Origin: Candidatus Frackibacter sp. WG13
Lineage (GTDB): Bacteria > Bacillota > Halanaerobiia > Halobacteroidales > Acetohalobiaceae
Reading direction: 5' to 3'
Assembly (NCBI RefSeq): GCF_900114655.1
Contig: NZ_FOTT01000025.1
Span: 1 to 47,616, forward strand
DNA: 47,616 nucleotides
In this document: positions 1 through 47,616 of the stretch, one piece after another
How positions within the stretch are numbered: position 1 is the stretch's first letter
Layout: the number at the start of each line of letters is the position of its first letter
The notes under the pieces: generated by a model
Databases searched by the model: none
What the model saw: the letters and a program-made list of their open reading frames with translations, nothing else
What the model was told of the DNA's origin: nothing
Program-made: the position numbers and the translations under genes

Positions 1-336
1 AATGAAGACAAGAGATATTGGAATGTATTCCCGAGTAAGAAATCCCTGAAAAAGTTAAGAAGGAAAATAGGAAGTTATTTAAAGAAATCTGGCCATCTGG
101 TGCCAATGAGAATCGCAAATGAACTAAACTCAAAAATTAGAGGCTGGATAAACTATTTTTCCATAGAAGGGGTAAGTTATCCAAATAAAGCAAAAAGGAA
201 TATAGAATGGTACCTAAAGTGTAGGTTAGGCAGGTACTATAAAAGGAAAAGTCAGAGAAGAAGCAAGCTCTATAGTAAAGGAGCATACAAGGTATTAGTT
301 GAGAAATACGGATTAATAAAACCTAGTGCTTATTAA
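1..336 (+). CDS. Group II intron reverse transcriptase/maturase, C-terminal fragment
   Basis: The frame is open from base 1, so this is the C-terminal 111 residues of a longer protein cut by the window edge. The basic sequence with NELNSKIRGWINYF followed by a WYLKCRLGRYYKRK region matches the maturase (GIIM/X) domain that binds intron RNA during splicing and retrohoming. The GTG at 100 is internal and not a real start. The reverse transcriptase catalytic domain would lie to the left. The domain V RNA hairpin just downstream confirms the assignment. Confidence 0.85.
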   Translation, partial: NEDKRYWNVFPSKKSLKKLRRKIGSYLKKSGHLVPMRIANELNSKIRGWINYFSIEGVSYPNKAKRNIEWYLKCRLGRYYKRKSQRRSKLYSKGAYKVLVEKYGLIKPSAY

Positions 337-370
337 ACTGACACTTGTGAAAGCTTTAGATGAAGTCTAA

Positions 371-457
371 AGGGAAGCCGTATGAGGGAAAATCTCATGT
401 ACGGTTTGAAGAGGACTGTCTGATAACTTTAATTAGAGTTATCAGCTTTTACTCGAC
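371..457 (+). ncRNA. Group II intron domains V and VI
   Basis: Bases 374-409 fold as a domain V hairpin: the AGCCGTATGAG arm pairs with the CTCATGTACGGTTT arm across a purine-rich loop, the usual bacterial form of the catalytic domain. A second stem (TGATAACT with AGTTATCA, 421-444) fits domain VI, which carries the branch-point adenosine. The RNA ends near 457. Confidence 0.8.
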
Positions 458-501
458 TGTCAAAAATTGTTTCTTATCAAAATAACAGAGGAGAGTCGTT
501 G

Positions 502-2322
502 ATGACTGATATAGTAGATAATCAAAAAGATGATTTAAATATAGTTATTGCTGGTCATGTTGATCATGGGAAGAGTACTATTATTGGGCGGTTATTGGCT
601 GATACTGATTCTTTACCTGATGGTAAGTTGGAGCAGGTTAAGGAGACTTGTCGGCGGAATTCTAAGCCGTTTGAGTATGCATTTCTTTTGGATGCATTGA
701 AGGATGAGCAAGCACAGGGGATTACTATCGATTCGGCGCGATGCTTTTTTGAGACTGATATGAGGCAGTATATTATTATCGATGCGCCGGGACATATTGA
801 GTTTTTGAAGAATATGGTGACGGGGGCATCTAGAGCTGAGGCGGCTTTATTAGTGATTGATGCTAATGAAGGTGTACAGGAGAATTCTCGACGTCACGGT
901 TATATGTTATCGATGTTAGGGATTAAGCAGGTGACGGTTTTAGTTAATAAGATGGATTTAGTTGATTATGAGCAAGAGGTATTTGAAGAGATAGTCGAAG
1001 AGTATACTGAATTTTTGCAGCAGATAGATATTGAACCTGATTCTTTTGTGCCGGTTAGTGGTATCGAAGGCGATAATATAGCTAGTCTATCGGATAAGAC
1101 AGCTTGGTATGAAGATAAGACTGTCTTAGAAGTATTAGATAGCTTTAAAGCTGAAGAATTACCAGCGGATAAGCCGTTTAGAATGCCGGTCCAGGATGTT
1201 TATAAGTTTACTAAAGGTGGCGATAATCGACGGATCGTTGCTGGTAAGATAGAAGCTGGTCAAATGAGTGTTGGGGATGAAGTTGTCTTCTATCCATCGG
1301 GGAAACGAAGTAAAGTTAAGTCTATCGAAGCCTTTAGTGCGCCGTCACCGGAGAGTATCGGCGTAGGTCATTCGACAGGATTTACTTTAGAGGAACAGAT
1401 ATATGTGACTCGTGGAGAGATGGCTACATTAGCTGATGAACCTCGACCGGAAGCAACCTCACGGATTAGAGCCAATCTCTTTTGGTTAGGTAAGAAACCG
1501 ATGGAGAAGAAGAAAGACTACTATTTAAAATTAGGGACAGCGAAAGTAAGAGCAAAGATAGAGAAGATAGAACGAGTAATCGATGCTTCGGATTTAAACC
1601 AAGACGAGGCTAAAGATGAGATAGAGAGACATGATGTAGCTGAATGTATTCTCAAGCTAGAAAAAGCGATAGCTTTTGATTTAGCTAGTGAGATAGCAGA
1701 AACCAGCCGCTTTGTAATCGTAGATGAGTACGAAATAGCAGGCGGAGGTATAATCCAGAAAGCCTTAGAGGATGAACAGAGCTGGGTAAGAGAGAAAGTT
1801 ATGCTTAGGAATTACAAATGGGAAAAGAGCCATATTACTAATGATGAGCGAGCAGAGAAGTATAATCAGAAGTCAACTCTAGTCTTAATTACTGGCGAAG
1901 AAGACGTAGGTAAGAAGCCAACAGCTAAGGCTTTAGAGAAGCGTTTGTTTAACGACGGTAAGATAGTATACTTCTTAGGAATCGGTAATTTACTCTACGG
2001 AGTAGATGCTGATATTAAAAGCGAAGAGGATAAGAGTTATAGAGAAGAACATTTAAGAAGACTAGCTGAAGTATCACATATCATGCTTGATGCTGGGGGA
2101 ATCTTGGCTGTTACAGCTGTAGAGTTGACACAGGAAGACTTAGAGCTAATTAAGACAACGGTTAATCCAGAGAAGATAGAGACTGTTTGGCTTGGTGAGA
2201 ATGTGACTACGGATATCTCATACGATCTGCATATTCCGAAGTTTGAAACGGCGGAGAAGTCAGCTAATCGGATTAAAGGACTTTTACAGGATAGAGGTAT
2301 AATATTTAACCCGTGGGAGTAA
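502..2322 (+). CDS. cysN: CysN-type GTPase (sulfate adenylyltransferase subunit 1) with degenerate APS-kinase domain
   Basis: The N-terminal ~410 residues are a translation-factor-like GTPase with G1 GHVDHGKST (about residues 18-26), G3 DAPGH and G4 NKMD, followed by beta-barrel domains. In this family the subunit drives ATP sulfurylase with CysD. The C-terminal ~150 residues align with APS kinase (ALEKRLF, RRLAEVS). The P-loop, however, reads GEEDVGKKP instead of GLSGSGKST, and the substrate loop FLDGDNVR is replaced by FLGIGNLLY, so kinase activity is doubtful. A TTG at 499 precedes the ATG at 502; the SD AGAGGAG (487-493) better fits 502. No cysD is visible: a group II intron lies upstream. 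Sulfate activation is inferred from family only. Confidence 0.85.
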
Positions 2323-2615
2323 TTTTAGTTGACAGTTGACAATTTACAGTTGACAGTTAAAATAGTTTAAAGAGTTTTCGAATTAAAGTAGTTTATACTT
2401 GAAGGTTTTAAAGAAGACGCTTTTGAGTATCAGGAAAGAAGAAAGAATAAGAAAAAATAAACATTTTCAATAATGAATTAATTGTTTTACTCAGCCTAAA
2501 AATCAAGGCTGATTATGAGCTTATGATAGTTTACTGCTTTTTAATTTGGGATCTTCTACTTAGCTCCACTGTCAACCGTCAACTGTAAACTGATAAAAGT
2601 TGGAGGTAGTTAATA
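2323..2615. repeat. Spacer with inverted terminal ACAGTTGAC-type repeats (MITE-like)
   Basis: This 293-bp gap has no gene. Its left end (2329-2357) is a cluster of TTGACAGTTGACAATTTACAG-like copies, and its right end (2573-2591) carries the inverse form, CTGTCAACCGTCAACTGTAA. The interior contains TTCGAATTAAAG (2378-2389), similar to the TTCGAATTAAAAG core of the 125-bp repeats at 28407-28703. Terminal inverted repeats with a non-coding interior suggest a miniature element, but no target duplication was identified. Confidence 0.5.
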
Positions 2616-2864
2616 GTGAGTGATAAGTTAAGGCGGATTTTAAAGAGTATTACTTGGCGGATAACTGCTACAAGTACAACGATGGCGATAGTATACTTTT
2701 TAACTGGAGAGTTAGAGATAGCAGGATCAGTGGCGTTGATAGAGGTAGTACTAAAGATTTTAATCTATTATTTACATGAAACAATTTGGGATAAAGCAAC
2801 TATGAAGGGCCAAGAAGAAAATGAATCAAATAATATCGAAATAAGACAGAATGATAGTGTTTAA
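2616..2864 (+). CDS. DUF2061 family small membrane protein
   Basis: This 82-residue protein begins with a basic stretch (KLRRILKSITWRI) followed by two likely membrane segments (TTMAIVYFLTG and ALIEVVLKILIYYLHETIW). The pattern matches DUF2061, which has no known biochemical function but is often found beside or fused to APS-kinase genes. That fits its position after the cysN-like gene. GTG start, with TGGAGGT eight bases upstream. The hydrophilic C-terminus (about residues 64-82) is probably cytoplasmic. Confidence 0.75.
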   Translation: MSDKLRRILKSITWRITATSTTMAIVYFLTGELEIAGSVALIEVVLKILIYYLHETIWDKATMKGQEENESNNIEIRQNDSV

Positions 2865-2908
2865 GTCAAAAATATTTATAACAGAATAATTAGAGAAAAG
2901 TAGACAGA

Positions 2909-2937
2909 TTGCAAAGTATCTTATTAAATGATATAAT
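2909..2937 (+). promoter_or_regulatory. SigA-type promoter of the PilZ gene
   Basis: TTGCAA (2909-2914) and TATAAT (2932-2937) are separated by 17 bp. Transcription would start near 2944, about 30 bases before the ATG at 2975. Confidence 0.75.
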
Positions 2938-2974
2938 AATATCATACTTTTAACCTAAAAGGTGTTGTGATATT

Positions 2975-3637
2975 ATGCATATTGAGGACTTAAAGGGCAA
3001 TGAAATTAACTTGAGAAAGCCCAAAGATGATTTTAGTGACTTAACTAAAACCGCAATAGGGCAATTAACTGAAGTAAAAGAAGATGAATTCATCATTAAA
3101 TTAAAAGGTGATTTAGATTTTAAAATTAGTGATGCTATACAGGTGATTTATATAGATAGTTCTCAAGGAGTTCATTATTTTACTACAGAAATCAAGTCTA
3201 GAGAAGAAGAGATAATTAAGTTAAAACTACCTGATATAATTAATAGGCGCCAGCGGAGGCAGTTTGTTAGGGTTGAATATAAGACTGATATTCAGTTCAG
3301 TCCGGTCAGTTATCAAGGAGAAAATTTAACTCACTTAGAAGAGAAAAAAGGTGCTGGACAGATGGTAGATATCAGTGGCGGTGGTATCTGTATGCTTTCG
3401 GATATTAGATTGTTAAAAGGATTAGTAGTTGAACTTAACTTTAGTCTAAAAGGTGAAGAATTTAAAATTTTAGGAGAAGTAGTAAGAATTATGGATAGAG
3501 AAGAGGATTATGAAATGGGAGTTAAATTTGATTTTAGAAGTAGCAAAATTGAGAATCAAATTTCTAATTTTGTTTTAAAACAGCAGATTATTAATCGGCG
3601 AAGAGCAAAAATGGCGAAGGAGAAGGGAGAGAATTAA
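2975..3637 (+). CDS. PilZ domain protein, YcgR-like (c-di-GMP receptor)
   Basis: The first ~90 residues form the YcgR-type N-terminal beta domain. A PilZ domain follows with the c-di-GMP binding signatures RRQRRQFVR (about residues 89-97) and DISGGG (the D/NxSxxG motif, near 131). In this family the protein changes conformation on binding cyclic di-GMP and acts on flagellar motors or other outputs. No flagellar genes are nearby, so the target is unknown. It has its own promoter (2909-2937) and an AAAAGGTG ribosome site. The basic tail (RRRAKMAKEK) is unremarkable. Confidence 0.85.
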   Translation: MHIEDLKGNEINLRKPKDDFSDLTKTAIGQLTEVKEDEFIIKLKGDLDFKISDAIQVIYIDSSQGVHYFTTEIKSREEEIIKLKLPDIINRRQRRQFVRVEYKTDIQFSPVSYQGENLTHLEEKKGAGQMVDISGGGICMLSDIRLLKGLVVELNFSLKGEEFKILGEVVRIMDREEDYEMGVKFDFRSSKIENQISNFVLKQQIINRRRAKMAKEKGEN

Positions 3638-3761
3638 TTTTTATTTTAGAAGTCCACTCTTATAGCTAATATTAAAGAATATTAGTAAGTCTATATGGTT
3701 ATAATAGGTCTAGATAAAGACTTCTTGACTGTTATAGCAACCTAAGAAGGAGTGGATTATA

Positions 3762-4055
3762 GTGAAAATCAAATTAGAATTTAACAATCCAACAAAGTCA
3801 ATGATTAAACCAACAGTAGTAGATATGATTGTAAGAAAGAATATGACAATTGGAAGTTTAAAACGTGTATTAGAAGTACCAGGTAAATATATGGCAAAGA
3901 TAATGGTTAATGGGGTTGAGCGTTCAGAATATTACTCTTTAAATCCTGGGGACCGTGTTATTTTTGAGCCTGAAGTGAATTATGATAGTGAAGATAAGAA
4001 CAAAGAGGTAGAACAACCAAAAGAAGATGATGCGTTAAAGTCTGAGATAGAATAG
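3762..4055 (+). CDS. Small acidic-tailed protein of unknown function
   Basis: This 97-residue protein is not recognised. Residues 1-72 look like a compact alternating-strand fold ending in SLNPGDRVIFEPEV, reminiscent of ThiS/MoaD-like beta-grasp proteins. It lacks their C-terminal GG and instead ends in a charged, probably disordered tail rich in D, E and K. GTG start with AAGAAGGAGT nine bases upstream. It appears monocistronic: a perfect 8-bp hairpin (3666-3685) lies upstream and a strong terminator follows at 4075. Confidence 0.6.
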   Translation: MKIKLEFNNPTKSMIKPTVVDMIVRKNMTIGSLKRVLEVPGKYMAKIMVNGVERSEYYSLNPGDRVIFEPEVNYDSEDKNKEVEQPKEDDALKSEIE

Positions 4056-4074
4056 ATATAGAATTTACTTATTT

Positions 4075-4102
4075 ATAACGGCAGTGCTGCCGTTATCTTT
4101 TT
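4075..4102 (+). terminator. Rho-independent terminator
   Basis: A perfect 10-bp inverted repeat ATAACGGCAG/CTGCCGTTAT (4075-4084 with 4087-4096) is followed by CTTTTTATTT. It ends the small-protein transcript. Confidence 0.9.
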
Positions 4103-4128
4103 ATTTCTAAATAAAGAAAGGTGATTAA

Positions 4129-4800
4129 ATGCGAGTATTTTGGTTGTTACTGGTTTCTTTAGTTCCTGGTCTATTGTGGGTTTATTTCTTTTATCGTCAA
4201 GATCGGTATGAGCCTGAACCTATAAGAATGATTATAAAAGCTTTTATTTATGGAGCATTAGCGGTAATACCAGTTGGAATTATTGAACTACCTTTTGCTA
4301 ATCAGATTACTGCTAATACTAATTTAATTAAATTATTTTTATTAACAATCTTAGTTATTGGTCTAACAGAAGAGTTCTTTAAGTTTGCAGCTGTGCGTTA
4401 TGGAATCTATCCTTCGGAGGAATTTAATGAAGTGATGGATGGAATTATCTACGCAATTAGTGTTGGTTTAGGCTTTGCAGTAGTTGAAAATTTATTATAT
4501 ACCGTTGTTTTTGGTTATCAAGTAGGCATTATTAGGGCATTTATTACTACTTTAGTACATGCTTCTCTTTCTGGAATAGCAGGATATTATTTAGGTTTAG
4601 CTAAGATGCAACGTGGTTCAGAAGTTACGTTAATTACTATTGGGTTGGGACAAGTGGTTTTGTTACATGGGATTTATGATTTCTTGGTAGTAGGCAATTT
4701 AATCTCTATGACTGTAGTGATGATGATAGTAATTGGATTCTATATATATTTAATTAGATTGATTAGAAGGGCTAATCGGATGTCCCCATTTAAATCATAA
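4129..4800 (+). CDS. PrsW-family intramembrane metalloprotease
   Basis: This 223-residue protein with about seven to eight membrane spans carries the PrsW/CPBP-type motifs: TEEFFKF (the EExxK signature, about residues 84-90), GFAVVENLLY, HASLSGIAGYYLG and GIYDF. These supply the conserved Glu and His residues. In Bacillus subtilis, PrsW performs site-1 cleavage of the anti-sigma factor RsiW. No anti-sigma gene is next to it here, so the substrate is unknown. Start ATG with GAAAGGTG upstream, just after the terminator at 4075-4102. Confidence 0.85.
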   Translation: MRVFWLLLVSLVPGLLWVYFFYRQDRYEPEPIRMIIKAFIYGALAVIPVGIIELPFANQITANTNLIKLFLLTILVIGLTEEFFKFAAVRYGIYPSEEFNEVMDGIIYAISVGLGFAVVENLLYTVVFGYQVGIIRAFITTLVHASLSGIAGYYLGLAKMQRGSEVTLITIGLGQVVLLHGIYDFLVVGNLISMTVVMMIVIGFYIYLIRLIRRANRMSPFKS

Positions 4801-4879
4801 AAGAAGAAGGATTTTGTAAATTTAAACAGAATAATAAGTAAAGGAGTGAACATTCAAACAAAAAAGAGGTGGATTGATC

Positions 4880-6271
4880 ATGTCACAACGAACTAAAAAT
4901 TATGATTTAGTAATTGTAGGAGCTGGACCTGCTGGGATTTTTACTGCTTTAGAATTGATTAAAGAGGAGTCAGGACTTGATATCTTAATTTTAGAGAAAG
5001 GACCAGATATTGACCGACGAAGTTGCCCGGCTAAGGATAAGGAGATTAAATGTATTGCTTGTAATAACTGTTCAATTGTTTGTGGCTGGGGTGGTGCTGG
5101 TGCTTTTAGTGATGGTAAATTAACATTATCACCAGAGGTAGGTGGTAACTTAGCTAATTATATAGGTAAGGAAAAATTAGTAGAGTTAATCGATTATGTT
5201 GACGAAGAGTATTTGAAGTTTGGTGCTCCTGAAGAAGTGTATGGTGCTTCCGCAGAAGTTTTGGATGATATACATCATCAAGCGATTCAAGCTGAATTAA
5301 AATTTGTACCTTCTCGTATCCGGCATTTAGGGACGGGATATAGTCAAGAAGTTCTAACTAATATGAAAGAATATCTATTAGATAATGATGTAGAGGTTAG
5401 GATAGGTGTCAAAGCAGATGAGCTTATAGTTGAGAATGATCGAATTACGGGAGTGGAATTGGTTGATGGTGAGATTATCAATGCAGATAATGTTGTTGTT
5501 GCACCTGGGCGTGAGAATGCAGAATGGTTAAGTAAGGAAGCAGGTAAACTAGGGATAGATATGGCGATTAACCCTGTTGATATTGGGGTAAGAGTAGAGG
5601 TGCCATCAGCGGTTCTTGAGAATTTAACTGATGTGATTTATGAATCTAAATTTATTTATCAGACGCCTACTTTTGATGATAAAGTACGAACTTTCTGTAT
5701 GTGTCCACAAGGTGAAGTTGTTAATGAGAATAATAGTGGCCTAATAACTGTCAATGGGCACAGTCATGCTCATATCAAGACTCAGAATACAAATTTTGCC
5801 TTATTAGTTAGTAAGACCTTTACTGAACCATTTAAAGAGCCGATTACTTACGGTAAGGATATTGCTCGTTTAGCTAATCTATTAGGTGGTGGAGTCTTAG
5901 TACAACGGTTAGGTGACTTCTTAAGTGGTCGACGCTCTACTGAAAGTAGGATTCAACGTGGTTTAGTGGAACCGACTTTAAAAGAAGCTACACCAGGTGA
6001 CTTAAGCTTAGTGTTACCTTATCGACACATGACAGCAATTGTAGAGATGTTAGAAGCTTTAGATAGAGTAGCTCCAGGAATCTATTCACGTCATACATTA
6101 TTATATGGTGTTGAAGTTAAGTTTTACTCTTCAAGATTAAAGGTTAATGATAATCTAGAGACTAAAGTTGAAAATCTATATGTAGCTGGAGATGGTGCAG
6201 GTATTACTAGAGGTTTAATTCAAGCTTCAGCCTCGGGAGTTGTTATTGCGCGGAACATTTTGAGTAAATAG
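4880..6271 (+). CDS. FAD-dependent dehydrogenase, COG2509-like
   Basis: An N-terminal Rossmann fold for FAD (VIVGAGPAGIFTALEL, GAGPAG near residues 15-20) is followed by a cysteine-rich motif, CIACNNCSIVCGWGGAG (about 57-73). The C-terminal FAD signature YVAGDGAGITRG is near residue 435. This architecture is that of the uncharacterised COG2509 flavoproteins; the four Cys could bind an Fe-S cluster. The physiological substrate is unknown. ATG at 4880 was chosen over an in-frame TTG at 4874 because GAGGTGG sits seven bases upstream of 4880. It is followed by a strong terminator. Confidence 0.8.
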   Translation: MSQRTKNYDLVIVGAGPAGIFTALELIKEESGLDILILEKGPDIDRRSCPAKDKEIKCIACNNCSIVCGWGGAGAFSDGKLTLSPEVGGNLANYIGKEKLVELIDYVDEEYLKFGAPEEVYGASAEVLDDIHHQAIQAELKFVPSRIRHLGTGYSQEVLTNMKEYLLDNDVEVRIGVKADELIVENDRITGVELVDGEIINADNVVVAPGRENAEWLSKEAGKLGIDMAINPVDIGVRVEVPSAVLENLTDVIYESKFIYQTPTFDDKVRTFCMCPQGEVVNENNSGLITVNGHSHAHIKTQNTNFALLVSKTFTEPFKEPITYGKDIARLANLLGGGVLVQRLGDFLSGRRSTESRIQRGLVEPTLKEATPGDLSLVLPYRHMTAIVEMLEALDRVAPGIYSRHTLLYGVEVKFYSSRLKVNDNLETKVENLYVAGDGAGITRGLIQASASGVVIARNILSK

Positions 6272-6313
6272 ATTGATTATATTATTAAAAAACATATTTC
6301 ATATTTAAATGTC

Positions 6314-6358
6314 AATAAGCCCTCTTAGGATTCATAGCCTAAGAGGGCTTATTTTTGT
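6314..6358 (+). terminator. Rho-independent terminator
   Basis: A 16-bp perfect stem (6314-6329 with 6338-6353) with an 8-base loop is followed by a short T tract. It ends the flavoprotein transcript. Confidence 0.92.
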
Positions 6359-6439
6359 ATATTTTTTGTAGAAATATTTATACTAACTTTAGGTCATGAT
6401 TTAATTACCAATTAAAGAGTAATAATTGGAGGGACTTAG

Positions 6440-8038
6440 ATGTGGAAGAGGATAAAAAAGAGGTTTAAAAAATTATTAAAACGTGAATCAGCCGGTGAAA
6501 AGAATGATAAGCAAGCACCAAAATTAGCTAAGAAGTTAGCTAAGAATAAAGAATATTTAGAACAGTTGCTCGGAGATAATGCTGATATTAGTTTTAGAGA
6601 ATTTAATATTGGAGGTAGAGACGACTTAAAAGGGATGTTGTTCTATGTAGATGGTATGATAAAAAAAGCAATTCTTAATGAGCAGATTTTAACTCCATTA
6701 ATGCATAGAGTAAGAGAAACAGAGTTAGCTTTGGAACTTAAGAAGAGTAATTTGCTTCAAATTGCAGAAAGCTTTATTGTTTCGGTAGATTCAGTTAATA
6801 AGACAGATAGTTTTGATGAGCTAGTGCTCTCAGTCTTATCAGGGGATACAGCAGTACTCTTTGATGGGGCCAAGGAGGCATTGATTATTAGTGCTCGTGG
6901 TTGGGAGAGTAGAGGTGTGCAAGAGCCACAGACTGAATCGGTTATTCGTGGTCCTAGGGATGGATTTACCGAAACTTTACGAACGAATACTAGTCTGCTA
7001 CGGCGTAGAATTAGAGATCCTAATTTTAAGATAGAAGCGGTTAAAGTAGGTAGAAGGACTAAGACAGATGTTTCATTAGCCTACATAAAAGGAATAGCAA
7101 ACGAAACAGTTATTGATGAAGTTAAGGCTCGTTTAGACACTATAGATACTGATGTTATCTTAGAAAGTGGTTATATTGAGCAATTAATTGAGGATAGTCA
7201 TTATTCTATCTTTCCGCAGATGCAGACTACGGAGCGTCCAGATAAGACAGTTGGGTCATTATTAGAGGGAAGAGTTGCTATCTTAGTAGATAATACACCC
7301 TTTGTATTGATAGTACCGGCGACATTTACTCAGCTTTATCATTCGCCGGAGGATTATAATGAACGCTGGATAGCGATGAGTGGTATTCGGTTCTTAAGAT
7401 TTGTTTCTATTTTCATAGCAACCTTGACGCCGGCACTTTTTGTGGCTTTAACTTCATTTCATCCAGGGATGCTCCCGACAGAGCTAATGGTTAGTCTAGC
7501 AGCTACAAGGGAAGGGGTTCCGTTTCCCGCTTTTATAGAGGCCGTTATTATGGAAATAACTATCGAATTATTACGAGAAGCGGGAATTAGACTACCAGGT
7601 CCTATCGGTCAGACTATAGGTATTGTTGGTGGTTTGGTAATTGGACAGGCAGCTGTTACAGCTGGAATTGCTAGTCCAGTTATGGTGATTGTAGTGGCAA
7701 TTACAGCTATTGCTTCCTTTATTACCCCCGACTATAGTGTTTCACTTTCGATTAGATTAATCAGATTTGTATATATGATCTTAGCTGCAGTATTAGGACT
7801 ATATGGTATTATGTTAGGAATCTTAGCGGTATTAATCCACTTAGTTACTTTAAAGAGCTTTGGAGTTGCTTATTTGAGTCCATTAGCACCTTATCGTATC
7901 TCTGATTGGAAGGATGCTTTCATTAGAGGACCAATCCACTTGATGACTAAACGTCCAGAGGAGTTAAAACCTACAGATCCTAATCGTCAAGATATAGAGC
8001 GTGAAAATAATAAATGGGGAGAAGAAGATAATGATTAA
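6440..8038 (+). CDS. gerKA: Spore germination receptor subunit A (GerKA/GerAA family)
   Basis: This 532-residue protein has a hydrophilic N-terminal region (about 1-300), the conserved LLEGRVAILVDNTPFVLIVPATF segment near residue 270, and a C-terminal block of about five membrane spans with PGPIGQTIGIVGGLVIGQAAV. These features define the GerA A-subunit of nutrient germinant receptors in the spore inner membrane. Start ATG with TTGGAGGG upstream. gerKC follows after 14 bp. No B subunit is present in this operon. The expected control by a forespore sigma factor cannot be confirmed from the sequence. Confidence 0.93.
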   Translation: MWKRIKKRFKKLLKRESAGEKNDKQAPKLAKKLAKNKEYLEQLLGDNADISFREFNIGGRDDLKGMLFYVDGMIKKAILNEQILTPLMHRVRETELALELKKSNLLQIAESFIVSVDSVNKTDSFDELVLSVLSGDTAVLFDGAKEALIISARGWESRGVQEPQTESVIRGPRDGFTETLRTNTSLLRRRIRDPNFKIEAVKVGRRTKTDVSLAYIKGIANETVIDEVKARLDTIDTDVILESGYIEQLIEDSHYSIFPQMQTTERPDKTVGSLLEGRVAILVDNTPFVLIVPATFTQLYHSPEDYNERWIAMSGIRFLRFVSIFIATLTPALFVALTSFHPGMLPTELMVSLAATREGVPFPAFIEAVIMEITIELLREAGIRLPGPIGQTIGIVGGLVIGQAAVTAGIASPVMVIVVAITAIASFITPDYSVSLSIRLIRFVYMILAAVLGLYGIMLGILAVLIHLVTLKSFGVAYLSPLAPYRISDWKDAFIRGPIHLMTKRPEELKPTDPNRQDIERENNKWGEEDND

Positions 8039-8052
8039 GGAGAAGGGTGAGT

Positions 8053-9345
8053 ATGCAACGATTATTTAAATTAGCATTAGTTGGATTGATTATCATAATA
8101 ATTACTGGCATAGTAAGTGGTTGTTGGGACCGTATTGAGATTGATAAACGTTTATTTGTTTTTGGTATTGCAATTGATGAGCCGAAGAGTGTGCAAAAGA
8201 AGATAGAAGAGCTAGAAAAGAGAATGAAGAAGGAGCTGAAGCAAAAAGGAAATGAAGAGCCTACTTTGAGTGAAGTAGAGGCTAAGCTAGCTGAATTAGA
8301 GGATCCTTCTTTTGAAGAGATAATTGAACGGACAGAGCGAAGGTCTAAAGGACAGGTTCGCTTAACTATTGAAGCGCCAATTGTGCGTAATTTAGCAGGT
8401 AGTGATGGTGGTAGTGGAGGCGGAGAACCTAGTTGGAGTCCAGCTACAATTGCTAGTAGTCCTTTTGAAGCTTTGCGCCAGCTAACGACCCGCATTAATC
8501 GTCGTGTCTATCTTGGTCATTTGAAAGCGATTATCTTTCATGAAAAGTTGGCTCGCCGCGGAATTCAAGGATTACTAGATTTCTTTGAAAGAGATAATGA
8601 AGTTCAGCGACGAGTTAAGATCTTTGTTAGTAAAAAGTCTGCTAAACATATATTAATTCGGAAAATACCAGTAGAACAAGTGACCAGTACATATTTAACC
8701 GGTATTTTAAAGAATAAAATAGAAACGTCTCGTTTAGCGGATATAGATATTGGGCAACTGATGATTAACATGCATACTAATGCTGGCTCATTAGTGCCAC
8801 GAGTACGTGATGGAGGCACTGACCTAAAGGTAGCAGGGTCAGCAGTCTTTAGAGGAGACAAGATGGTAGGCTGGTTAGGCGAAGTAGAGACTAGAGCTGC
8901 CTTATGGGTTAGGGGAGATGTACAAGGAGGAGATGTCGTTGTTCAAGATCCAGAAGAACCCGGGAAAGAGACAACTTATGAAATCAGGAATGCACAGACA
9001 ATGATTAAATCACGGGTAAAAGCAGGTAAACTAATCTTTGAAGTGCAGATAGGAACCGAAGGTAATATAGCAGAGGTAGGCAGCGATACAAATGCTATGA
9101 ATGATAAATATATTAAAGCGATAGAAGAAAATGTTGAAGAGCATATTGAAGGTAGAGCTCGAGATGTGATTAAGAAGGCTCAACAAGAATTTCAGACTGA
9201 CTTCTTTGGATTTGGAGAACAGTTACGTCGTCATCAACCGCAATATTGGAAAAAAGTTAAAGAGAGTTGGCATCAGGAGTTTGCTGATGCCCAGGTAATT
9301 ATTAAAGCAGAAGTTAATATTAGAAGAATTGGTTTAGTTAAATAA
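8053..9345 (+). CDS. gerKC: Spore germination lipoprotein (GerKC, Ger(x)C family)
   Basis: An N-terminal lipoprotein signal with lipobox VSGC (Cys near residue 25) is followed by the family opening WDRIEIDKRLFVFGIAID. The C-terminal part (EEHIEGRARDVIKKAQQEFQTDFFGFGEQLRRHQPQYWKKV, read in segments) is typical of Ger(x)C. It contains an unusual charged, coiled-coil-like insertion (about residues 40-95) and a Gly/Ser-rich stretch (SDGGSGGGE). ATG at 8053 fits the SD AAGGAGA (8037-8043) better than the GTG at 8047. It partners GerKA in the germinant receptor. Confidence 0.92.
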   Translation: MQRLFKLALVGLIIIIITGIVSGCWDRIEIDKRLFVFGIAIDEPKSVQKKIEELEKRMKKELKQKGNEEPTLSEVEAKLAELEDPSFEEIIERTERRSKGQVRLTIEAPIVRNLAGSDGGSGGGEPSWSPATIASSPFEALRQLTTRINRRVYLGHLKAIIFHEKLARRGIQGLLDFFERDNEVQRRVKIFVSKKSAKHILIRKIPVEQVTSTYLTGILKNKIETSRLADIDIGQLMINMHTNAGSLVPRVRDGGTDLKVAGSAVFRGDKMVGWLGEVETRAALWVRGDVQGGDVVVQDPEEPGKETTYEIRNAQTMIKSRVKAGKLIFEVQIGTEGNIAEVGSDTNAMNDKYIKAIEENVEEHIEGRARDVIKKAQQEFQTDFFGFGEQLRRHQPQYWKKVKESWHQEFADAQVIIKAEVNIRRIGLVK

Positions 9346-9375
9346 ATTTTGTAGTAAATAAGGTGGGGTGAGAAG

Positions 9376-9615
9376 ATGGTAATCTTTGGTGAATATTTGA
9401 AGTTGTTAATGGAGTATTTAGTCAGTGTTTATACTACATTGCCGGCTATTATAGTAGTCGGGATTGGTGCTTACTCTGCTTTTTATGAGACCCATAACTT
9501 AAACGAAGCCAACTTAGAGCGGGAAAGGCTTTTTGCGCAAGTAGTTGGGTGGTTATATATGGTAGGTGGAAGTTTGCTGTTTATAGGGGTTAAAATATAT
9601 TCATTTTTAAAGTGA
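9376..9615 (+). CDS. Small two-span membrane protein downstream of gerKC
   Basis: This 79-residue protein has two hydrophobic segments (LPAIIVVGIGAYSAF and VVGWLYMVGGSLLFIGVKIY) joined by a charged loop (NLNEANLERERLFAQ). It lies 30 bp after gerKC with an AGGTGGGGTGAG ribosome site, so it is probably the last gene of the germination operon. Size and layout resemble the CLC_0170-type small proteins found in clostridial germination operons; that match is from memory and uncertain. It is far too short to be a GerKB permease. Confidence 0.6.
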   Translation: MVIFGEYLKLLMEYLVSVYTTLPAIIVVGIGAYSAFYETHNLNEANLERERLFAQVVGWLYMVGGSLLFIGVKIYSFLK

Positions 9616-9644
9616 TTTAACTAAATAAGTCTTATAGTTAGATG

Positions 9645-9694
9645 TCAAGTATAACTAATATAAAATTTTAGGCGTTAGTAATTAATTATGCAAG
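9645..9694 (+). repeat. 50-bp direct repeat, copy 1
   Basis: This begins TCAAGTATAACTAATATAAA and matches 10328-10377 at 41 of 50 positions by hand count, in the same orientation. The two copies bracket the minus-strand thioredoxin-like gene. Confidence 0.6.
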
Positions 9695-9726
9695 AGTCTT
9701 AATTATATATCTGTTAATCATTGATT

Positions 9727-10236
9727 CTATTGAGTCATAGAATTTATAGTTCTTTCTAAATCTTCTTTATTCATCAAACCAACATGTTCTTCTACAATTG
9801 TACCTTCGCTATTAATAAAGATCATAGTAGGGATAGCACTGATTAATAACTTCTCTGATAGCTTGGCTTCCCTATCGATTACGAGAGGATAGGTTATGCT
9901 ATTCTCTTTCTTTATTTTATTTAATTCATCTGATGGGATATTTCCAATAGAAACACCATAAACTTTAATCTCCTTTTGGAGTTTAGTTTTAGTTTCTTCT
10001 AAAATTTGAAGTTGTTTTTGGCAGCTATTAGATTTAGGTAACCAAAAAAGCAAGATAGTCTTATTATTGATATCTTTACTAAAGTTAATCTTTTGACCGG
10101 TATCAGTTTTAAGGGTTAAATTGGGAAGATTTAGGTCAGTCTTTGGTTTGGTAGATGTCTTAGGAGCAAAGATGAGACTGATAGTTAATCCACTACAAAA
10201 GGCTAAGATGAACAGAAACAGAAGTATTCTTTTCAT
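9727..10236 (-). CDS. TlpA/ResA-like thioredoxin-fold protein lacking the first active-site Cys
   Basis: This 169-residue protein has an N-terminal membrane anchor or signal (LLFLFILAFCSGLTISLIF) and then a thioredoxin/redoxin fold: LPNLTLKTDTGQKINFS, LLFWLPKSNSC, the cis-Pro loop AIPTMIFINSEG, and GLMNKEDL. The usual WCxxC active site is replaced by KSNSC, so only the second Cys remains and normal dithiol exchange is unlikely. The protein would face outside the membrane. It is alone on the minus strand and flanked by two copies of a 50-bp repeat, which may indicate acquisition. Start ATG with AAAGGAGT upstream. Confidence 0.8.
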   Translation of the reverse strand: MKRILLFLFILAFCSGLTISLIFAPKTSTKPKTDLNLPNLTLKTDTGQKINFSKDINNKTILLFWLPKSNSCQKQLQILEETKTKLQKEIKVYGVSIGNIPSDELNKIKKENSITYPLVIDREAKLSEKLLISAIPTMIFINSEGTIVEEHVGLMNKEDLERTINSMTQ

Positions 10237-10327
10237 ACTATTGACTCCTTTCTATAGAATAAATTTATGATAGATTATTGAGGATTAGAACTTAGTGTTT
10301 TATATAAGCGAATTTCATAATTAAATT

Positions 10328-10377
10328 TCAAGTATAATTAATATGAAATTTTTGACGTCAGCTATGAATTATGTAAG
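10328..10377 (+). repeat. 50-bp direct repeat, copy 2
   Basis: This is the second copy of the repeat at 9645-9694, with identical orientation and nine mismatches. It lies between the thioredoxin-like gene and the pcrA promoter. Confidence 0.6.
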
Positions 10378-10399
10378 GTCAAGGTTCTCATATAATTAA

Positions 10400-10428
10400 T
10401 TGACCATTCTACTTTTATTAGTTATAAT
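10400..10428 (+). promoter_or_regulatory. SigA-type promoter of pcrA
   Basis: TTGACC (10400-10405), a 17-bp spacer and TATAAT (10423-10428) lie 34 bases before the pcrA ATG. Confidence 0.82.
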
Positions 10429-10461
10429 GATAGTGATTAGTAAATAAGGAGGAGCTCAAAG

Positions 10462-12612
10462 ATGGAACTTTTGCGTGGCTTAAATCCACAACAGAAAGAA
10501 GCAGTACAGTATGTAGAAGGGCCTTTGTTAGTATTGGCAGGGGCTGGCAGTGGAAAGACAAGGGTTTTGACCCATCGGATTGCTTATTTAATTCAAGAAA
10601 AAGGGGTTGACCCTTATAATATTTTAGCAGTTACATTTACTAATAAAGCTGCTAGTGAGATGCAAGAAAGAATTGAAAAGTTGATTGCTAAAGATAGTGA
10701 AGCATTATGGATGAGTACTTTTCATTCAATTGCAGTAAGAATCTTACGTAGAGAAGCTAATAAATTAGGTTATGATAATAACTTTGTGATTTATGACACT
10801 ACTGATCAAAAATCGGTAATTAAAGATATCATTAAGAATGAATTAGATTTAGATACTAAACAGTTCAAGCCTAGGTCAATTTTAAATCAGATTAGTAATG
10901 CTAAGAATGAACTAGTAGATGTAGATACATATCAAGAACGGGTAGGTAGTTATTTTGAACGAATAGTTGGTGAAGTTTATGAATTGTACCAAACCCGTTT
11001 GAAGAATAATAATGCGTTCGATTTTGATGATTTGATTATGAAGACAGTCGAACTATTTAGTGAGTATGAACTAGTCTTAGAATACTATCAAGAGCGTTTT
11101 AAATATATTCTAATTGATGAGTATCAAGATGTGAACCATGCCCAATATAAATTAGTTAATTTATTGGCCAGAGAGTATCAGAATATCTGTGTAGTAGGTG
11201 ATGATGACCAGGGGATTTATGGGTTTAGAGGTGCAGATATTAGTAATATTCTAAACTTTGAAAAGGATTATCCAGACGTGAAAGTGGTCAAGCTAGAACA
11301 GAATTATCGTTCGACAGAGAAAATATTAGATGCTGCATTTTATGTAGTGCGTAATAATCAAGGGCGTAAACCAAAGAAGCTTTGGACTGATAATGTTGGT
11401 GGAGAACCATTACAATTATATAAAGCTCATAATGAAAGAGAAGAAGCACAGTATATTGCTAAAGAGATTTTAAAGAATAGAGCTAATGGAGATTTAGATT
11501 ATAGTGATTTTGCTATTTTATATCGGACTAATGCTCAATCACGGGTTTTAGAAGATGTTTTGATTAAGGAAGGTATACCTTATCGGATGGTAGGTGGTTT
11601 GAAGTTCTATGACCGTAAAGAGATTAAGGATATCTTAGGTTATTTAAGGTTGATATATAATCCTGCGGATGATGTTAGCCTGCAAAGAATAATTAATGTA
11701 CCTAAACGTGGGGTTGGGGCAACTACAGTACAAAGGTTAAATGAGTTTGCTAATGACAATAATATTAGTCTATATGAGGCGGTACAGAGAGTCGATGAGA
11801 TTAGTACGATTAGTAGTCGCTTTAGTGCTAAGGTTAGTAAGTTTGGAGCGATAATATCTTATTTACGTCAACAAGCAGATGAAGTAGATGCTTTAGAATT
11901 AGCGAGAAAACTATTAGATGAGACAGGTTATTTGAGAATGTTACAGGAAGAAGGGACTGATCAAGCTAGAAGTCGCGTCGAGAATATAAAAGAACTATTG
12001 ACTGTTATTGAGGAATATGTCAATGAAGGAGACGACACAAGTATAGGTGGTTTTCTAGAAGAGGTAGCTTTAGTTGCTGACATAGATAATTTAGAAGATG
12101 ATGCCGATGCGATAATAATGATGACCTTGCATAGCGCTAAAGGTTTAGAGTTTCCAGTAGTCTTTTTGAGTGGAATGGAAGAAGGATTATTTCCTCATTC
12201 ACGTTCATTAGATGCTACGGAGGATATAGAAGAAGAGAGAAGACTCTGCTATGTAGGTATGACTAGGGCTGAAGAAAAATTGTATTTAACTCATGCGGTA
12301 GCAAGGAGAGTCTATGGTAAAGATTCTTATAATCCACCTTCTAGGTTTTTAAGTGAGATTCCTGACGATCTATTTGCTAATCAAAAGAAAGAGAGTCAAA
12401 AGAAGAAGCTTAATAAAGAAGAAAAGAGTTCGAAAGAGAATTCAGAGAAAGAATATCAAGTAGGAGAAGAGGTAGAACATCCTAAATGGGGGCTTGGCAG
12501 AATAGTTAGTACCACTAGTAGCGGGAAAGACTTACAGGTTTCAGTTGCTTTTCCGAATAAAGGAGTTAAGAAGTTGTTAGTTGACTATGCCCCCTTGAAG
12601 AAAGTAAATTAA
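10462..12612 (+). CDS. pcrA: ATP-dependent DNA helicase PcrA/UvrD
   Basis: This 716-residue SF1A helicase opens LRGLNPQQKEAV (Q motif) and has Walker A AGAGSGKT (about residues 27-34), motif Ia TFTNKAA, motif II IDEYQDVN, motif III GDDDQGIYGFRGAD, motif IV QNYRST, motif V MTLHSAKGLEFP and motif VI YVGMTRAEEKLY. The C-terminal tail (GEEVEHPKWGLGRIV...) is the Tudor-like domain of Firmicute PcrA. It unwinds DNA 3'-5' in repair and replication-fork maintenance. SD AGGAGGAG lies upstream of the ATG. The pyrophosphatase gene follows after 33 bp, possibly in the same transcript. Confidence 0.97.
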   Translation: MELLRGLNPQQKEAVQYVEGPLLVLAGAGSGKTRVLTHRIAYLIQEKGVDPYNILAVTFTNKAASEMQERIEKLIAKDSEALWMSTFHSIAVRILRREANKLGYDNNFVIYDTTDQKSVIKDIIKNELDLDTKQFKPRSILNQISNAKNELVDVDTYQERVGSYFERIVGEVYELYQTRLKNNNAFDFDDLIMKTVELFSEYELVLEYYQERFKYILIDEYQDVNHAQYKLVNLLAREYQNICVVGDDDQGIYGFRGADISNILNFEKDYPDVKVVKLEQNYRSTEKILDAAFYVVRNNQGRKPKKLWTDNVGGEPLQLYKAHNEREEAQYIAKEILKNRANGDLDYSDFAILYRTNAQSRVLEDVLIKEGIPYRMVGGLKFYDRKEIKDILGYLRLIYNPADDVSLQRIINVPKRGVGATTVQRLNEFANDNNISLYEAVQRVDEISTISSRFSAKVSKFGAIISYLRQQADEVDALELARKLLDETGYLRMLQEEGTDQARSRVENIKELLTVIEEYVNEGDDTSIGGFLEEVALVADIDNLEDDADAIIMMTLHSAKGLEFPVVFLSGMEEGLFPHSRSLDATEDIEEERRLCYVGMTRAEEKLYLTHAVARRVYGKDSYNPPSRFLSEIPDDLFANQKKESQKKKLNKEEKSSKENSEKEYQVGEEVEHPKWGLGRIVSTTSSGKDLQVSVAFPNKGVKKLLVDYAPLKKVN

Positions 12613-12645
12613 TCTAATATATATCGTAGGAGAGTGAATATGTGA

Positions 12646-14283
12646 ATGTTTAAGGAAAAGTTGGTTATCGGTCATCAGAACCCGGATACTGATTCTATCT
12701 GTTCAGCAATTGGTTATGCTGAGTTAAAGCAGAAGCAAGGTGAGAATGTTGTTGCAGCTAGATGTGGGAAATTGAATCCGGAGACTGAATTTGTATTAGA
12801 TTATTTTGATCTACCAGCACCTAAGTTAGTTACTGATGTTTATACTAGAGTCAGTGATATTATGGAAAAGAGTAATTTGAAGTCGGTTCTGCCTAGCACC
12901 CCAATTAAAGAAGTGGGGGAGTTATTAGAACAAGAAGCGATTAAAGTAATCCCGGTAGTAGATAAGGACAATAAGTTATTAGGTATAGTGACTGCTAGTG
13001 ATATTGCTCATAGGTATTTACAAGAATTGGCTGTTGAATCGTTACGTGAAGTGCCAACTTCATTAGAAAATATAATTCAAACTTTAGATGGGGAGTTAAT
13101 TAATAATCAACAGGACTTAAGTTCAGAGGTTACTGGTAATATCTTCACAGGTGCTATGGATACTGAAACTATGTGTGAGTATATTAACCCTGGTGATATA
13201 GTCTTATTAGGGAACCGTATTAAAGCACAGGAAGCAGTTTTAGAAAGAGAGATCTCATGTTTGATCGTTACTGGAAATTTAGAGATTAAATCTGAAGTTA
13301 AGGATTTAGCTATTGAAAAAGGGATTACAGTTATTCGTGTGCCATATGATACTTTTGCAGCGGCAAGATTAATTAATATGAGTATTCCTATTTCTAAGGT
13401 ACTGAGTACAGAGGTTGAAAAGTTCTATCCTGATGAATTAGTTGAAGATGTAAAAGAAGAGATTATTAATTCTGCTCATCGTAGTTATCCGGTAACTGAT
13501 CGCCAAAATAGGTTATTAGGTTTAGTTTCAGCTCGTAATTTGATTGATGTAGAGACTAAAGAGGTAATTTTAGTTGACCACAATGAAAAGAGTCAGGCCG
13601 TAGATGGAATCGAAGAAGCAACTTTAGTTGAAGTTATTGATCATCATCGATTAGGAGATTTAGAGACTTTAGAGCCGATATTAGTTAGAAATGAGCCAGT
13701 AGGAAGCACGGCAACTATTATTGCTAAGCTCTATTTCGAATATGGAGTTGAGTTATCGGTAGAGATAGCTGGCGTTTTACTATCGGCTATTCTGTCAGAT
13801 ACAGTTATCTTCCGTTCTCCCACTTGCACTGGGGTTGACAAAATGATTGCTGAAAAGTTAGCAGAAATTGTAGAAGTGGAAATTGAAAAGTTTGGGCGAC
13901 GGTTATTTAAAGCAGGTTCTGTTTTGAATAAATTAGAGCCAAGAGAATTAATCTTAAATGATTACAAAGAATATAAGTTTGATGAAATAAAGATTGGAGT
14001 CGGTCAAATTGAAATTATGGATTTAGCTGAGTTTAAAGAGATGCAGCATAATATTTTAAATGTTATGAATGAAGTTAAGAAGGAGTCAGGTAATGATTAT
14101 CTTTTCTTATTAGTGACTGATGTTTTAAATGAAGGTAGCCTATTATTATATAATCAAACTGCTACAAGTTTGGTAAAACGGAATTTTGTCGGTGAGGAAG
14201 AAGAAGTTGGCTTCTATTTACCAGGAGTTATGTCGAGAAAGAAACAGGTAATTCCGGTTCTTTCTAAGGCGTTAATAGACTAA
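12646..14283 (+). CDS. ppaC: Manganese-dependent inorganic pyrophosphatase with CBS and DRTGG domains
   Basis: This is a family II (DHH) pyrophosphatase that hydrolyses PPi in the cytoplasm. The N-terminal metal motif GHQNPDTDS (about residues 9-17) and the later DHHRLGD motif (near 331) bind metals. Between them sit a CBS domain (about 65-125), a DRTGG-like region (about 145-245) and a second CBS domain (about 250-300). In this subfamily that insert makes the enzyme adenine-nucleotide regulated. The total of 545 residues fits CBS-DRTGG enzymes. ATG at 12646 with TAGGAGAG upstream; the nearer ATG at 12640 runs straight into a stop. Confidence 0.95.
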   Translation: MFKEKLVIGHQNPDTDSICSAIGYAELKQKQGENVVAARCGKLNPETEFVLDYFDLPAPKLVTDVYTRVSDIMEKSNLKSVLPSTPIKEVGELLEQEAIKVIPVVDKDNKLLGIVTASDIAHRYLQELAVESLREVPTSLENIIQTLDGELINNQQDLSSEVTGNIFTGAMDTETMCEYINPGDIVLLGNRIKAQEAVLEREISCLIVTGNLEIKSEVKDLAIEKGITVIRVPYDTFAAARLINMSIPISKVLSTEVEKFYPDELVEDVKEEIINSAHRSYPVTDRQNRLLGLVSARNLIDVETKEVILVDHNEKSQAVDGIEEATLVEVIDHHRLGDLETLEPILVRNEPVGSTATIIAKLYFEYGVELSVEIAGVLLSAILSDTVIFRSPTCTGVDKMIAEKLAEIVEVEIEKFGRRLFKAGSVLNKLEPRELILNDYKEYKFDEIKIGVGQIEIMDLAEFKEMQHNILNVMNEVKKESGNDYLFLLVTDVLNEGSLLLYNQTATSLVKRNFVGEEEEVGFYLPGVMSRKKQVIPVLSKALID

Positions 14284-14307
14284 AAAGATTTTAAGGAAGT
14301 GATCTAA

Positions 14308-16551
14308 GTGGCTACAATAATAGATATTGACGGAACTAAATGTCAAAAGTGTTATGCGTGTGTTCGGCAATGTGTTGCTAAAGCAATTAAAGTAGAAGAT
14401 AGTCAAGCTAAAGTAGTTGAAGAGCGGTGTATTAATTGTGGTCGTTGTCTTGATGTATGTGCAAGAGATGCTCGAGAAGTAAAAAGTTATCGCACAGAAG
14501 TTAAAAGTTGGCAACAACATCAAGAAGAAGTAGTAGCTTGTTTGGCGCCATCATTTGTCGCTTCTTTTAATGATTGTAGTCCAGGGCAGTTAGTTACTGC
14601 CCTGCATCAATTGGGTTTTAGTCAAGTCTATCGAGTAGCTTTGGGGGCAAATTTAGTAGCTGAAAGATATGATGAATACTTAGCTGATTCTAAAGAAAAA
14701 AATTTAATTAGTACTGCTTGTCCAACAATAGTTAATTTGGTCGAAAAACATTATCCTCAATTGGCTTCTAAATTACTTCCTTTTGCTTCACCGATGGTGG
14801 TTACAGGGATGTTGATTAAAGAACAGAATCCAGAAGCTAAAGTAGTCTTTGTTGGACCTTGTACCGCTAAAAAGGCTGAGATGGAGCAAGAAAAGTCAAA
14901 AGATAGTATCGATGCGGTCTTGACTTTTAAAGAGGTTAAGGAAATGTGTATCGAAGAAGATATAGAATTATCGACTCTATCTGTGACTGAATTTACGCAA
15001 GGGAACTTTGAGCATAGTGATGATTTTGCTCTATCGGGAGGATTAGCTGCTAACTTAAAGAGTTTTAATGATGACGAAGTATTGATTACAGAAGGGAGTC
15101 ATAATTGTAAAGAGTTAATCAATGGTGTATTAAATAATGAGATTGAGGTTAAGTTATTAGATATATTATTCTGTGCAGGATGTATAGATGGACCACAAAT
15201 AGATAGTCAATTATCTTTATTTGCAAGGGAAAAGTTGGTTAAAGATTATTTAGAAGAGGAAGAGAAGCAAGTTAATGATATAGTGAATGATGATAATGAT
15301 GATTCTGTTATTGAATTAAAAGGTATGGATTTTAATCGAGAATTTAATCCTTCGACCTTGGAGTTAGAGACTCCGACTGAACAAGAAATTAAAGAGATCC
15401 TAACTTATATGAATAAGGTTACACCTAGCGATGAGTTAAATTGCGGCGCTTGTGGTTATGATTCATGTCGTGAAAAGGCTGTGGCGGTTTATCAAGAATT
15501 GGATGAGATTGAGATGTGTTTGCCTTATCTATTAGACCAGACGCGTGAAGAAGCAGACTATTATAAAGATAAGCTTTCTCAGGACCAACAGACTAAGTAT
15601 ACTTTTAATGATATTAAAGGCAAGAGCGTAGAGGTCAAAGAAGCTAAGATTAAAGCCCAACAGGCAGCACAGACGAAGTCAACTATTTTGATTCTTGGTG
15701 AAAGTGGAACTGGGAAAGAGATGTTTGCTCATGCAATCCATAATGCCAGCCATCGTAAAAACGGACCTTTCATTAAAGTAAACTGTGCAGCAATTACAGA
15801 AAGTCTATTGGAAGCTGAATTATTTGGTTATGAAGAAGGTGCTTTTACTGGTGCTAAAAAGGGAGGCAAAGCCGGTAAGTTTGAATTAGCCGACCAAGGG
15901 ACTATCTTTTTAGATGAGGTAGGAGATATGTCTTTGCGGATGCAGTCTAAGTTATTACGTGTCCTACAAGAAGAAGAAATAGAACGAGTAGGTGGTAATC
16001 ATACTCAAAATATAGATATACGGGTGATTGCAGCTACTAATCGTAATTTGAAACAGATGGTTAAAGATGGAGATTTTCGTGAAGACCTCTATTATCGTTT
16101 AAATGTAATTACGATAAATACTCCTGCCTTACGTAATAGAATTGAAGACTTACCGGTGATCGTTGATCATATTATTACTAAATTAACAGCTGAACAACGA
16201 CTTCCTCGCAAGCAATTAACAAAAGATGCCTTGAATCAACTAATGCAGTATGATTGGCCTGGGAATGTACGTGAGTTAGAGAATATAATTATGCAGACTT
16301 TTAGTTTAACTTATGATGAGGAGATTAAACCTGAAAACTTACCAAACTATATTCTACAAACTGATGGTCATGTACCTACTTTAATTAATGATGAACAGAT
16401 TCAGCCTTTAGCTGAACTGACGGCAGAAGTAGAAAAACAAGCCGTTCACCAAGCTTTAGAATTAACTAACTGGAATAAGAAACAGGCTGCAGAGTTATTA
16501 CAGATTTCGCGTTCGACTTTATATCAAAAATTAAGTAAGTATGATATTTGA
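14308..16551 (+). CDS. Sigma-54 activator with ferredoxin and [FeFe]-hydrogenase-like sensor domains
   Basis: Domain order: a two-cluster ferredoxin (CQKCYACVRQC near residues 12-22 and CINCGRCLDVC), a [FeFe]-hydrogenase-like domain (about 75-310), a small Fe-S domain with NCGACGYDSC (about 377-386), an AAA+ domain and a Fis-type HTH (about 715-747, ending QISRSTLYQKLSKYDI). The hydrogenase domain has altered H-cluster loops (STACPTI, VGPCTAKKAE, FCAGCIDGP), keeping cysteines but probably not catalysis. The AAA+ domain has Walker A GESGTGKE near 464 and the sigma-54 contact motif GAFTGA near 511. It probably senses H2 or redox state and activates the -24/-12 promoters of the two adjacent hydrogenase operons. 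GTG start with AAGGAAGTG upstream, 24 bp after ppaC. Confidence 0.93.
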   Translation: MATIIDIDGTKCQKCYACVRQCVAKAIKVEDSQAKVVEERCINCGRCLDVCARDAREVKSYRTEVKSWQQHQEEVVACLAPSFVASFNDCSPGQLVTALHQLGFSQVYRVALGANLVAERYDEYLADSKEKNLISTACPTIVNLVEKHYPQLASKLLPFASPMVVTGMLIKEQNPEAKVVFVGPCTAKKAEMEQEKSKDSIDAVLTFKEVKEMCIEEDIELSTLSVTEFTQGNFEHSDDFALSGGLAANLKSFNDDEVLITEGSHNCKELINGVLNNEIEVKLLDILFCAGCIDGPQIDSQLSLFAREKLVKDYLEEEEKQVNDIVNDDNDDSVIELKGMDFNREFNPSTLELETPTEQEIKEILTYMNKVTPSDELNCGACGYDSCREKAVAVYQELDEIEMCLPYLLDQTREEADYYKDKLSQDQQTKYTFNDIKGKSVEVKEAKIKAQQAAQTKSTILILGESGTGKEMFAHAIHNASHRKNGPFIKVNCAAITESLLEAELFGYEEGAFTGAKKGGKAGKFELADQGTIFLDEVGDMSLRMQSKLLRVLQEEEIERVGGNHTQNIDIRVIAATNRNLKQMVKDGDFREDLYYRLNVITINTPALRNRIEDLPVIVDHIITKLTAEQRLPRKQLTKDALNQLMQYDWPGNVRELENIIMQTFSLTYDEEIKPENLPNYILQTDGHVPTLINDEQIQPLAELTAEVEKQAVHQALELTNWNKKQAAELLQISRSTLYQKLSKYDI

Positions 16552-16646
16552 TTAATGATTAGAACACAAAAAATGTATTCTGCCGCGAAAAGTGACCTTT
16601 TTATGGTTATAGCATTAATATATTAAAAATTCAAAAGGATTAAACC

Positions 16647-16694
16647 ACTGTATATTTTTCATACATGTATGAAAAATATACAGTTTTTCTGTTT
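16647..16694 (+). terminator. Terminator of the regulator gene (perfect palindrome)
   Basis: A 38-base perfect palindrome (16647-16684, arms beginning ACTGTATATTTTTC) is followed by TTTTCTGTTT. Termination is the likeliest role. Being a perfect dyad, it could instead or also bind a protein. Confidence 0.7.
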
Positions 16695-16874
16695 AGGGCG
16701 TTAATGATTGTTATAACAGCTGCTTTGGCTAACTGATGACGCTAAATGTATTAATATCAAACACTAATTGTGCGAAAATTCGGATGAATCAAAAAAGAAG
16801 AAGAATTAACAAAAAGTCTGTATCCTTTACTAACATAGGGATGGGCTACATTTAATTTCTTTTAAGTAAAAGTA

Positions 16875-16890
16875 TGGAATAAAAATTGCA
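16875..16890 (+). promoter_or_regulatory. Sigma-54 (-24/-12) promoter of hydCBA
   Basis: TGGAATAAAAATTGCA matches the sigma-54 consensus TGGCAC-N5-TTGCA, with GG and GC at the exact required spacing (16876-16877 and 16888-16889). It lies 45 bases before the hydC ATG. The adjacent activator with a GAFTGA motif is the obvious partner. Confidence 0.8.
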
Positions 16891-16934
16891 TGTATATATT
16901 AGCAAGTGATTATAAATTTTAGGAGGTAGATATT

Positions 16935-17381
16935 ATGGAAGCAGTAATTAAGGAGATTATAGTAGGTTATGAGTCTGAAAAGACTCCTTTGATTTCAATT
17001 TTACACAGAGTCCAGGATAAGTTAGGTTATTTAAGTGAAGAAGTTTTAAAGTTAGTGGCTAAATATTTAGACTTACCGTTAAGCAAGGTTTATGGAGTGG
17101 CGAGCTTTTATACTTTATTAGATACAGAAGAGAAAGGCGAGAATATAGTTAGAGTCTGTGAGAGTGCACCATGTCATGTTAAGGGTTCGATGAATGTATT
17201 GACAGAGCTAAAGAGTGAATTAGGTATTGATATAGGTGAGACAACGAAAGATAATAAATTTAGCTTAGAACTAACTAGTTGTTTAGGTGTCTGTGGAGTT
17301 GCGCCAGCGATTATGGTTAATGATCAGGTTTATGGTAACTTAACTGCTAAGAAGTTAGAGGAGATTTTGGAGAAGTATTAA
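16935..17381 (+). CDS. hydC: Electron-bifurcating [FeFe] hydrogenase subunit HydC (NuoE-like)
   Basis: This 148-residue NuoE-type protein has a helical N-terminus (ISILHRVQDKLGYLSEE) and a thioredoxin-like [2Fe-2S] domain. The cluster ligands are in CESAPCHVKG (about residues 74-83) and LTSCLGVCGVAPA. It passes electrons between the flavin subunit and the catalytic subunit of trimeric NAD-linked hydrogenases. First gene of the operon, behind the sigma-54 promoter, with an AGGAGGT ribosome site. Confidence 0.93.
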   Translation: MEAVIKEIIVGYESEKTPLISILHRVQDKLGYLSEEVLKLVAKYLDLPLSKVYGVASFYTLLDTEEKGENIVRVCESAPCHVKGSMNVLTELKSELGIDIGETTKDNKFSLELTSCLGVCGVAPAIMVNDQVYGNLTAKKLEEILEKY

Positions 17382-17400
17382 AGAAGAAGGAGGTTAAATG

Positions 17401-19062
17401 ATGGCTTTTTATAGGGGACATATTCTAGTCTGTACTGGCCAGGAATGCAAACAGAAAGGCGGTAAAGAAGTAGAGCGAATTTTAGTTAAGGAACTGAAGA
17501 GGTTTGGGCTCAATGATGAAATAAAGGTAATTAGTACTGATTGTTTAGGTGCTTGTGAAGCGGGACCGCTGATGGTTATTTATCCAGAAGGAGTCTATTA
17601 TGGCGGGGTGCAGATAGAAGATGTAAGAGAAATTGTAGAAGAACATTTATTAAAAGGGCGTAGAGTTAATAGATTACTGTATGAAATGGATGAAAGCGAA
17701 GAGAATGTTACTGCTCATCACAAGAAGGATATCTTTTCTGATGAGATGCGAATTGTATTAAGGAATTGTGGGCTTATAGACCCAGAGGATATTAAAGATT
17801 ATATTGGCCGTGACGGTTATCGAGCTTTAGGGATTGCTTTAACTAGATTGACACCTAAAGAAGTAATTACAATGATAGAGGATTCGGGACTTAGAGGTCG
17901 AGGAGGGGCTGGCTTTCCTGCGGGGTTGAAGTGGAAGTTTACTCATCAAGCTGATGGGGATGAAAAGTATGTTGTTGCCAATGCTGATGAAGGAGAACCT
18001 GGGACTTCTAAGGACCGGTTAATTATGGAAGGTGATCCGCATACATTATTAGAATCCATGGCGATTGCTGGTTATGCTGTTGGTGCGGATACTGGTTATA
18101 TTTATGTGCGGGGGGAATATCAATTAGCTGTTAGTAGATTGAAGAAGGCTATTGAACAGGCGGAAGAATTAGGGGTGTTAGGCAAAAATCTTTTTGATTC
18201 AGATTTCGACTTTGAAATTAAGATTAGAGAAGGGGCTGGGGCTTATGTTTGTGGTGAAGAAACAGCCTTACTCCGTTCTATCGAAGGTGAACGAGGTGAA
18301 CCGCAGATTAAACCTCCTTATCCTCCTAACGAAGGTTTATGGGGGCAGCCAACTCTGATTAATAATGTGGAGACCTTGGCCAATATTCCGGTTATTATCC
18401 AAAAGGGCGCTGATTGGTTTAGTAAGATTGGCATCGAGAACTGTACTGGAACCAAGGTCTTTACTCTAAGTGGTGATGTAATGAATGAAGGTTTGGTTGA
18501 AGTACCGATGGGTACTACTTTAAGGGAGATTATTGAAGGTTTTGGTGGTGGAATGGCTGACGGTAGAGAGTTTAAAGTAGCTCAGACTGGAGGAACTTCA
18601 GGAGGATGTATTCCGAAAGAGCTATTGGATACACCGATGGATTATGATTCTTTAGCTGAAGTAGGAAGTGCTTTAGGTTCTGGAGCATTATTAATTATGG
18701 ATGAGTCCCATTGTATTGTCGACATTGCAAAGTGTTTTATGCATTTCTTTGAACATGAATCTTGTGGAAAGTGTACTCCATGTCGAGAAGGGAATACACG
18801 CATGTATGAAATGTTAGATCGGATCTCTAAAGGGGAAAGTAACTTAAAGGATTTAGATAAATTACGTGACTTGGCTAATGTTATGTCTAAAACAGCACTT
18901 TGTGGTTTAGGGCAGGCAGCGCCAACATCTATTTATAGTACTTTAGACTACTTTAAAGATGAATACTTAGCTCACATTACGGCTAAAGTCTGCATAACCG
19001 GTGATTGTCAAGAGTTAGTCACACAGAGAGAAGAAGGCGAGCGGAAGGGTGAAACAGCATGA
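17401..19062 (+). CDS. hydB: Electron-bifurcating [FeFe] hydrogenase subunit HydB (NuoF-like), short form
   Basis: This 553-residue flavoprotein has an N-terminal thioredoxin-like [2Fe-2S] domain (CTGQECKQKG, then CLGACEAGPL). The NuoF core follows, with RGRGGAGFPAGLKW and DEGEPGTSKDR (FMN and NAD binding), GAGAYVCGEETALL, and the [4Fe-4S] motif SCGKCTPCREG. It stops soon after the CITGDC motif. The C-terminal two-cluster ferredoxin domain of Thermotoga-type HydB is absent. Two ATGs occur (17398, 17401); the SD AAGGAGGT (17387-17394) favours the second. It binds NAD(H) and FMN, the proposed bifurcation site. Confidence 0.93.
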   Translation: MAFYRGHILVCTGQECKQKGGKEVERILVKELKRFGLNDEIKVISTDCLGACEAGPLMVIYPEGVYYGGVQIEDVREIVEEHLLKGRRVNRLLYEMDESEENVTAHHKKDIFSDEMRIVLRNCGLIDPEDIKDYIGRDGYRALGIALTRLTPKEVITMIEDSGLRGRGGAGFPAGLKWKFTHQADGDEKYVVANADEGEPGTSKDRLIMEGDPHTLLESMAIAGYAVGADTGYIYVRGEYQLAVSRLKKAIEQAEELGVLGKNLFDSDFDFEIKIREGAGAYVCGEETALLRSIEGERGEPQIKPPYPPNEGLWGQPTLINNVETLANIPVIIQKGADWFSKIGIENCTGTKVFTLSGDVMNEGLVEVPMGTTLREIIEGFGGGMADGREFKVAQTGGTSGGCIPKELLDTPMDYDSLAEVGSALGSGALLIMDESHCIVDIAKCFMHFFEHESCGKCTPCREGNTRMYEMLDRISKGESNLKDLDKLRDLANVMSKTALCGLGQAAPTSIYSTLDYFKDEYLAHITAKVCITGDCQELVTQREEGERKGETA

Positions 19063-20774
19063 AAGTTAAAATTAATGGTGAAGAGTTAGAAGCAACGGCT
19101 GGGCAAACGGTTTTAGAAGTAGCAAAGAAGGCAGGAATAGAGATCCCAACGCTTTGTTATTTAAAAGACAAGAATGAGATTGGCGTCTGTAGAATCTGTA
19201 TGGTCAAAGTAGAAGGAGGAGGAGGAGGGTATGAACCGGCTTTTGTGTTGCAAGTAAGTGATGGATTAGAAATTGAGACTAATACACCTGAGGTTAGAGA
19301 GTTAAGACGATTAAATTTAGAACTAATCTTAGCTAATCATCCTCAAGATTGTTTAAGCTGTGAGCGAAGTTTGAACTGTGAATTACAGGGTCTCTCTAAA
19401 GAGTTAGGGGTAGACGGAAGTAGGTTTGCTGGTAAGAGGATAGAACATCAATTGGATGAATCGACGCCATCACTTATTCGTGATCCTAATAAATGTGTTA
19501 AGTGTCGTCGTTGTGTCAGTGTTTGTAACGATAGTCAAGGTGTTAAAGTTCTCTTCCCTAATAATCGTGGCTTTGAGACCTTAATTGCTCCTTTCTTTAA
19601 TAAAGACTTAGATGAAGTAGCATGCTCGTTATGTGGTCAATGTTTACATGCTTGTCCTGTAGCGGCAATTAAAGAGAATGATGCTATTGATAACGTGTGG
19701 GAGGCGTTAAATGATGACAATCAACATGTTGTTGTGCAGATAGCGCCTGCGGTAAGAGTCTCTATTGGAGAGGAATTTGGAGTAGAACCTGGTACACCCA
19801 TGACTAATAAATTAGTAACCGCTTGCCGCAAATTAGGCTTTGATAAGGTATTTGATACTGATTTTACAGCTGATTTAACAATTATGGAGGAAGGACATGA
19901 GTTATTATCTAGGCTAAAAGAAGGTGGGCCTTTTCCATTATTAACTTCTTGTAGTCCTGGATGGATTAAGTATGTTGAACATTTTCATAATGATTTCTTG
20001 CCGAATCTATCTAGTTGCAAATCTCCACAACAGATGTTTGGAGCGTTAGCTAAAAGTTATTATGCAGATATTGAGAATCTTTCACGAGAAGAGATTACAG
20101 TAGTCTCAGTTATGCCTTGTACTGCTAAAAAGTTCGAGGCAACACGTGAAGAGATGATGAAAGATGGTAGTCAGGATGTAGATTTAGTGCTTACAACACG
20201 TGAATTAGCTAGAATGTTAAAGATGACAGGGGTAGATTTTTTAAATCTATCTGGAAGTGATTTTGATGACCCACTAGGGATTAGTACTGGAGCCGCTGAT
20301 ATCTTTGGAGTAACAGGAGGAGTAATGGAGGCAGCTTTACGAACGGTTTATGAAAAGTTAACTGGAGAAGAATTAAGTGGACTACGACTTACAGAAGCTA
20401 AAGGATTAACTGGAGTAAGAGAAGCTAAGATTGAATTATCTAATCAGACAATTAAAGTCGCGGTTGTCAGTGGTTTAGGTAATGCTAGTAAGGTTTTAGA
20501 AGCTGTAAAACGAGGAGAGAAAGAGTATCACTTTATAGAAGCCATGGCGTGTCCAGGCGGATGTGTAGGTGGAGGAGGACAACCGATTCCTACCAATGAA
20601 GAGATTGTAATGAAGCGAGGGCAAGGTTTATATAACATTAATAATAGTAAATCTCTTAGAAAATCTCATGAGAATCCGGTTATTCAAGAGTTGTATGAAG
20701 AGTATTTAGAGGGGGTTGGAAATAAAAAGGCTCATCAATTATTGCATACTACTTATCAGAAAAGAGCGAAGTAA
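19059..20774 (+). CDS. hydA: [FeFe] hydrogenase catalytic subunit HydA
   Basis: In order: a [2Fe-2S] domain (CYLKDKNEIGVCRICM), a His-Cys3 cluster region (HPQDCLSCERSLNC), a two-cluster ferredoxin (CVKCRRCVSVC, CSLCGQCLHAC), the H-cluster domain and a small-subunit-like tail (to residue 571). All three H-cluster motifs are intact: TSCSPGW (near 296), MPCTAKKFE (near 352) and MACPGGCVGGGGQP (near 496). The TSC Cys used for proton transfer is present. Together with HydB and HydC it should couple H2 to NAD(H) and ferredoxin. The start overlaps hydB by 4 bp (ATGA). Confidence 0.97.
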   Translation: MKVKINGEELEATAGQTVLEVAKKAGIEIPTLCYLKDKNEIGVCRICMVKVEGGGGGYEPAFVLQVSDGLEIETNTPEVRELRRLNLELILANHPQDCLSCERSLNCELQGLSKELGVDGSRFAGKRIEHQLDESTPSLIRDPNKCVKCRRCVSVCNDSQGVKVLFPNNRGFETLIAPFFNKDLDEVACSLCGQCLHACPVAAIKENDAIDNVWEALNDDNQHVVVQIAPAVRVSIGEEFGVEPGTPMTNKLVTACRKLGFDKVFDTDFTADLTIMEEGHELLSRLKEGGPFPLLTSCSPGWIKYVEHFHNDFLPNLSSCKSPQQMFGALAKSYYADIENLSREEITVVSVMPCTAKKFEATREEMMKDGSQDVDLVLTTRELARMLKMTGVDFLNLSGSDFDDPLGISTGAADIFGVTGGVMEAALRTVYEKLTGEELSGLRLTEAKGLTGVREAKIELSNQTIKVAVVSGLGNASKVLEAVKRGEKEYHFIEAMACPGGCVGGGGQPIPTNEEIVMKRGQGLYNINNSKSLRKSHENPVIQELYEEYLEGVGNKKAHQLLHTTYQKRAK

Positions 20775-20836
20775 AATGAAGATGTTTCTCAGCAAACCCT
20801 TATTTATATAATATATGGGTAATTAACCTTTTTAGG

Positions 20837-20880
20837 TGTATAGTTTCCGAACATGTCCGGGAACTATACATTTTTTATTT
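20837..20880 (+). terminator. Rho-independent terminator after hydA
   Basis: A 13-bp stem (TGTATAGTTTCCG at 20837-20849 with CGGGAACTATACA at 20858-20870, one G-U pair) is followed by TTTTTTATTT. Confidence 0.88.
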
Positions 20881-21060
20881 TTCAAGGTCCATTAACCAGC
20901 ATAGCAGCAAGCGTATTTCTTCACATTTAAAAGTGTACAAAAAATGAACATAATTTTATATAAAATTCAGAAAATTATAATTTGTCCAAAAAGATTGTGA
21001 AAAATTGTATTTACTGTCAATGTAGTCCTTGTGGCATTTTTCAGACATTTTCAGAAAAAT

Positions 21061-21076
21061 TGGCACAATAGTTGCA
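21061..21076 (+). promoter_or_regulatory. Sigma-54 (-24/-12) promoter of the hdr-mvh operon
   Basis: TGGCACAATAGTTGCA is a full match to the sigma-54 consensus TGGCAC-N5-TTGCA. Transcription would start near 21088, giving a leader of about 210 bases before hdrC. Confidence 0.92.
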
Positions 21077-21103
21077 TTTATATATTAATGACAGTAAGAG
21101 AGT

Positions 21104-21151
21104 GTTGAAGTTAAGATTGAGGTTAAGGCTAAGGTAAAGACTAAGGTTAAG
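21104..21151 (+). repeat. Hexamer tract (GTTRAG-like, 8 units)
   Basis: Eight successive hexamers read GTTGAA GTTAAG ATTGAG, then GTTAAG GCTAAG, then GTAAAG ACTAAG GTTAAG. The tract lies in the hdr leader just after the sigma-54 promoter. Related tracts lie at 28715-28732 and inside hypD at 30384-30431. Confidence 0.85.
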
Positions 21152-21301
21152 TAAATTAACTTCTTGTAATATAGGAACCTTATTTAGTCGATAACATTCT
21201 TATTAGTAAGAAAGGGGGGAGCACGAAAATTTTAGGTATTTGGGTAGCTGTATTTTAAAATTTAAATTATTTTCGGAGAGTAGAAAGGAGTGTAATTTAT
21301 T

Positions 21302-21892
21302 GTGAATCAGACAGCTGTGGCTGCGAGTTCTTTATTAGTGGAACAGAAGGTGGATTCTAATTTTTTTCAACAGGTTAAGGAAGCTTCAGGAGAGAATATA
21401 GGTGCTTGTATGCAGTGTGGTACTTGTTCTGGCTCTTGTCCAACGAGTTATCAGATGGATTATACACCACGGAAGATAATTTCTTTAATTAGAGCTGGAT
21501 ATAAAGATAAAGTCTTAAAGAGCAAGACAATTTGGATGTGTGCTTCTTGTTATGCATGTGCAGTGAGGTGTCCGAGAGGAATTAAGTTTACTGATGTTAT
21601 GTATGCTTTAAAGACGATCGCGATTGAGGAAGGTACTTATAATCAAAAAGATTATTCACCAACTTTTTATAAAGAGTTTACTAATGTGATTAAAAAGTAT
21701 GGTCGGTTATCAGAAAGAGATCTAATCACTCGTTATTCATTAAAGACGAACTTTATGAATCTATTTAAGTTTGCTCCGTTAGGGCTGAAATTATTACAGC
21801 GAGGTAGGTTAACATTTGTTAATGATAAGATAGAGCATCAAGATGAATTAGAGGCTATGTTGGATAAGATAGAAGAGATGAAGGGGGCGTAA
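21302..21892 (+). CDS. hdrC: Heterodisulfide reductase-like subunit HdrC
   Basis: This 196-residue iron-sulfur protein has two [4Fe-4S] motifs, CMQCGTCSGSCP (about residues 37-48) and CASCYACAVRCP (about 80-91), followed by a helical domain typical of HdrC. It links HdrA to the catalytic HdrB. GTG start with AAAGGAGT upstream. First gene of the hdrCBA-mvhDGA operon behind the sigma-54 promoter. In a bacterium the disulfide substrate is not CoM-S-S-CoB and cannot be told from sequence. Confidence 0.95.
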   Translation: MNQTAVAASSLLVEQKVDSNFFQQVKEASGENIGACMQCGTCSGSCPTSYQMDYTPRKIISLIRAGYKDKVLKSKTIWMCASCYACAVRCPRGIKFTDVMYALKTIAIEEGTYNQKDYSPTFYKEFTNVIKKYGRLSERDLITRYSLKTNFMNLFKFAPLGLKLLQRGRLTFVNDKIEHQDELEAMLDKIEEMKGA

Positions 21893-21895
21893 AGA

Positions 21896-22771
21896 TTGAA
21901 ATATAGTTATTATCCCGGTTGTAGTTTGCATGCTTCGGCTAGTGATTATGATGAATCGGTAAAAGAAGTCTGTAAGGTATTAGGAATTGAATTAGAAGAA
22001 GTAGAGGATTGGAACTGTTGTGGAGCTACGGCAGCTTCATCTACTGATAGATTAGTTTCGCTTTCATTACCAGCAAGAAATTTAGCCAGGAGTGAGGAGC
22101 AAGGTTTAGACATGACAGTACCGTGTAACTCTTGTTATGTAGCTCATAAGAATGTTAATCAGACATATGATAAGAAACCGGATTTAAGAGGAAAAGTAGA
22201 TGAGGTTTTAGAAGCAGCTGATCTAAGTTATTCGGGAGAGGTTAAGGTAAAGCATTTATTAGATGTTTTAGTCAATGATTATGGTTTAGACCAGATTATC
22301 TGTCAAGTACTCGAAGAGTTAGAAGGAGTAAAGGCGGTGCCATACTATGGATGTCAGATTGTAAGACCAGACCATAGCTTCGATGATCCAGAGATGCCGA
22401 CTACCTTAGATGAGTTATTAGAAGGACTAGGTGTTGAGGTAAAAGATTTCAATATGAAGACTAAGTGCTGTGGCGGAGCGTTGATGACTACTAAAAAAGA
22501 GATGGCTTTAGAGTTGAACTATTTCTTGTTAAAAGCAGCAGTAGACACTGGGGCAGAAATGATGGTAGTTACTTGTCCTCTTTGTCAGATGAATTTAGAT
22601 GCTTTTCAAGATGAGATTAATCAAAAGTATGGCACTAATTTTGAGATGCCAATAGTCTATTTCACTCAATTATTAGGACTAGCCTTAGGAATCGAGCCAG
22701 ATGATTTAGGTTTAGAAAAGTGTATTGTACAGCCAACTGAATTAATTCAAAAGTATGCGGGGGTGAGATAA
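21896..22771 (+). CDS. hdrB: Heterodisulfide reductase-like subunit HdrB
   Basis: This 291-residue protein carries two CCG domains with the cysteine patterns NCCGATAASS (near residue 41) and KCCGGALMTT (near 194), each with flanking Cys (CSLH, CNSC, YYGCQ, CPLC). In Hdr these ligate the non-cubane [4Fe-4S] clusters that reduce disulfides. TTG start eight bases after AAGGGGG, 3 bp after hdrC. It is the terminal electron acceptor module of the complex. Confidence 0.95.
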   Translation: MKYSYYPGCSLHASASDYDESVKEVCKVLGIELEEVEDWNCCGATAASSTDRLVSLSLPARNLARSEEQGLDMTVPCNSCYVAHKNVNQTYDKKPDLRGKVDEVLEAADLSYSGEVKVKHLLDVLVNDYGLDQIICQVLEELEGVKAVPYYGCQIVRPDHSFDDPEMPTTLDELLEGLGVEVKDFNMKTKCCGGALMTTKKEMALELNYFLLKAAVDTGAEMMVVTCPLCQMNLDAFQDEINQKYGTNFEMPIVYFTQLLGLALGIEPDDLGLEKCIVQPTELIQKYAGVR

Positions 22772-22772
22772 G

Positions 22773-24497
22773 TTGACAGAAGAAGCGAGAGTAGGTGTCT
22801 ATGTCTGCCATTGTGGTTCTAATATTGCTGATAAAGTAGATGTAGAAGATGTTAGAGATTATGCAAAGGATTTACCAAATGTAGTATTATCAAGAGATTA
22901 TAAGTATATGTGTTCTGATCCAGGGCAGGACTTATTAAAGAAAGATATTGCAGAGCATAACTTAGATAGAATAGTAGTTGCTTCCTGTTCGCCACGAATG
23001 CACGAACCAACCTTTAGATATGCTTTAGAAGATGGTGGTCTGAACGGTTACTTTTTAGAAATGGCTAATATTCGGGAGCACTGTTCTTGGGTAACTGAAG
23101 ATGAAGGCGAGGCAACTGAAAAGTCCAAGGCATTGGTTTCTTCAGCAGTTAATCGTGTGCCTTATCATGAACCGTTAGAAGAGAAAGAAGTAGATATTAA
23201 TCCGGCTACATTAGTAGTTGGGGGTGGAATTAGTGGTATTCAGGCAGCACTAAAGATTGCTGATAGTGGTCAAGAAGTATATTTAGTTGAGAAGAAGCCT
23301 TCGATTGGTGGTAAGATGGCTAAATTAGATAAGACTTTTCCAACTTTAGACTGTGCAGCCTGTATTTTGACTCCTAAGATGGTAGAAGTAGCGCGTAAAG
23401 AGGAAGTACATCTTTTAACTAATAGTCAAGTAACAGAGGTTTCAGGATATATTGGGAACTTTGATGTGACGGTTACCGAAACACCGCGTTATGTAGATTT
23501 AGATGATTGTACTAGCTGTGGGGACTGTAGTGAGGTCTGTCCAATTACTACCGAGGATGAGTTTGAAGAGGGCTTAGTAGACCGGAAGGCTATTTATAGA
23601 TCGTTTCCTCAGGCAGTTCCTAATTCATATTTAATTGATGGAGACACATGTGTTAAGTGTGGAAAGTGTGTAGAAGTTTGTGAAGCCAAGGCTATTGATT
23701 TAGAGATGGGACCGCAAGAGCATCAAATAGAAGTAGGAAATATAATTATGGCGACAGGTTATGAAGTCTTTGATCCATCTGGAGCTGCACAGTGGGGTTA
23801 TGGACTTTATGATAATGTAGTTACCGGGCTTGAATTTGAACGATTGACAAATGCTTCCGGGCCAACTGGAGGTAAGGTTAAGCTAGAAGATGGTAGTGAG
23901 CCAGAAGCAGTCGCTGTATTGCACTGTATTGGTAGTCGTGATGAGAACTATAAAAAGTACTGTTCACGAGTCTGTTGTATGAGCTCAGTTAAATTCTCTC
24001 ATTTAGCTAAGGAAAAGACGGATGCTGAGGTTTATGAGTTCTATATTGATATGAGAACCTTTGGTAAACAGTATGAAGAGTTCTATAATAGAGTACAAAA
24101 GGAAGGTATCAACTTTATACGCGGTAAAGGTTCAGAAATAATTAAGCGTGATGATAAATTAATAGTTAGAGCTGAGAATACTTTAATTGGTGAGTTTGTG
24201 GAGATTCCAGTAGATATGGTCGTTTTAAATACGGCATTGATTCCACAGGCTAGTCAGACTGAAGTTGGTCAGACGTTTGGTATTCAGACTAGCAATGATG
24301 GGTTCTTCTTAGAATCACATATTAAGCTTGATCCATTCCGAACAGCTACCGAAGGAATCTATTTAGCAGGGTGTTGTCAGAGTCCAAAGGATATTCCTGA
24401 TTCGGTTGCTCAGGGGTCAGGGGCAGCAGCAGAAGTCTTATCTGTTATTACTAAAGGTAAAGTTTCAGTTTCGCCGATTTCTGCTCATGTTAATTAA
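22773..24497 (+). CDS. hdrA: HdrA flavoprotein, truncated by an in-frame UAA
   Basis: The reading frame gives 574 residues. It has an N-terminal domain (YVCHCGSNIAD), a thioredoxin-reductase-like FAD domain (VGGGISGIQAALKIA near residue 149; GGKMAKLDKTFPTLDCAAC), an inserted ferredoxin (CTSCGDCSEVC, CVKCGKCVEVC) and the second nucleotide-binding half (YLAGCCQSPKDIPDS). HdrA is the flavin-based electron-bifurcating subunit. The stop (24495-24497) precedes an intact in-frame C-terminal ferredoxin region that continues to 24707 and overlaps mvhD by ATGA. The ancestral gene was therefore about 644 residues. GAA to TAA is the simplest explanation. TTG start with GGGGGTGAG upstream. Confidence 0.93.
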   Translation: MTEEARVGVYVCHCGSNIADKVDVEDVRDYAKDLPNVVLSRDYKYMCSDPGQDLLKKDIAEHNLDRIVVASCSPRMHEPTFRYALEDGGLNGYFLEMANIREHCSWVTEDEGEATEKSKALVSSAVNRVPYHEPLEEKEVDINPATLVVGGGISGIQAALKIADSGQEVYLVEKKPSIGGKMAKLDKTFPTLDCAACILTPKMVEVARKEEVHLLTNSQVTEVSGYIGNFDVTVTETPRYVDLDDCTSCGDCSEVCPITTEDEFEEGLVDRKAIYRSFPQAVPNSYLIDGDTCVKCGKCVEVCEAKAIDLEMGPQEHQIEVGNIIMATGYEVFDPSGAAQWGYGLYDNVVTGLEFERLTNASGPTGGKVKLEDGSEPEAVAVLHCIGSRDENYKKYCSRVCCMSSVKFSHLAKEKTDAEVYEFYIDMRTFGKQYEEFYNRVQKEGINFIRGKGSEIIKRDDKLIVRAENTLIGEFVEIPVDMVVLNTALIPQASQTEVGQTFGIQTSNDGFFLESHIKLDPFRTATEGIYLAGCCQSPKDIPDSVAQGSGAAAEVLSVITKGKVSVSPISAHVN

Positions 24498-24707
24498 GAA
24501 ATCTGTTCTGGTTGTAAGGTCTGTATTCCATTATGTCCATATAGTGCAATCAGTTATGATGAAGAATTAGGAGCTTGTACAGTTAATGAAGTATTATGCG
24601 AAGGTTGTGGAACTTGTGTTGGTGGCTGTCCATCCGGAGCTTTAAGAGTTCGTAACTTCGATAATGAACAAATATTTGCTCAGATTGAGGGGGTTTGTGG
24701 AGCATGA
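24498..24707 (+). pseudogene. hdrA: In-frame C-terminal ferredoxin region of HdrA beyond the UAA
   Basis: Read in the hdrA frame, these 69 codons encode two complete [4Fe-4S] motifs (CSGCKVCIPLC and CEGCGTCVGGC) and the usual HdrA tail. There is no further disruption until TGA at 24705, which overlaps the mvhD ATG. No ATG, GTG or TTG with a ribosome site begins this segment, so it should be made only by readthrough. Its clean state argues for a recent mutation, a sequence error, or functional readthrough. Confidence 0.85.
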
Positions 24708-25150
24708 CAGAAAGTAAAGAGTTCGAACCAAATATAGTAGGCTTTTTATGTAATTGGTGTTCTTATGCAGGAGCAGATTTAGCTGGTATTTCTCGAATTA
24801 AATATCCGTCTAACATCAAAATTATTCGTGTGATGTGCTCAGGGCGAGTTGAGCCATCCCATATTTTGAAAGCATTCAAAGAAGGTGCCGATGGCATCTT
24901 AGTTAGTGGCTGACACCCTCGTGACTGCCACTATGTTAGTGGTAACTATAAAGCAGCACGTAGGTCTGAAGTATTGAAGGCTATGCTACCGCAGTTTGGT
25001 ATTGAGCCAGAAAGATTTATGTTAACTTGGGTTTCGGCTAACGAAGGAGAAAAGTTTGCTGAAGTCGTTAAGGATTTAGTAGCAAAAGTAAAATTAGTTG
25101 GTCCGTTAGGAAAAGTTTCTGAGCGGACAGGAGGTGAGTTAATTGGGTGA
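24704..25150 (+). CDS. mvhD: MvhD-type [2Fe-2S] hydrogenase subunit, probable selenoprotein
   Basis: MvhD carries a [2Fe-2S] cluster and relays electrons from the [NiFe] hydrogenase to HdrA. The first 69 codons give [15 protein letters not shown] and VMCSGRVEP, then reach TGA at 24911. Beyond it the same frame continues with [17 protein letters not shown], exactly the family's conserved CHPxDCHY motif, with TGA at the Cys position, and runs on to TGA at 25148. This gives a normal 148-residue MvhD with selenocysteine at about residue 70. A hairpin at 24926-24944 fits a bacterial SECIS. It overlaps the hdrA remnant by 4 bp and mvhG by 8 bp. A simple ORF caller would truncate it at 24913. Confidence 0.93.
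24926..24944 (+). promoter_or_regulatory. Bacterial SECIS-like hairpin
   Basis: TGCCACTA pairs with TAGTGGTA around a TGT loop (8 bp with one G-U). It begins 12 bases after the in-frame TGA, within the distance range for bacterial SECIS elements, and has GU in the apical loop as SelB recognition requires. Confidence 0.7.
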
Positions 25151-26102
25151 TAAATTAAATTTTGCCTTCTACTGGACAGCAGGATGTGGTGGTTGTGAAG
25201 TAGCCACTTTAGATATAGATGAAAAGATATTAGATGTGGCTGAATTGGCTAATATAGTACTTTGGCCGATAGCTATGGACTTTAAATATGAAGATATAGA
25301 GAATATGGATGATGATAATATCGATGTTTCGTTCATTAATGGAGCTATCAGAAATACAGAACAGAGAGAGATAGCTGAGCTTCTTCGTGAGAAGAGTAAA
25401 GTGGTAGTTGCTTTTGGAGCCTGTGCTTGTCATGGGGGAATTCCAAGCTTAGGTAACTTCCATAATAAAGATGAAATCTTTCAGGAAGCTTATGTAGATA
25501 CGATTTCTACTAATAATCCAGATAATAATTTACCAACGCCGAAGACGGAAGTGGCTGAGGGAGAGTTAACTATTCCGGAGTTTTTTGATACAGTCTATAA
25601 GCTAGATGACTTAATCGAAGTAGAGTATTATCTACCAGGTTGCCCACCATCGACTGATTTGATTATTAAAGCCGTAGAAGCGATTGCTAATGATAATCTA
25701 CCACCGGTTGGTAGTGTGATTGCTAGTAAGAAGACGGTCTGTGATGAATGTGATCGTGAGAAGAAAGAGAAGAAGGTTAAAGAGTTTAGAAGACCTTACG
25801 AAGTAGATGTAGATCCAGAACTTTGTTTATTAGAACAAGGTATTATCTGCTGTGGTTCAGCTACTACTGGTGGCTGTGGGGCTAACTGTCCAACGGTAAA
25901 TATGCCGTGTCGTGGTTGTTATGGACCGACATCTGAAGTGGCTGACCAAGGTGCAAAGCTGCTTAGTGCTGTGGCTTCGGTAATTGATAGTGACGATCAA
26001 GAAGAGATAGCTAAGATAGCTAAAGATATTTTAGATCCTGGTGGTACTTTCTATCGCTTTGGCATGTCTAATTCATTATTAAAAAGAAAGAAGTTAGGTT
26101 AG
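25143..26102 (+). CDS. mvhG: [NiFe] hydrogenase small subunit, MvhG-like
   Basis: This 319-residue small subunit opens with FYWTAGCGGCEVA (proximal cluster CxxC near residues 15-18), then FGACACHGGIPSLGN, YYLPGCPPSTD, and a cysteine-rich C-terminal region (CCGSATTGGCGANC, CRGCYGPT). It carries Fe-S clusters from the NiFe site toward MvhD. No Tat signal is present, so it is cytoplasmic. TTG start with GGAGGTGAG upstream, overlapping the end of the read-through mvhD frame, as expected for translational coupling. Confidence 0.94.
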   Translation: MGDKLNFAFYWTAGCGGCEVATLDIDEKILDVAELANIVLWPIAMDFKYEDIENMDDDNIDVSFINGAIRNTEQREIAELLREKSKVVVAFGACACHGGIPSLGNFHNKDEIFQEAYVDTISTNNPDNNLPTPKTEVAEGELTIPEFFDTVYKLDDLIEVEYYLPGCPPSTDLIIKAVEAIANDNLPPVGSVIASKKTVCDECDREKKEKKVKEFRRPYEVDVDPELCLLEQGIICCGSATTGGCGANCPTVNMPCRGCYGPTSEVADQGAKLLSAVASVIDSDDQEEIAKIAKDILDPGGTFYRFGMSNSLLKRKKLG

Positions 26103-26117
26103 AGAGGGGGATAAATA

Positions 26118-27575
26118 ATGGAACGAATTACAATAGATCCAGTAACTCGTCTAGAAGGTCATGGTAAGATCGAGATATTTTTAAATGATGAAGGTAACGT
26201 AGAAAACGCATATTTTCAGGTTCCAGAGTTAAGAGGTTTTGAAAAGTTCTGTCAAGATCGGCCAATAGAAGAGGTGCCACGAATTGTACCACGAATATGT
26301 GGAGTCTGTCCAGAGGCTCACCATATGGCAGCGACTAAGGCTTTAGATGGTGTCTTTTCAGTAGAACCGCCAGCGGCAGGGCATAAATTGAGAGAACTAT
26401 TTTATGTAGCTCATATTATTCATTCGCATATAGCCCATTTCTATGCTTTAGCGGCTCCTGACTTTGTAGTAGGGCCAGATGCTGATCCAGAAGATAGAAA
26501 TATTCTAGGGGTAATAGCTAAGGTAGGAGTAGACACCGGAGAAGAAGTAATCAAACATCGTTCTTATGCCCAGAAGATTCAAGCGATGCTTGGTGGAAAA
26601 GCAACACATCCAGTCTGTGGTTTACCAGGAGGGATGAGCAAGTCATTAACGGAAGAGGAACGACAAGAAGTCGAAGAGATGGCTAAATCCTTAGTTGAAT
26701 TTAGTGAACTTTCACTTGGTATCTTTGAAGATGTTGTTTTAGATAATGAGGACTATTTAGAACTAATTAAAGAAGATTTTTATGCCCATGAGACTAATTA
26801 TATGGGGATGATAGATAAAAATGGACATGTTAACTTCTATGATGGTCAATTAAGAGTAGTCAGTCCTACTGGTGAGCAAGTAGTAGAGTTTGATGCAGAT
26901 GACTACTTAGATTATGTTGAAGAAAGAGTAGAAGAATGGACCTATATTAAGTTCCCATATTTGAAGGATATCGGTTGGAAAGGCTTTGTTGATGGTGCAG
27001 ATAGTGGTATCTATCGCGTGGGACCATTGGCTAGATTAAATGTAGCTGAGGGGATGGCAACTCCTAAGGCCCAAGAGGCTTATGAGAATATGTATTCTGC
27101 TTTAGGTGGTGGACCAATCCATGCTACTTTAGCAAATCACTGGGCTAGATTAATTGAATTAATCTATGCTTCCGAAAGATTATTAGAATTAAGTCAAGAT
27201 GATGAAATTACTAGTGAAGATATTAGAAATATTCCAACAGAGACTCCAGATGAAGGGGTAGGCGTAGTAGAAGCACCACGAGGCACCCTTTTCCATCATT
27301 ATAAAGCTAACGACCAGGGGATGACAGAAAAGGTAAACTTAATTGTAGCTACTACTAATAATCATGCTCCAATCTGTATGTCAATTAAGAAGGCAGCCCA
27401 AGGGCTAATTACGAATGGTGAAGTTAATGATGGGCTATTAAATATGGTAGAGATGGCCTTTAGAGCTTATGATCCATGTCTATCTTGTGCAACTCACTCT
27501 TTGCCAGGGCAGATGCCGATGCAGATTAATATTCATGATGAAGATGGAGAAGTAATAAAAAGGATGGAGAAGTAA
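26118..27575 (+). CDS. mvhA: [NiFe] hydrogenase large subunit, MvhA-like
   Basis: This 485-residue protein has the two Ni-binding motifs RICGVCPEAHHMAA (about residues 59-72) and DPCLSCATH (about 452-460), all Cys encoded by TGT. About 25 residues after the His form the C-terminal peptide removed during maturation. TVDPVTRLEGHG-like opening (ITIDPVTRLEGHG). It activates H2 for the Hdr complex. The maturation protease gene overlaps its stop by 1 bp. Confidence 0.96.
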   Translation: MERITIDPVTRLEGHGKIEIFLNDEGNVENAYFQVPELRGFEKFCQDRPIEEVPRIVPRICGVCPEAHHMAATKALDGVFSVEPPAAGHKLRELFYVAHIIHSHIAHFYALAAPDFVVGPDADPEDRNILGVIAKVGVDTGEEVIKHRSYAQKIQAMLGGKATHPVCGLPGGMSKSLTEEERQEVEEMAKSLVEFSELSLGIFEDVVLDNEDYLELIKEDFYAHETNYMGMIDKNGHVNFYDGQLRVVSPTGEQVVEFDADDYLDYVEERVEEWTYIKFPYLKDIGWKGFVDGADSGIYRVGPLARLNVAEGMATPKAQEAYENMYSALGGGPIHATLANHWARLIELIYASERLLELSQDDEITSEDIRNIPTETPDEGVGVVEAPRGTLFHHYKANDQGMTEKVNLIVATTNNHAPICMSIKKAAQGLITNGEVNDGLLNMVEMAFRAYDPCLSCATHSLPGQMPMQINIHDEDGEVIKRMEK

Positions 27576-28066
27576 TGAAGACTATTATCCTAGGAATGGG
27601 TAATACTATTGTTTCTGATGACGGCGTAGGTCTCTATGTTGTACGTGAATTAGAAGCAAGGATAAATAAAGAGAATATTGACTTTCAAGAAAGTTCTTTA
27701 GCAGGCTTTAGGTTACTTGATCTCCTCTCAGGCTATGACCGGGTGATAGTTGTTGATTCTATAAAAACCAGCAAGGTAGAGCCCGGTCAAGTCTATAAAT
27801 TAGATGTTGATAGCTTAAAGTCGACATTTAGATTAGCCTCAGCTCATGATATTAACTTTGCAACTGCATTAGAGTTTGGAGAGATGATGGAGATGAAGAT
27901 GCCTGATCAGATAGATATTTATGCTATAGAAGTAGTAGATAATCAGACATTTCATGAAGGATGTACCCCGAAGGTAGAAGCAGCAATTCCAAGAATAGTA
28001 GATGAAATTATTGAAGATTTAGGATTAGGTGATACAAATAAGGCAGGTGAAGTAGTCAATGCATGA
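27575..28066 (+). CDS. [NiFe] hydrogenase maturation endopeptidase
   Basis: This 163-residue protein of the HyaD/HycI family has the opening ILGMGNTIVSDDGVGLYVV with the metal-binding Asp, VIVVDSIKT and SAHDINFATAL (His). It removes the C-terminal extension of the large subunit after nickel insertion; its position directly after mvhA identifies the substrate. It overlaps hypA by 8 bp. Confidence 0.92.
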   Translation: MKTIILGMGNTIVSDDGVGLYVVRELEARINKENIDFQESSLAGFRLLDLLSGYDRVIVVDSIKTSKVEPGQVYKLDVDSLKSTFRLASAHDINFATALEFGEMMEMKMPDQIDIYAIEVVDNQTFHEGCTPKVEAAIPRIVDEIIEDLGLGDTNKAGEVVNA

Positions 28067-28400
28067 AATGTCTTTAATGCAGTCCATCTTTGAACAACTA
28101 GAGACAGAGATTAAGAAACGAGAGTTGACTAAAGTTTCAGCCGTCAAATTGGCCGTCGGTCAATTGACGGCTGCTGTCCCTAGTGCTTTAGAATTCTGTT
28201 TTGAGTACTTTGCTAAAGACACAGTCTGTGAAGGTGCAGAATTAATTATAGAGGAAGTACCAGCTAAAGGGTACTGCCATGATTGCGAGCAGGAATTTGC
28301 GATAGATAAAAGGTTTATCTGTCCTAAATGTAATTCAACTAATACAGAAACCATATCCGGACGGGAATTATATATAGACTATATTACAGTTGACAGTTGA
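28059..28400 (+). CDS. hypA: Hydrogenase nickel-insertion protein HypA
   Basis: This 113-residue protein begins MHEMSLM, with the nickel-binding His2, and has the zinc site CHDCEQEF...CPKCNS (about residues 74-93). HypA delivers Ni with HypB. The final residues (TVDS) are encoded by the start of an ACAGTTGAC-type repeat, so repeat insertion seems to have replaced or set its C-terminus. Confidence 0.95.
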   Translation: MHEMSLMQSIFEQLETEIKKRELTKVSAVKLAVGQLTAAVPSALEFCFEYFAKDTVCEGAELIIEEVPAKGYCHDCEQEFAIDKRFICPKCNSTNTETISGRELYIDYITVDS

Positions 28401-28805
28401 TAGTTGACAGTGAAGCCCAGAAAAGAGCCTTCGAATTAAAAGCAGAGTCTATCGTAGGTTTGCGCAGAATTTATTCACGTCAGCTTTTGGGTTTTAAAGC
28501 TGTAAGGAGCCTTGATTTAGGCTGGGCGAGACAGTGAAGCCCAGAAAAGAGCCTTCGAATTAAAAGCAGAGTCTATCGTAGGCTGCGGCAGAATTTATTC
28601 ACGTCAGCTTTTGGGTTTTAAAGCTGTAAGGAGCCTTGATTTGTAGGCTGGGCGAGACAGTGAAGCCCAGAAAAGAGCCTTCGAATTAAAAGCAGAGTCT
28701 ATTATAAATATAAGGTTAAGGCTAAGGTTAAGATTTTTAATGATTGTAATTGTTAATCGTTAATCGTCAATTGTCAATTGAACTAAAAAAGGGAGGAAAT
28801 TATAT
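28401..28805 (+). repeat. Repeat-filled gap between hypA and hypB
   Basis: This 405-bp gap contains no gene. In order: the end of an ACAGTTGAC cluster (from 28384), two complete and one partial ~125-bp direct repeats (28407-28530, 28531-28656, 28657-28703), a short hexamer tract (28715-28732), and an inverted cluster of GTTAATCGTCAATTG-like motifs (28753-28782). The GGGAGGA site of hypB follows. Copies 1 and 2 are almost identical apart from a few bases near 28455 and 28640. No promoter is evident. Confidence 0.9.
28715..28732 (+). repeat. Hexamer tract, 3 units
   Basis: GTTAAG GCTAAG GTTAAG: a short member of the family at 21104-21151 and 30384-30431. Confidence 0.8.
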
Positions 28806-29471
28806 ATGGCAAAGATAAAAGTTGTTTCGGATGTTTTACAGGCTAATGATGTATTGGCTGATTGTAACCAAAGATTATTGAGGGAGAAGAATATTTGGTC
28901 TATCAATTTTATGGGATCACCAGGTGCGGGGAAGACGACTGTTTTGGAGAAGACGGTTAAGGAATTAAGGAATACATTGGATATAGGTGTTATTGAAGGT
29001 GATATCTATACTGCTAAAGATGCGGAACGGATTGAGAAGTATGATATTCCGGTGATTCAGATTAATACTGATGGTGGTTGTCATTTAGATGCTAATATGG
29101 TGCAAAAAGCTTTAGAAGATTTTGATCTTAATCTGTTAAATTTAATGGTTATCGAAAATGTAGGAAACCTAGTCTGTCCATCTGATTTTGCCTTAGGTGA
29201 GGAAGCTAAGGTGATGGCGATGAGTATTACTGAAGGCGCTGATAAACCGTTAAAGTATCCATCTATGTTTAGAAATTCAGAGGTTTTATTACTAAATAAG
29301 ATGGATTTATTACCGGCTTGTGACTTTGATATGGATGCTTTTGAAGAAGATGTCTATAGTATTAATCCAGGAATAGAGATAATTAAGGTTTCTGCAATCA
29401 AAGAAGAAGGTTTAGAAGAATGGTATCAGTGGCTAATAGCTAAAGTAGAGGAGGTCCAAGAATGTGCTTAG
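28806..29471 (+). CDS. hypB: Hydrogenase nickel-incorporation GTPase HypB
   Basis: This 221-residue SIMIBI GTPase has Walker A GSPGAGKTT (about residues 37-45), the metal-site region GGCHLDA, VIENVGNLVCP (Cys near 123) and the NKMDLLP specificity motif. It supplies nickel to the [NiFe] enzyme with HypA. No N-terminal His-rich Ni-storage tract is present. ATG with GGGAGGA upstream; it overlaps hypC by 10 bp. Confidence 0.96.
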   Translation: MAKIKVVSDVLQANDVLADCNQRLLREKNIWSINFMGSPGAGKTTVLEKTVKELRNTLDIGVIEGDIYTAKDAERIEKYDIPVIQINTDGGCHLDANMVQKALEDFDLNLLNLMVIENVGNLVCPSDFALGEEAKVMAMSITEGADKPLKYPSMFRNSEVLLLNKMDLLPACDFDMDAFEEDVYSINPGIEIIKVSAIKEEGLEEWYQWLIAKVEEVQECA

Positions 29472-29692
29472 CGGTACCGGCAGAGGTGATTGCGATAGAT
29501 GGTAAGCATGCTGTAGTTGATTTAAATGGTAATCGAACTGAAGTGGGAATTAAGTTGGTCCCTGATGTTGAAGTTGGAGAGTACCTTTTAATTCATGCCG
29601 GTTATGCGATTAACAAGATTGATGCTCAGGAAGCTAAAGAAAGAATAGAGTTATTGGAGGAATTCTATGCAGGTCTTGAAGAAATATCGTAA
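29462..29692 (+). CDS. hypC: Hydrogenase assembly chaperone HypC
   Basis: This 76-residue protein begins MCLAVPAEV. Cys2, essential for carrying the Fe(CN)2CO unit with HypD, is present. The OB-fold pattern (GNRTEVGIKLVPDVEVGEYLLIHAGYAINKID) is standard. It overlaps hypB by 10 bp and hypD by 26 bp, so the three are translationally coupled. Confidence 0.96.
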   Translation: MCLAVPAEVIAIDGKHAVVDLNGNRTEVGIKLVPDVEVGEYLLIHAGYAINKIDAQEAKERIELLEEFYAGLEEIS

Positions 29693-30785
29693 TCCAGAAT
29701 TAATTAAGCCAATGCTCAATGAAATTAGTGAATTATCTCAAAAATTAGACGAGGAATTAAAGCTAATGGAAGTTTGCGGGACACATACGATGGCTATCTC
29801 TAAGTATGGTCTTAGGTCTCTTTTACCGAAGAATATTAAATTATTATCTGGGCCAGGGTGTCCAGTCTGTGTTACTTCTCAACAAGAGATTGATGAGATG
29901 ATAGCACTTAGTAAGATGCCGGAAGTAATTGTTACAACTTTTGGTGATATGATAAAGGTACCGGGAAGTAATAGTTCTTTAGAGAAAGAGAAGTCACGAG
30001 GAGCAGACATAAGGATTGTTTATTCTCCTTTGGCTGCTGTAGAGATTGCTAAAGAGAATCCAGAAAAAATAGTAGTCTTTTTAGCTGTCGGTTTTGAAAC
30101 AACAATTCCAGTAATAGCAGCTGCTTTAGAAGAAGCGATTGAGGAAGGGATAGATAATTTTAAACTATTTGTAGCTCATAAATTGATCCCTCCGGCTTTA
30201 GAAGCACTATTAAATGATAATGAAGTGAAGATTGACGGGCTAATCTGTCCGGGGCATGTTAGTATTATGATTGGAAGTAAAGCTTACGAGGAAGTCGTTA
30301 ATAGGTATGATTTACCGGCGATAGTGGCTGGTTTTGAGCCGTTGGATATTTTGGATGGAGTTAAAGGTGCTTTGAAGCAGAAGGTTGAGGCTCAGGTTGA
30401 GGTTGAGGATAAGGTTAAGGCTAAGGTTGAGAATAGGTATGGGCGTGTGGTGAAAGATGAAGGAAATCAGATAGCCCAGGATTTGATTAGGCGATTGTAT
30501 CAAGTGGTTGATACTGCTTGGCGAGGAATCGGAATTATTCCTAATAGTGGTTTAGAATTGAGAGATGAATACGCAGAATATGAGATTAGAAATGTGATAG
30601 ATTTAGATGTTGGAGATAGTAATGAGCCTCAAGGTTGTAGTTGTGGTGAAATCTTGAAAGGGATTAAGTTACCTTATGACTGCCAGTTATTTGGTGATGT
30701 TTGTAATCCACAACATCCAGTTGGGCCGTGTATGGTTTCTAGTGAAGGCTCTTGTGCTGCCTATTATAAATATGATAGGAGATGA
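29667..30785 (+). CDS. hypD: Hydrogenase assembly scaffold HypD, with an in-frame hexamer-repeat insertion
   Basis: This 372-residue iron-sulfur scaffold for the Fe(CN)2CO ligand group has MEVCGTHTMAI (Cys near residue 35), LLSGPGCPVCVT, GFETTIP, GLICPGHVS and the C-terminal cysteines (GCSCGEIL, CNPQHPVGPC). Between GFEPLDIL and the conserved VENRYGRVVKDEGN, it carries a Lys/Glu/Val-rich stretch of about 16 residues encoded by eight GTTRAG-type hexamers (30384-30431). That makes this loop about 8 residues longer than in E. coli HypD by eye. The same hexamers occur in non-coding DNA here, so this looks like a repeat that entered the gene in frame. Confidence 0.96.
   Translation: MQVLKKYRNPELIKPMLNEISELSQKLDEELKLMEVCGTHTMAISKYGLRSLLPKNIKLLSGPGCPVCVTSQQEIDEMIALSKMPEVIVTTFGDMIKVPGSNSSLEKEKSRGADIRIVYSPLAAVEIAKENPEKIVVFLAVGFETTIPVIAAALEEAIEEGIDNFKLFVAHKLIPPALEALLNDNEVKIDGLICPGHVSIMIGSKAYEEVVNRYDLPAIVAGFEPLDILDGVKGALKQKVEAQVEVEDKVKAKVENRYGRVVKDEGNQIAQDLIRRLYQVVDTAWRGIGIIPNSGLELRDEYAEYEIRNVIDLDVGDSNEPQGCSCGEILKGIKLPYDCQLFGDVCNPQHPVGPCMVSSEGSCAAYYKYDRR
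30384..30431 (+). repeat. Hexamer tract inside hypD (8 units, in frame)
   Basis: GTTGAG GCTCAG GTTGAG, then GTTGAG GATAAG, then GTTAAG GCTAAG GTTGAG. Because the unit is two codons, the frame is preserved and the tract is read as alternating V/A/D and charged or polar residues. Confidence 0.88.
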
Positions 30786-30790
30786 TAGGA

Positions 30791-31795
30791 ATGGAAGAGA
30801 TATTATTAAGCCACGGTAGTGGTGGTAAGTTGACACAGAACTTAATTGATGAAATATTTATTAAAGAGCTTGATAATGAAATATTAAGGTCAAAAAATGA
30901 TGCAGCAATCTTAGATTTAGAGGGAGAGCGATTAGCTTTTACTACTGATTCTTTCGTAATCAATCCTATCTTCTTTCCTGGTGGTAATATTGGTGAATTA
31001 GCAGTCTGTGGAACAGTTAATGATTTAGCTACTAGTGGAGCCATACCGAAGTATTTGAGTCTTTCTTTGATTATTGAAGAAGGATTACCGATAACTGAAT
31101 TAAAGCAGGTGATTAAGTCCGTTAGTGAAACAGCAAAGAAAGCTGGAGTTAAGATTGTAACTGGTGATACAAAAGTAGTAGCTAAAGGAGAAGCTGACAA
31201 ACTTTATATTAATACTACTGGTGTTGGAAGTCTATCAACTAAACTTAATATTTCTGCTGACCGAGCAAAGCCTGGAGATATGATTTTGGTTAACGGTAAC
31301 TTAGGAGAACACGGAATTGCTGTTTTATCAGAAAGAAAAGGTCTAGAATTCGAAACTATAGTCAAGAGTGATACAGCTCCTTTATCTGGTTTAGTCTCTG
31401 ATATCTTAGAAGTTACGGATCAAGTTAAAGTATTAAGGGATCCTACTCGCGGCGGGTTAGCTACGACATTAAATGAAATAGCCGAAGCCTCTCAAGTAGG
31501 TATTAAATTACAAGAAGATAAATTGCCTATTTCTGAAACAGTAGAAGCAGCTAGTCAGATGTTAGGTCTCGACCCACTCTATCTAGCTAATGAAGGTAAA
31601 TTAATAGTTATCGTACCTGAAGAAGAAGTTGAAGATGTATTAGAAGCAATGCAAAAATCGGAATATGGTGTTAAATCAGCAATTATTGGTCAAGTGACAG
31701 CTGACGAGCCGGGTAGAGTAGTTTTAGAAAATAATTTTGGAGCAAGTAGAGTCTTAGATATGTTAACAGGAGAGATGTTACCGCGGATTTGTTAA
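30791..31795 (+). CDS. hypE: Hydrogenase maturation protein HypE
   Basis: This PurM-like ATPase of about 334 residues starts MEEILLSHGSGGKL and ends in PRIC, the C-terminal Cys that HypF carbamoylates and HypE dehydrates to a thiocyanate for CN transfer. Internal motifs: FTTDSFVINP, GTVNDLATSGA, RDPTRGGLATTLNEIA. An ATG at 30782 overlaps the hypD stop (ATGA), but AGGAG (30777-30781) fits the ATG at 30791 better. Confidence 0.95.
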   Translation: MEEILLSHGSGGKLTQNLIDEIFIKELDNEILRSKNDAAILDLEGERLAFTTDSFVINPIFFPGGNIGELAVCGTVNDLATSGAIPKYLSLSLIIEEGLPITELKQVIKSVSETAKKAGVKIVTGDTKVVAKGEADKLYINTTGVGSLSTKLNISADRAKPGDMILVNGNLGEHGIAVLSERKGLEFETIVKSDTAPLSGLVSDILEVTDQVKVLRDPTRGGLATTLNEIAEASQVGIKLQEDKLPISETVEAASQMLGLDPLYLANEGKLIVIVPEEEVEDVLEAMQKSEYGVKSAIIGQVTADEPGRVVLENNFGASRVLDMLTGEMLPRIC

Positions 31796-31808
31796 GGAGA
31801 GGATAACT

Positions 31809-34106
31809 ATGTCACTACCTAAAGCAGAACAGAAAGTAAGAGCCAAAATCAAAATAAACGGAATAGTTCAGGGAGTAGGATTTAGACCTTTCATCTATCG
31901 TTTAGCTAAAAAATATCAGTTATTCGGTTGGGTATTGAATTCAGTCAAGGGAGTTGAGATTGAGGTTGAAGGCAAGCAGAAGTTAATTGAAGATTTCTAT
32001 TTAGCTATTGAAGAGCAGGCACCTCCCTTAGCTCGAATTAAAGAAAAAGCACTAAACTTCACTTCAGAACTTTTAGATTATGATGATTTCTTGATTAAAA
32101 GGAGTAATAGCAATGGGGAAGAAAGAGTCTTAATTACTCCAGATGTAGCTATCTGTGATGACTGCCGTGCTGAAATGAAGGATAGAGGTGACAGACGTTA
32201 TAACTATCCCTTTATTAATTGTACGAACTGTGGTCCGCGTTTCACAATTATCGAAGGGACTCCTTATGATCGTCCGTTAACTACTATGAAAGAATTTAAT
32301 ATGTGCTCTAATTGTCAGGATGAATATAATACTCCATTAGATCGTCGCTTTCATGCTCAGCCAAATGCTTGTGAAAAATGTGGACCTAGTGTAAAATTGC
32401 TTAACAGTAAAGGTGACATAATAGAAGGTGCCCCGATAAAGAAAACAACAGAACTTTTGTTGGACGGTAAAATTGTTGCTATTAAGGGTTTAGGTGGTTA
32501 TCATTTAGCTTGTGATGCGACTAAACCAAAAGCGGTAAGGAGATTAAGAAAGATTAAGCATCGTCCTAGTAAGCCGTTAGCAGTTATGGCTAAAAATTTG
32601 GAAGTGATAGAAAAGATTTGTGATTTAGATAAGATAGAAGTTGAAGAGTTAACTTCACCTGCAGCACCAATAGTTCTTTTAGAGACTAAGCAGATAACGG
32701 ATGTTAACTTTAAGGTAGCTAATGAGGTTAATCCAGATACTGATAAATTAGGGATGATGCTACCTTATACTCCTATTCATGAACTTCTTTTAACAGATGA
32801 GTTGCCTTTAATTGTCTTGACTAGTGCTAATCTTAGTGGACAGCCATTAATGACATCTAGTAAGGAAGTATACAATAAATTAGATGTGAAGATTGATGCT
32901 ATCTTAGCTAATGACCGGCAGATCGCTAACCGCGTTGATGATTCAGTGGTGTATAAATTAGGCGACGAGATGGTGCCGATAAGAAGATCGCGAGGATATG
33001 TACCATTTCCAATTAGAATGGATATGGAAGCAGAGAAAAATATTTTAGCTTGTGGAGCACAACAGAAGAATACTTTTGCTTTAGTTAGAGAACAGAACAT
33101 ATTTTTGAGTCAACATATTGGGAATCTGAATAACTTAGCGACTTATAACTTTTATCAAGAGAGTATTAACAAGTTGCAGTATTTATTACAGGTTAACCCA
33201 GAAGTAGTAGTTACTGATTTGCATCCAGATTATTTGAGCACTAGGTATGGTAAAATTTTAGATAGCATAGAATTAGTTGAAGTACAGCATCATCAGGCTC
33301 ATATTGCTAGTTGTATGGTAGAACATCAATTAGATGAGGAAGTTATTGGAGTAGCTTTTGATGGAACTGGATATGGCTTAGACGAAGAGGTTTGGGGCGG
33401 TGAATTCTTTGTTGGTGGCTTAGATAGTTTGGAGCGAGTTGGACATTTAGAATATGTGCCTTTGCCAGGCGGAGAAGTTTCAGTTAAAAATCCATATCGA
33501 ATGGCCTTTTCCTATCTGTATCATCATTTCGAAGATATAGGAATCGAACTAGCTAAAAAATTTCTGCCTGATTTAGAACAAACTGAACGTCAGATTATTA
33601 AAGCTCAGATTGAAGAGAAAATTAATACTCCGTTAACATCTAGTATGGGTCGTTTATTTGCAGCAGTGTCAGCCTTGTTAGGAATCTGTACTGTTACTGA
33701 TTATACTGGTCAAGCAGCAATTAAACTAGAATCAATAATAAAGCCGCAGGTAAATGAATGTTATAATTTTGCGATTACAGAACAGGGGATTATTAAGACT
33801 GAGTCTTTATGGGCAGAGATGATTGTAGATTTAGAGTCAGGTATAGCGAAGGAGAAAATAGCAACTAAGTTTCATAATACAGTAGTTGAATTTACTTTAG
33901 ATTTAGTTGGACGATTATCTAAAGAATATAATTTTAATAAGATTGTTCTTAGTGGTGGAGTAATGCAGAATAGATATTTGGTGAAGAAGTTGAAGAAAGG
34001 AGCCAAAGGTGTTTTAGACTTATACTTTCATGAAAAAGTGCCACCTAATGACGGTGGACTTGCTTTAGGGCAAGCGGTGATTGGTAGTAAAAAATTGAAT
34101 GATTGA
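31809..34106 (+). CDS. hypF: Carbamoyltransferase HypF
   Basis: This 765-residue protein has an acylphosphatase domain (KINGIVQGVGFRPFIYRLA, about residues 15-100), two zinc-finger pairs (CDDCRAEM...CTNCGPRF, CSNCQDEY...CEKCGP), a YrdC-like domain (KIVAIKGLGGYHLACDA...RSRGYVPFPI) and a C-terminal Kae1-like domain (HHQAHIASCMVEH, VAFDGTGYG, VLSGGVMQN). It makes carbamoyl-adenylate and loads it on HypE. Last gene of the operon, followed by a terminator. Confidence 0.96.
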   Translation: MSLPKAEQKVRAKIKINGIVQGVGFRPFIYRLAKKYQLFGWVLNSVKGVEIEVEGKQKLIEDFYLAIEEQAPPLARIKEKALNFTSELLDYDDFLIKRSNSNGEERVLITPDVAICDDCRAEMKDRGDRRYNYPFINCTNCGPRFTIIEGTPYDRPLTTMKEFNMCSNCQDEYNTPLDRRFHAQPNACEKCGPSVKLLNSKGDIIEGAPIKKTTELLLDGKIVAIKGLGGYHLACDATKPKAVRRLRKIKHRPSKPLAVMAKNLEVIEKICDLDKIEVEELTSPAAPIVLLETKQITDVNFKVANEVNPDTDKLGMMLPYTPIHELLLTDELPLIVLTSANLSGQPLMTSSKEVYNKLDVKIDAILANDRQIANRVDDSVVYKLGDEMVPIRRSRGYVPFPIRMDMEAEKNILACGAQQKNTFALVREQNIFLSQHIGNLNNLATYNFYQESINKLQYLLQVNPEVVVTDLHPDYLSTRYGKILDSIELVEVQHHQAHIASCMVEHQLDEEVIGVAFDGTGYGLDEEVWGGEFFVGGLDSLERVGHLEYVPLPGGEVSVKNPYRMAFSYLYHHFEDIGIELAKKFLPDLEQTERQIIKAQIEEKINTPLTSSMGRLFAAVSALLGICTVTDYTGQAAIKLESIIKPQVNECYNFAITEQGIIKTESLWAEMIVDLESGIAKEKIATKFHNTVVEFTLDLVGRLSKEYNFNKIVLSGGVMQNRYLVKKLKKGAKGVLDLYFHEKVPPNDGGLALGQAVIGSKKLND

Positions 34107-34116
34107 ATGATTTTTT

Positions 34117-34149
34117 AAACCTCCTTTATTATAGTGAAGGAGGTTTTTC
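34117..34149 (+). terminator. Terminator of the hyp operon
   Basis: AACCTCCTT (34118-34126) pairs with AAGGAGGTT (34137-34145) and is followed by TTT. The GGAGG arm also masks an SD-like sequence. Confidence 0.85.
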
Positions 34150-34158
34150 TATTTGCTC

Positions 34159-34219
34159 TTGACATTGAGAATGATTTTTATTATAATTAATTAAAATGAT
34201 ATTGAAAACGATTTTCAAT
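34159..34219 (+). promoter_or_regulatory. SigA promoter with two Fur-box-like sites
   Basis: TTGACA (34159-34164), a 17-bp spacer and TATAAT (34182-34187) form a near-perfect promoter. TGAGAATGATTTTTA (34166-34180) lies in the spacer, and the near-palindrome ATTGAAAACGATTTTCAAT (34201-34219, 8 of 9 pairs) lies just downstream. Both resemble the Fur consensus TGATAATnATTATCA. Iron-dependent repression is expected. Confidence 0.85.
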
Positions 34220-34280
34220 TACTTAATACAAATACATAGTGCAAAGAAGAAAGAAGTAAAATTTAAAAGCAGGTGATAAG

Positions 34281-35261
34281 ATGAAAGTTTTAGTAACTGG
34301 AGGAGCCGGATTTATCGGTTCTAATTTAGTAAAGAGTTTATTGAAGGTGGGGCATCAAGTAGTTGTTATTGATAATTTTAATGATTACTATGACCCAAAG
34401 ATTAAGGAGAATAATATTAAACAATTTATAAAACATGGTAATTTTAAATTATATCGAACAGATATTTTAAACCAAATTCGCTTAGCTGAAATTTTTAAAA
34501 AAGAAGAAATTGATAAAGTGATTCATTTAGCAGCTATGGCTGGAGTACGTAATTCCATCGATAAACCAAACTTATATGTCGATGTTGATGTGAAGGGGAC
34601 AATTAATTTATTAGATTTGGCTGTCAAATATAATATAAAACAGTTTGTATTTGCTTCTTCTTCCTCGGTTTATGGGGAAAGAAAGGATCTTCCTTTTAGT
34701 GAAGATATGAAACTTGATTCACAAGCATCACCTTATGCTACAGCTAAAAGATCGGCCGAATTATTTTGCAGGAATTATCATAATTTATATGACTTAAATA
34801 TATCTATTTTACGTTTCTTCACTGTTTTTGGACCACGACAGAGACCCAATATGGCAATTAGTAAATTTACTAAATTAATTGCTCAAGGGCAACCTGTCCC
34901 GATGTTTGGAGATGGTTCTACTACTAGAGATTATACTTATATTAGTGATATAGTTAGAGGTATTAAATTAGTTCTAGAAGTTAATCCAAGGTTTGAAATC
35001 TTTAATCTAGGTTCCGGAAGACAAGTTAAGTTACTAACCTTGATTGAGGTAATTGGTAATAGCTTAGGAAAGAAGTCTAAAATTAAAGAATTGCCCGCAC
35101 AGCCTGGAGATGTGCCAGTTACTTATGCCGATATTACTAAGGCTAAAGATAGATTAAATTACCAACCTCAAATTGATATCAGAAGAGGGGTTGCAAAATT
35201 TACACAGTGGTATATGAAAGAGAAGTCAAATGGCGGACATATAAATAGAAAAGTTATTTAA
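34281..35261 (+). CDS. NAD-dependent sugar epimerase, UDP-glucuronate 4-epimerase-like
   Basis: This 326-residue extended SDR enzyme has GGAGFIGSNL (NAD binding, residues 7-16), catalytic YATAK (near 152-156), SSSSVYGE and FTVFGPRQRPNMA. The segment DNFNDYYDPKIKENNI is characteristic of UDP-glucuronate 4-epimerases of capsule pathways, although UDP-glucose 4-epimerase activity cannot be excluded. It is the first gene after a Fur-box promoter, so sugar-nucleotide supply here appears iron-regulated. It probably feeds the glycosyltransferases downstream. Confidence 0.88.
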   Translation: MKVLVTGGAGFIGSNLVKSLLKVGHQVVVIDNFNDYYDPKIKENNIKQFIKHGNFKLYRTDILNQIRLAEIFKKEEIDKVIHLAAMAGVRNSIDKPNLYVDVDVKGTINLLDLAVKYNIKQFVFASSSSVYGERKDLPFSEDMKLDSQASPYATAKRSAELFCRNYHNLYDLNISILRFFTVFGPRQRPNMAISKFTKLIAQGQPVPMFGDGSTTRDYTYISDIVRGIKLVLEVNPRFEIFNLGSGRQVKLLTLIEVIGNSLGKKSKIKELPAQPGDVPVTYADITKAKDRLNYQPQIDIRRGVAKFTQWYMKEKSNGGHINRKVI

Positions 35262-35321
35262 AGTAAAAGAAATATTAATGATTTAAAATTATTCTTTAGT
35301 GTTTTTTAGGAGGGGGTCATC

Positions 35322-36806
35322 ATTTATGGTTCAATTCTAATATTTATTGCAATTGGGGTTAGGTTATTCTTCCTAAGTCCCTATCCTCATGGCTGGGATG
35401 CTGTAGACTTTATTTTAGGGATTAGATACTATGATTTATCATTAATGCAACCACATTTTCCTGGTTACCCGGTTTATATTTGGTTGGGAAAGTTTATTAA
35501 TCAGTGGGTGGGCAATGAAGAGTTGTCTTTAGCTTTAATAAGTGCGATATGTGGTGGTTTATCGGTAGTTCCATTTTATTTATTAGTTAATAGAATTTTT
35601 AATAAAAGATTTGCTTTATTAGCAGGATTATATTTGATATTTAGTCCACTACATTTAATTTTAAGTGCTAAGATTATGTCTGATATGATGGGTACTTTGT
35701 CTATCTTATTATTCTTATATTTAACTTATTTAAGTTGGCAAAAGACTCAGTATAGAAAATGGCACTTAATAAGTGGTGCAGTCGTTTTAGGGTTAGGTTT
35801 AGGAGTTAGGATCTCCTATTTTCCTTATTCTATAGTATTATTAATTAGTTTAATTTTATGGTATAAAGAAAAGAAAGAGCTTAAAACTATAATTCTGACT
35901 CTAATAAGTTTTATAAGTGCATTCTTCCTTTGGTTAAGCTGGCAGACCGTTAGAGCAGGAGGTTTATTAGACTTTCTTAAGATAGCAATTGACTTTACTG
36001 TGGGTCATTTTAACGATTGGGGAGGAACCTTAGTTACAGATAGTTCTTTGGGGTTAAGGTTAATTAAGTTAATTTATGATAATATCTTAGTGGCCGGATT
36101 AGGGTTTTATCAATCTGGTGATTCAATATTTAAATTAATATTATCTGGATTTATTCTATTAGGAATGATTAGTTTTATTTTAAAAGTTAAATTGACTAAT
36201 AAAGATAAATTATTTTTGGCTAGTTGGTTTGTTCCATATTTTTTATGGGTGATCTTTGGACAGAATGTAGCTAAGCCTAGGCATATAATTACTTTAGTAC
36301 CGTTATTCATAATTTTAATAGTGGCAGGATTAGATTATATTTTGGATTATTTGGGAAATAGGATATATTATTTAAGCTATGGCCTTCTAGTCTTAATATT
36401 AATTATGACTTCTGTACCACTAATAGGAACTTACAATAAGAGTTCTCCTCCGGTGATAAAATTAAGCCATTATTTGAACAAAAACTTTGATTCTACTGAG
36501 ACTATAGTTTATACGTTTGAAGAGGAGCGGGTAATTGATTATTATCATCCGGAATTTATAGTTGGCCGAGTTAGGAGAGTGGAGGACTTTTATGTTAAGC
36601 TATTATCATTGCCTAATAAGCCAAAGAACATTTTAATGACTAATGCAGTATATAATAGTTTAATTAGTCAAGAAAGTGATCTAAAAAAATATTTGCAGCC
36701 CATTAAGCAATGGGAGAAAGATAAACTATTGTATCCTGTATATAATAAAGTGATTCTTTACAAAGGTCAGGAAGGAATTTATGATTATATTCAGGCCTAT
36801 GATTAA
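35322..36806 (+). CDS. GT-C type membrane glycosyltransferase, probable non-ATG start
   Basis: This polytopic protein of about 494 residues has roughly ten membrane spans. Its first loop carries SPYPHGWDAVDF and QPHFPGYPVYI, which resemble the acidic, substrate-binding loop of polyprenyl-phosphate-sugar-dependent GT-C transferases (ArnT/PMT/DUF2723 types). The first ATG (35445) would remove the first membrane span and this loop. The frame is open back to a TAG at 35307, and AGGAGGGGG (35308-35316) stands before ATC (35319) and ATT (35322), so translation probably starts at ATT or ATC. It lies 60 bp after the epimerase. The acceptor is unknown. Confidence 0.8.
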   Translation: MYGSILIFIAIGVRLFFLSPYPHGWDAVDFILGIRYYDLSLMQPHFPGYPVYIWLGKFINQWVGNEELSLALISAICGGLSVVPFYLLVNRIFNKRFALLAGLYLIFSPLHLILSAKIMSDMMGTLSILLFLYLTYLSWQKTQYRKWHLISGAVVLGLGLGVRISYFPYSIVLLISLILWYKEKKELKTIILTLISFISAFFLWLSWQTVRAGGLLDFLKIAIDFTVGHFNDWGGTLVTDSSLGLRLIKLIYDNILVAGLGFYQSGDSIFKLILSGFILLGMISFILKVKLTNKDKLFLASWFVPYFLWVIFGQNVAKPRHIITLVPLFIILIVAGLDYILDYLGNRIYYLSYGLLVLILIMTSVPLIGTYNKSSPPVIKLSHYLNKNFDSTETIVYTFEEERVIDYYHPEFIVGRVRRVEDFYVKLLSLPNKPKNILMTNAVYNSLISQESDLKKYLQPIKQWEKDKLLYPVYNKVILYKGQEGIYDYIQAYD

Positions 36807-36860
36807 AAATAAAACAAATTAGCTCAAATGGTATTTTTAATTAATAATTGAAAATTAACC

Positions 36861-36920
36861 TTGACAGTGAGAGTGATTTTCATTATAATTACTTACAGAC
36901 AATTATGAAAATCATTATCA
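36861..36920 (+). promoter_or_regulatory. SigA promoter with two Fur boxes upstream of fbpA
   Basis: TTGACA (36861-36866), 17 bp, TATAAT (36884-36889). TGAGAGTGATTTTCA (36868-36882) overlaps the promoter. TGAAAATCATTATCA (36906-36920) matches the Fur consensus TGATAATnATTATCA at all but one defined position. Confidence 0.92.
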
Positions 36921-36950
36921 ATAAGATTTTAGGAGGAGATTACTATTAAA

Positions 36951-37994
36951 ATGAAAAAGTCATTATTTATTTTAACTGTAGCTTTAGTTTTGAGTATTGC
37001 TACTGTTTCTACAGCTTCGGCTGGTTTTTTTGATGCTTTCTTTGGTTCGGATAAGGGAGAAGTTAATCTTTATACTAACAGACATTATGAAGCTGATGAA
37101 AAGTTACTTGAAAAGTTTGAAGAGAAGACAGGTATTAAAGTGAATGTTTTGAAAGGTACTTCAGATGAGTTAATCGAAAGAATCGAAAGAGAGGGAGAAG
37201 ATACACCGGCTGATCTATTAATTACAGCTGATGCTGGTAGATTGTACCGTGCTAAGGAAAAAGGTTTATTACAATCGGTTAAGAGTGATATATTATTTAA
37301 TAATATACCAGCTAATTTAAGGGATAAAGAAAATTATTGGTTCGGCTTGACTGTTCGCGCTAGAATTATAGTTTATGCTAAGAATAGGGTAGATGAGTCA
37401 GCATTATCTACATATGCAGATTTAACAGATGATAGATGGAGAGGAAGAATATTAGCAAGAACTTCATTGAATATCTATAATCAGTCTTTATTAGCTTCAT
37501 TTATCGCCTTAGAAGGAGAAGAGTTTGCTAGAGATTGGGCAGCGGGAATTGTAAATAATATGGCAAGAAGACCCAAAGGTAATGATACAGCACAGGCTAT
37601 AGCAGTAGCTTCAGGTGTTGGTGATTTAACAATTATGAATACTTACTATCTGGGAAGAATGTTGAATTCATCAGATCCACAAGAAGTAAAGTTAGCTAAA
37701 CGATTGGGAGTCTTTTTTCCTGACAAGACTCATATCAATATAAGTGGAATTGGTCTTACTAAGCATGCTAAGAATAAGGAGAATGCTATTAAATTAATGG
37801 AATTCTTATCAAGTGAAGCAGCACAAAAATTCTTTGCTAGTGCTAATTATGAATATCCTGTTAATCCAAATGTAGAACCGGCACCTCTATTAAAATCATG
37901 GGGTAGATTTGAAGCACAAGATATTAACTTAGCTAAACTAGGAAAATATAATCAAAGAGCAGTCGAGATCTTTAATGAAGTAGGATGGCAGTAA
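36951..37994 (+). CDS. fbpA: Ferric-iron ABC transporter substrate-binding protein, FbpA/FutA-like
   Basis: This 347-residue secreted protein has signal peptide MKKSLFILTVALVLSIATV...ASA (cleavage near residue 24). It begins the mature domain with VNLYTNRHYEADEKL, the signature of FutA/FbpA iron-binding proteins. A Tyr pair (NTYYLGRM, near 227-228) is in the usual Fe(III) ligand position. The Fur-box promoter directly upstream supports the iron role. The SD AGGAGGAG lies 12 bases before the ATG, rather far; an in-frame ATT at 36945 would have better spacing. Confidence 0.92.
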   Translation: MKKSLFILTVALVLSIATVSTASAGFFDAFFGSDKGEVNLYTNRHYEADEKLLEKFEEKTGIKVNVLKGTSDELIERIEREGEDTPADLLITADAGRLYRAKEKGLLQSVKSDILFNNIPANLRDKENYWFGLTVRARIIVYAKNRVDESALSTYADLTDDRWRGRILARTSLNIYNQSLLASFIALEGEEFARDWAAGIVNNMARRPKGNDTAQAIAVASGVGDLTIMNTYYLGRMLNSSDPQEVKLAKRLGVFFPDKTHINISGIGLTKHAKNKENAIKLMEFLSSEAAQKFFASANYEYPVNPNVEPAPLLKSWGRFEAQDINLAKLGKYNQRAVEIFNEVGWQ

Positions 37995-38016
37995 TTAAGA
38001 TATTAATTAAGTTTAA

Positions 38017-38046
38017 TGGAAGCAGTCAATTAATTGACCGCTTCCA
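38017..38046 (+). promoter_or_regulatory. Intercistronic hairpin between fbpA and fbpB
   Basis: TGGAAGC-AGTCAA pairs with TTGAC-CGCTTCCA with one internal mismatch and a short loop. There is no T tract. It probably stabilises the fbpA mRNA or reduces expression of the permease relative to the binding protein. Confidence 0.65.
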
Positions 38047-38068
38047 GATAAGAGGTAGGTGATTCTAT

Positions 38069-39724
38069 TTGTTGAAAAGAAGAAATTTGAAGTCGTTATT
38101 CAATATATGGTCTATTTCAAGTTTTATCATTATACTCTTTATTTTAATTCCAAATATTAATATCTTATTGAATATATTTAATCCAGTAACAGATAATTGG
38201 GAGCATATACAGAAGTATCTTTTAAAAGATTATATAGTGAATTCAACGATTCTTATTTCATTTACAGGTGTTCTTTCTATTTTAATAGGTTTGACATTAG
38301 CGTGGCTTATTAGTCAGTTTGAGTTTCCTTTTCGTGATTTTTTTAAATGGGCGCTAGTGCTGCCTTTAGCAATATCTCCTTATATTGGTGCCTATACATA
38401 TAATGGATTATTGAATTATACCGGAGTTATTCAAACGACCTTAAGAGGCTTTGGTGTCGATGTTAATCCATCTTATTTTGATATTATGACTATGCCTGGT
38501 GCAATATTCATCTATACCATCTTTTTGTTTCCTTATGTCTATATCATAACCAGGTCATTTCTATCAAAGCAATCTGCTTCTTTAGTGGAAGCTTCAAGGA
38601 CTTTAGGTAGAAGTTATTTTGAAACGTTTTGGTATGTTATTTTACCGGTTTCTAAAGGAGCTATTGTTGCTGGAAGTAGCTTAGTAATTTTAGAAGTTCT
38701 AAATGATTATGGAGTTGTAAAATATTTTGGGATACCAACTTTTAGTACAGCAATTTTTAAGACATGGTTTGCGATGGGAGATGCAAATTCTGCAATTAGA
38801 TTATCTGCTTTACTGATGGCGTTTGTTTTTGGTGTGTTGCTAGTAGAGAAATTCTCTCGAGGTGGTAAGCGATTTAGCTATAGTACTACTAAGATAAGGC
38901 CTATTTCTAGAAAAAAGTTATCAGGAATCAAGGCTTTCATGACTTCTGGATTCTGTTTTTCAGTTTTTAGTATTGGATTTTTAATTCCTACATTGCAGTT
39001 ACTTCATTGGAGTTGGTTAAGTTATGATGATGTATTAGATATGGAATTTATACTCTTTGCTATTAATTCTTTGTTTGTAGCTTTACTTGCTTCTGCACTT
39101 ATCATTATTATAGCGGTCATTATTGCCAATACAGTAAGAATTAATGATAATATAATTTCAAAAATATATTCGAAGATTGCAATTCTTGGTTATTCAATTC
39201 CAGGAGCTGTTATAGCCATTGGAATTTTAACATTCTTTATCACTTTAGATAATCAGATAGAAGTCATATATAAGTTATTGGATCTTGGCACAAGTGGATT
39301 AGTCTTAAAGTCGAGCATAATAATGCTTATCTTTGCTTATATAATAAGGTTCTTAGGTATAGGCTATAATTCTGTCGAATCAGGATTTGATAGAGTAGGT
39401 AGTAGTTTCTTTGAAGCATCACGAACTCTTGGTGTTGGAATAACTGAGACCTTCTTTAAAGTCGACTTACCTATGATTAAACCTGCAGTTAAGAGTGGGT
39501 TCTTGCTTGTGCTTATTGAAGTATTAAAGGAACTACCTTTGACGTTGATTTTAAGACCCTTCAATTTTGACACATTAGCTAGTAAGGCTTTCGAATATGC
39601 AGGAAATGAGATGATACATGAAGCTGCTATCTCATCTATGATTATAATTTTAGTTTGTGGCATTGCTATATATCGTATTAATACAGTTGGAAGTAAGGGG
39701 GGTAAAAATGCTCGTTCAAATTAA
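38069..39724 (+). CDS. fbpB: Ferric-iron ABC transporter permease, FbpB-like
   Basis: This 551-residue fused permease has two halves of about six membrane spans. Each half carries the ABC-permease EAA loop: EASRTLGRSYFETFWYVILP (near residue 174) and EASRTLGVGITETFFKVDLP (near 449). This is the usual arrangement for FbpB/FutB iron importers. TTG start (38069 or the next codon 38072) with AGAGGTAGGTG upstream. The last codons overlap fbpC. Confidence 0.92.
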   Translation: MLKRRNLKSLFNIWSISSFIIILFILIPNINILLNIFNPVTDNWEHIQKYLLKDYIVNSTILISFTGVLSILIGLTLAWLISQFEFPFRDFFKWALVLPLAISPYIGAYTYNGLLNYTGVIQTTLRGFGVDVNPSYFDIMTMPGAIFIYTIFLFPYVYIITRSFLSKQSASLVEASRTLGRSYFETFWYVILPVSKGAIVAGSSLVILEVLNDYGVVKYFGIPTFSTAIFKTWFAMGDANSAIRLSALLMAFVFGVLLVEKFSRGGKRFSYSTTKIRPISRKKLSGIKAFMTSGFCFSVFSIGFLIPTLQLLHWSWLSYDDVLDMEFILFAINSLFVALLASALIIIIAVIIANTVRINDNIISKIYSKIAILGYSIPGAVIAIGILTFFITLDNQIEVIYKLLDLGTSGLVLKSSIIMLIFAYIIRFLGIGYNSVESGFDRVGSSFFEASRTLGVGITETFFKVDLPMIKPAVKSGFLLVLIEVLKELPLTLILRPFNFDTLASKAFEYAGNEMIHEAAISSMIIILVCGIAIYRINTVGSKGGKNARSN

Positions 39725-40427
39725 AGATTTAGATTTTAGATATAAAAATTCCGATGAATATGTCCTTAAAAACTTTAATTTAGATATAGAAAAAGGTGAT
39801 ATAGTCTGTATTTTAGGAGAGAGTGGCAGTGGTAAGAGCACAGTTTTAAGATTAATTGCTGGGCTTGAGGTGCCACATAAAGGTATTATTAAGATTGATG
39901 ATGAGGTAATGGTTAATGAAAGTACTTTTGTCTATCCTGAAGAAAGAGAAATAGGGGTTTTATTTCAGGACTATGCCTTATTTCCCCATATGACAGTAGC
40001 AGAGAATATATTATTTGGTGTGAGAAATAAGGAGAAAGGATACAAAGAACAGAGGTTACAAGAACTATTAAAATTGATCGGTTTGGAAGAGTTAAGAGAA
40101 CGTTATCCGCATCAAATTAGTGGAGGACAGCAACAACGAGTAGCTTTAGTTCGAGCTTTAGCAATCGACCCATGGTTAATATTAATGGATGAACCATTTA
40201 GCAATCTTGATGCTAATTTACAATCCAGGATCAGACAAGAATTAAAAGGGATTATTAAGAAGACAGGAATAACTTCGGTCTTTGTTTCTCATGATAAAGA
40301 TGATGCTATAGATATAGCTGATAAAATAGTAGTCTTAAAGGATGGGGATATTATCCAGCAAGGCGTTACTGAAAATATTGTTTCTAAACCAAGTTCTAAA
40401 TATGTAGCGGGGCTTTTCGCGTCATAA
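39708..40427 (+). CDS. fbpC: Ferric-iron ABC transporter ATPase, FbpC-like, short form
   Basis: This 239-residue ATPase has Walker A GESGSGKST, Q-loop QDYALFPH, signature ISGGQQQRVALVRALA, Walker B LILMDEPFSNLD and H-loop VSHD. It ends at about residue 239, so the C-terminal regulatory (TOBE-like) domain present in typical FbpC of about 350 residues is missing. ATG at 39708 follows AAGGGGGG and overlaps fbpB by 17 bp; an upstream in-frame start at 39657 lies deep in fbpB and has no ribosome site. Confidence 0.93.
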   Translation: MLVQIKDLDFRYKNSDEYVLKNFNLDIEKGDIVCILGESGSGKSTVLRLIAGLEVPHKGIIKIDDEVMVNESTFVYPEEREIGVLFQDYALFPHMTVAENILFGVRNKEKGYKEQRLQELLKLIGLEELRERYPHQISGGQQQRVALVRALAIDPWLILMDEPFSNLDANLQSRIRQELKGIIKKTGITSVFVSHDKDDAIDIADKIVVLKDGDIIQQGVTENIVSKPSSKYVAGLFAS

Positions 40428-40468
40428 TTTTGTGTAGTTTTTTGTATCAATAGAAATAGGTGAGATAA

Positions 40469-41344
40469 TTGAATTTAGATGAGATACTTAAAGCAGGTAA
40501 ATTATTATTTAATCCTAAATTATTATTAATCTTTGGTTTAGGGTATTCTTTAGCATTCTGGTTAAGATCAATAGCTTGGTTAGAGTTATTTAAAAAAAGA
40601 AATATGGAGACAAAGGATTTATTTTCTTTACAAATGGTCTCCTTACTGTTTAACCATATATTTCCTGCTAAAATGGGTGAAGTGGCAAAAATATATCTTT
40701 TACACAGAAGGGATTACTCGGTTGCAAAAGCGACCTCTACAGTAGTATATAGCAGAGTTATAGATATAATTTCACTAATAATTAATGTAATGATATTTAG
40801 TCTATTATCAATTAGTTATATCAGTTTTGATTGGAAATTACTACTACTTCCTTTGATCTTAATCACGATTATTTTAATAGGAATACTTATATTTAGTCGT
40901 TGGAGTTTAATTTCTAAAATTCAAAATAAGTTATTCGATTATTTATTGCAGTTGCAACAAGCATTTAAGGAGATAAGCTTTAAACAACTAGTTAAGGCAG
41001 TATTAATTACAATTCCTAGTTGGATTTTAGAGGTAAGTGCTATTATGGTAGTGGTTAGTGCTTTAGGTTTGGATTTAGGTTTAATTCCTTTAGTAGTTGT
41101 TAATAGTTTTACAATTATGACCCAAGTATTCCATATTACTCCTGGAGGCGTCGGAACTTATGAAGCTAGTATGGCTTTTATTTTAGGATTATATGGAGTA
41201 GATTTGGAATTAGCTTTATCTATTGCTGTTTTAACTCATAGTCTAAAGTTTATCTATTCTTATTTGATTGGCGGAATCTTTACCTTGCGTGAATCAGTTA
41301 AATTAGTAGATATAGTCAGATTTAAAGAAAAGGTCATAGGTTAG
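40469..41344 (+). CDS. LPG-synthase TM-domain (UPF0104/AglD-like) membrane protein
   Basis: This 291-residue protein has about seven to eight membrane spans. The motifs LLFNHIFPAKMGEVAKIYLL (near residue 60) and TPGGVGTYEASMAFILGLYGV (near 225) are typical of the integral membrane domain of lysylphosphatidylglycerol synthases and its stand-alone relatives, thought to move lipid-linked substrates across the membrane. No synthetase domain is attached. TTG start after TAGGTGAG. It lies 42 bp after fbpC and is likely in the same Fur-controlled operon. Confidence 0.85.
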   Translation: MNLDEILKAGKLLFNPKLLLIFGLGYSLAFWLRSIAWLELFKKRNMETKDLFSLQMVSLLFNHIFPAKMGEVAKIYLLHRRDYSVAKATSTVVYSRVIDIISLIINVMIFSLLSISYISFDWKLLLLPLILITIILIGILIFSRWSLISKIQNKLFDYLLQLQQAFKEISFKQLVKAVLITIPSWILEVSAIMVVVSALGLDLGLIPLVVVNSFTIMTQVFHITPGGVGTYEASMAFILGLYGVDLELALSIAVLTHSLKFIYSYLIGGIFTLRESVKLVDIVRFKEKVIG

Positions 41345-41356
41345 GAAGGAGATATG

Positions 41357-42808
41357 ATGAAAGAAGCATCACAATTTGAAGTTTGGGCAGCTAGATGTTG
41401 GAATCTATTAAATGAAGGGAAATCATTTTATACTATCTTTTCAATCGCTATATTCTTAATGTATCATGTAAAGGCTTGGGGGAGCATAGGATTTTGGAAG
41501 GCTGCGTTATTTTCTGTAATTTTGAATTTGCCATTATTGATTACTTATATTCGTTATGACTTTCCGCTTCACTTACGTAGTTTTTTATGGTTACCAGTTT
41601 TAATCTTTATAACTACTTTAAACTATTGGAATTGGAATTTGGTCTTATTTGATTTGGGAATTTATTTATTCTTTACAGTTATTTTTTGGGGTACAATCTA
41701 TTATCACTTAAGAATTGGTACTACTTTAACTAACTTTACTCGCTTTTGGAAATTAGTTTTAGAACATAGTGACTCTACTAGTGGGAACTTTCAAGAACAA
41801 GTGCCTAAGACTATAGTTACATTATTAAGTTTAAACTATCTATATTTGAACTTAACAGGAGAGATACAAGCGTCAGAACTATTGAATAATTATAGTTTCT
41901 TTTTTATTGGGACAATCTTATTAGCAGTCATAGTACATAAGAGTTTGTTCAATTGGAAGCCAGAGCAGTATCAAGAATTAACTAATAATGTCGAAGTTAA
42001 GGAGAAGATTACTGACCGAGTTATTATGATTATCATTGATGGCTGTCGTAAGGATAAATTAGCTGAAGCTGACACTCCTTTTATTGATCAACTACTAAAA
42101 AAAGGAACCGAGTATACTCAGATGGAGACGATTTATCCTGCTAGAACAGTAACCTGCTTTTCTTCGTTATTTACTGGAACTTATCCTTGGGAGCATGGGA
42201 TCAAAAGTAATCTAGTCTTAGATTTAGGAATTAAGACTGAGAGCATCTTTGATAAGTTAAGAGAAAAAGATAAGAAAGGTAAGTTATTAGGAATTGCTCA
42301 TTTAATTGATGCTTTTGGTGAGGAAGATGTAGAAGCAATAACAGCAGTAATGGATAATGATGAGGCAGATGCTAATATAATTAGGCGGGCTAAAAAGATT
42401 ATGAAGCAAGAAGATCCTGAATTATTAATTACACAGCTAATTAGTGTTGATCAGACAGGTCATAGCCGTGGTCCTCATTACTCTGAATATCTCGAAAAGA
42501 TTGAAGAAGCTGACAGACATATTGAAGGTTTTGTAAAATGGTTAACAGCAGAAGGCTATATGGATGACACTACCCTAATTATTGCTGCTGATCATGGGCA
42601 AAGTCGGGGTATTGGTGCACATGGTCATTTAGATGAGGGCGAAAGGTATGTACCTCTTATTATTCAGGGGCCACAAGTTAAGCAAGGTTACAAAGTTACT
42701 GATAGACATAGTATTGTATCAGTTGCTCCAACGATTAGCTATTTATTAGGAGTAAATTATCCAAATGCTTCGCGAGGACCAGTTCTGATTGAAGCATTTA
42801 AAGAATAG
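41357..42808 (+). CDS. Membrane-anchored alkaline-phosphatase-superfamily phosphodiesterase
   Basis: The N-terminal ~200 residues hold about six membrane spans. The rest is an alkaline phosphatase/nucleotide pyrophosphatase-type domain: IMIIIDGCRKDKL (metal Asp), the nucleophile-region loop YPARTVTCFSSLFTG (Thr or Ser), SVDQTGHSRGPH and AADHGQSRGIGAHGH. Such enzymes hydrolyse or transfer phosphate esters on lipids or glycans outside the cell. ATG at 41357 is preferred over 41354 because AAGGAG ends at 41351. The substrate is unknown; the setting suggests a lipid-linked glycan. Confidence 0.82.
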   Translation: MKEASQFEVWAARCWNLLNEGKSFYTIFSIAIFLMYHVKAWGSIGFWKAALFSVILNLPLLITYIRYDFPLHLRSFLWLPVLIFITTLNYWNWNLVLFDLGIYLFFTVIFWGTIYYHLRIGTTLTNFTRFWKLVLEHSDSTSGNFQEQVPKTIVTLLSLNYLYLNLTGEIQASELLNNYSFFFIGTILLAVIVHKSLFNWKPEQYQELTNNVEVKEKITDRVIMIIIDGCRKDKLAEADTPFIDQLLKKGTEYTQMETIYPARTVTCFSSLFTGTYPWEHGIKSNLVLDLGIKTESIFDKLREKDKKGKLLGIAHLIDAFGEEDVEAITAVMDNDEADANIIRRAKKIMKQEDPELLITQLISVDQTGHSRGPHYSEYLEKIEEADRHIEGFVKWLTAEGYMDDTTLIIAADHGQSRGIGAHGHLDEGERYVPLIIQGPQVKQGYKVTDRHSIVSVAPTISYLLGVNYPNASRGPVLIEAFKE

Positions 42809-42867
42809 TGAAGAATTGTTAATTATACAAGATCCTTAATTATTAATTGGTTGCAAGGAGGATAAAG

Positions 42868-43617
42868 ATGAAAAAAGTAATGATAATTATCCCGGCATTA
42901 AATGAAGAAGAGGCTATTGGGAAGGTAATAGCAAAGGTTCCACGAAACCAGGTTGAAGGAGTCAAATTTGAAGTATTAGTTATCGATGATGGGTCAACTG
43001 ATAGAACTATAGAGGTAGCAAAAGAACATGGAGCTGACTACATTATTTCTCATGCTGACAACTGGGGCTTAGGAGCTACAATCCGCCAGGGATTAGAATG
43101 GGCTTATGAACAAGGAGCAGATATCGGAGTCATGATTGATTCTGATAATGAGTATCCTGCTGATGAAATTGATAATTTAATTAATCCTATTTTAAAAGAT
43201 AAAGCCGATTATGTTCTTGGCTCTAGGTTTATGAAAAAGGTTAGAGGGATGACAGTAATGAGAAGGCTAGGCAATTATGTATTTACTTTATTACAATCTA
43301 TTTTGTTAGGCAGATGGATTACTGATGGTCAGACTGGAATGAGAGCTTTTAGCCGAGAAGTTATGAGAGATTTTCGTATCATTCATGATTATAATTATGC
43401 CCAGGTGATTACATTGAATATTTTGAGACAAGGATATAGATTAGGACAAGTTCCAATCAATTATTCTGTAAGAGAAACAGGAGACTCTTTTATTAAATTT
43501 AGAGAATATATGACGCAAGTTCTTCCAGCTATTTGGGAAGAGATGACTAATAGTCCTGAAGAAAATATTAAGATTATTAGAAAGGAGGGGTTATCAACGA
43601 GTGTACGAGTATGTTAG
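42868..43617 (+). CDS. GT2 family glycosyltransferase (dolichyl-phosphate mannose synthase-like)
   Basis: This 249-residue GT-A enzyme has IIPALNEEEAIGKVI, VIDDGSTDRTIEVA (nucleotide and metal binding), MIDSDNEYPADEI (DxD-like region) and DGQTGMRAFSREVM. This is the pattern of DPM1/polyprenyl-phosphate sugar transferases that make lipid-linked sugars for GT-C enzymes. ATG at 42868 follows AAGGAGG. No C-terminal membrane spans are present. It could supply the donor for the GT-C protein at 35322-36806. Confidence 0.88.
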   Translation: MKKVMIIIPALNEEEAIGKVIAKVPRNQVEGVKFEVLVIDDGSTDRTIEVAKEHGADYIISHADNWGLGATIRQGLEWAYEQGADIGVMIDSDNEYPADEIDNLINPILKDKADYVLGSRFMKKVRGMTVMRRLGNYVFTLLQSILLGRWITDGQTGMRAFSREVMRDFRIIHDYNYAQVITLNILRQGYRLGQVPINYSVRETGDSFIKFREYMTQVLPAIWEEMTNSPEENIKIIRKEGLSTSVRVC

Positions 43618-43669
43618 GATTAATTTTTAACTATTTAAATATTAGTGACTAAATAAAGGAGCTGATAAG

Positions 43670-44302
43670 ATGTTAAAAAATAAGAAAGTATTAAGTAGCT
43701 TTGTGATGGTACTGGCTTTGGTGGTAGCATTCTCAGGGGTTAGCTTTGCCTATTCTTATGGATCTAGTGTGAAAGAACCAATGGCTGAGGCTTATAAAGA
43801 TGTAGTATTTAATCTAAATAAGTCTCCACAGAATTGGGATAAAGTAGCTGAAAAAGTTGGAGAGGTAAAGGATAAATTAGAGTATTTAACTAAAGAACTA
43901 AATGAGATTAATAATCAAAGTCAGTTTTTGGCTGATTATGCAACTGAAATTGAAGAAGCTATTGCAAGAAAAGATAAAGAGGCTGTTATTTATAATTTTC
44001 AATTAGCTTTAGCAGGTAATATTGAAAGAAGATTAGAATCTGCTGAAAAAGAGATTAATGAATATAAGACAGCTAAAACCTTAATCAAGAAGGCTAAAGC
44101 CTTTTATGAAGCGTTAGAAATAGTTGTTAAAGCTGATTCTCAGGAGGCTAATGAAAGAGCTGAGAAAGCATTAACAAGAGCATTAAGTTCTTTAGGGAAT
44201 CCAGGAGCGTTTGGATTTGGAGCACAACCACCTAAAGTAGAAGAATATAAAGAACATAAGAATACAGTTATTAATGTATTAGAAGATGTTATTATTAAAT
44301 AG
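43670..44302 (+). CDS. Secreted helical protein of unknown function
   Basis: This 210-residue protein has a clear signal peptide (KVLSSFVMVLALVVAFSGVSFA, cleavage near 27). The mature part is almost all predicted helix with heptad-like charged repeats (KVGEVKDKLEYLTKELNEI; ERRLESAEKEINEY), plus a short Gly/Pro-rich break (LGNPGAFGFGAQPP). It is not recognised. It lies between the GT2 gene and another secreted helical protein in the iron-responsive locus. A cell-surface or periplasm-like binding role is inferred from location only. Confidence 0.7.
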   Translation: MLKNKKVLSSFVMVLALVVAFSGVSFAYSYGSSVKEPMAEAYKDVVFNLNKSPQNWDKVAEKVGEVKDKLEYLTKELNEINNQSQFLADYATEIEEAIARKDKEAVIYNFQLALAGNIERRLESAEKEINEYKTAKTLIKKAKAFYEALEIVVKADSQEANERAEKALTRALSSLGNPGAFGFGAQPPKVEEYKEHKNTVINVLEDVIIK

Positions 44303-44314
44303 GAGGTCTAGAAA

Positions 44315-45409
44315 ATGAATAAGAATTTAAGTAAATTAATAACGGTTTTGGTATTATTTTCAGTGATAGTTCTAGGAACTAGCAGTGTTTTTGCTGCTTA
44401 TCTACCACTTAAGACTGATGTGTCAAAACAGCAAGCAAGAATAGATGCTTATAAAGAGATTAATCGACTAAGACATAAAGAAGAGATTGACTTTGATAAG
44501 ATTGAAAATATCTATACTGATGTCTTACAAGGCACAGTACAGGCTAGAGACGAAGAGTTTGGTACAACTATGGATCAGTATATTCAAGCTGCCTTTTATG
44601 GGGTAGAAAATGGTCAAGACCCTGCTTTAGCCGCACAGATTGTTGATAAGACCTTGAAGAGAGCTTTTTACTTATCAGTAAAGCATGAGTTAGACGAAGC
44701 CATTAAAGAGTTTGCTAATAAAGAAGAAGCTCATCATAAGTTAGACGAAGCTGTTGTTTATTATGAAGCAATTGCAGGAACAGCTAAGAAGCGTTCTGAA
44801 GATTTACATGAAGGTATTTTATCCGGGCTAAAGAGTGCTCGAAGAGCAATTGAAAATGATAAATTAATTGATCTAAAGATAGCAGATCAGATTATAGGTA
44901 AGACGATCATTAAAGTATTCTATGCTTCGGTTTTACATGAAGCAGAAGAGGTTGAAGAATATATAGCTGAAAATCCTGCAAAAGCTAAAGTTAAGCAGAT
45001 GGAAGGATTAGTTTATTATCAGACTATTAAAGGGAAAGTTAAGCCTAACAATAAGATAGGTCATATTATAGTAGGAGATATGTTAAGTGGAGATATTAGT
45101 GAATTTGATTATGATGTTATCTTAGAAGAAATAAGTCGAGGTTTTGTTGGTAAGCCTCTAGGTTACTTAGAAGAAGTTAAAGAGAACTGGGGTACTGATA
45201 AAGCGCTAGTTGAAGCATGGGAAGCTCTAGTATACTATAATGTCTTTGCAGAAGACGTGGAAGCAAGACTAGGCGTTGAAGCTGGAGAAGAACTATTAAC
45301 TAATCTACGTTCATATGTAGGTGCTGTAAAGCAAGAAGACCGAGCTAAAGTAGATGCTTTAGAAAAGAAGATTAAGAAGACACTTAGAGAGTATATTAGC
45401 AAATTATAA
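44315..45409 (+). CDS. Secreted protein with internal helical repeats, unknown function
   Basis: This 364-residue protein has a signal peptide (KLITVLVLFSVIVLGTSSVFA). It contains at least two similar blocks: QIVDKTLKRAFYLSVKHELDEA...EAVVYYEAIAG (about 108-154) and QIIGKTIIKVFYASVLHEAEEV...EGLVYYQTIKG (about 194-241). A third, weaker copy ends in EALVYYNVFAE (near 308). Each full block keeps an FYxSVxHE core and a VYYxxI motif, so His/Glu pairs recur, as in metal-binding helical bundles. Together with the Fur-controlled neighbours this suggests an iron-binding surface protein, but that is inference. It lies 12 bp after the preceding gene, and a terminator follows. Confidence 0.75.
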   Translation: MNKNLSKLITVLVLFSVIVLGTSSVFAAYLPLKTDVSKQQARIDAYKEINRLRHKEEIDFDKIENIYTDVLQGTVQARDEEFGTTMDQYIQAAFYGVENGQDPALAAQIVDKTLKRAFYLSVKHELDEAIKEFANKEEAHHKLDEAVVYYEAIAGTAKKRSEDLHEGILSGLKSARRAIENDKLIDLKIADQIIGKTIIKVFYASVLHEAEEVEEYIAENPAKAKVKQMEGLVYYQTIKGKVKPNNKIGHIIVGDMLSGDISEFDYDVILEEISRGFVGKPLGYLEEVKENWGTDKALVEAWEALVYYNVFAEDVEARLGVEAGEELLTNLRSYVGAVKQEDRAKVDALEKKIKKTLREYISKL

Positions 45410-45423
45410 GAAGTTGTTACAGA

Positions 45424-45458
45424 AGGTTGTCTGGAATATTTTCAGGCAACCTTTTTTG
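45424..45458 (+). terminator. Terminator after the iron-responsive operon
   Basis: AGGTTGTCTG (45424-45433) pairs with CAGGCAACCT (45443-45452, one G-U) and is followed by TTTTTT. Confidence 0.88.
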
Positions 45459-45486
45459 AGAGCAATTTGAATTTTTTAGAAAGATT

Positions 45487-45535
45487 AAAAACCCCTAAAG
45501 TAGATGAAGTTTAAAGAATCTACCTAGGGGTTTTG
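45487..45535 (-). terminator. Bidirectional terminator, pdxST end
   Basis: AAAACCCCT (45488-45496) with AGGGGTTTT (45526-45534), and GTAGAT (45500-45505) with ATCTAC (45518-45523), form a two-part stem with T runs on both strands. It ends pdxT and can also act as a second stop for the plus-strand operon. Confidence 0.85.
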
Positions 45536-45546
45536 TTATTGAAATT

Positions 45547-46131
45547 TTAATCAATATTCTGCCTTACTTTCTCTACAAAATATCGATGCATTGTTAAATC
45601 TTGGTCTAATTCAGGATGAAAGGAAGTAACTAAGAGATTATTCTGTTCTGCAGCTACAATTTTATCATCTAATTTCAATAATACTTCAACATTAGCCCTT
45701 ACTTCACTAATATAAGGAGCTCGAATAAAGACTAAAGGTATTTTTTGTTTAGCAATTTTAGGGATTACTGCTTCGGTCTTAAAGCTGGCTAATTGGTTAC
45801 CATAACCATTGCGTTTAACGGTAATATCCATTAAATTAAGATGGCTATTATCTTGTCCCTTAATCTCCTTTGCCATCAGAATCATACCGGCACAAGTCCC
45901 CCAAATTGGAAGTCCTTGCTTGGCTAATTCAATAATAGGTTCTTTAATTTTAAAGATATTAAGTAACTTATTAAGAGTTGTACTTTCGCCACCAGGTAAG
46001 ATTAAACCATCTAAATCTGCAAACTCTTCTTTTTTCTTAACTGGTAGAGGAGTGATTTTTGGAATTTGGTTTAATAAATCCAAATGTTCCTCAACTCCTC
46101 CTTGTAACGATAAAACTCCAATTTTAATCAT
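45547..46131 (-). CDS. pdxT: Pyridoxal 5'-phosphate synthase glutaminase subunit PdxT
   Basis: This 194-residue class I glutamine amidotransferase has GVLSLQGGVEEHL, LILPGGESTT (near residues 44-53), catalytic Cys in GTCAGMILMA (near 79) and the SFHPELDQD His/Glu pair near 170. It passes ammonia to PdxS. It lies 22 bp after pdxS, with AAAGGTGG before its ATG. Confidence 0.96.
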   Translation of the reverse strand: MIKIGVLSLQGGVEEHLDLLNQIPKITPLPVKKKEEFADLDGLILPGGESTTLNKLLNIFKIKEPIIELAKQGLPIWGTCAGMILMAKEIKGQDNSHLNLMDITVKRNGYGNQLASFKTEAVIPKIAKQKIPLVFIRAPYISEVRANVEVLLKLDDKIVAAEQNNLLVTSFHPELDQDLTMHRYFVEKVRQNID

Positions 46132-46153
46132 GTCTAAACCACCTTTGTAGAGA

Positions 46154-47032
46154 TTACCAGCCGCGATCAGCTAATTTTTCATTATCAGGTAAAGTGCTGA
46201 TATTAATTCCGACCATTGCCTCGCCGATATTTTCGGATACTTCAGTAATGATTTGTGGGTCATCATAGTGAGCAGTAGCTTTAACAATTGCATCAGCTCG
46301 TTTAGCAGGACTACCAGATTTAAAGATTCCTGAACCAACAAAGACACCATCACAGCCTAACTGCATCATAAGAGCTGCATCAGCAGGAGTAGCAACTCCA
46401 CCGGCTGCAAAGTTAACTACAGGCAATCTTCCGTTTTCTGCTACATACTTGATTAATTCAAAAGGTGCTCTATGTTCTTTAGCAGCAGCCATTAATTCTT
46501 CACTATCTAGAGTAGTTAACTGTCTCATTTCTGCATTTATAGTTCGCATATGGCGGACTGCTTCAACGACATTACCGGTACCAGCTTCTCCTTTAGTTCT
46601 GATCATACTGGCTCCTTCACCAATACGGCGTAAAGCTTCTGCTAGGCTAGTAGCTCCGCAGACAAAAGGAACCTCAAATTTAGTCTTATCAATATGGTTA
46701 TCCTCATCAGCAGGAGTTAGAACTTCGCTTTCATCTATGTAATCAACACCTAGAGCTTCTAAGACTTGAGCTTCAACAAAATGACCGATTCGTGCTTTAG
46801 CCATCACAGGAATAGAGACAGCTTCAATAATTCCTTTAATCATTGCTGGGTCTGAAGCGCGAGATACACCACCTTGCTTACGTATATCTGCTGGAACTCT
46901 TTCTAAAGCCATCACAGCAACGGCTCCCGCTTCCTCAGCAATCTTTGCTTCTTTAGGATTTGTCACATCCATAATGACTCCGCCTTTTAACATCTGGGCT
47001 AAATTCTTATTTAGTTCATATCTTTCATTCAT
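46154..47032 (-). CDS. pdxS: Pyridoxal 5'-phosphate synthase subunit PdxS
   Basis: This 292-residue (beta/alpha)8 enzyme makes PLP from ribose 5-phosphate, glyceraldehyde 3-phosphate and ammonia. The opening [22 protein letters not shown], the Schiff-base Lys in MAKARIGHF, and [20 protein letters not shown] are standard. An ATG nine bases earlier (47041) abuts AAAGGAG directly, so the ATG at 47032, which gives the normal family start MNERYEL, is preferred. Confidence 0.97.
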
Positions 47033-47080
47033 ATTAAGCATCTCCTTTACATTAATTTTAATTTAAGATATAATAATTGT

Positions 47081-47151
47081 ATGGGTGCAATCGTCTAATA
47101 AGTACTATTGTACCCATTGATTATTATATAAAAACTGAAATGTATTGTCAA
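47081..47151 (-). promoter_or_regulatory. pdxST promoter with dyad operator
   Basis: On the minus strand, TTGACA (47151-47146), a 17-bp spacer and TATAAT (47128-47123) form a consensus promoter. Just downstream, ATGGGTACAAT (47117-47107) and its inverse ATTGCACCCAT (47091-47081) make an imperfect dyad (10 of 11 pairs) over the expected transcription start. It is probably an operator for a repressor or a PdxR/MocR-type regulator. Confidence 0.75.
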
Positions 47152-47301
47152 GAGGGGTACACTGAATAATTATAATTCATAATGCACCGTTACAATTCTA
47201 AGTTTGCATTAATTGTTACTACTATAATATTAATTTTTAACTAAATATTATGTGTTGTTAAGTATATTAAGGAGCATTCCTGTAATGAATAAATATCAGG
47301 G

Positions 47302-47330
47302 TCGACAAAAAAATACCCCCTTGGTATAAT
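47302..47330 (+). promoter_or_regulatory. Promoter at the left end of the IS110 element
   Basis: TCGACA (47302-47307), a 17-bp spacer and TATAAT (47325-47330) lie 55 bases before the transposase ATG. A small stem (TCAGA/TCTGA, 47340-47356) follows. In IS110 elements such a promoter can be assembled at the junction of the circular form and drives transposase and bridge RNA. Confidence 0.6.
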
Positions 47331-47384
47331 ACGGAGTATCAGAGGTCGAGTCTGATCTCTAAAAAAACCAAGGAGGTATCTAAT

Positions 47385-47616
47385 ATGTATTATACTCAAA
47401 ATGACAAGATAAAGCAAGTAAAAAATTCAACATTAGTAGTGGGAGTAGACATAGCAAAAAACAAACACGCAGCAAGAGCATTTAATTATCGAGGTATCGA
47501 ATATGATAAGGCAATATTCTTTCTAAACACAGAAGAAGGTTTTAAAAAATTTCTACACTGGATTAAGAAAATAAGTGAGAAAGAAAATAAAACTGATGTA
47601 ATTGTGGGAATGGAGC
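47385..47616 (+). CDS. IS110-family transposase, N-terminal part (cut by window end)
   Basis: The frame is open to the window edge (77 residues). TLVVGVDIAKNKHAARAFNYRG carries the first catalytic Asp of the RuvC-like DEDD domain typical of IS110 recombinases, and VIVGMEP near the edge fits the next conserved position. ATG follows AAGGAGGT. The serine-bearing C-terminal domain lies outside the window, so intactness is unknown. Confidence 0.9.
   Translation, partial: MYYTQNDKIKQVKNSTLVVGVDIAKNKHAARAFNYRGIEYDKAIFFLNTEEGFKKFLHWIKKISEKENKTDVIVGME

Follow-up and report, generated by a model that had tools for sequence, protein, structure and literature searches.

Why are the genes of a ferric-iron importer in Candidatus Frackibacter sp. 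WG13 followed by genes for building and exporting lipid-linked sugar units? Gram-positive-type bacteria are known to take up iron by way of siderophores, heme, Feo, Efe or Fbp. We analysed a 47,616-nucleotide stretch of this genome (hereafter the window), in which a sequence-only reading had proposed a surface glycan that is induced by iron limitation and works with the importer FbpABC.

Results

Promoters and transcription units

Two promoters of the form TTGACA-17-TATAAT lie on the forward strand, as do all features described below, at 34159-34187 (P1; 34159..34219 including its boxes) and 36861-36889 (P2; 36861..36920 including its boxes). Both match the -35 and -10 consensus at 12/12 positions, which no other site in the region does. 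When scored against TGATAATNATTATCA (15 positions, wildcard counted), one Fur-type box overlaps each promoter, at 34166-34180 and 36868-36882 (12/15 each), and another lies downstream, at 34203-34217 for P1 (12/15) and 36906-36920 for P2 (14/15). The two promoters with Fur-like boxes claimed in the sequence-only reading were thus confirmed.

A Markov simulation of the whole window gave expected numbers of 0.35 Fur-type sites at 13 matches and 0.0 at 14. Sites with 12 matches, of which the whole AT-rich window holds 25 against 7.6 expected, are near chance and singly not significant. The case for Fur is carried by the architecture, and single 12-match boxes are not relied on alone: a box sits inside a perfect promoter with a second box downstream, and this arrangement is kept in the relatives G004 and G006. 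The P1-type layout lies upstream of the GT-C gene in G004 and of the epimerase gene in G006, while the P2-type layout lies upstream of fbpA in G004, with a boxed promoter also in G006. Both P1 and P2 carry the 19-bp/7-1-7 Fur box that marks promoters of the Fur regulon. In the host genome, which has three FUR-family genes, the same type of box precedes the feoAB region, adjoining one of them (fur), and an FTR1 gene. These features suggest that P1 and P2 are under Fur control and respond to iron.

An intrinsic terminator at 34117..34146 (13-pair stem, dG -16.4) closes the upstream hyp (hydrogenase maturation) operon. The unit starting at P2 contains fbpABC and glycan genes, as had been proposed; its end, previously placed at 43617, had to be moved, since the unit runs to 45409 and is terminated by a stem-loop at about 45425-45458 (fold of 45410-45470, dG -25.1). 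A terminator after fbpC would separate importer from glycan genes, but the 41-bp gap between fbpC and 40469 contains no terminator-like hairpin.

The importer

FbpA (36951..37994) is a ferric-iron-binding solute-binding protein with a signal peptide, and its matches to the iron-binding proteins 6g7n (E 1.7e-102) and 2pt1 (E 7e-102) in the PDB place it in the ferric-binding family. It adjoins a double-domain ABC permease, FbpB (38069..39724; two stretches of PF00528, BPD_transp_1), and an ABC ATPase, FbpC (39708..40427; PF00005, ABC_tran, E 2e-35), which together make up an importer of the FbpABC/FutABC type. The listed reading frame of FbpC starts at 39657; the ATG at 39708 follows a ribosome-binding site.

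The glycan module

The gene identities named in the sequence-only reading were upheld by Pfam, NCBIfam and PDB comparisons. The first unit encodes an NDP-sugar 4-epimerase (34281..35261; Pfam Epimerase/GDP_Man_Dehyd) and a GT-C glycosyltransferase of the PMT_2 family (35322..36806; PF13231, E 1e-14). In the latter, HFPGYP, D26 and D29 are invariant among homologues, D26 and D29 being the extracytoplasmic acidic residues typical of GT-C enzymes. Its start has no ATG, GTG or TTG and is probably the ATT at 35322. In the second unit, fbpC is followed by a flippase-like membrane protein (40469..41344; PF03706, E 3e-40; TIGR00374 above cut-off), a putative flippase for a lipid-linked sugar. The next gene encodes a membrane-anchored phosphodiesterase or phosphotransferase of the alkaline-phosphatase superfamily (41354..42808; PF01663, E 1e-31), with D229, T265, D366, H370, D413, H414 and H425 invariant. 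Then comes a DPM1/ArnC-like GT2 enzyme (42847..43617, with an alternative ATG at 42868), whose PF00535 domain and similarity to ArnC and PDB 5mlz (DPM synthase) predict a polyprenyl-phosphate sugar synthase of the three-component type.

The best PDB match of the epimerase is 5u4q (E 5e-71), which is titled a dehydratase and shares its NDYYD motif, followed by 6zl6, the UDP-GlcA 4-epimerase of Bacillus cereus (E 9e-59). The equivalent of Arg185, which holds the product carboxylate, is kept, GPRQRP aligning with GPRQRP of 6zl6. The protein is therefore best read as a UDP-glucuronate 4-epimerase. It scored below every cut-off of the NCBIfam equivalogs, so that UDP-Gal or UDP-GalNAc is also possible. 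UDP-sugar dehydrogenase-like genes occur beside or near the cluster in 26/80 Bacillales loci, among them 15 of the 19 without an epimerase gene. In Paenibacillus, many of these genes encode only about 263 aa and are possibly inactive. The sugar of the module is probably a uronic acid, a point absent from the sequence-only reading.

Two secreted helical proteins

The locus is completed by two genes that the sequence-only reading had missed. One encodes "sec9" (43670..44302), a secreted all-helical protein of no known family with a signal-like N-terminus (model pLDDT 91.7), and the other a secreted all-helical FEA-like protein (44315..45409; model pLDDT 89.9). The latter scored 35.8 bits against NF038033 (FEA1-related lipoprotein), under the cut-off of 250, and is therefore treated as a distant relative only and not as a member. 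The lipobox cysteine, present in 28/33 aligned FEA rows, is replaced by Thr22 in the protein of the window. No solved structure matched the FEA-like protein by sequence, and fold searches with both confident models found generic helical bundles but no convincing solved relative. EfeO (7wgu), EfeM and imelysin appeared in the fold lists for sec9 with scores no higher than those of unrelated bundles, and carry no weight here. A GPI-like anchor pathway, conceivable from the DPM1-like GT2, the GT-C and the PF01663 protein, was set aside, as the secreted proteins of the window have no hydrophobic C-terminal tail. The FEA-like protein and sec9 are proposed to bind iron.

Conservation in other genomes

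Conserved co-occurrence had been set beforehand as a test, and the locus passed it: distant lineages pair the glycan genes with FbpABC or FTR1. Besides G004 and G006, four distant Bacillota genomes keep the cluster. Dozens of Bacillales genomes again contain the epimerase, flippase-like protein, phosphodiesterase, GT2, GT-C and both secreted proteins, with an FTR1 iron permease, identified by Pfam and NCBIfam, in place of FbpABC. FbpABC is thus the exchangeable part of the locus, which the sequence-only reading had not recognised. Among 80 Bacillales loci, GT2 is present in 80, GT-C in 77, sec9 and FTR1 in 75 each, the flippase in 74, FEA in 73 and the epimerase in 61. In 73-75 of these loci, FEA, sec9 and FTR1 lie interspersed among the glycan genes in conserved order, and the module stands without FEA or sec9 in five. 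Across 398 sampled genomes, sec9 occurs in exactly the seven with the full cluster (hypergeometric 1e-12, uncorrected), and FEA in the same seven plus two marginal matches. Two sister genomes (G010 and G012) have FbpABC without any adjoining glycan gene, indicating that the importer does not require the module everywhere. Four high-GC genomes (G020, G067, G105 and G193) carry the phosphodiesterase, GT2 and epimerase together with distant FbpABC relatives; FEA, sec9, the flippase and GT-C were not detected there, and we rejected these as examples of the whole system.

Strong Fur boxes (at least 13/14 matches) in the 80 Bacillales loci precede 102 of 148 FEA or sec9 starts versus 9 of 448 starts of six other core genes (Fisher p 8e-67, with kinship of the loci ignored). 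Lead genes make up most of the nine, and some of them are glycan genes near which no iron transporter was recognised: in L032, L052, L057, L096 and L107, boxes stand directly before the epimerase or GT-C gene, and no FTR1, FEA or FbpA was recognised within the 20 kb read per locus.

Discussion

The analysis shows which genes the locus holds, its Fur boxes, where its operons end, the conserved co-occurrence of its genes and the exchange of its importer. With rather more confidence than doubt, we regard this as a Fur-controlled iron-acquisition locus in which a polyprenyl-phosphate-dependent three-component module glycosylates an extracellular acceptor with a sugar, probably a uronic acid. The proposal of an importer-linked surface glycan induced by iron limitation gains support from the co-occurrence and from the Fur boxes before the glycan genes themselves, the iron response and the glycan being predictions.

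When iron is short, Fur would leave both promoters and both units would be made. The epimerase would supply the UDP-sugar, most likely UDP-galacturonate from UDP-glucuronate, which the GT2 enzyme would transfer to polyprenyl phosphate. The PF03706 protein would carry the lipid-linked sugar over the membrane, and the GT-C enzyme would pass it on to an acceptor outside the cell. This acceptor would be either the two helical proteins or a nearby wall or membrane polymer, and the membrane phosphodiesterase would edit or release a phosphodiester of that product. The resulting surface, acidic and rich in carboxylates, would act with the FEA-like protein and sec9 to hold ferric iron or pass it to the importer, FbpABC in the window and the FTR1 permease in Bacillales. 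Put at its fullest, that this uronic-acid pathway and the two new secreted helical families form an acidic surface that captures ferric iron and feeds either importer, as a distinct form of bacterial iron acquisition, the proposal is tentative, and we hold it at somewhat less than even.

The glycan genes might instead be Fur-controlled for envelope remodelling during iron starvation, for example of wall charge or permeability, and only share the regulon of the importer. In Ammoniphilus, Fictibacillus and Brevibacillus, the boxes directly before GT-C or the epimerase-flippase-phosphodiesterase-GT2 run, with no FTR1, FEA or FbpA recognised in the 20 kb, are consistent with this, as is the known role of three-component GT2/flippase/GT-C systems as decorators of surface polymers (PMC11127046). 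However, the interleaving in 73-75/80 loci is tighter than a shared regulon needs, and sec9 and FEA, two marginal FEA matches aside, were not found outside the cluster genomes among those sampled; we consider remodelling unlikely. Dedicated protein glycosylation, in which GT-C would O-glycosylate the FEA-like protein and sec9 for stability or anchoring and not for iron binding, is less probable again: the enzyme belongs to the protein mannosyltransferase family and both candidate substrates are encoded in the same cluster, but five Bacillales loci and the four high-GC genomes have module genes and no detectable FEA or sec9.

That the boxes bind another FUR-family repressor, such as Zur or PerR, and that the trigger is not iron seems very improbable to us. 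The three FUR-family genes of the host leave room for it, but the feoAB region and the FTR1 gene share this box, and the cluster itself contains iron importers. We give almost no credence to chance, an ordinary polysaccharide cluster that happens to adjoin fbpABC. The bare FbpABC of the two sister genomes would fit such an accident, yet the gene order of the window recurs in Bacillales and other genomes with two unrelated importers, which refutes it as to co-occurrence, and the Fur boxes are independent.

The locus can be compared with its closest known systems. In the Rhizobium RgtE/RgtA-D system, a UDP-GlcA 4-epimerase, an ArnC-like GT2 and GT-C enzymes add GalA outside the membrane from a polyprenyl-phosphate-GalA donor, as would occur here; it decorates the lipopolysaccharide of Gram-negatives, unlike the locus, and to our knowledge includes neither an iron importer nor secreted helical proteins. 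The locus resembles FbpABC/FutABC importers in its close ferric-binding FbpA, single double-domain permease, single ATPase and Fur-boxed promoter, but standard operons end after the ATPase gene, as in G010 and G012, whereas this one continues with glycan genes. Three-component extracytoplasmic glycosylation systems (GtrABX type and the pentofuranose systems of PMC11127046) likewise encode a GT2 polyprenyl-phosphate sugar synthase, a proposed flippase and a GT-C together, but their flippase is of the GtrA, MATE or SMR type and not PF03706, and the locus adds a membrane phosphodiesterase, is marked by Fur boxes and shares its cluster with genes for iron importers and for the secreted helical proteins. 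In Bacillales the locus joins FTR1 to a secreted protein distantly related to FEA1, a pairing that recalls EfeUOB/FTR1 uptake and the algal pair of FTR1 and FEA1; unlike EfeUOB/FTR1, the locus has no recognised EfeO or EfeB and holds the glycan module inside the cluster, and its FEA1 homology is weak. The Fea1 proteins of algae are iron-induced, and iron binding is known for at least one of them (PMC7676907, PMC4855317). The combination of an iron importer with a glycan module was not described in the open-access literature searched, and its novelty is provisional.

This study suggests that many Gram-positive-type bacteria keep genes for iron import and for building and exporting a sugar unit, probably acidic and destined to be attached outside the cell, under what appears to be a single iron-starvation switch. 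The conserved pairing of an iron importer and a dedicated module for glycan export in Bacillus, Paenibacillus and their relatives suggests that a surface glycan shares in iron capture. Since the locus occurs in culturable Bacillales, the idea is open to immediate genetic test. For FEA1-related proteins, whose function in algae is a matter of continuing debate, the locus provides a context, and it points to an undescribed form of iron capture at the cell surface.

Results

Two promoters in the region, and only these two, matched TTGACA-17-TATAAT at 12 of 12 positions (34159-34187 and 36861-36889). One Fur-type box overlaps each of them and a second lies 3' of each, bearing out the sequence-only reading of two near-consensus promoters with Fur-like boxes. 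The box at 36906 matches TGATAATNATTATCA at 14 of 15 positions, the wildcard counted, against a simulation expectation of 0.0 in the window. Boxes scoring 12 were individually near chance in simulations of this AT-rich window; putative Fur-type control of the locus is argued from the promoter and box architecture and its conservation. A boxed promoter stands 5' of fbpA in both G004 and G006, two of the genomes compared; TTGACATTGAGAATGATTTTTATTACAAT lies 5' of the GT-C gene in G004, and TTGACAATGATAATGATTTTCATTATAAT immediately 5' of the epimerase gene in G006. The same box in the window's genome, between a FUR-family gene and feoAB and also 5' of an FTR1 iron permease gene, calibrates the type as an iron box.

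The first of these boxes, on C6 of this genome (G000; locus L115), is a perfect Fur box right after the fur-family gene, in a row that also comprises a DUF2325 gene, feoA and feoB. The second, a perfect 15-bp box on C11, lies ~100 bp upstream of a 406-aa FTR1-family permease (locus L116, 1600-2820), which gives the genome a second iron system with a Fur box.

The hyp operon upstream ends at a terminator (34117-34146). A terminator separating fbpC from 40469 onward would have counted against the sequence-only reading; the gap is 41 bp and holds nothing terminator-like. The second unit runs past the end at 43617 given in the sequence-only reading: no terminator-like site was found in the intergenic stretches of 36951-45409, after which comes a strong hairpin followed by a run of T at ~45425-45458. 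The unit therefore extends to include two secreted-protein genes, sec9 (43670-44302) and FEA-like (44315-45409).

A search of 398 genomes of the phylum yielded 11 phosphodiesterase carriers, whose neighbourhoods revealed the cluster in G004 (without the epimerase at that place), G006, G204, G278, G365 and G402 (its FEA gene found by FEA profile search). An FTR1 permease replaces FbpABC in the last four. The high-GC genomes G020, G105, G193 and G067 have phosphodiesterase, GT2 and epimerase beside distant FbpA, FbpB and FbpC relatives; FEA, sec9, flippase and GT-C were not detected at these loci (L028-L031), which may represent a reduced or divergent version of it. Scanning named genomes turned up 188 relatives; gene content was read in the 80 best, virtually all of them Bacillales. 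Conditional on the phosphodiesterase, these 80 loci contained GT2 (80), GT-C (77), sec9 (75), FTR1 (75), flippase (74), FEA (73) and epimerase (61), usually ordered FEA-epimerase-flippase-phosphodiesterase-GT2-sec9-FTR1-GT-C. Conserved co-occurrence of iron importer, FbpABC or FTR1, and glycan genes is seen in the six genomes and in 75 of the 80 loci. In the reverse test against the 398 genomes, the sec9 profile matched exactly the seven cluster-holding genomes (hypergeometric p 1e-12, uncorrected for relatedness), and the FEA profile matched the same seven plus two marginally. As a separability control, FbpABC occurs alone at ~70 percent identity in G010 and G012, with no adjoining glycan genes and no phosphodiesterase match in either genome.

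Strong boxes (at least 13 of 14 matches) precede 66 of 75 sec9 and 36 of 73 FEA starts in the 80 loci, but just 9 of the 448 starts counted for the other six core genes. In all, 111 gene starts have a strong box, compared with 129 strong boxes in the whole 1.66 Mb. Seven of those nine starts belong to lead genes of their unit: flippase (L070, L079), epimerase (L052, L096, L107) and GT-C (L032, L057). At L032, L052, L057, L096 and L107 the 20 kb that were read contained no recognised gene for FTR1, FEA or FbpA, so that the glycan genes there carry their own Fur box.

Discussion

The individual parts of the locus are of known kinds. FbpA strongly matches solved ferric-binding proteins, and FbpB and FbpC were identified beside it by domain matches. 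The FEA-like protein weakly matches the NCBI model for FEA1-related lipoprotein, so distant relatives have already been noticed, while no family was found for sec9. Confident structure predictions made both all-helical, and a search of solved structures gave no convincing relative of either. Bacillales sec9 proteins (e.g. L033:12209-13012) have a near-invariant GNPGLFGVG motif, and carry at the C-terminus a membrane helix and a basic tail, both missing from the window's sec9.

The phosphodiesterase (PF01663, membrane N-terminus) has invariant D229, T265, D366, H370, D413, H414 and H425, a pattern that fits the two-metal site of alkaline phosphatase superfamily enzymes. The flippase-like protein belongs to PF03706/TIGR00374, GT2 is DPM1/ArnC-like, and GT-C is of the PMT_2 family with invariant D26/D29. 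At the GT-C start in the window (35322) there is no ATG, GTG or TTG, and relatives in G004 and G006 (L022, ~16936; L023, ~14545-14580) show, at the corresponding position, a ribosome-binding site and then ATT or ATC; like infC, the gene probably begins with a non-canonical ATT codon that is conserved.

The nearest matches of the epimerase are 5u4q and the UDP-glucuronate 4-epimerase 6zl6; comparison with the latter shows that it keeps the equivalent of Arg185, which holds the product carboxylate, and its score falls under every NCBIfam equivalog cut-off. In 26 of 80 loci, including 15 of the 19 without epimerase, a gene that Pfam classes as UDP-sugar dehydrogenase-like is found within or close to the cluster, on either side and either strand; the short form seen in Paenibacillus could lack activity. 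The epimerase and these genes, together with TIGR03026 enzymes in all genomes tested, point to UDP-glucuronate or UDP-galacturonate as the probable sugar donor.

The GT2, flippase-like and GT-C trio has the same architecture as three-component extracytoplasmic glycosylation (PMC11127046). We propose that a probably acidic sugar would be added outside the membrane under Fur control. The main rival holds that the locus remodels the envelope in iron starvation and plays no part in uptake. In the open-access literature searched, we found no account of such a set of genes carrying Fur-type boxes and including two secreted families that are largely unannotated. Under the proposed uptake role, the added sugar would help FEA-like and sec9 hold ferric iron or pass it to the importer. 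There is a substantial chance that the locus represents a distinct mode of iron capture.
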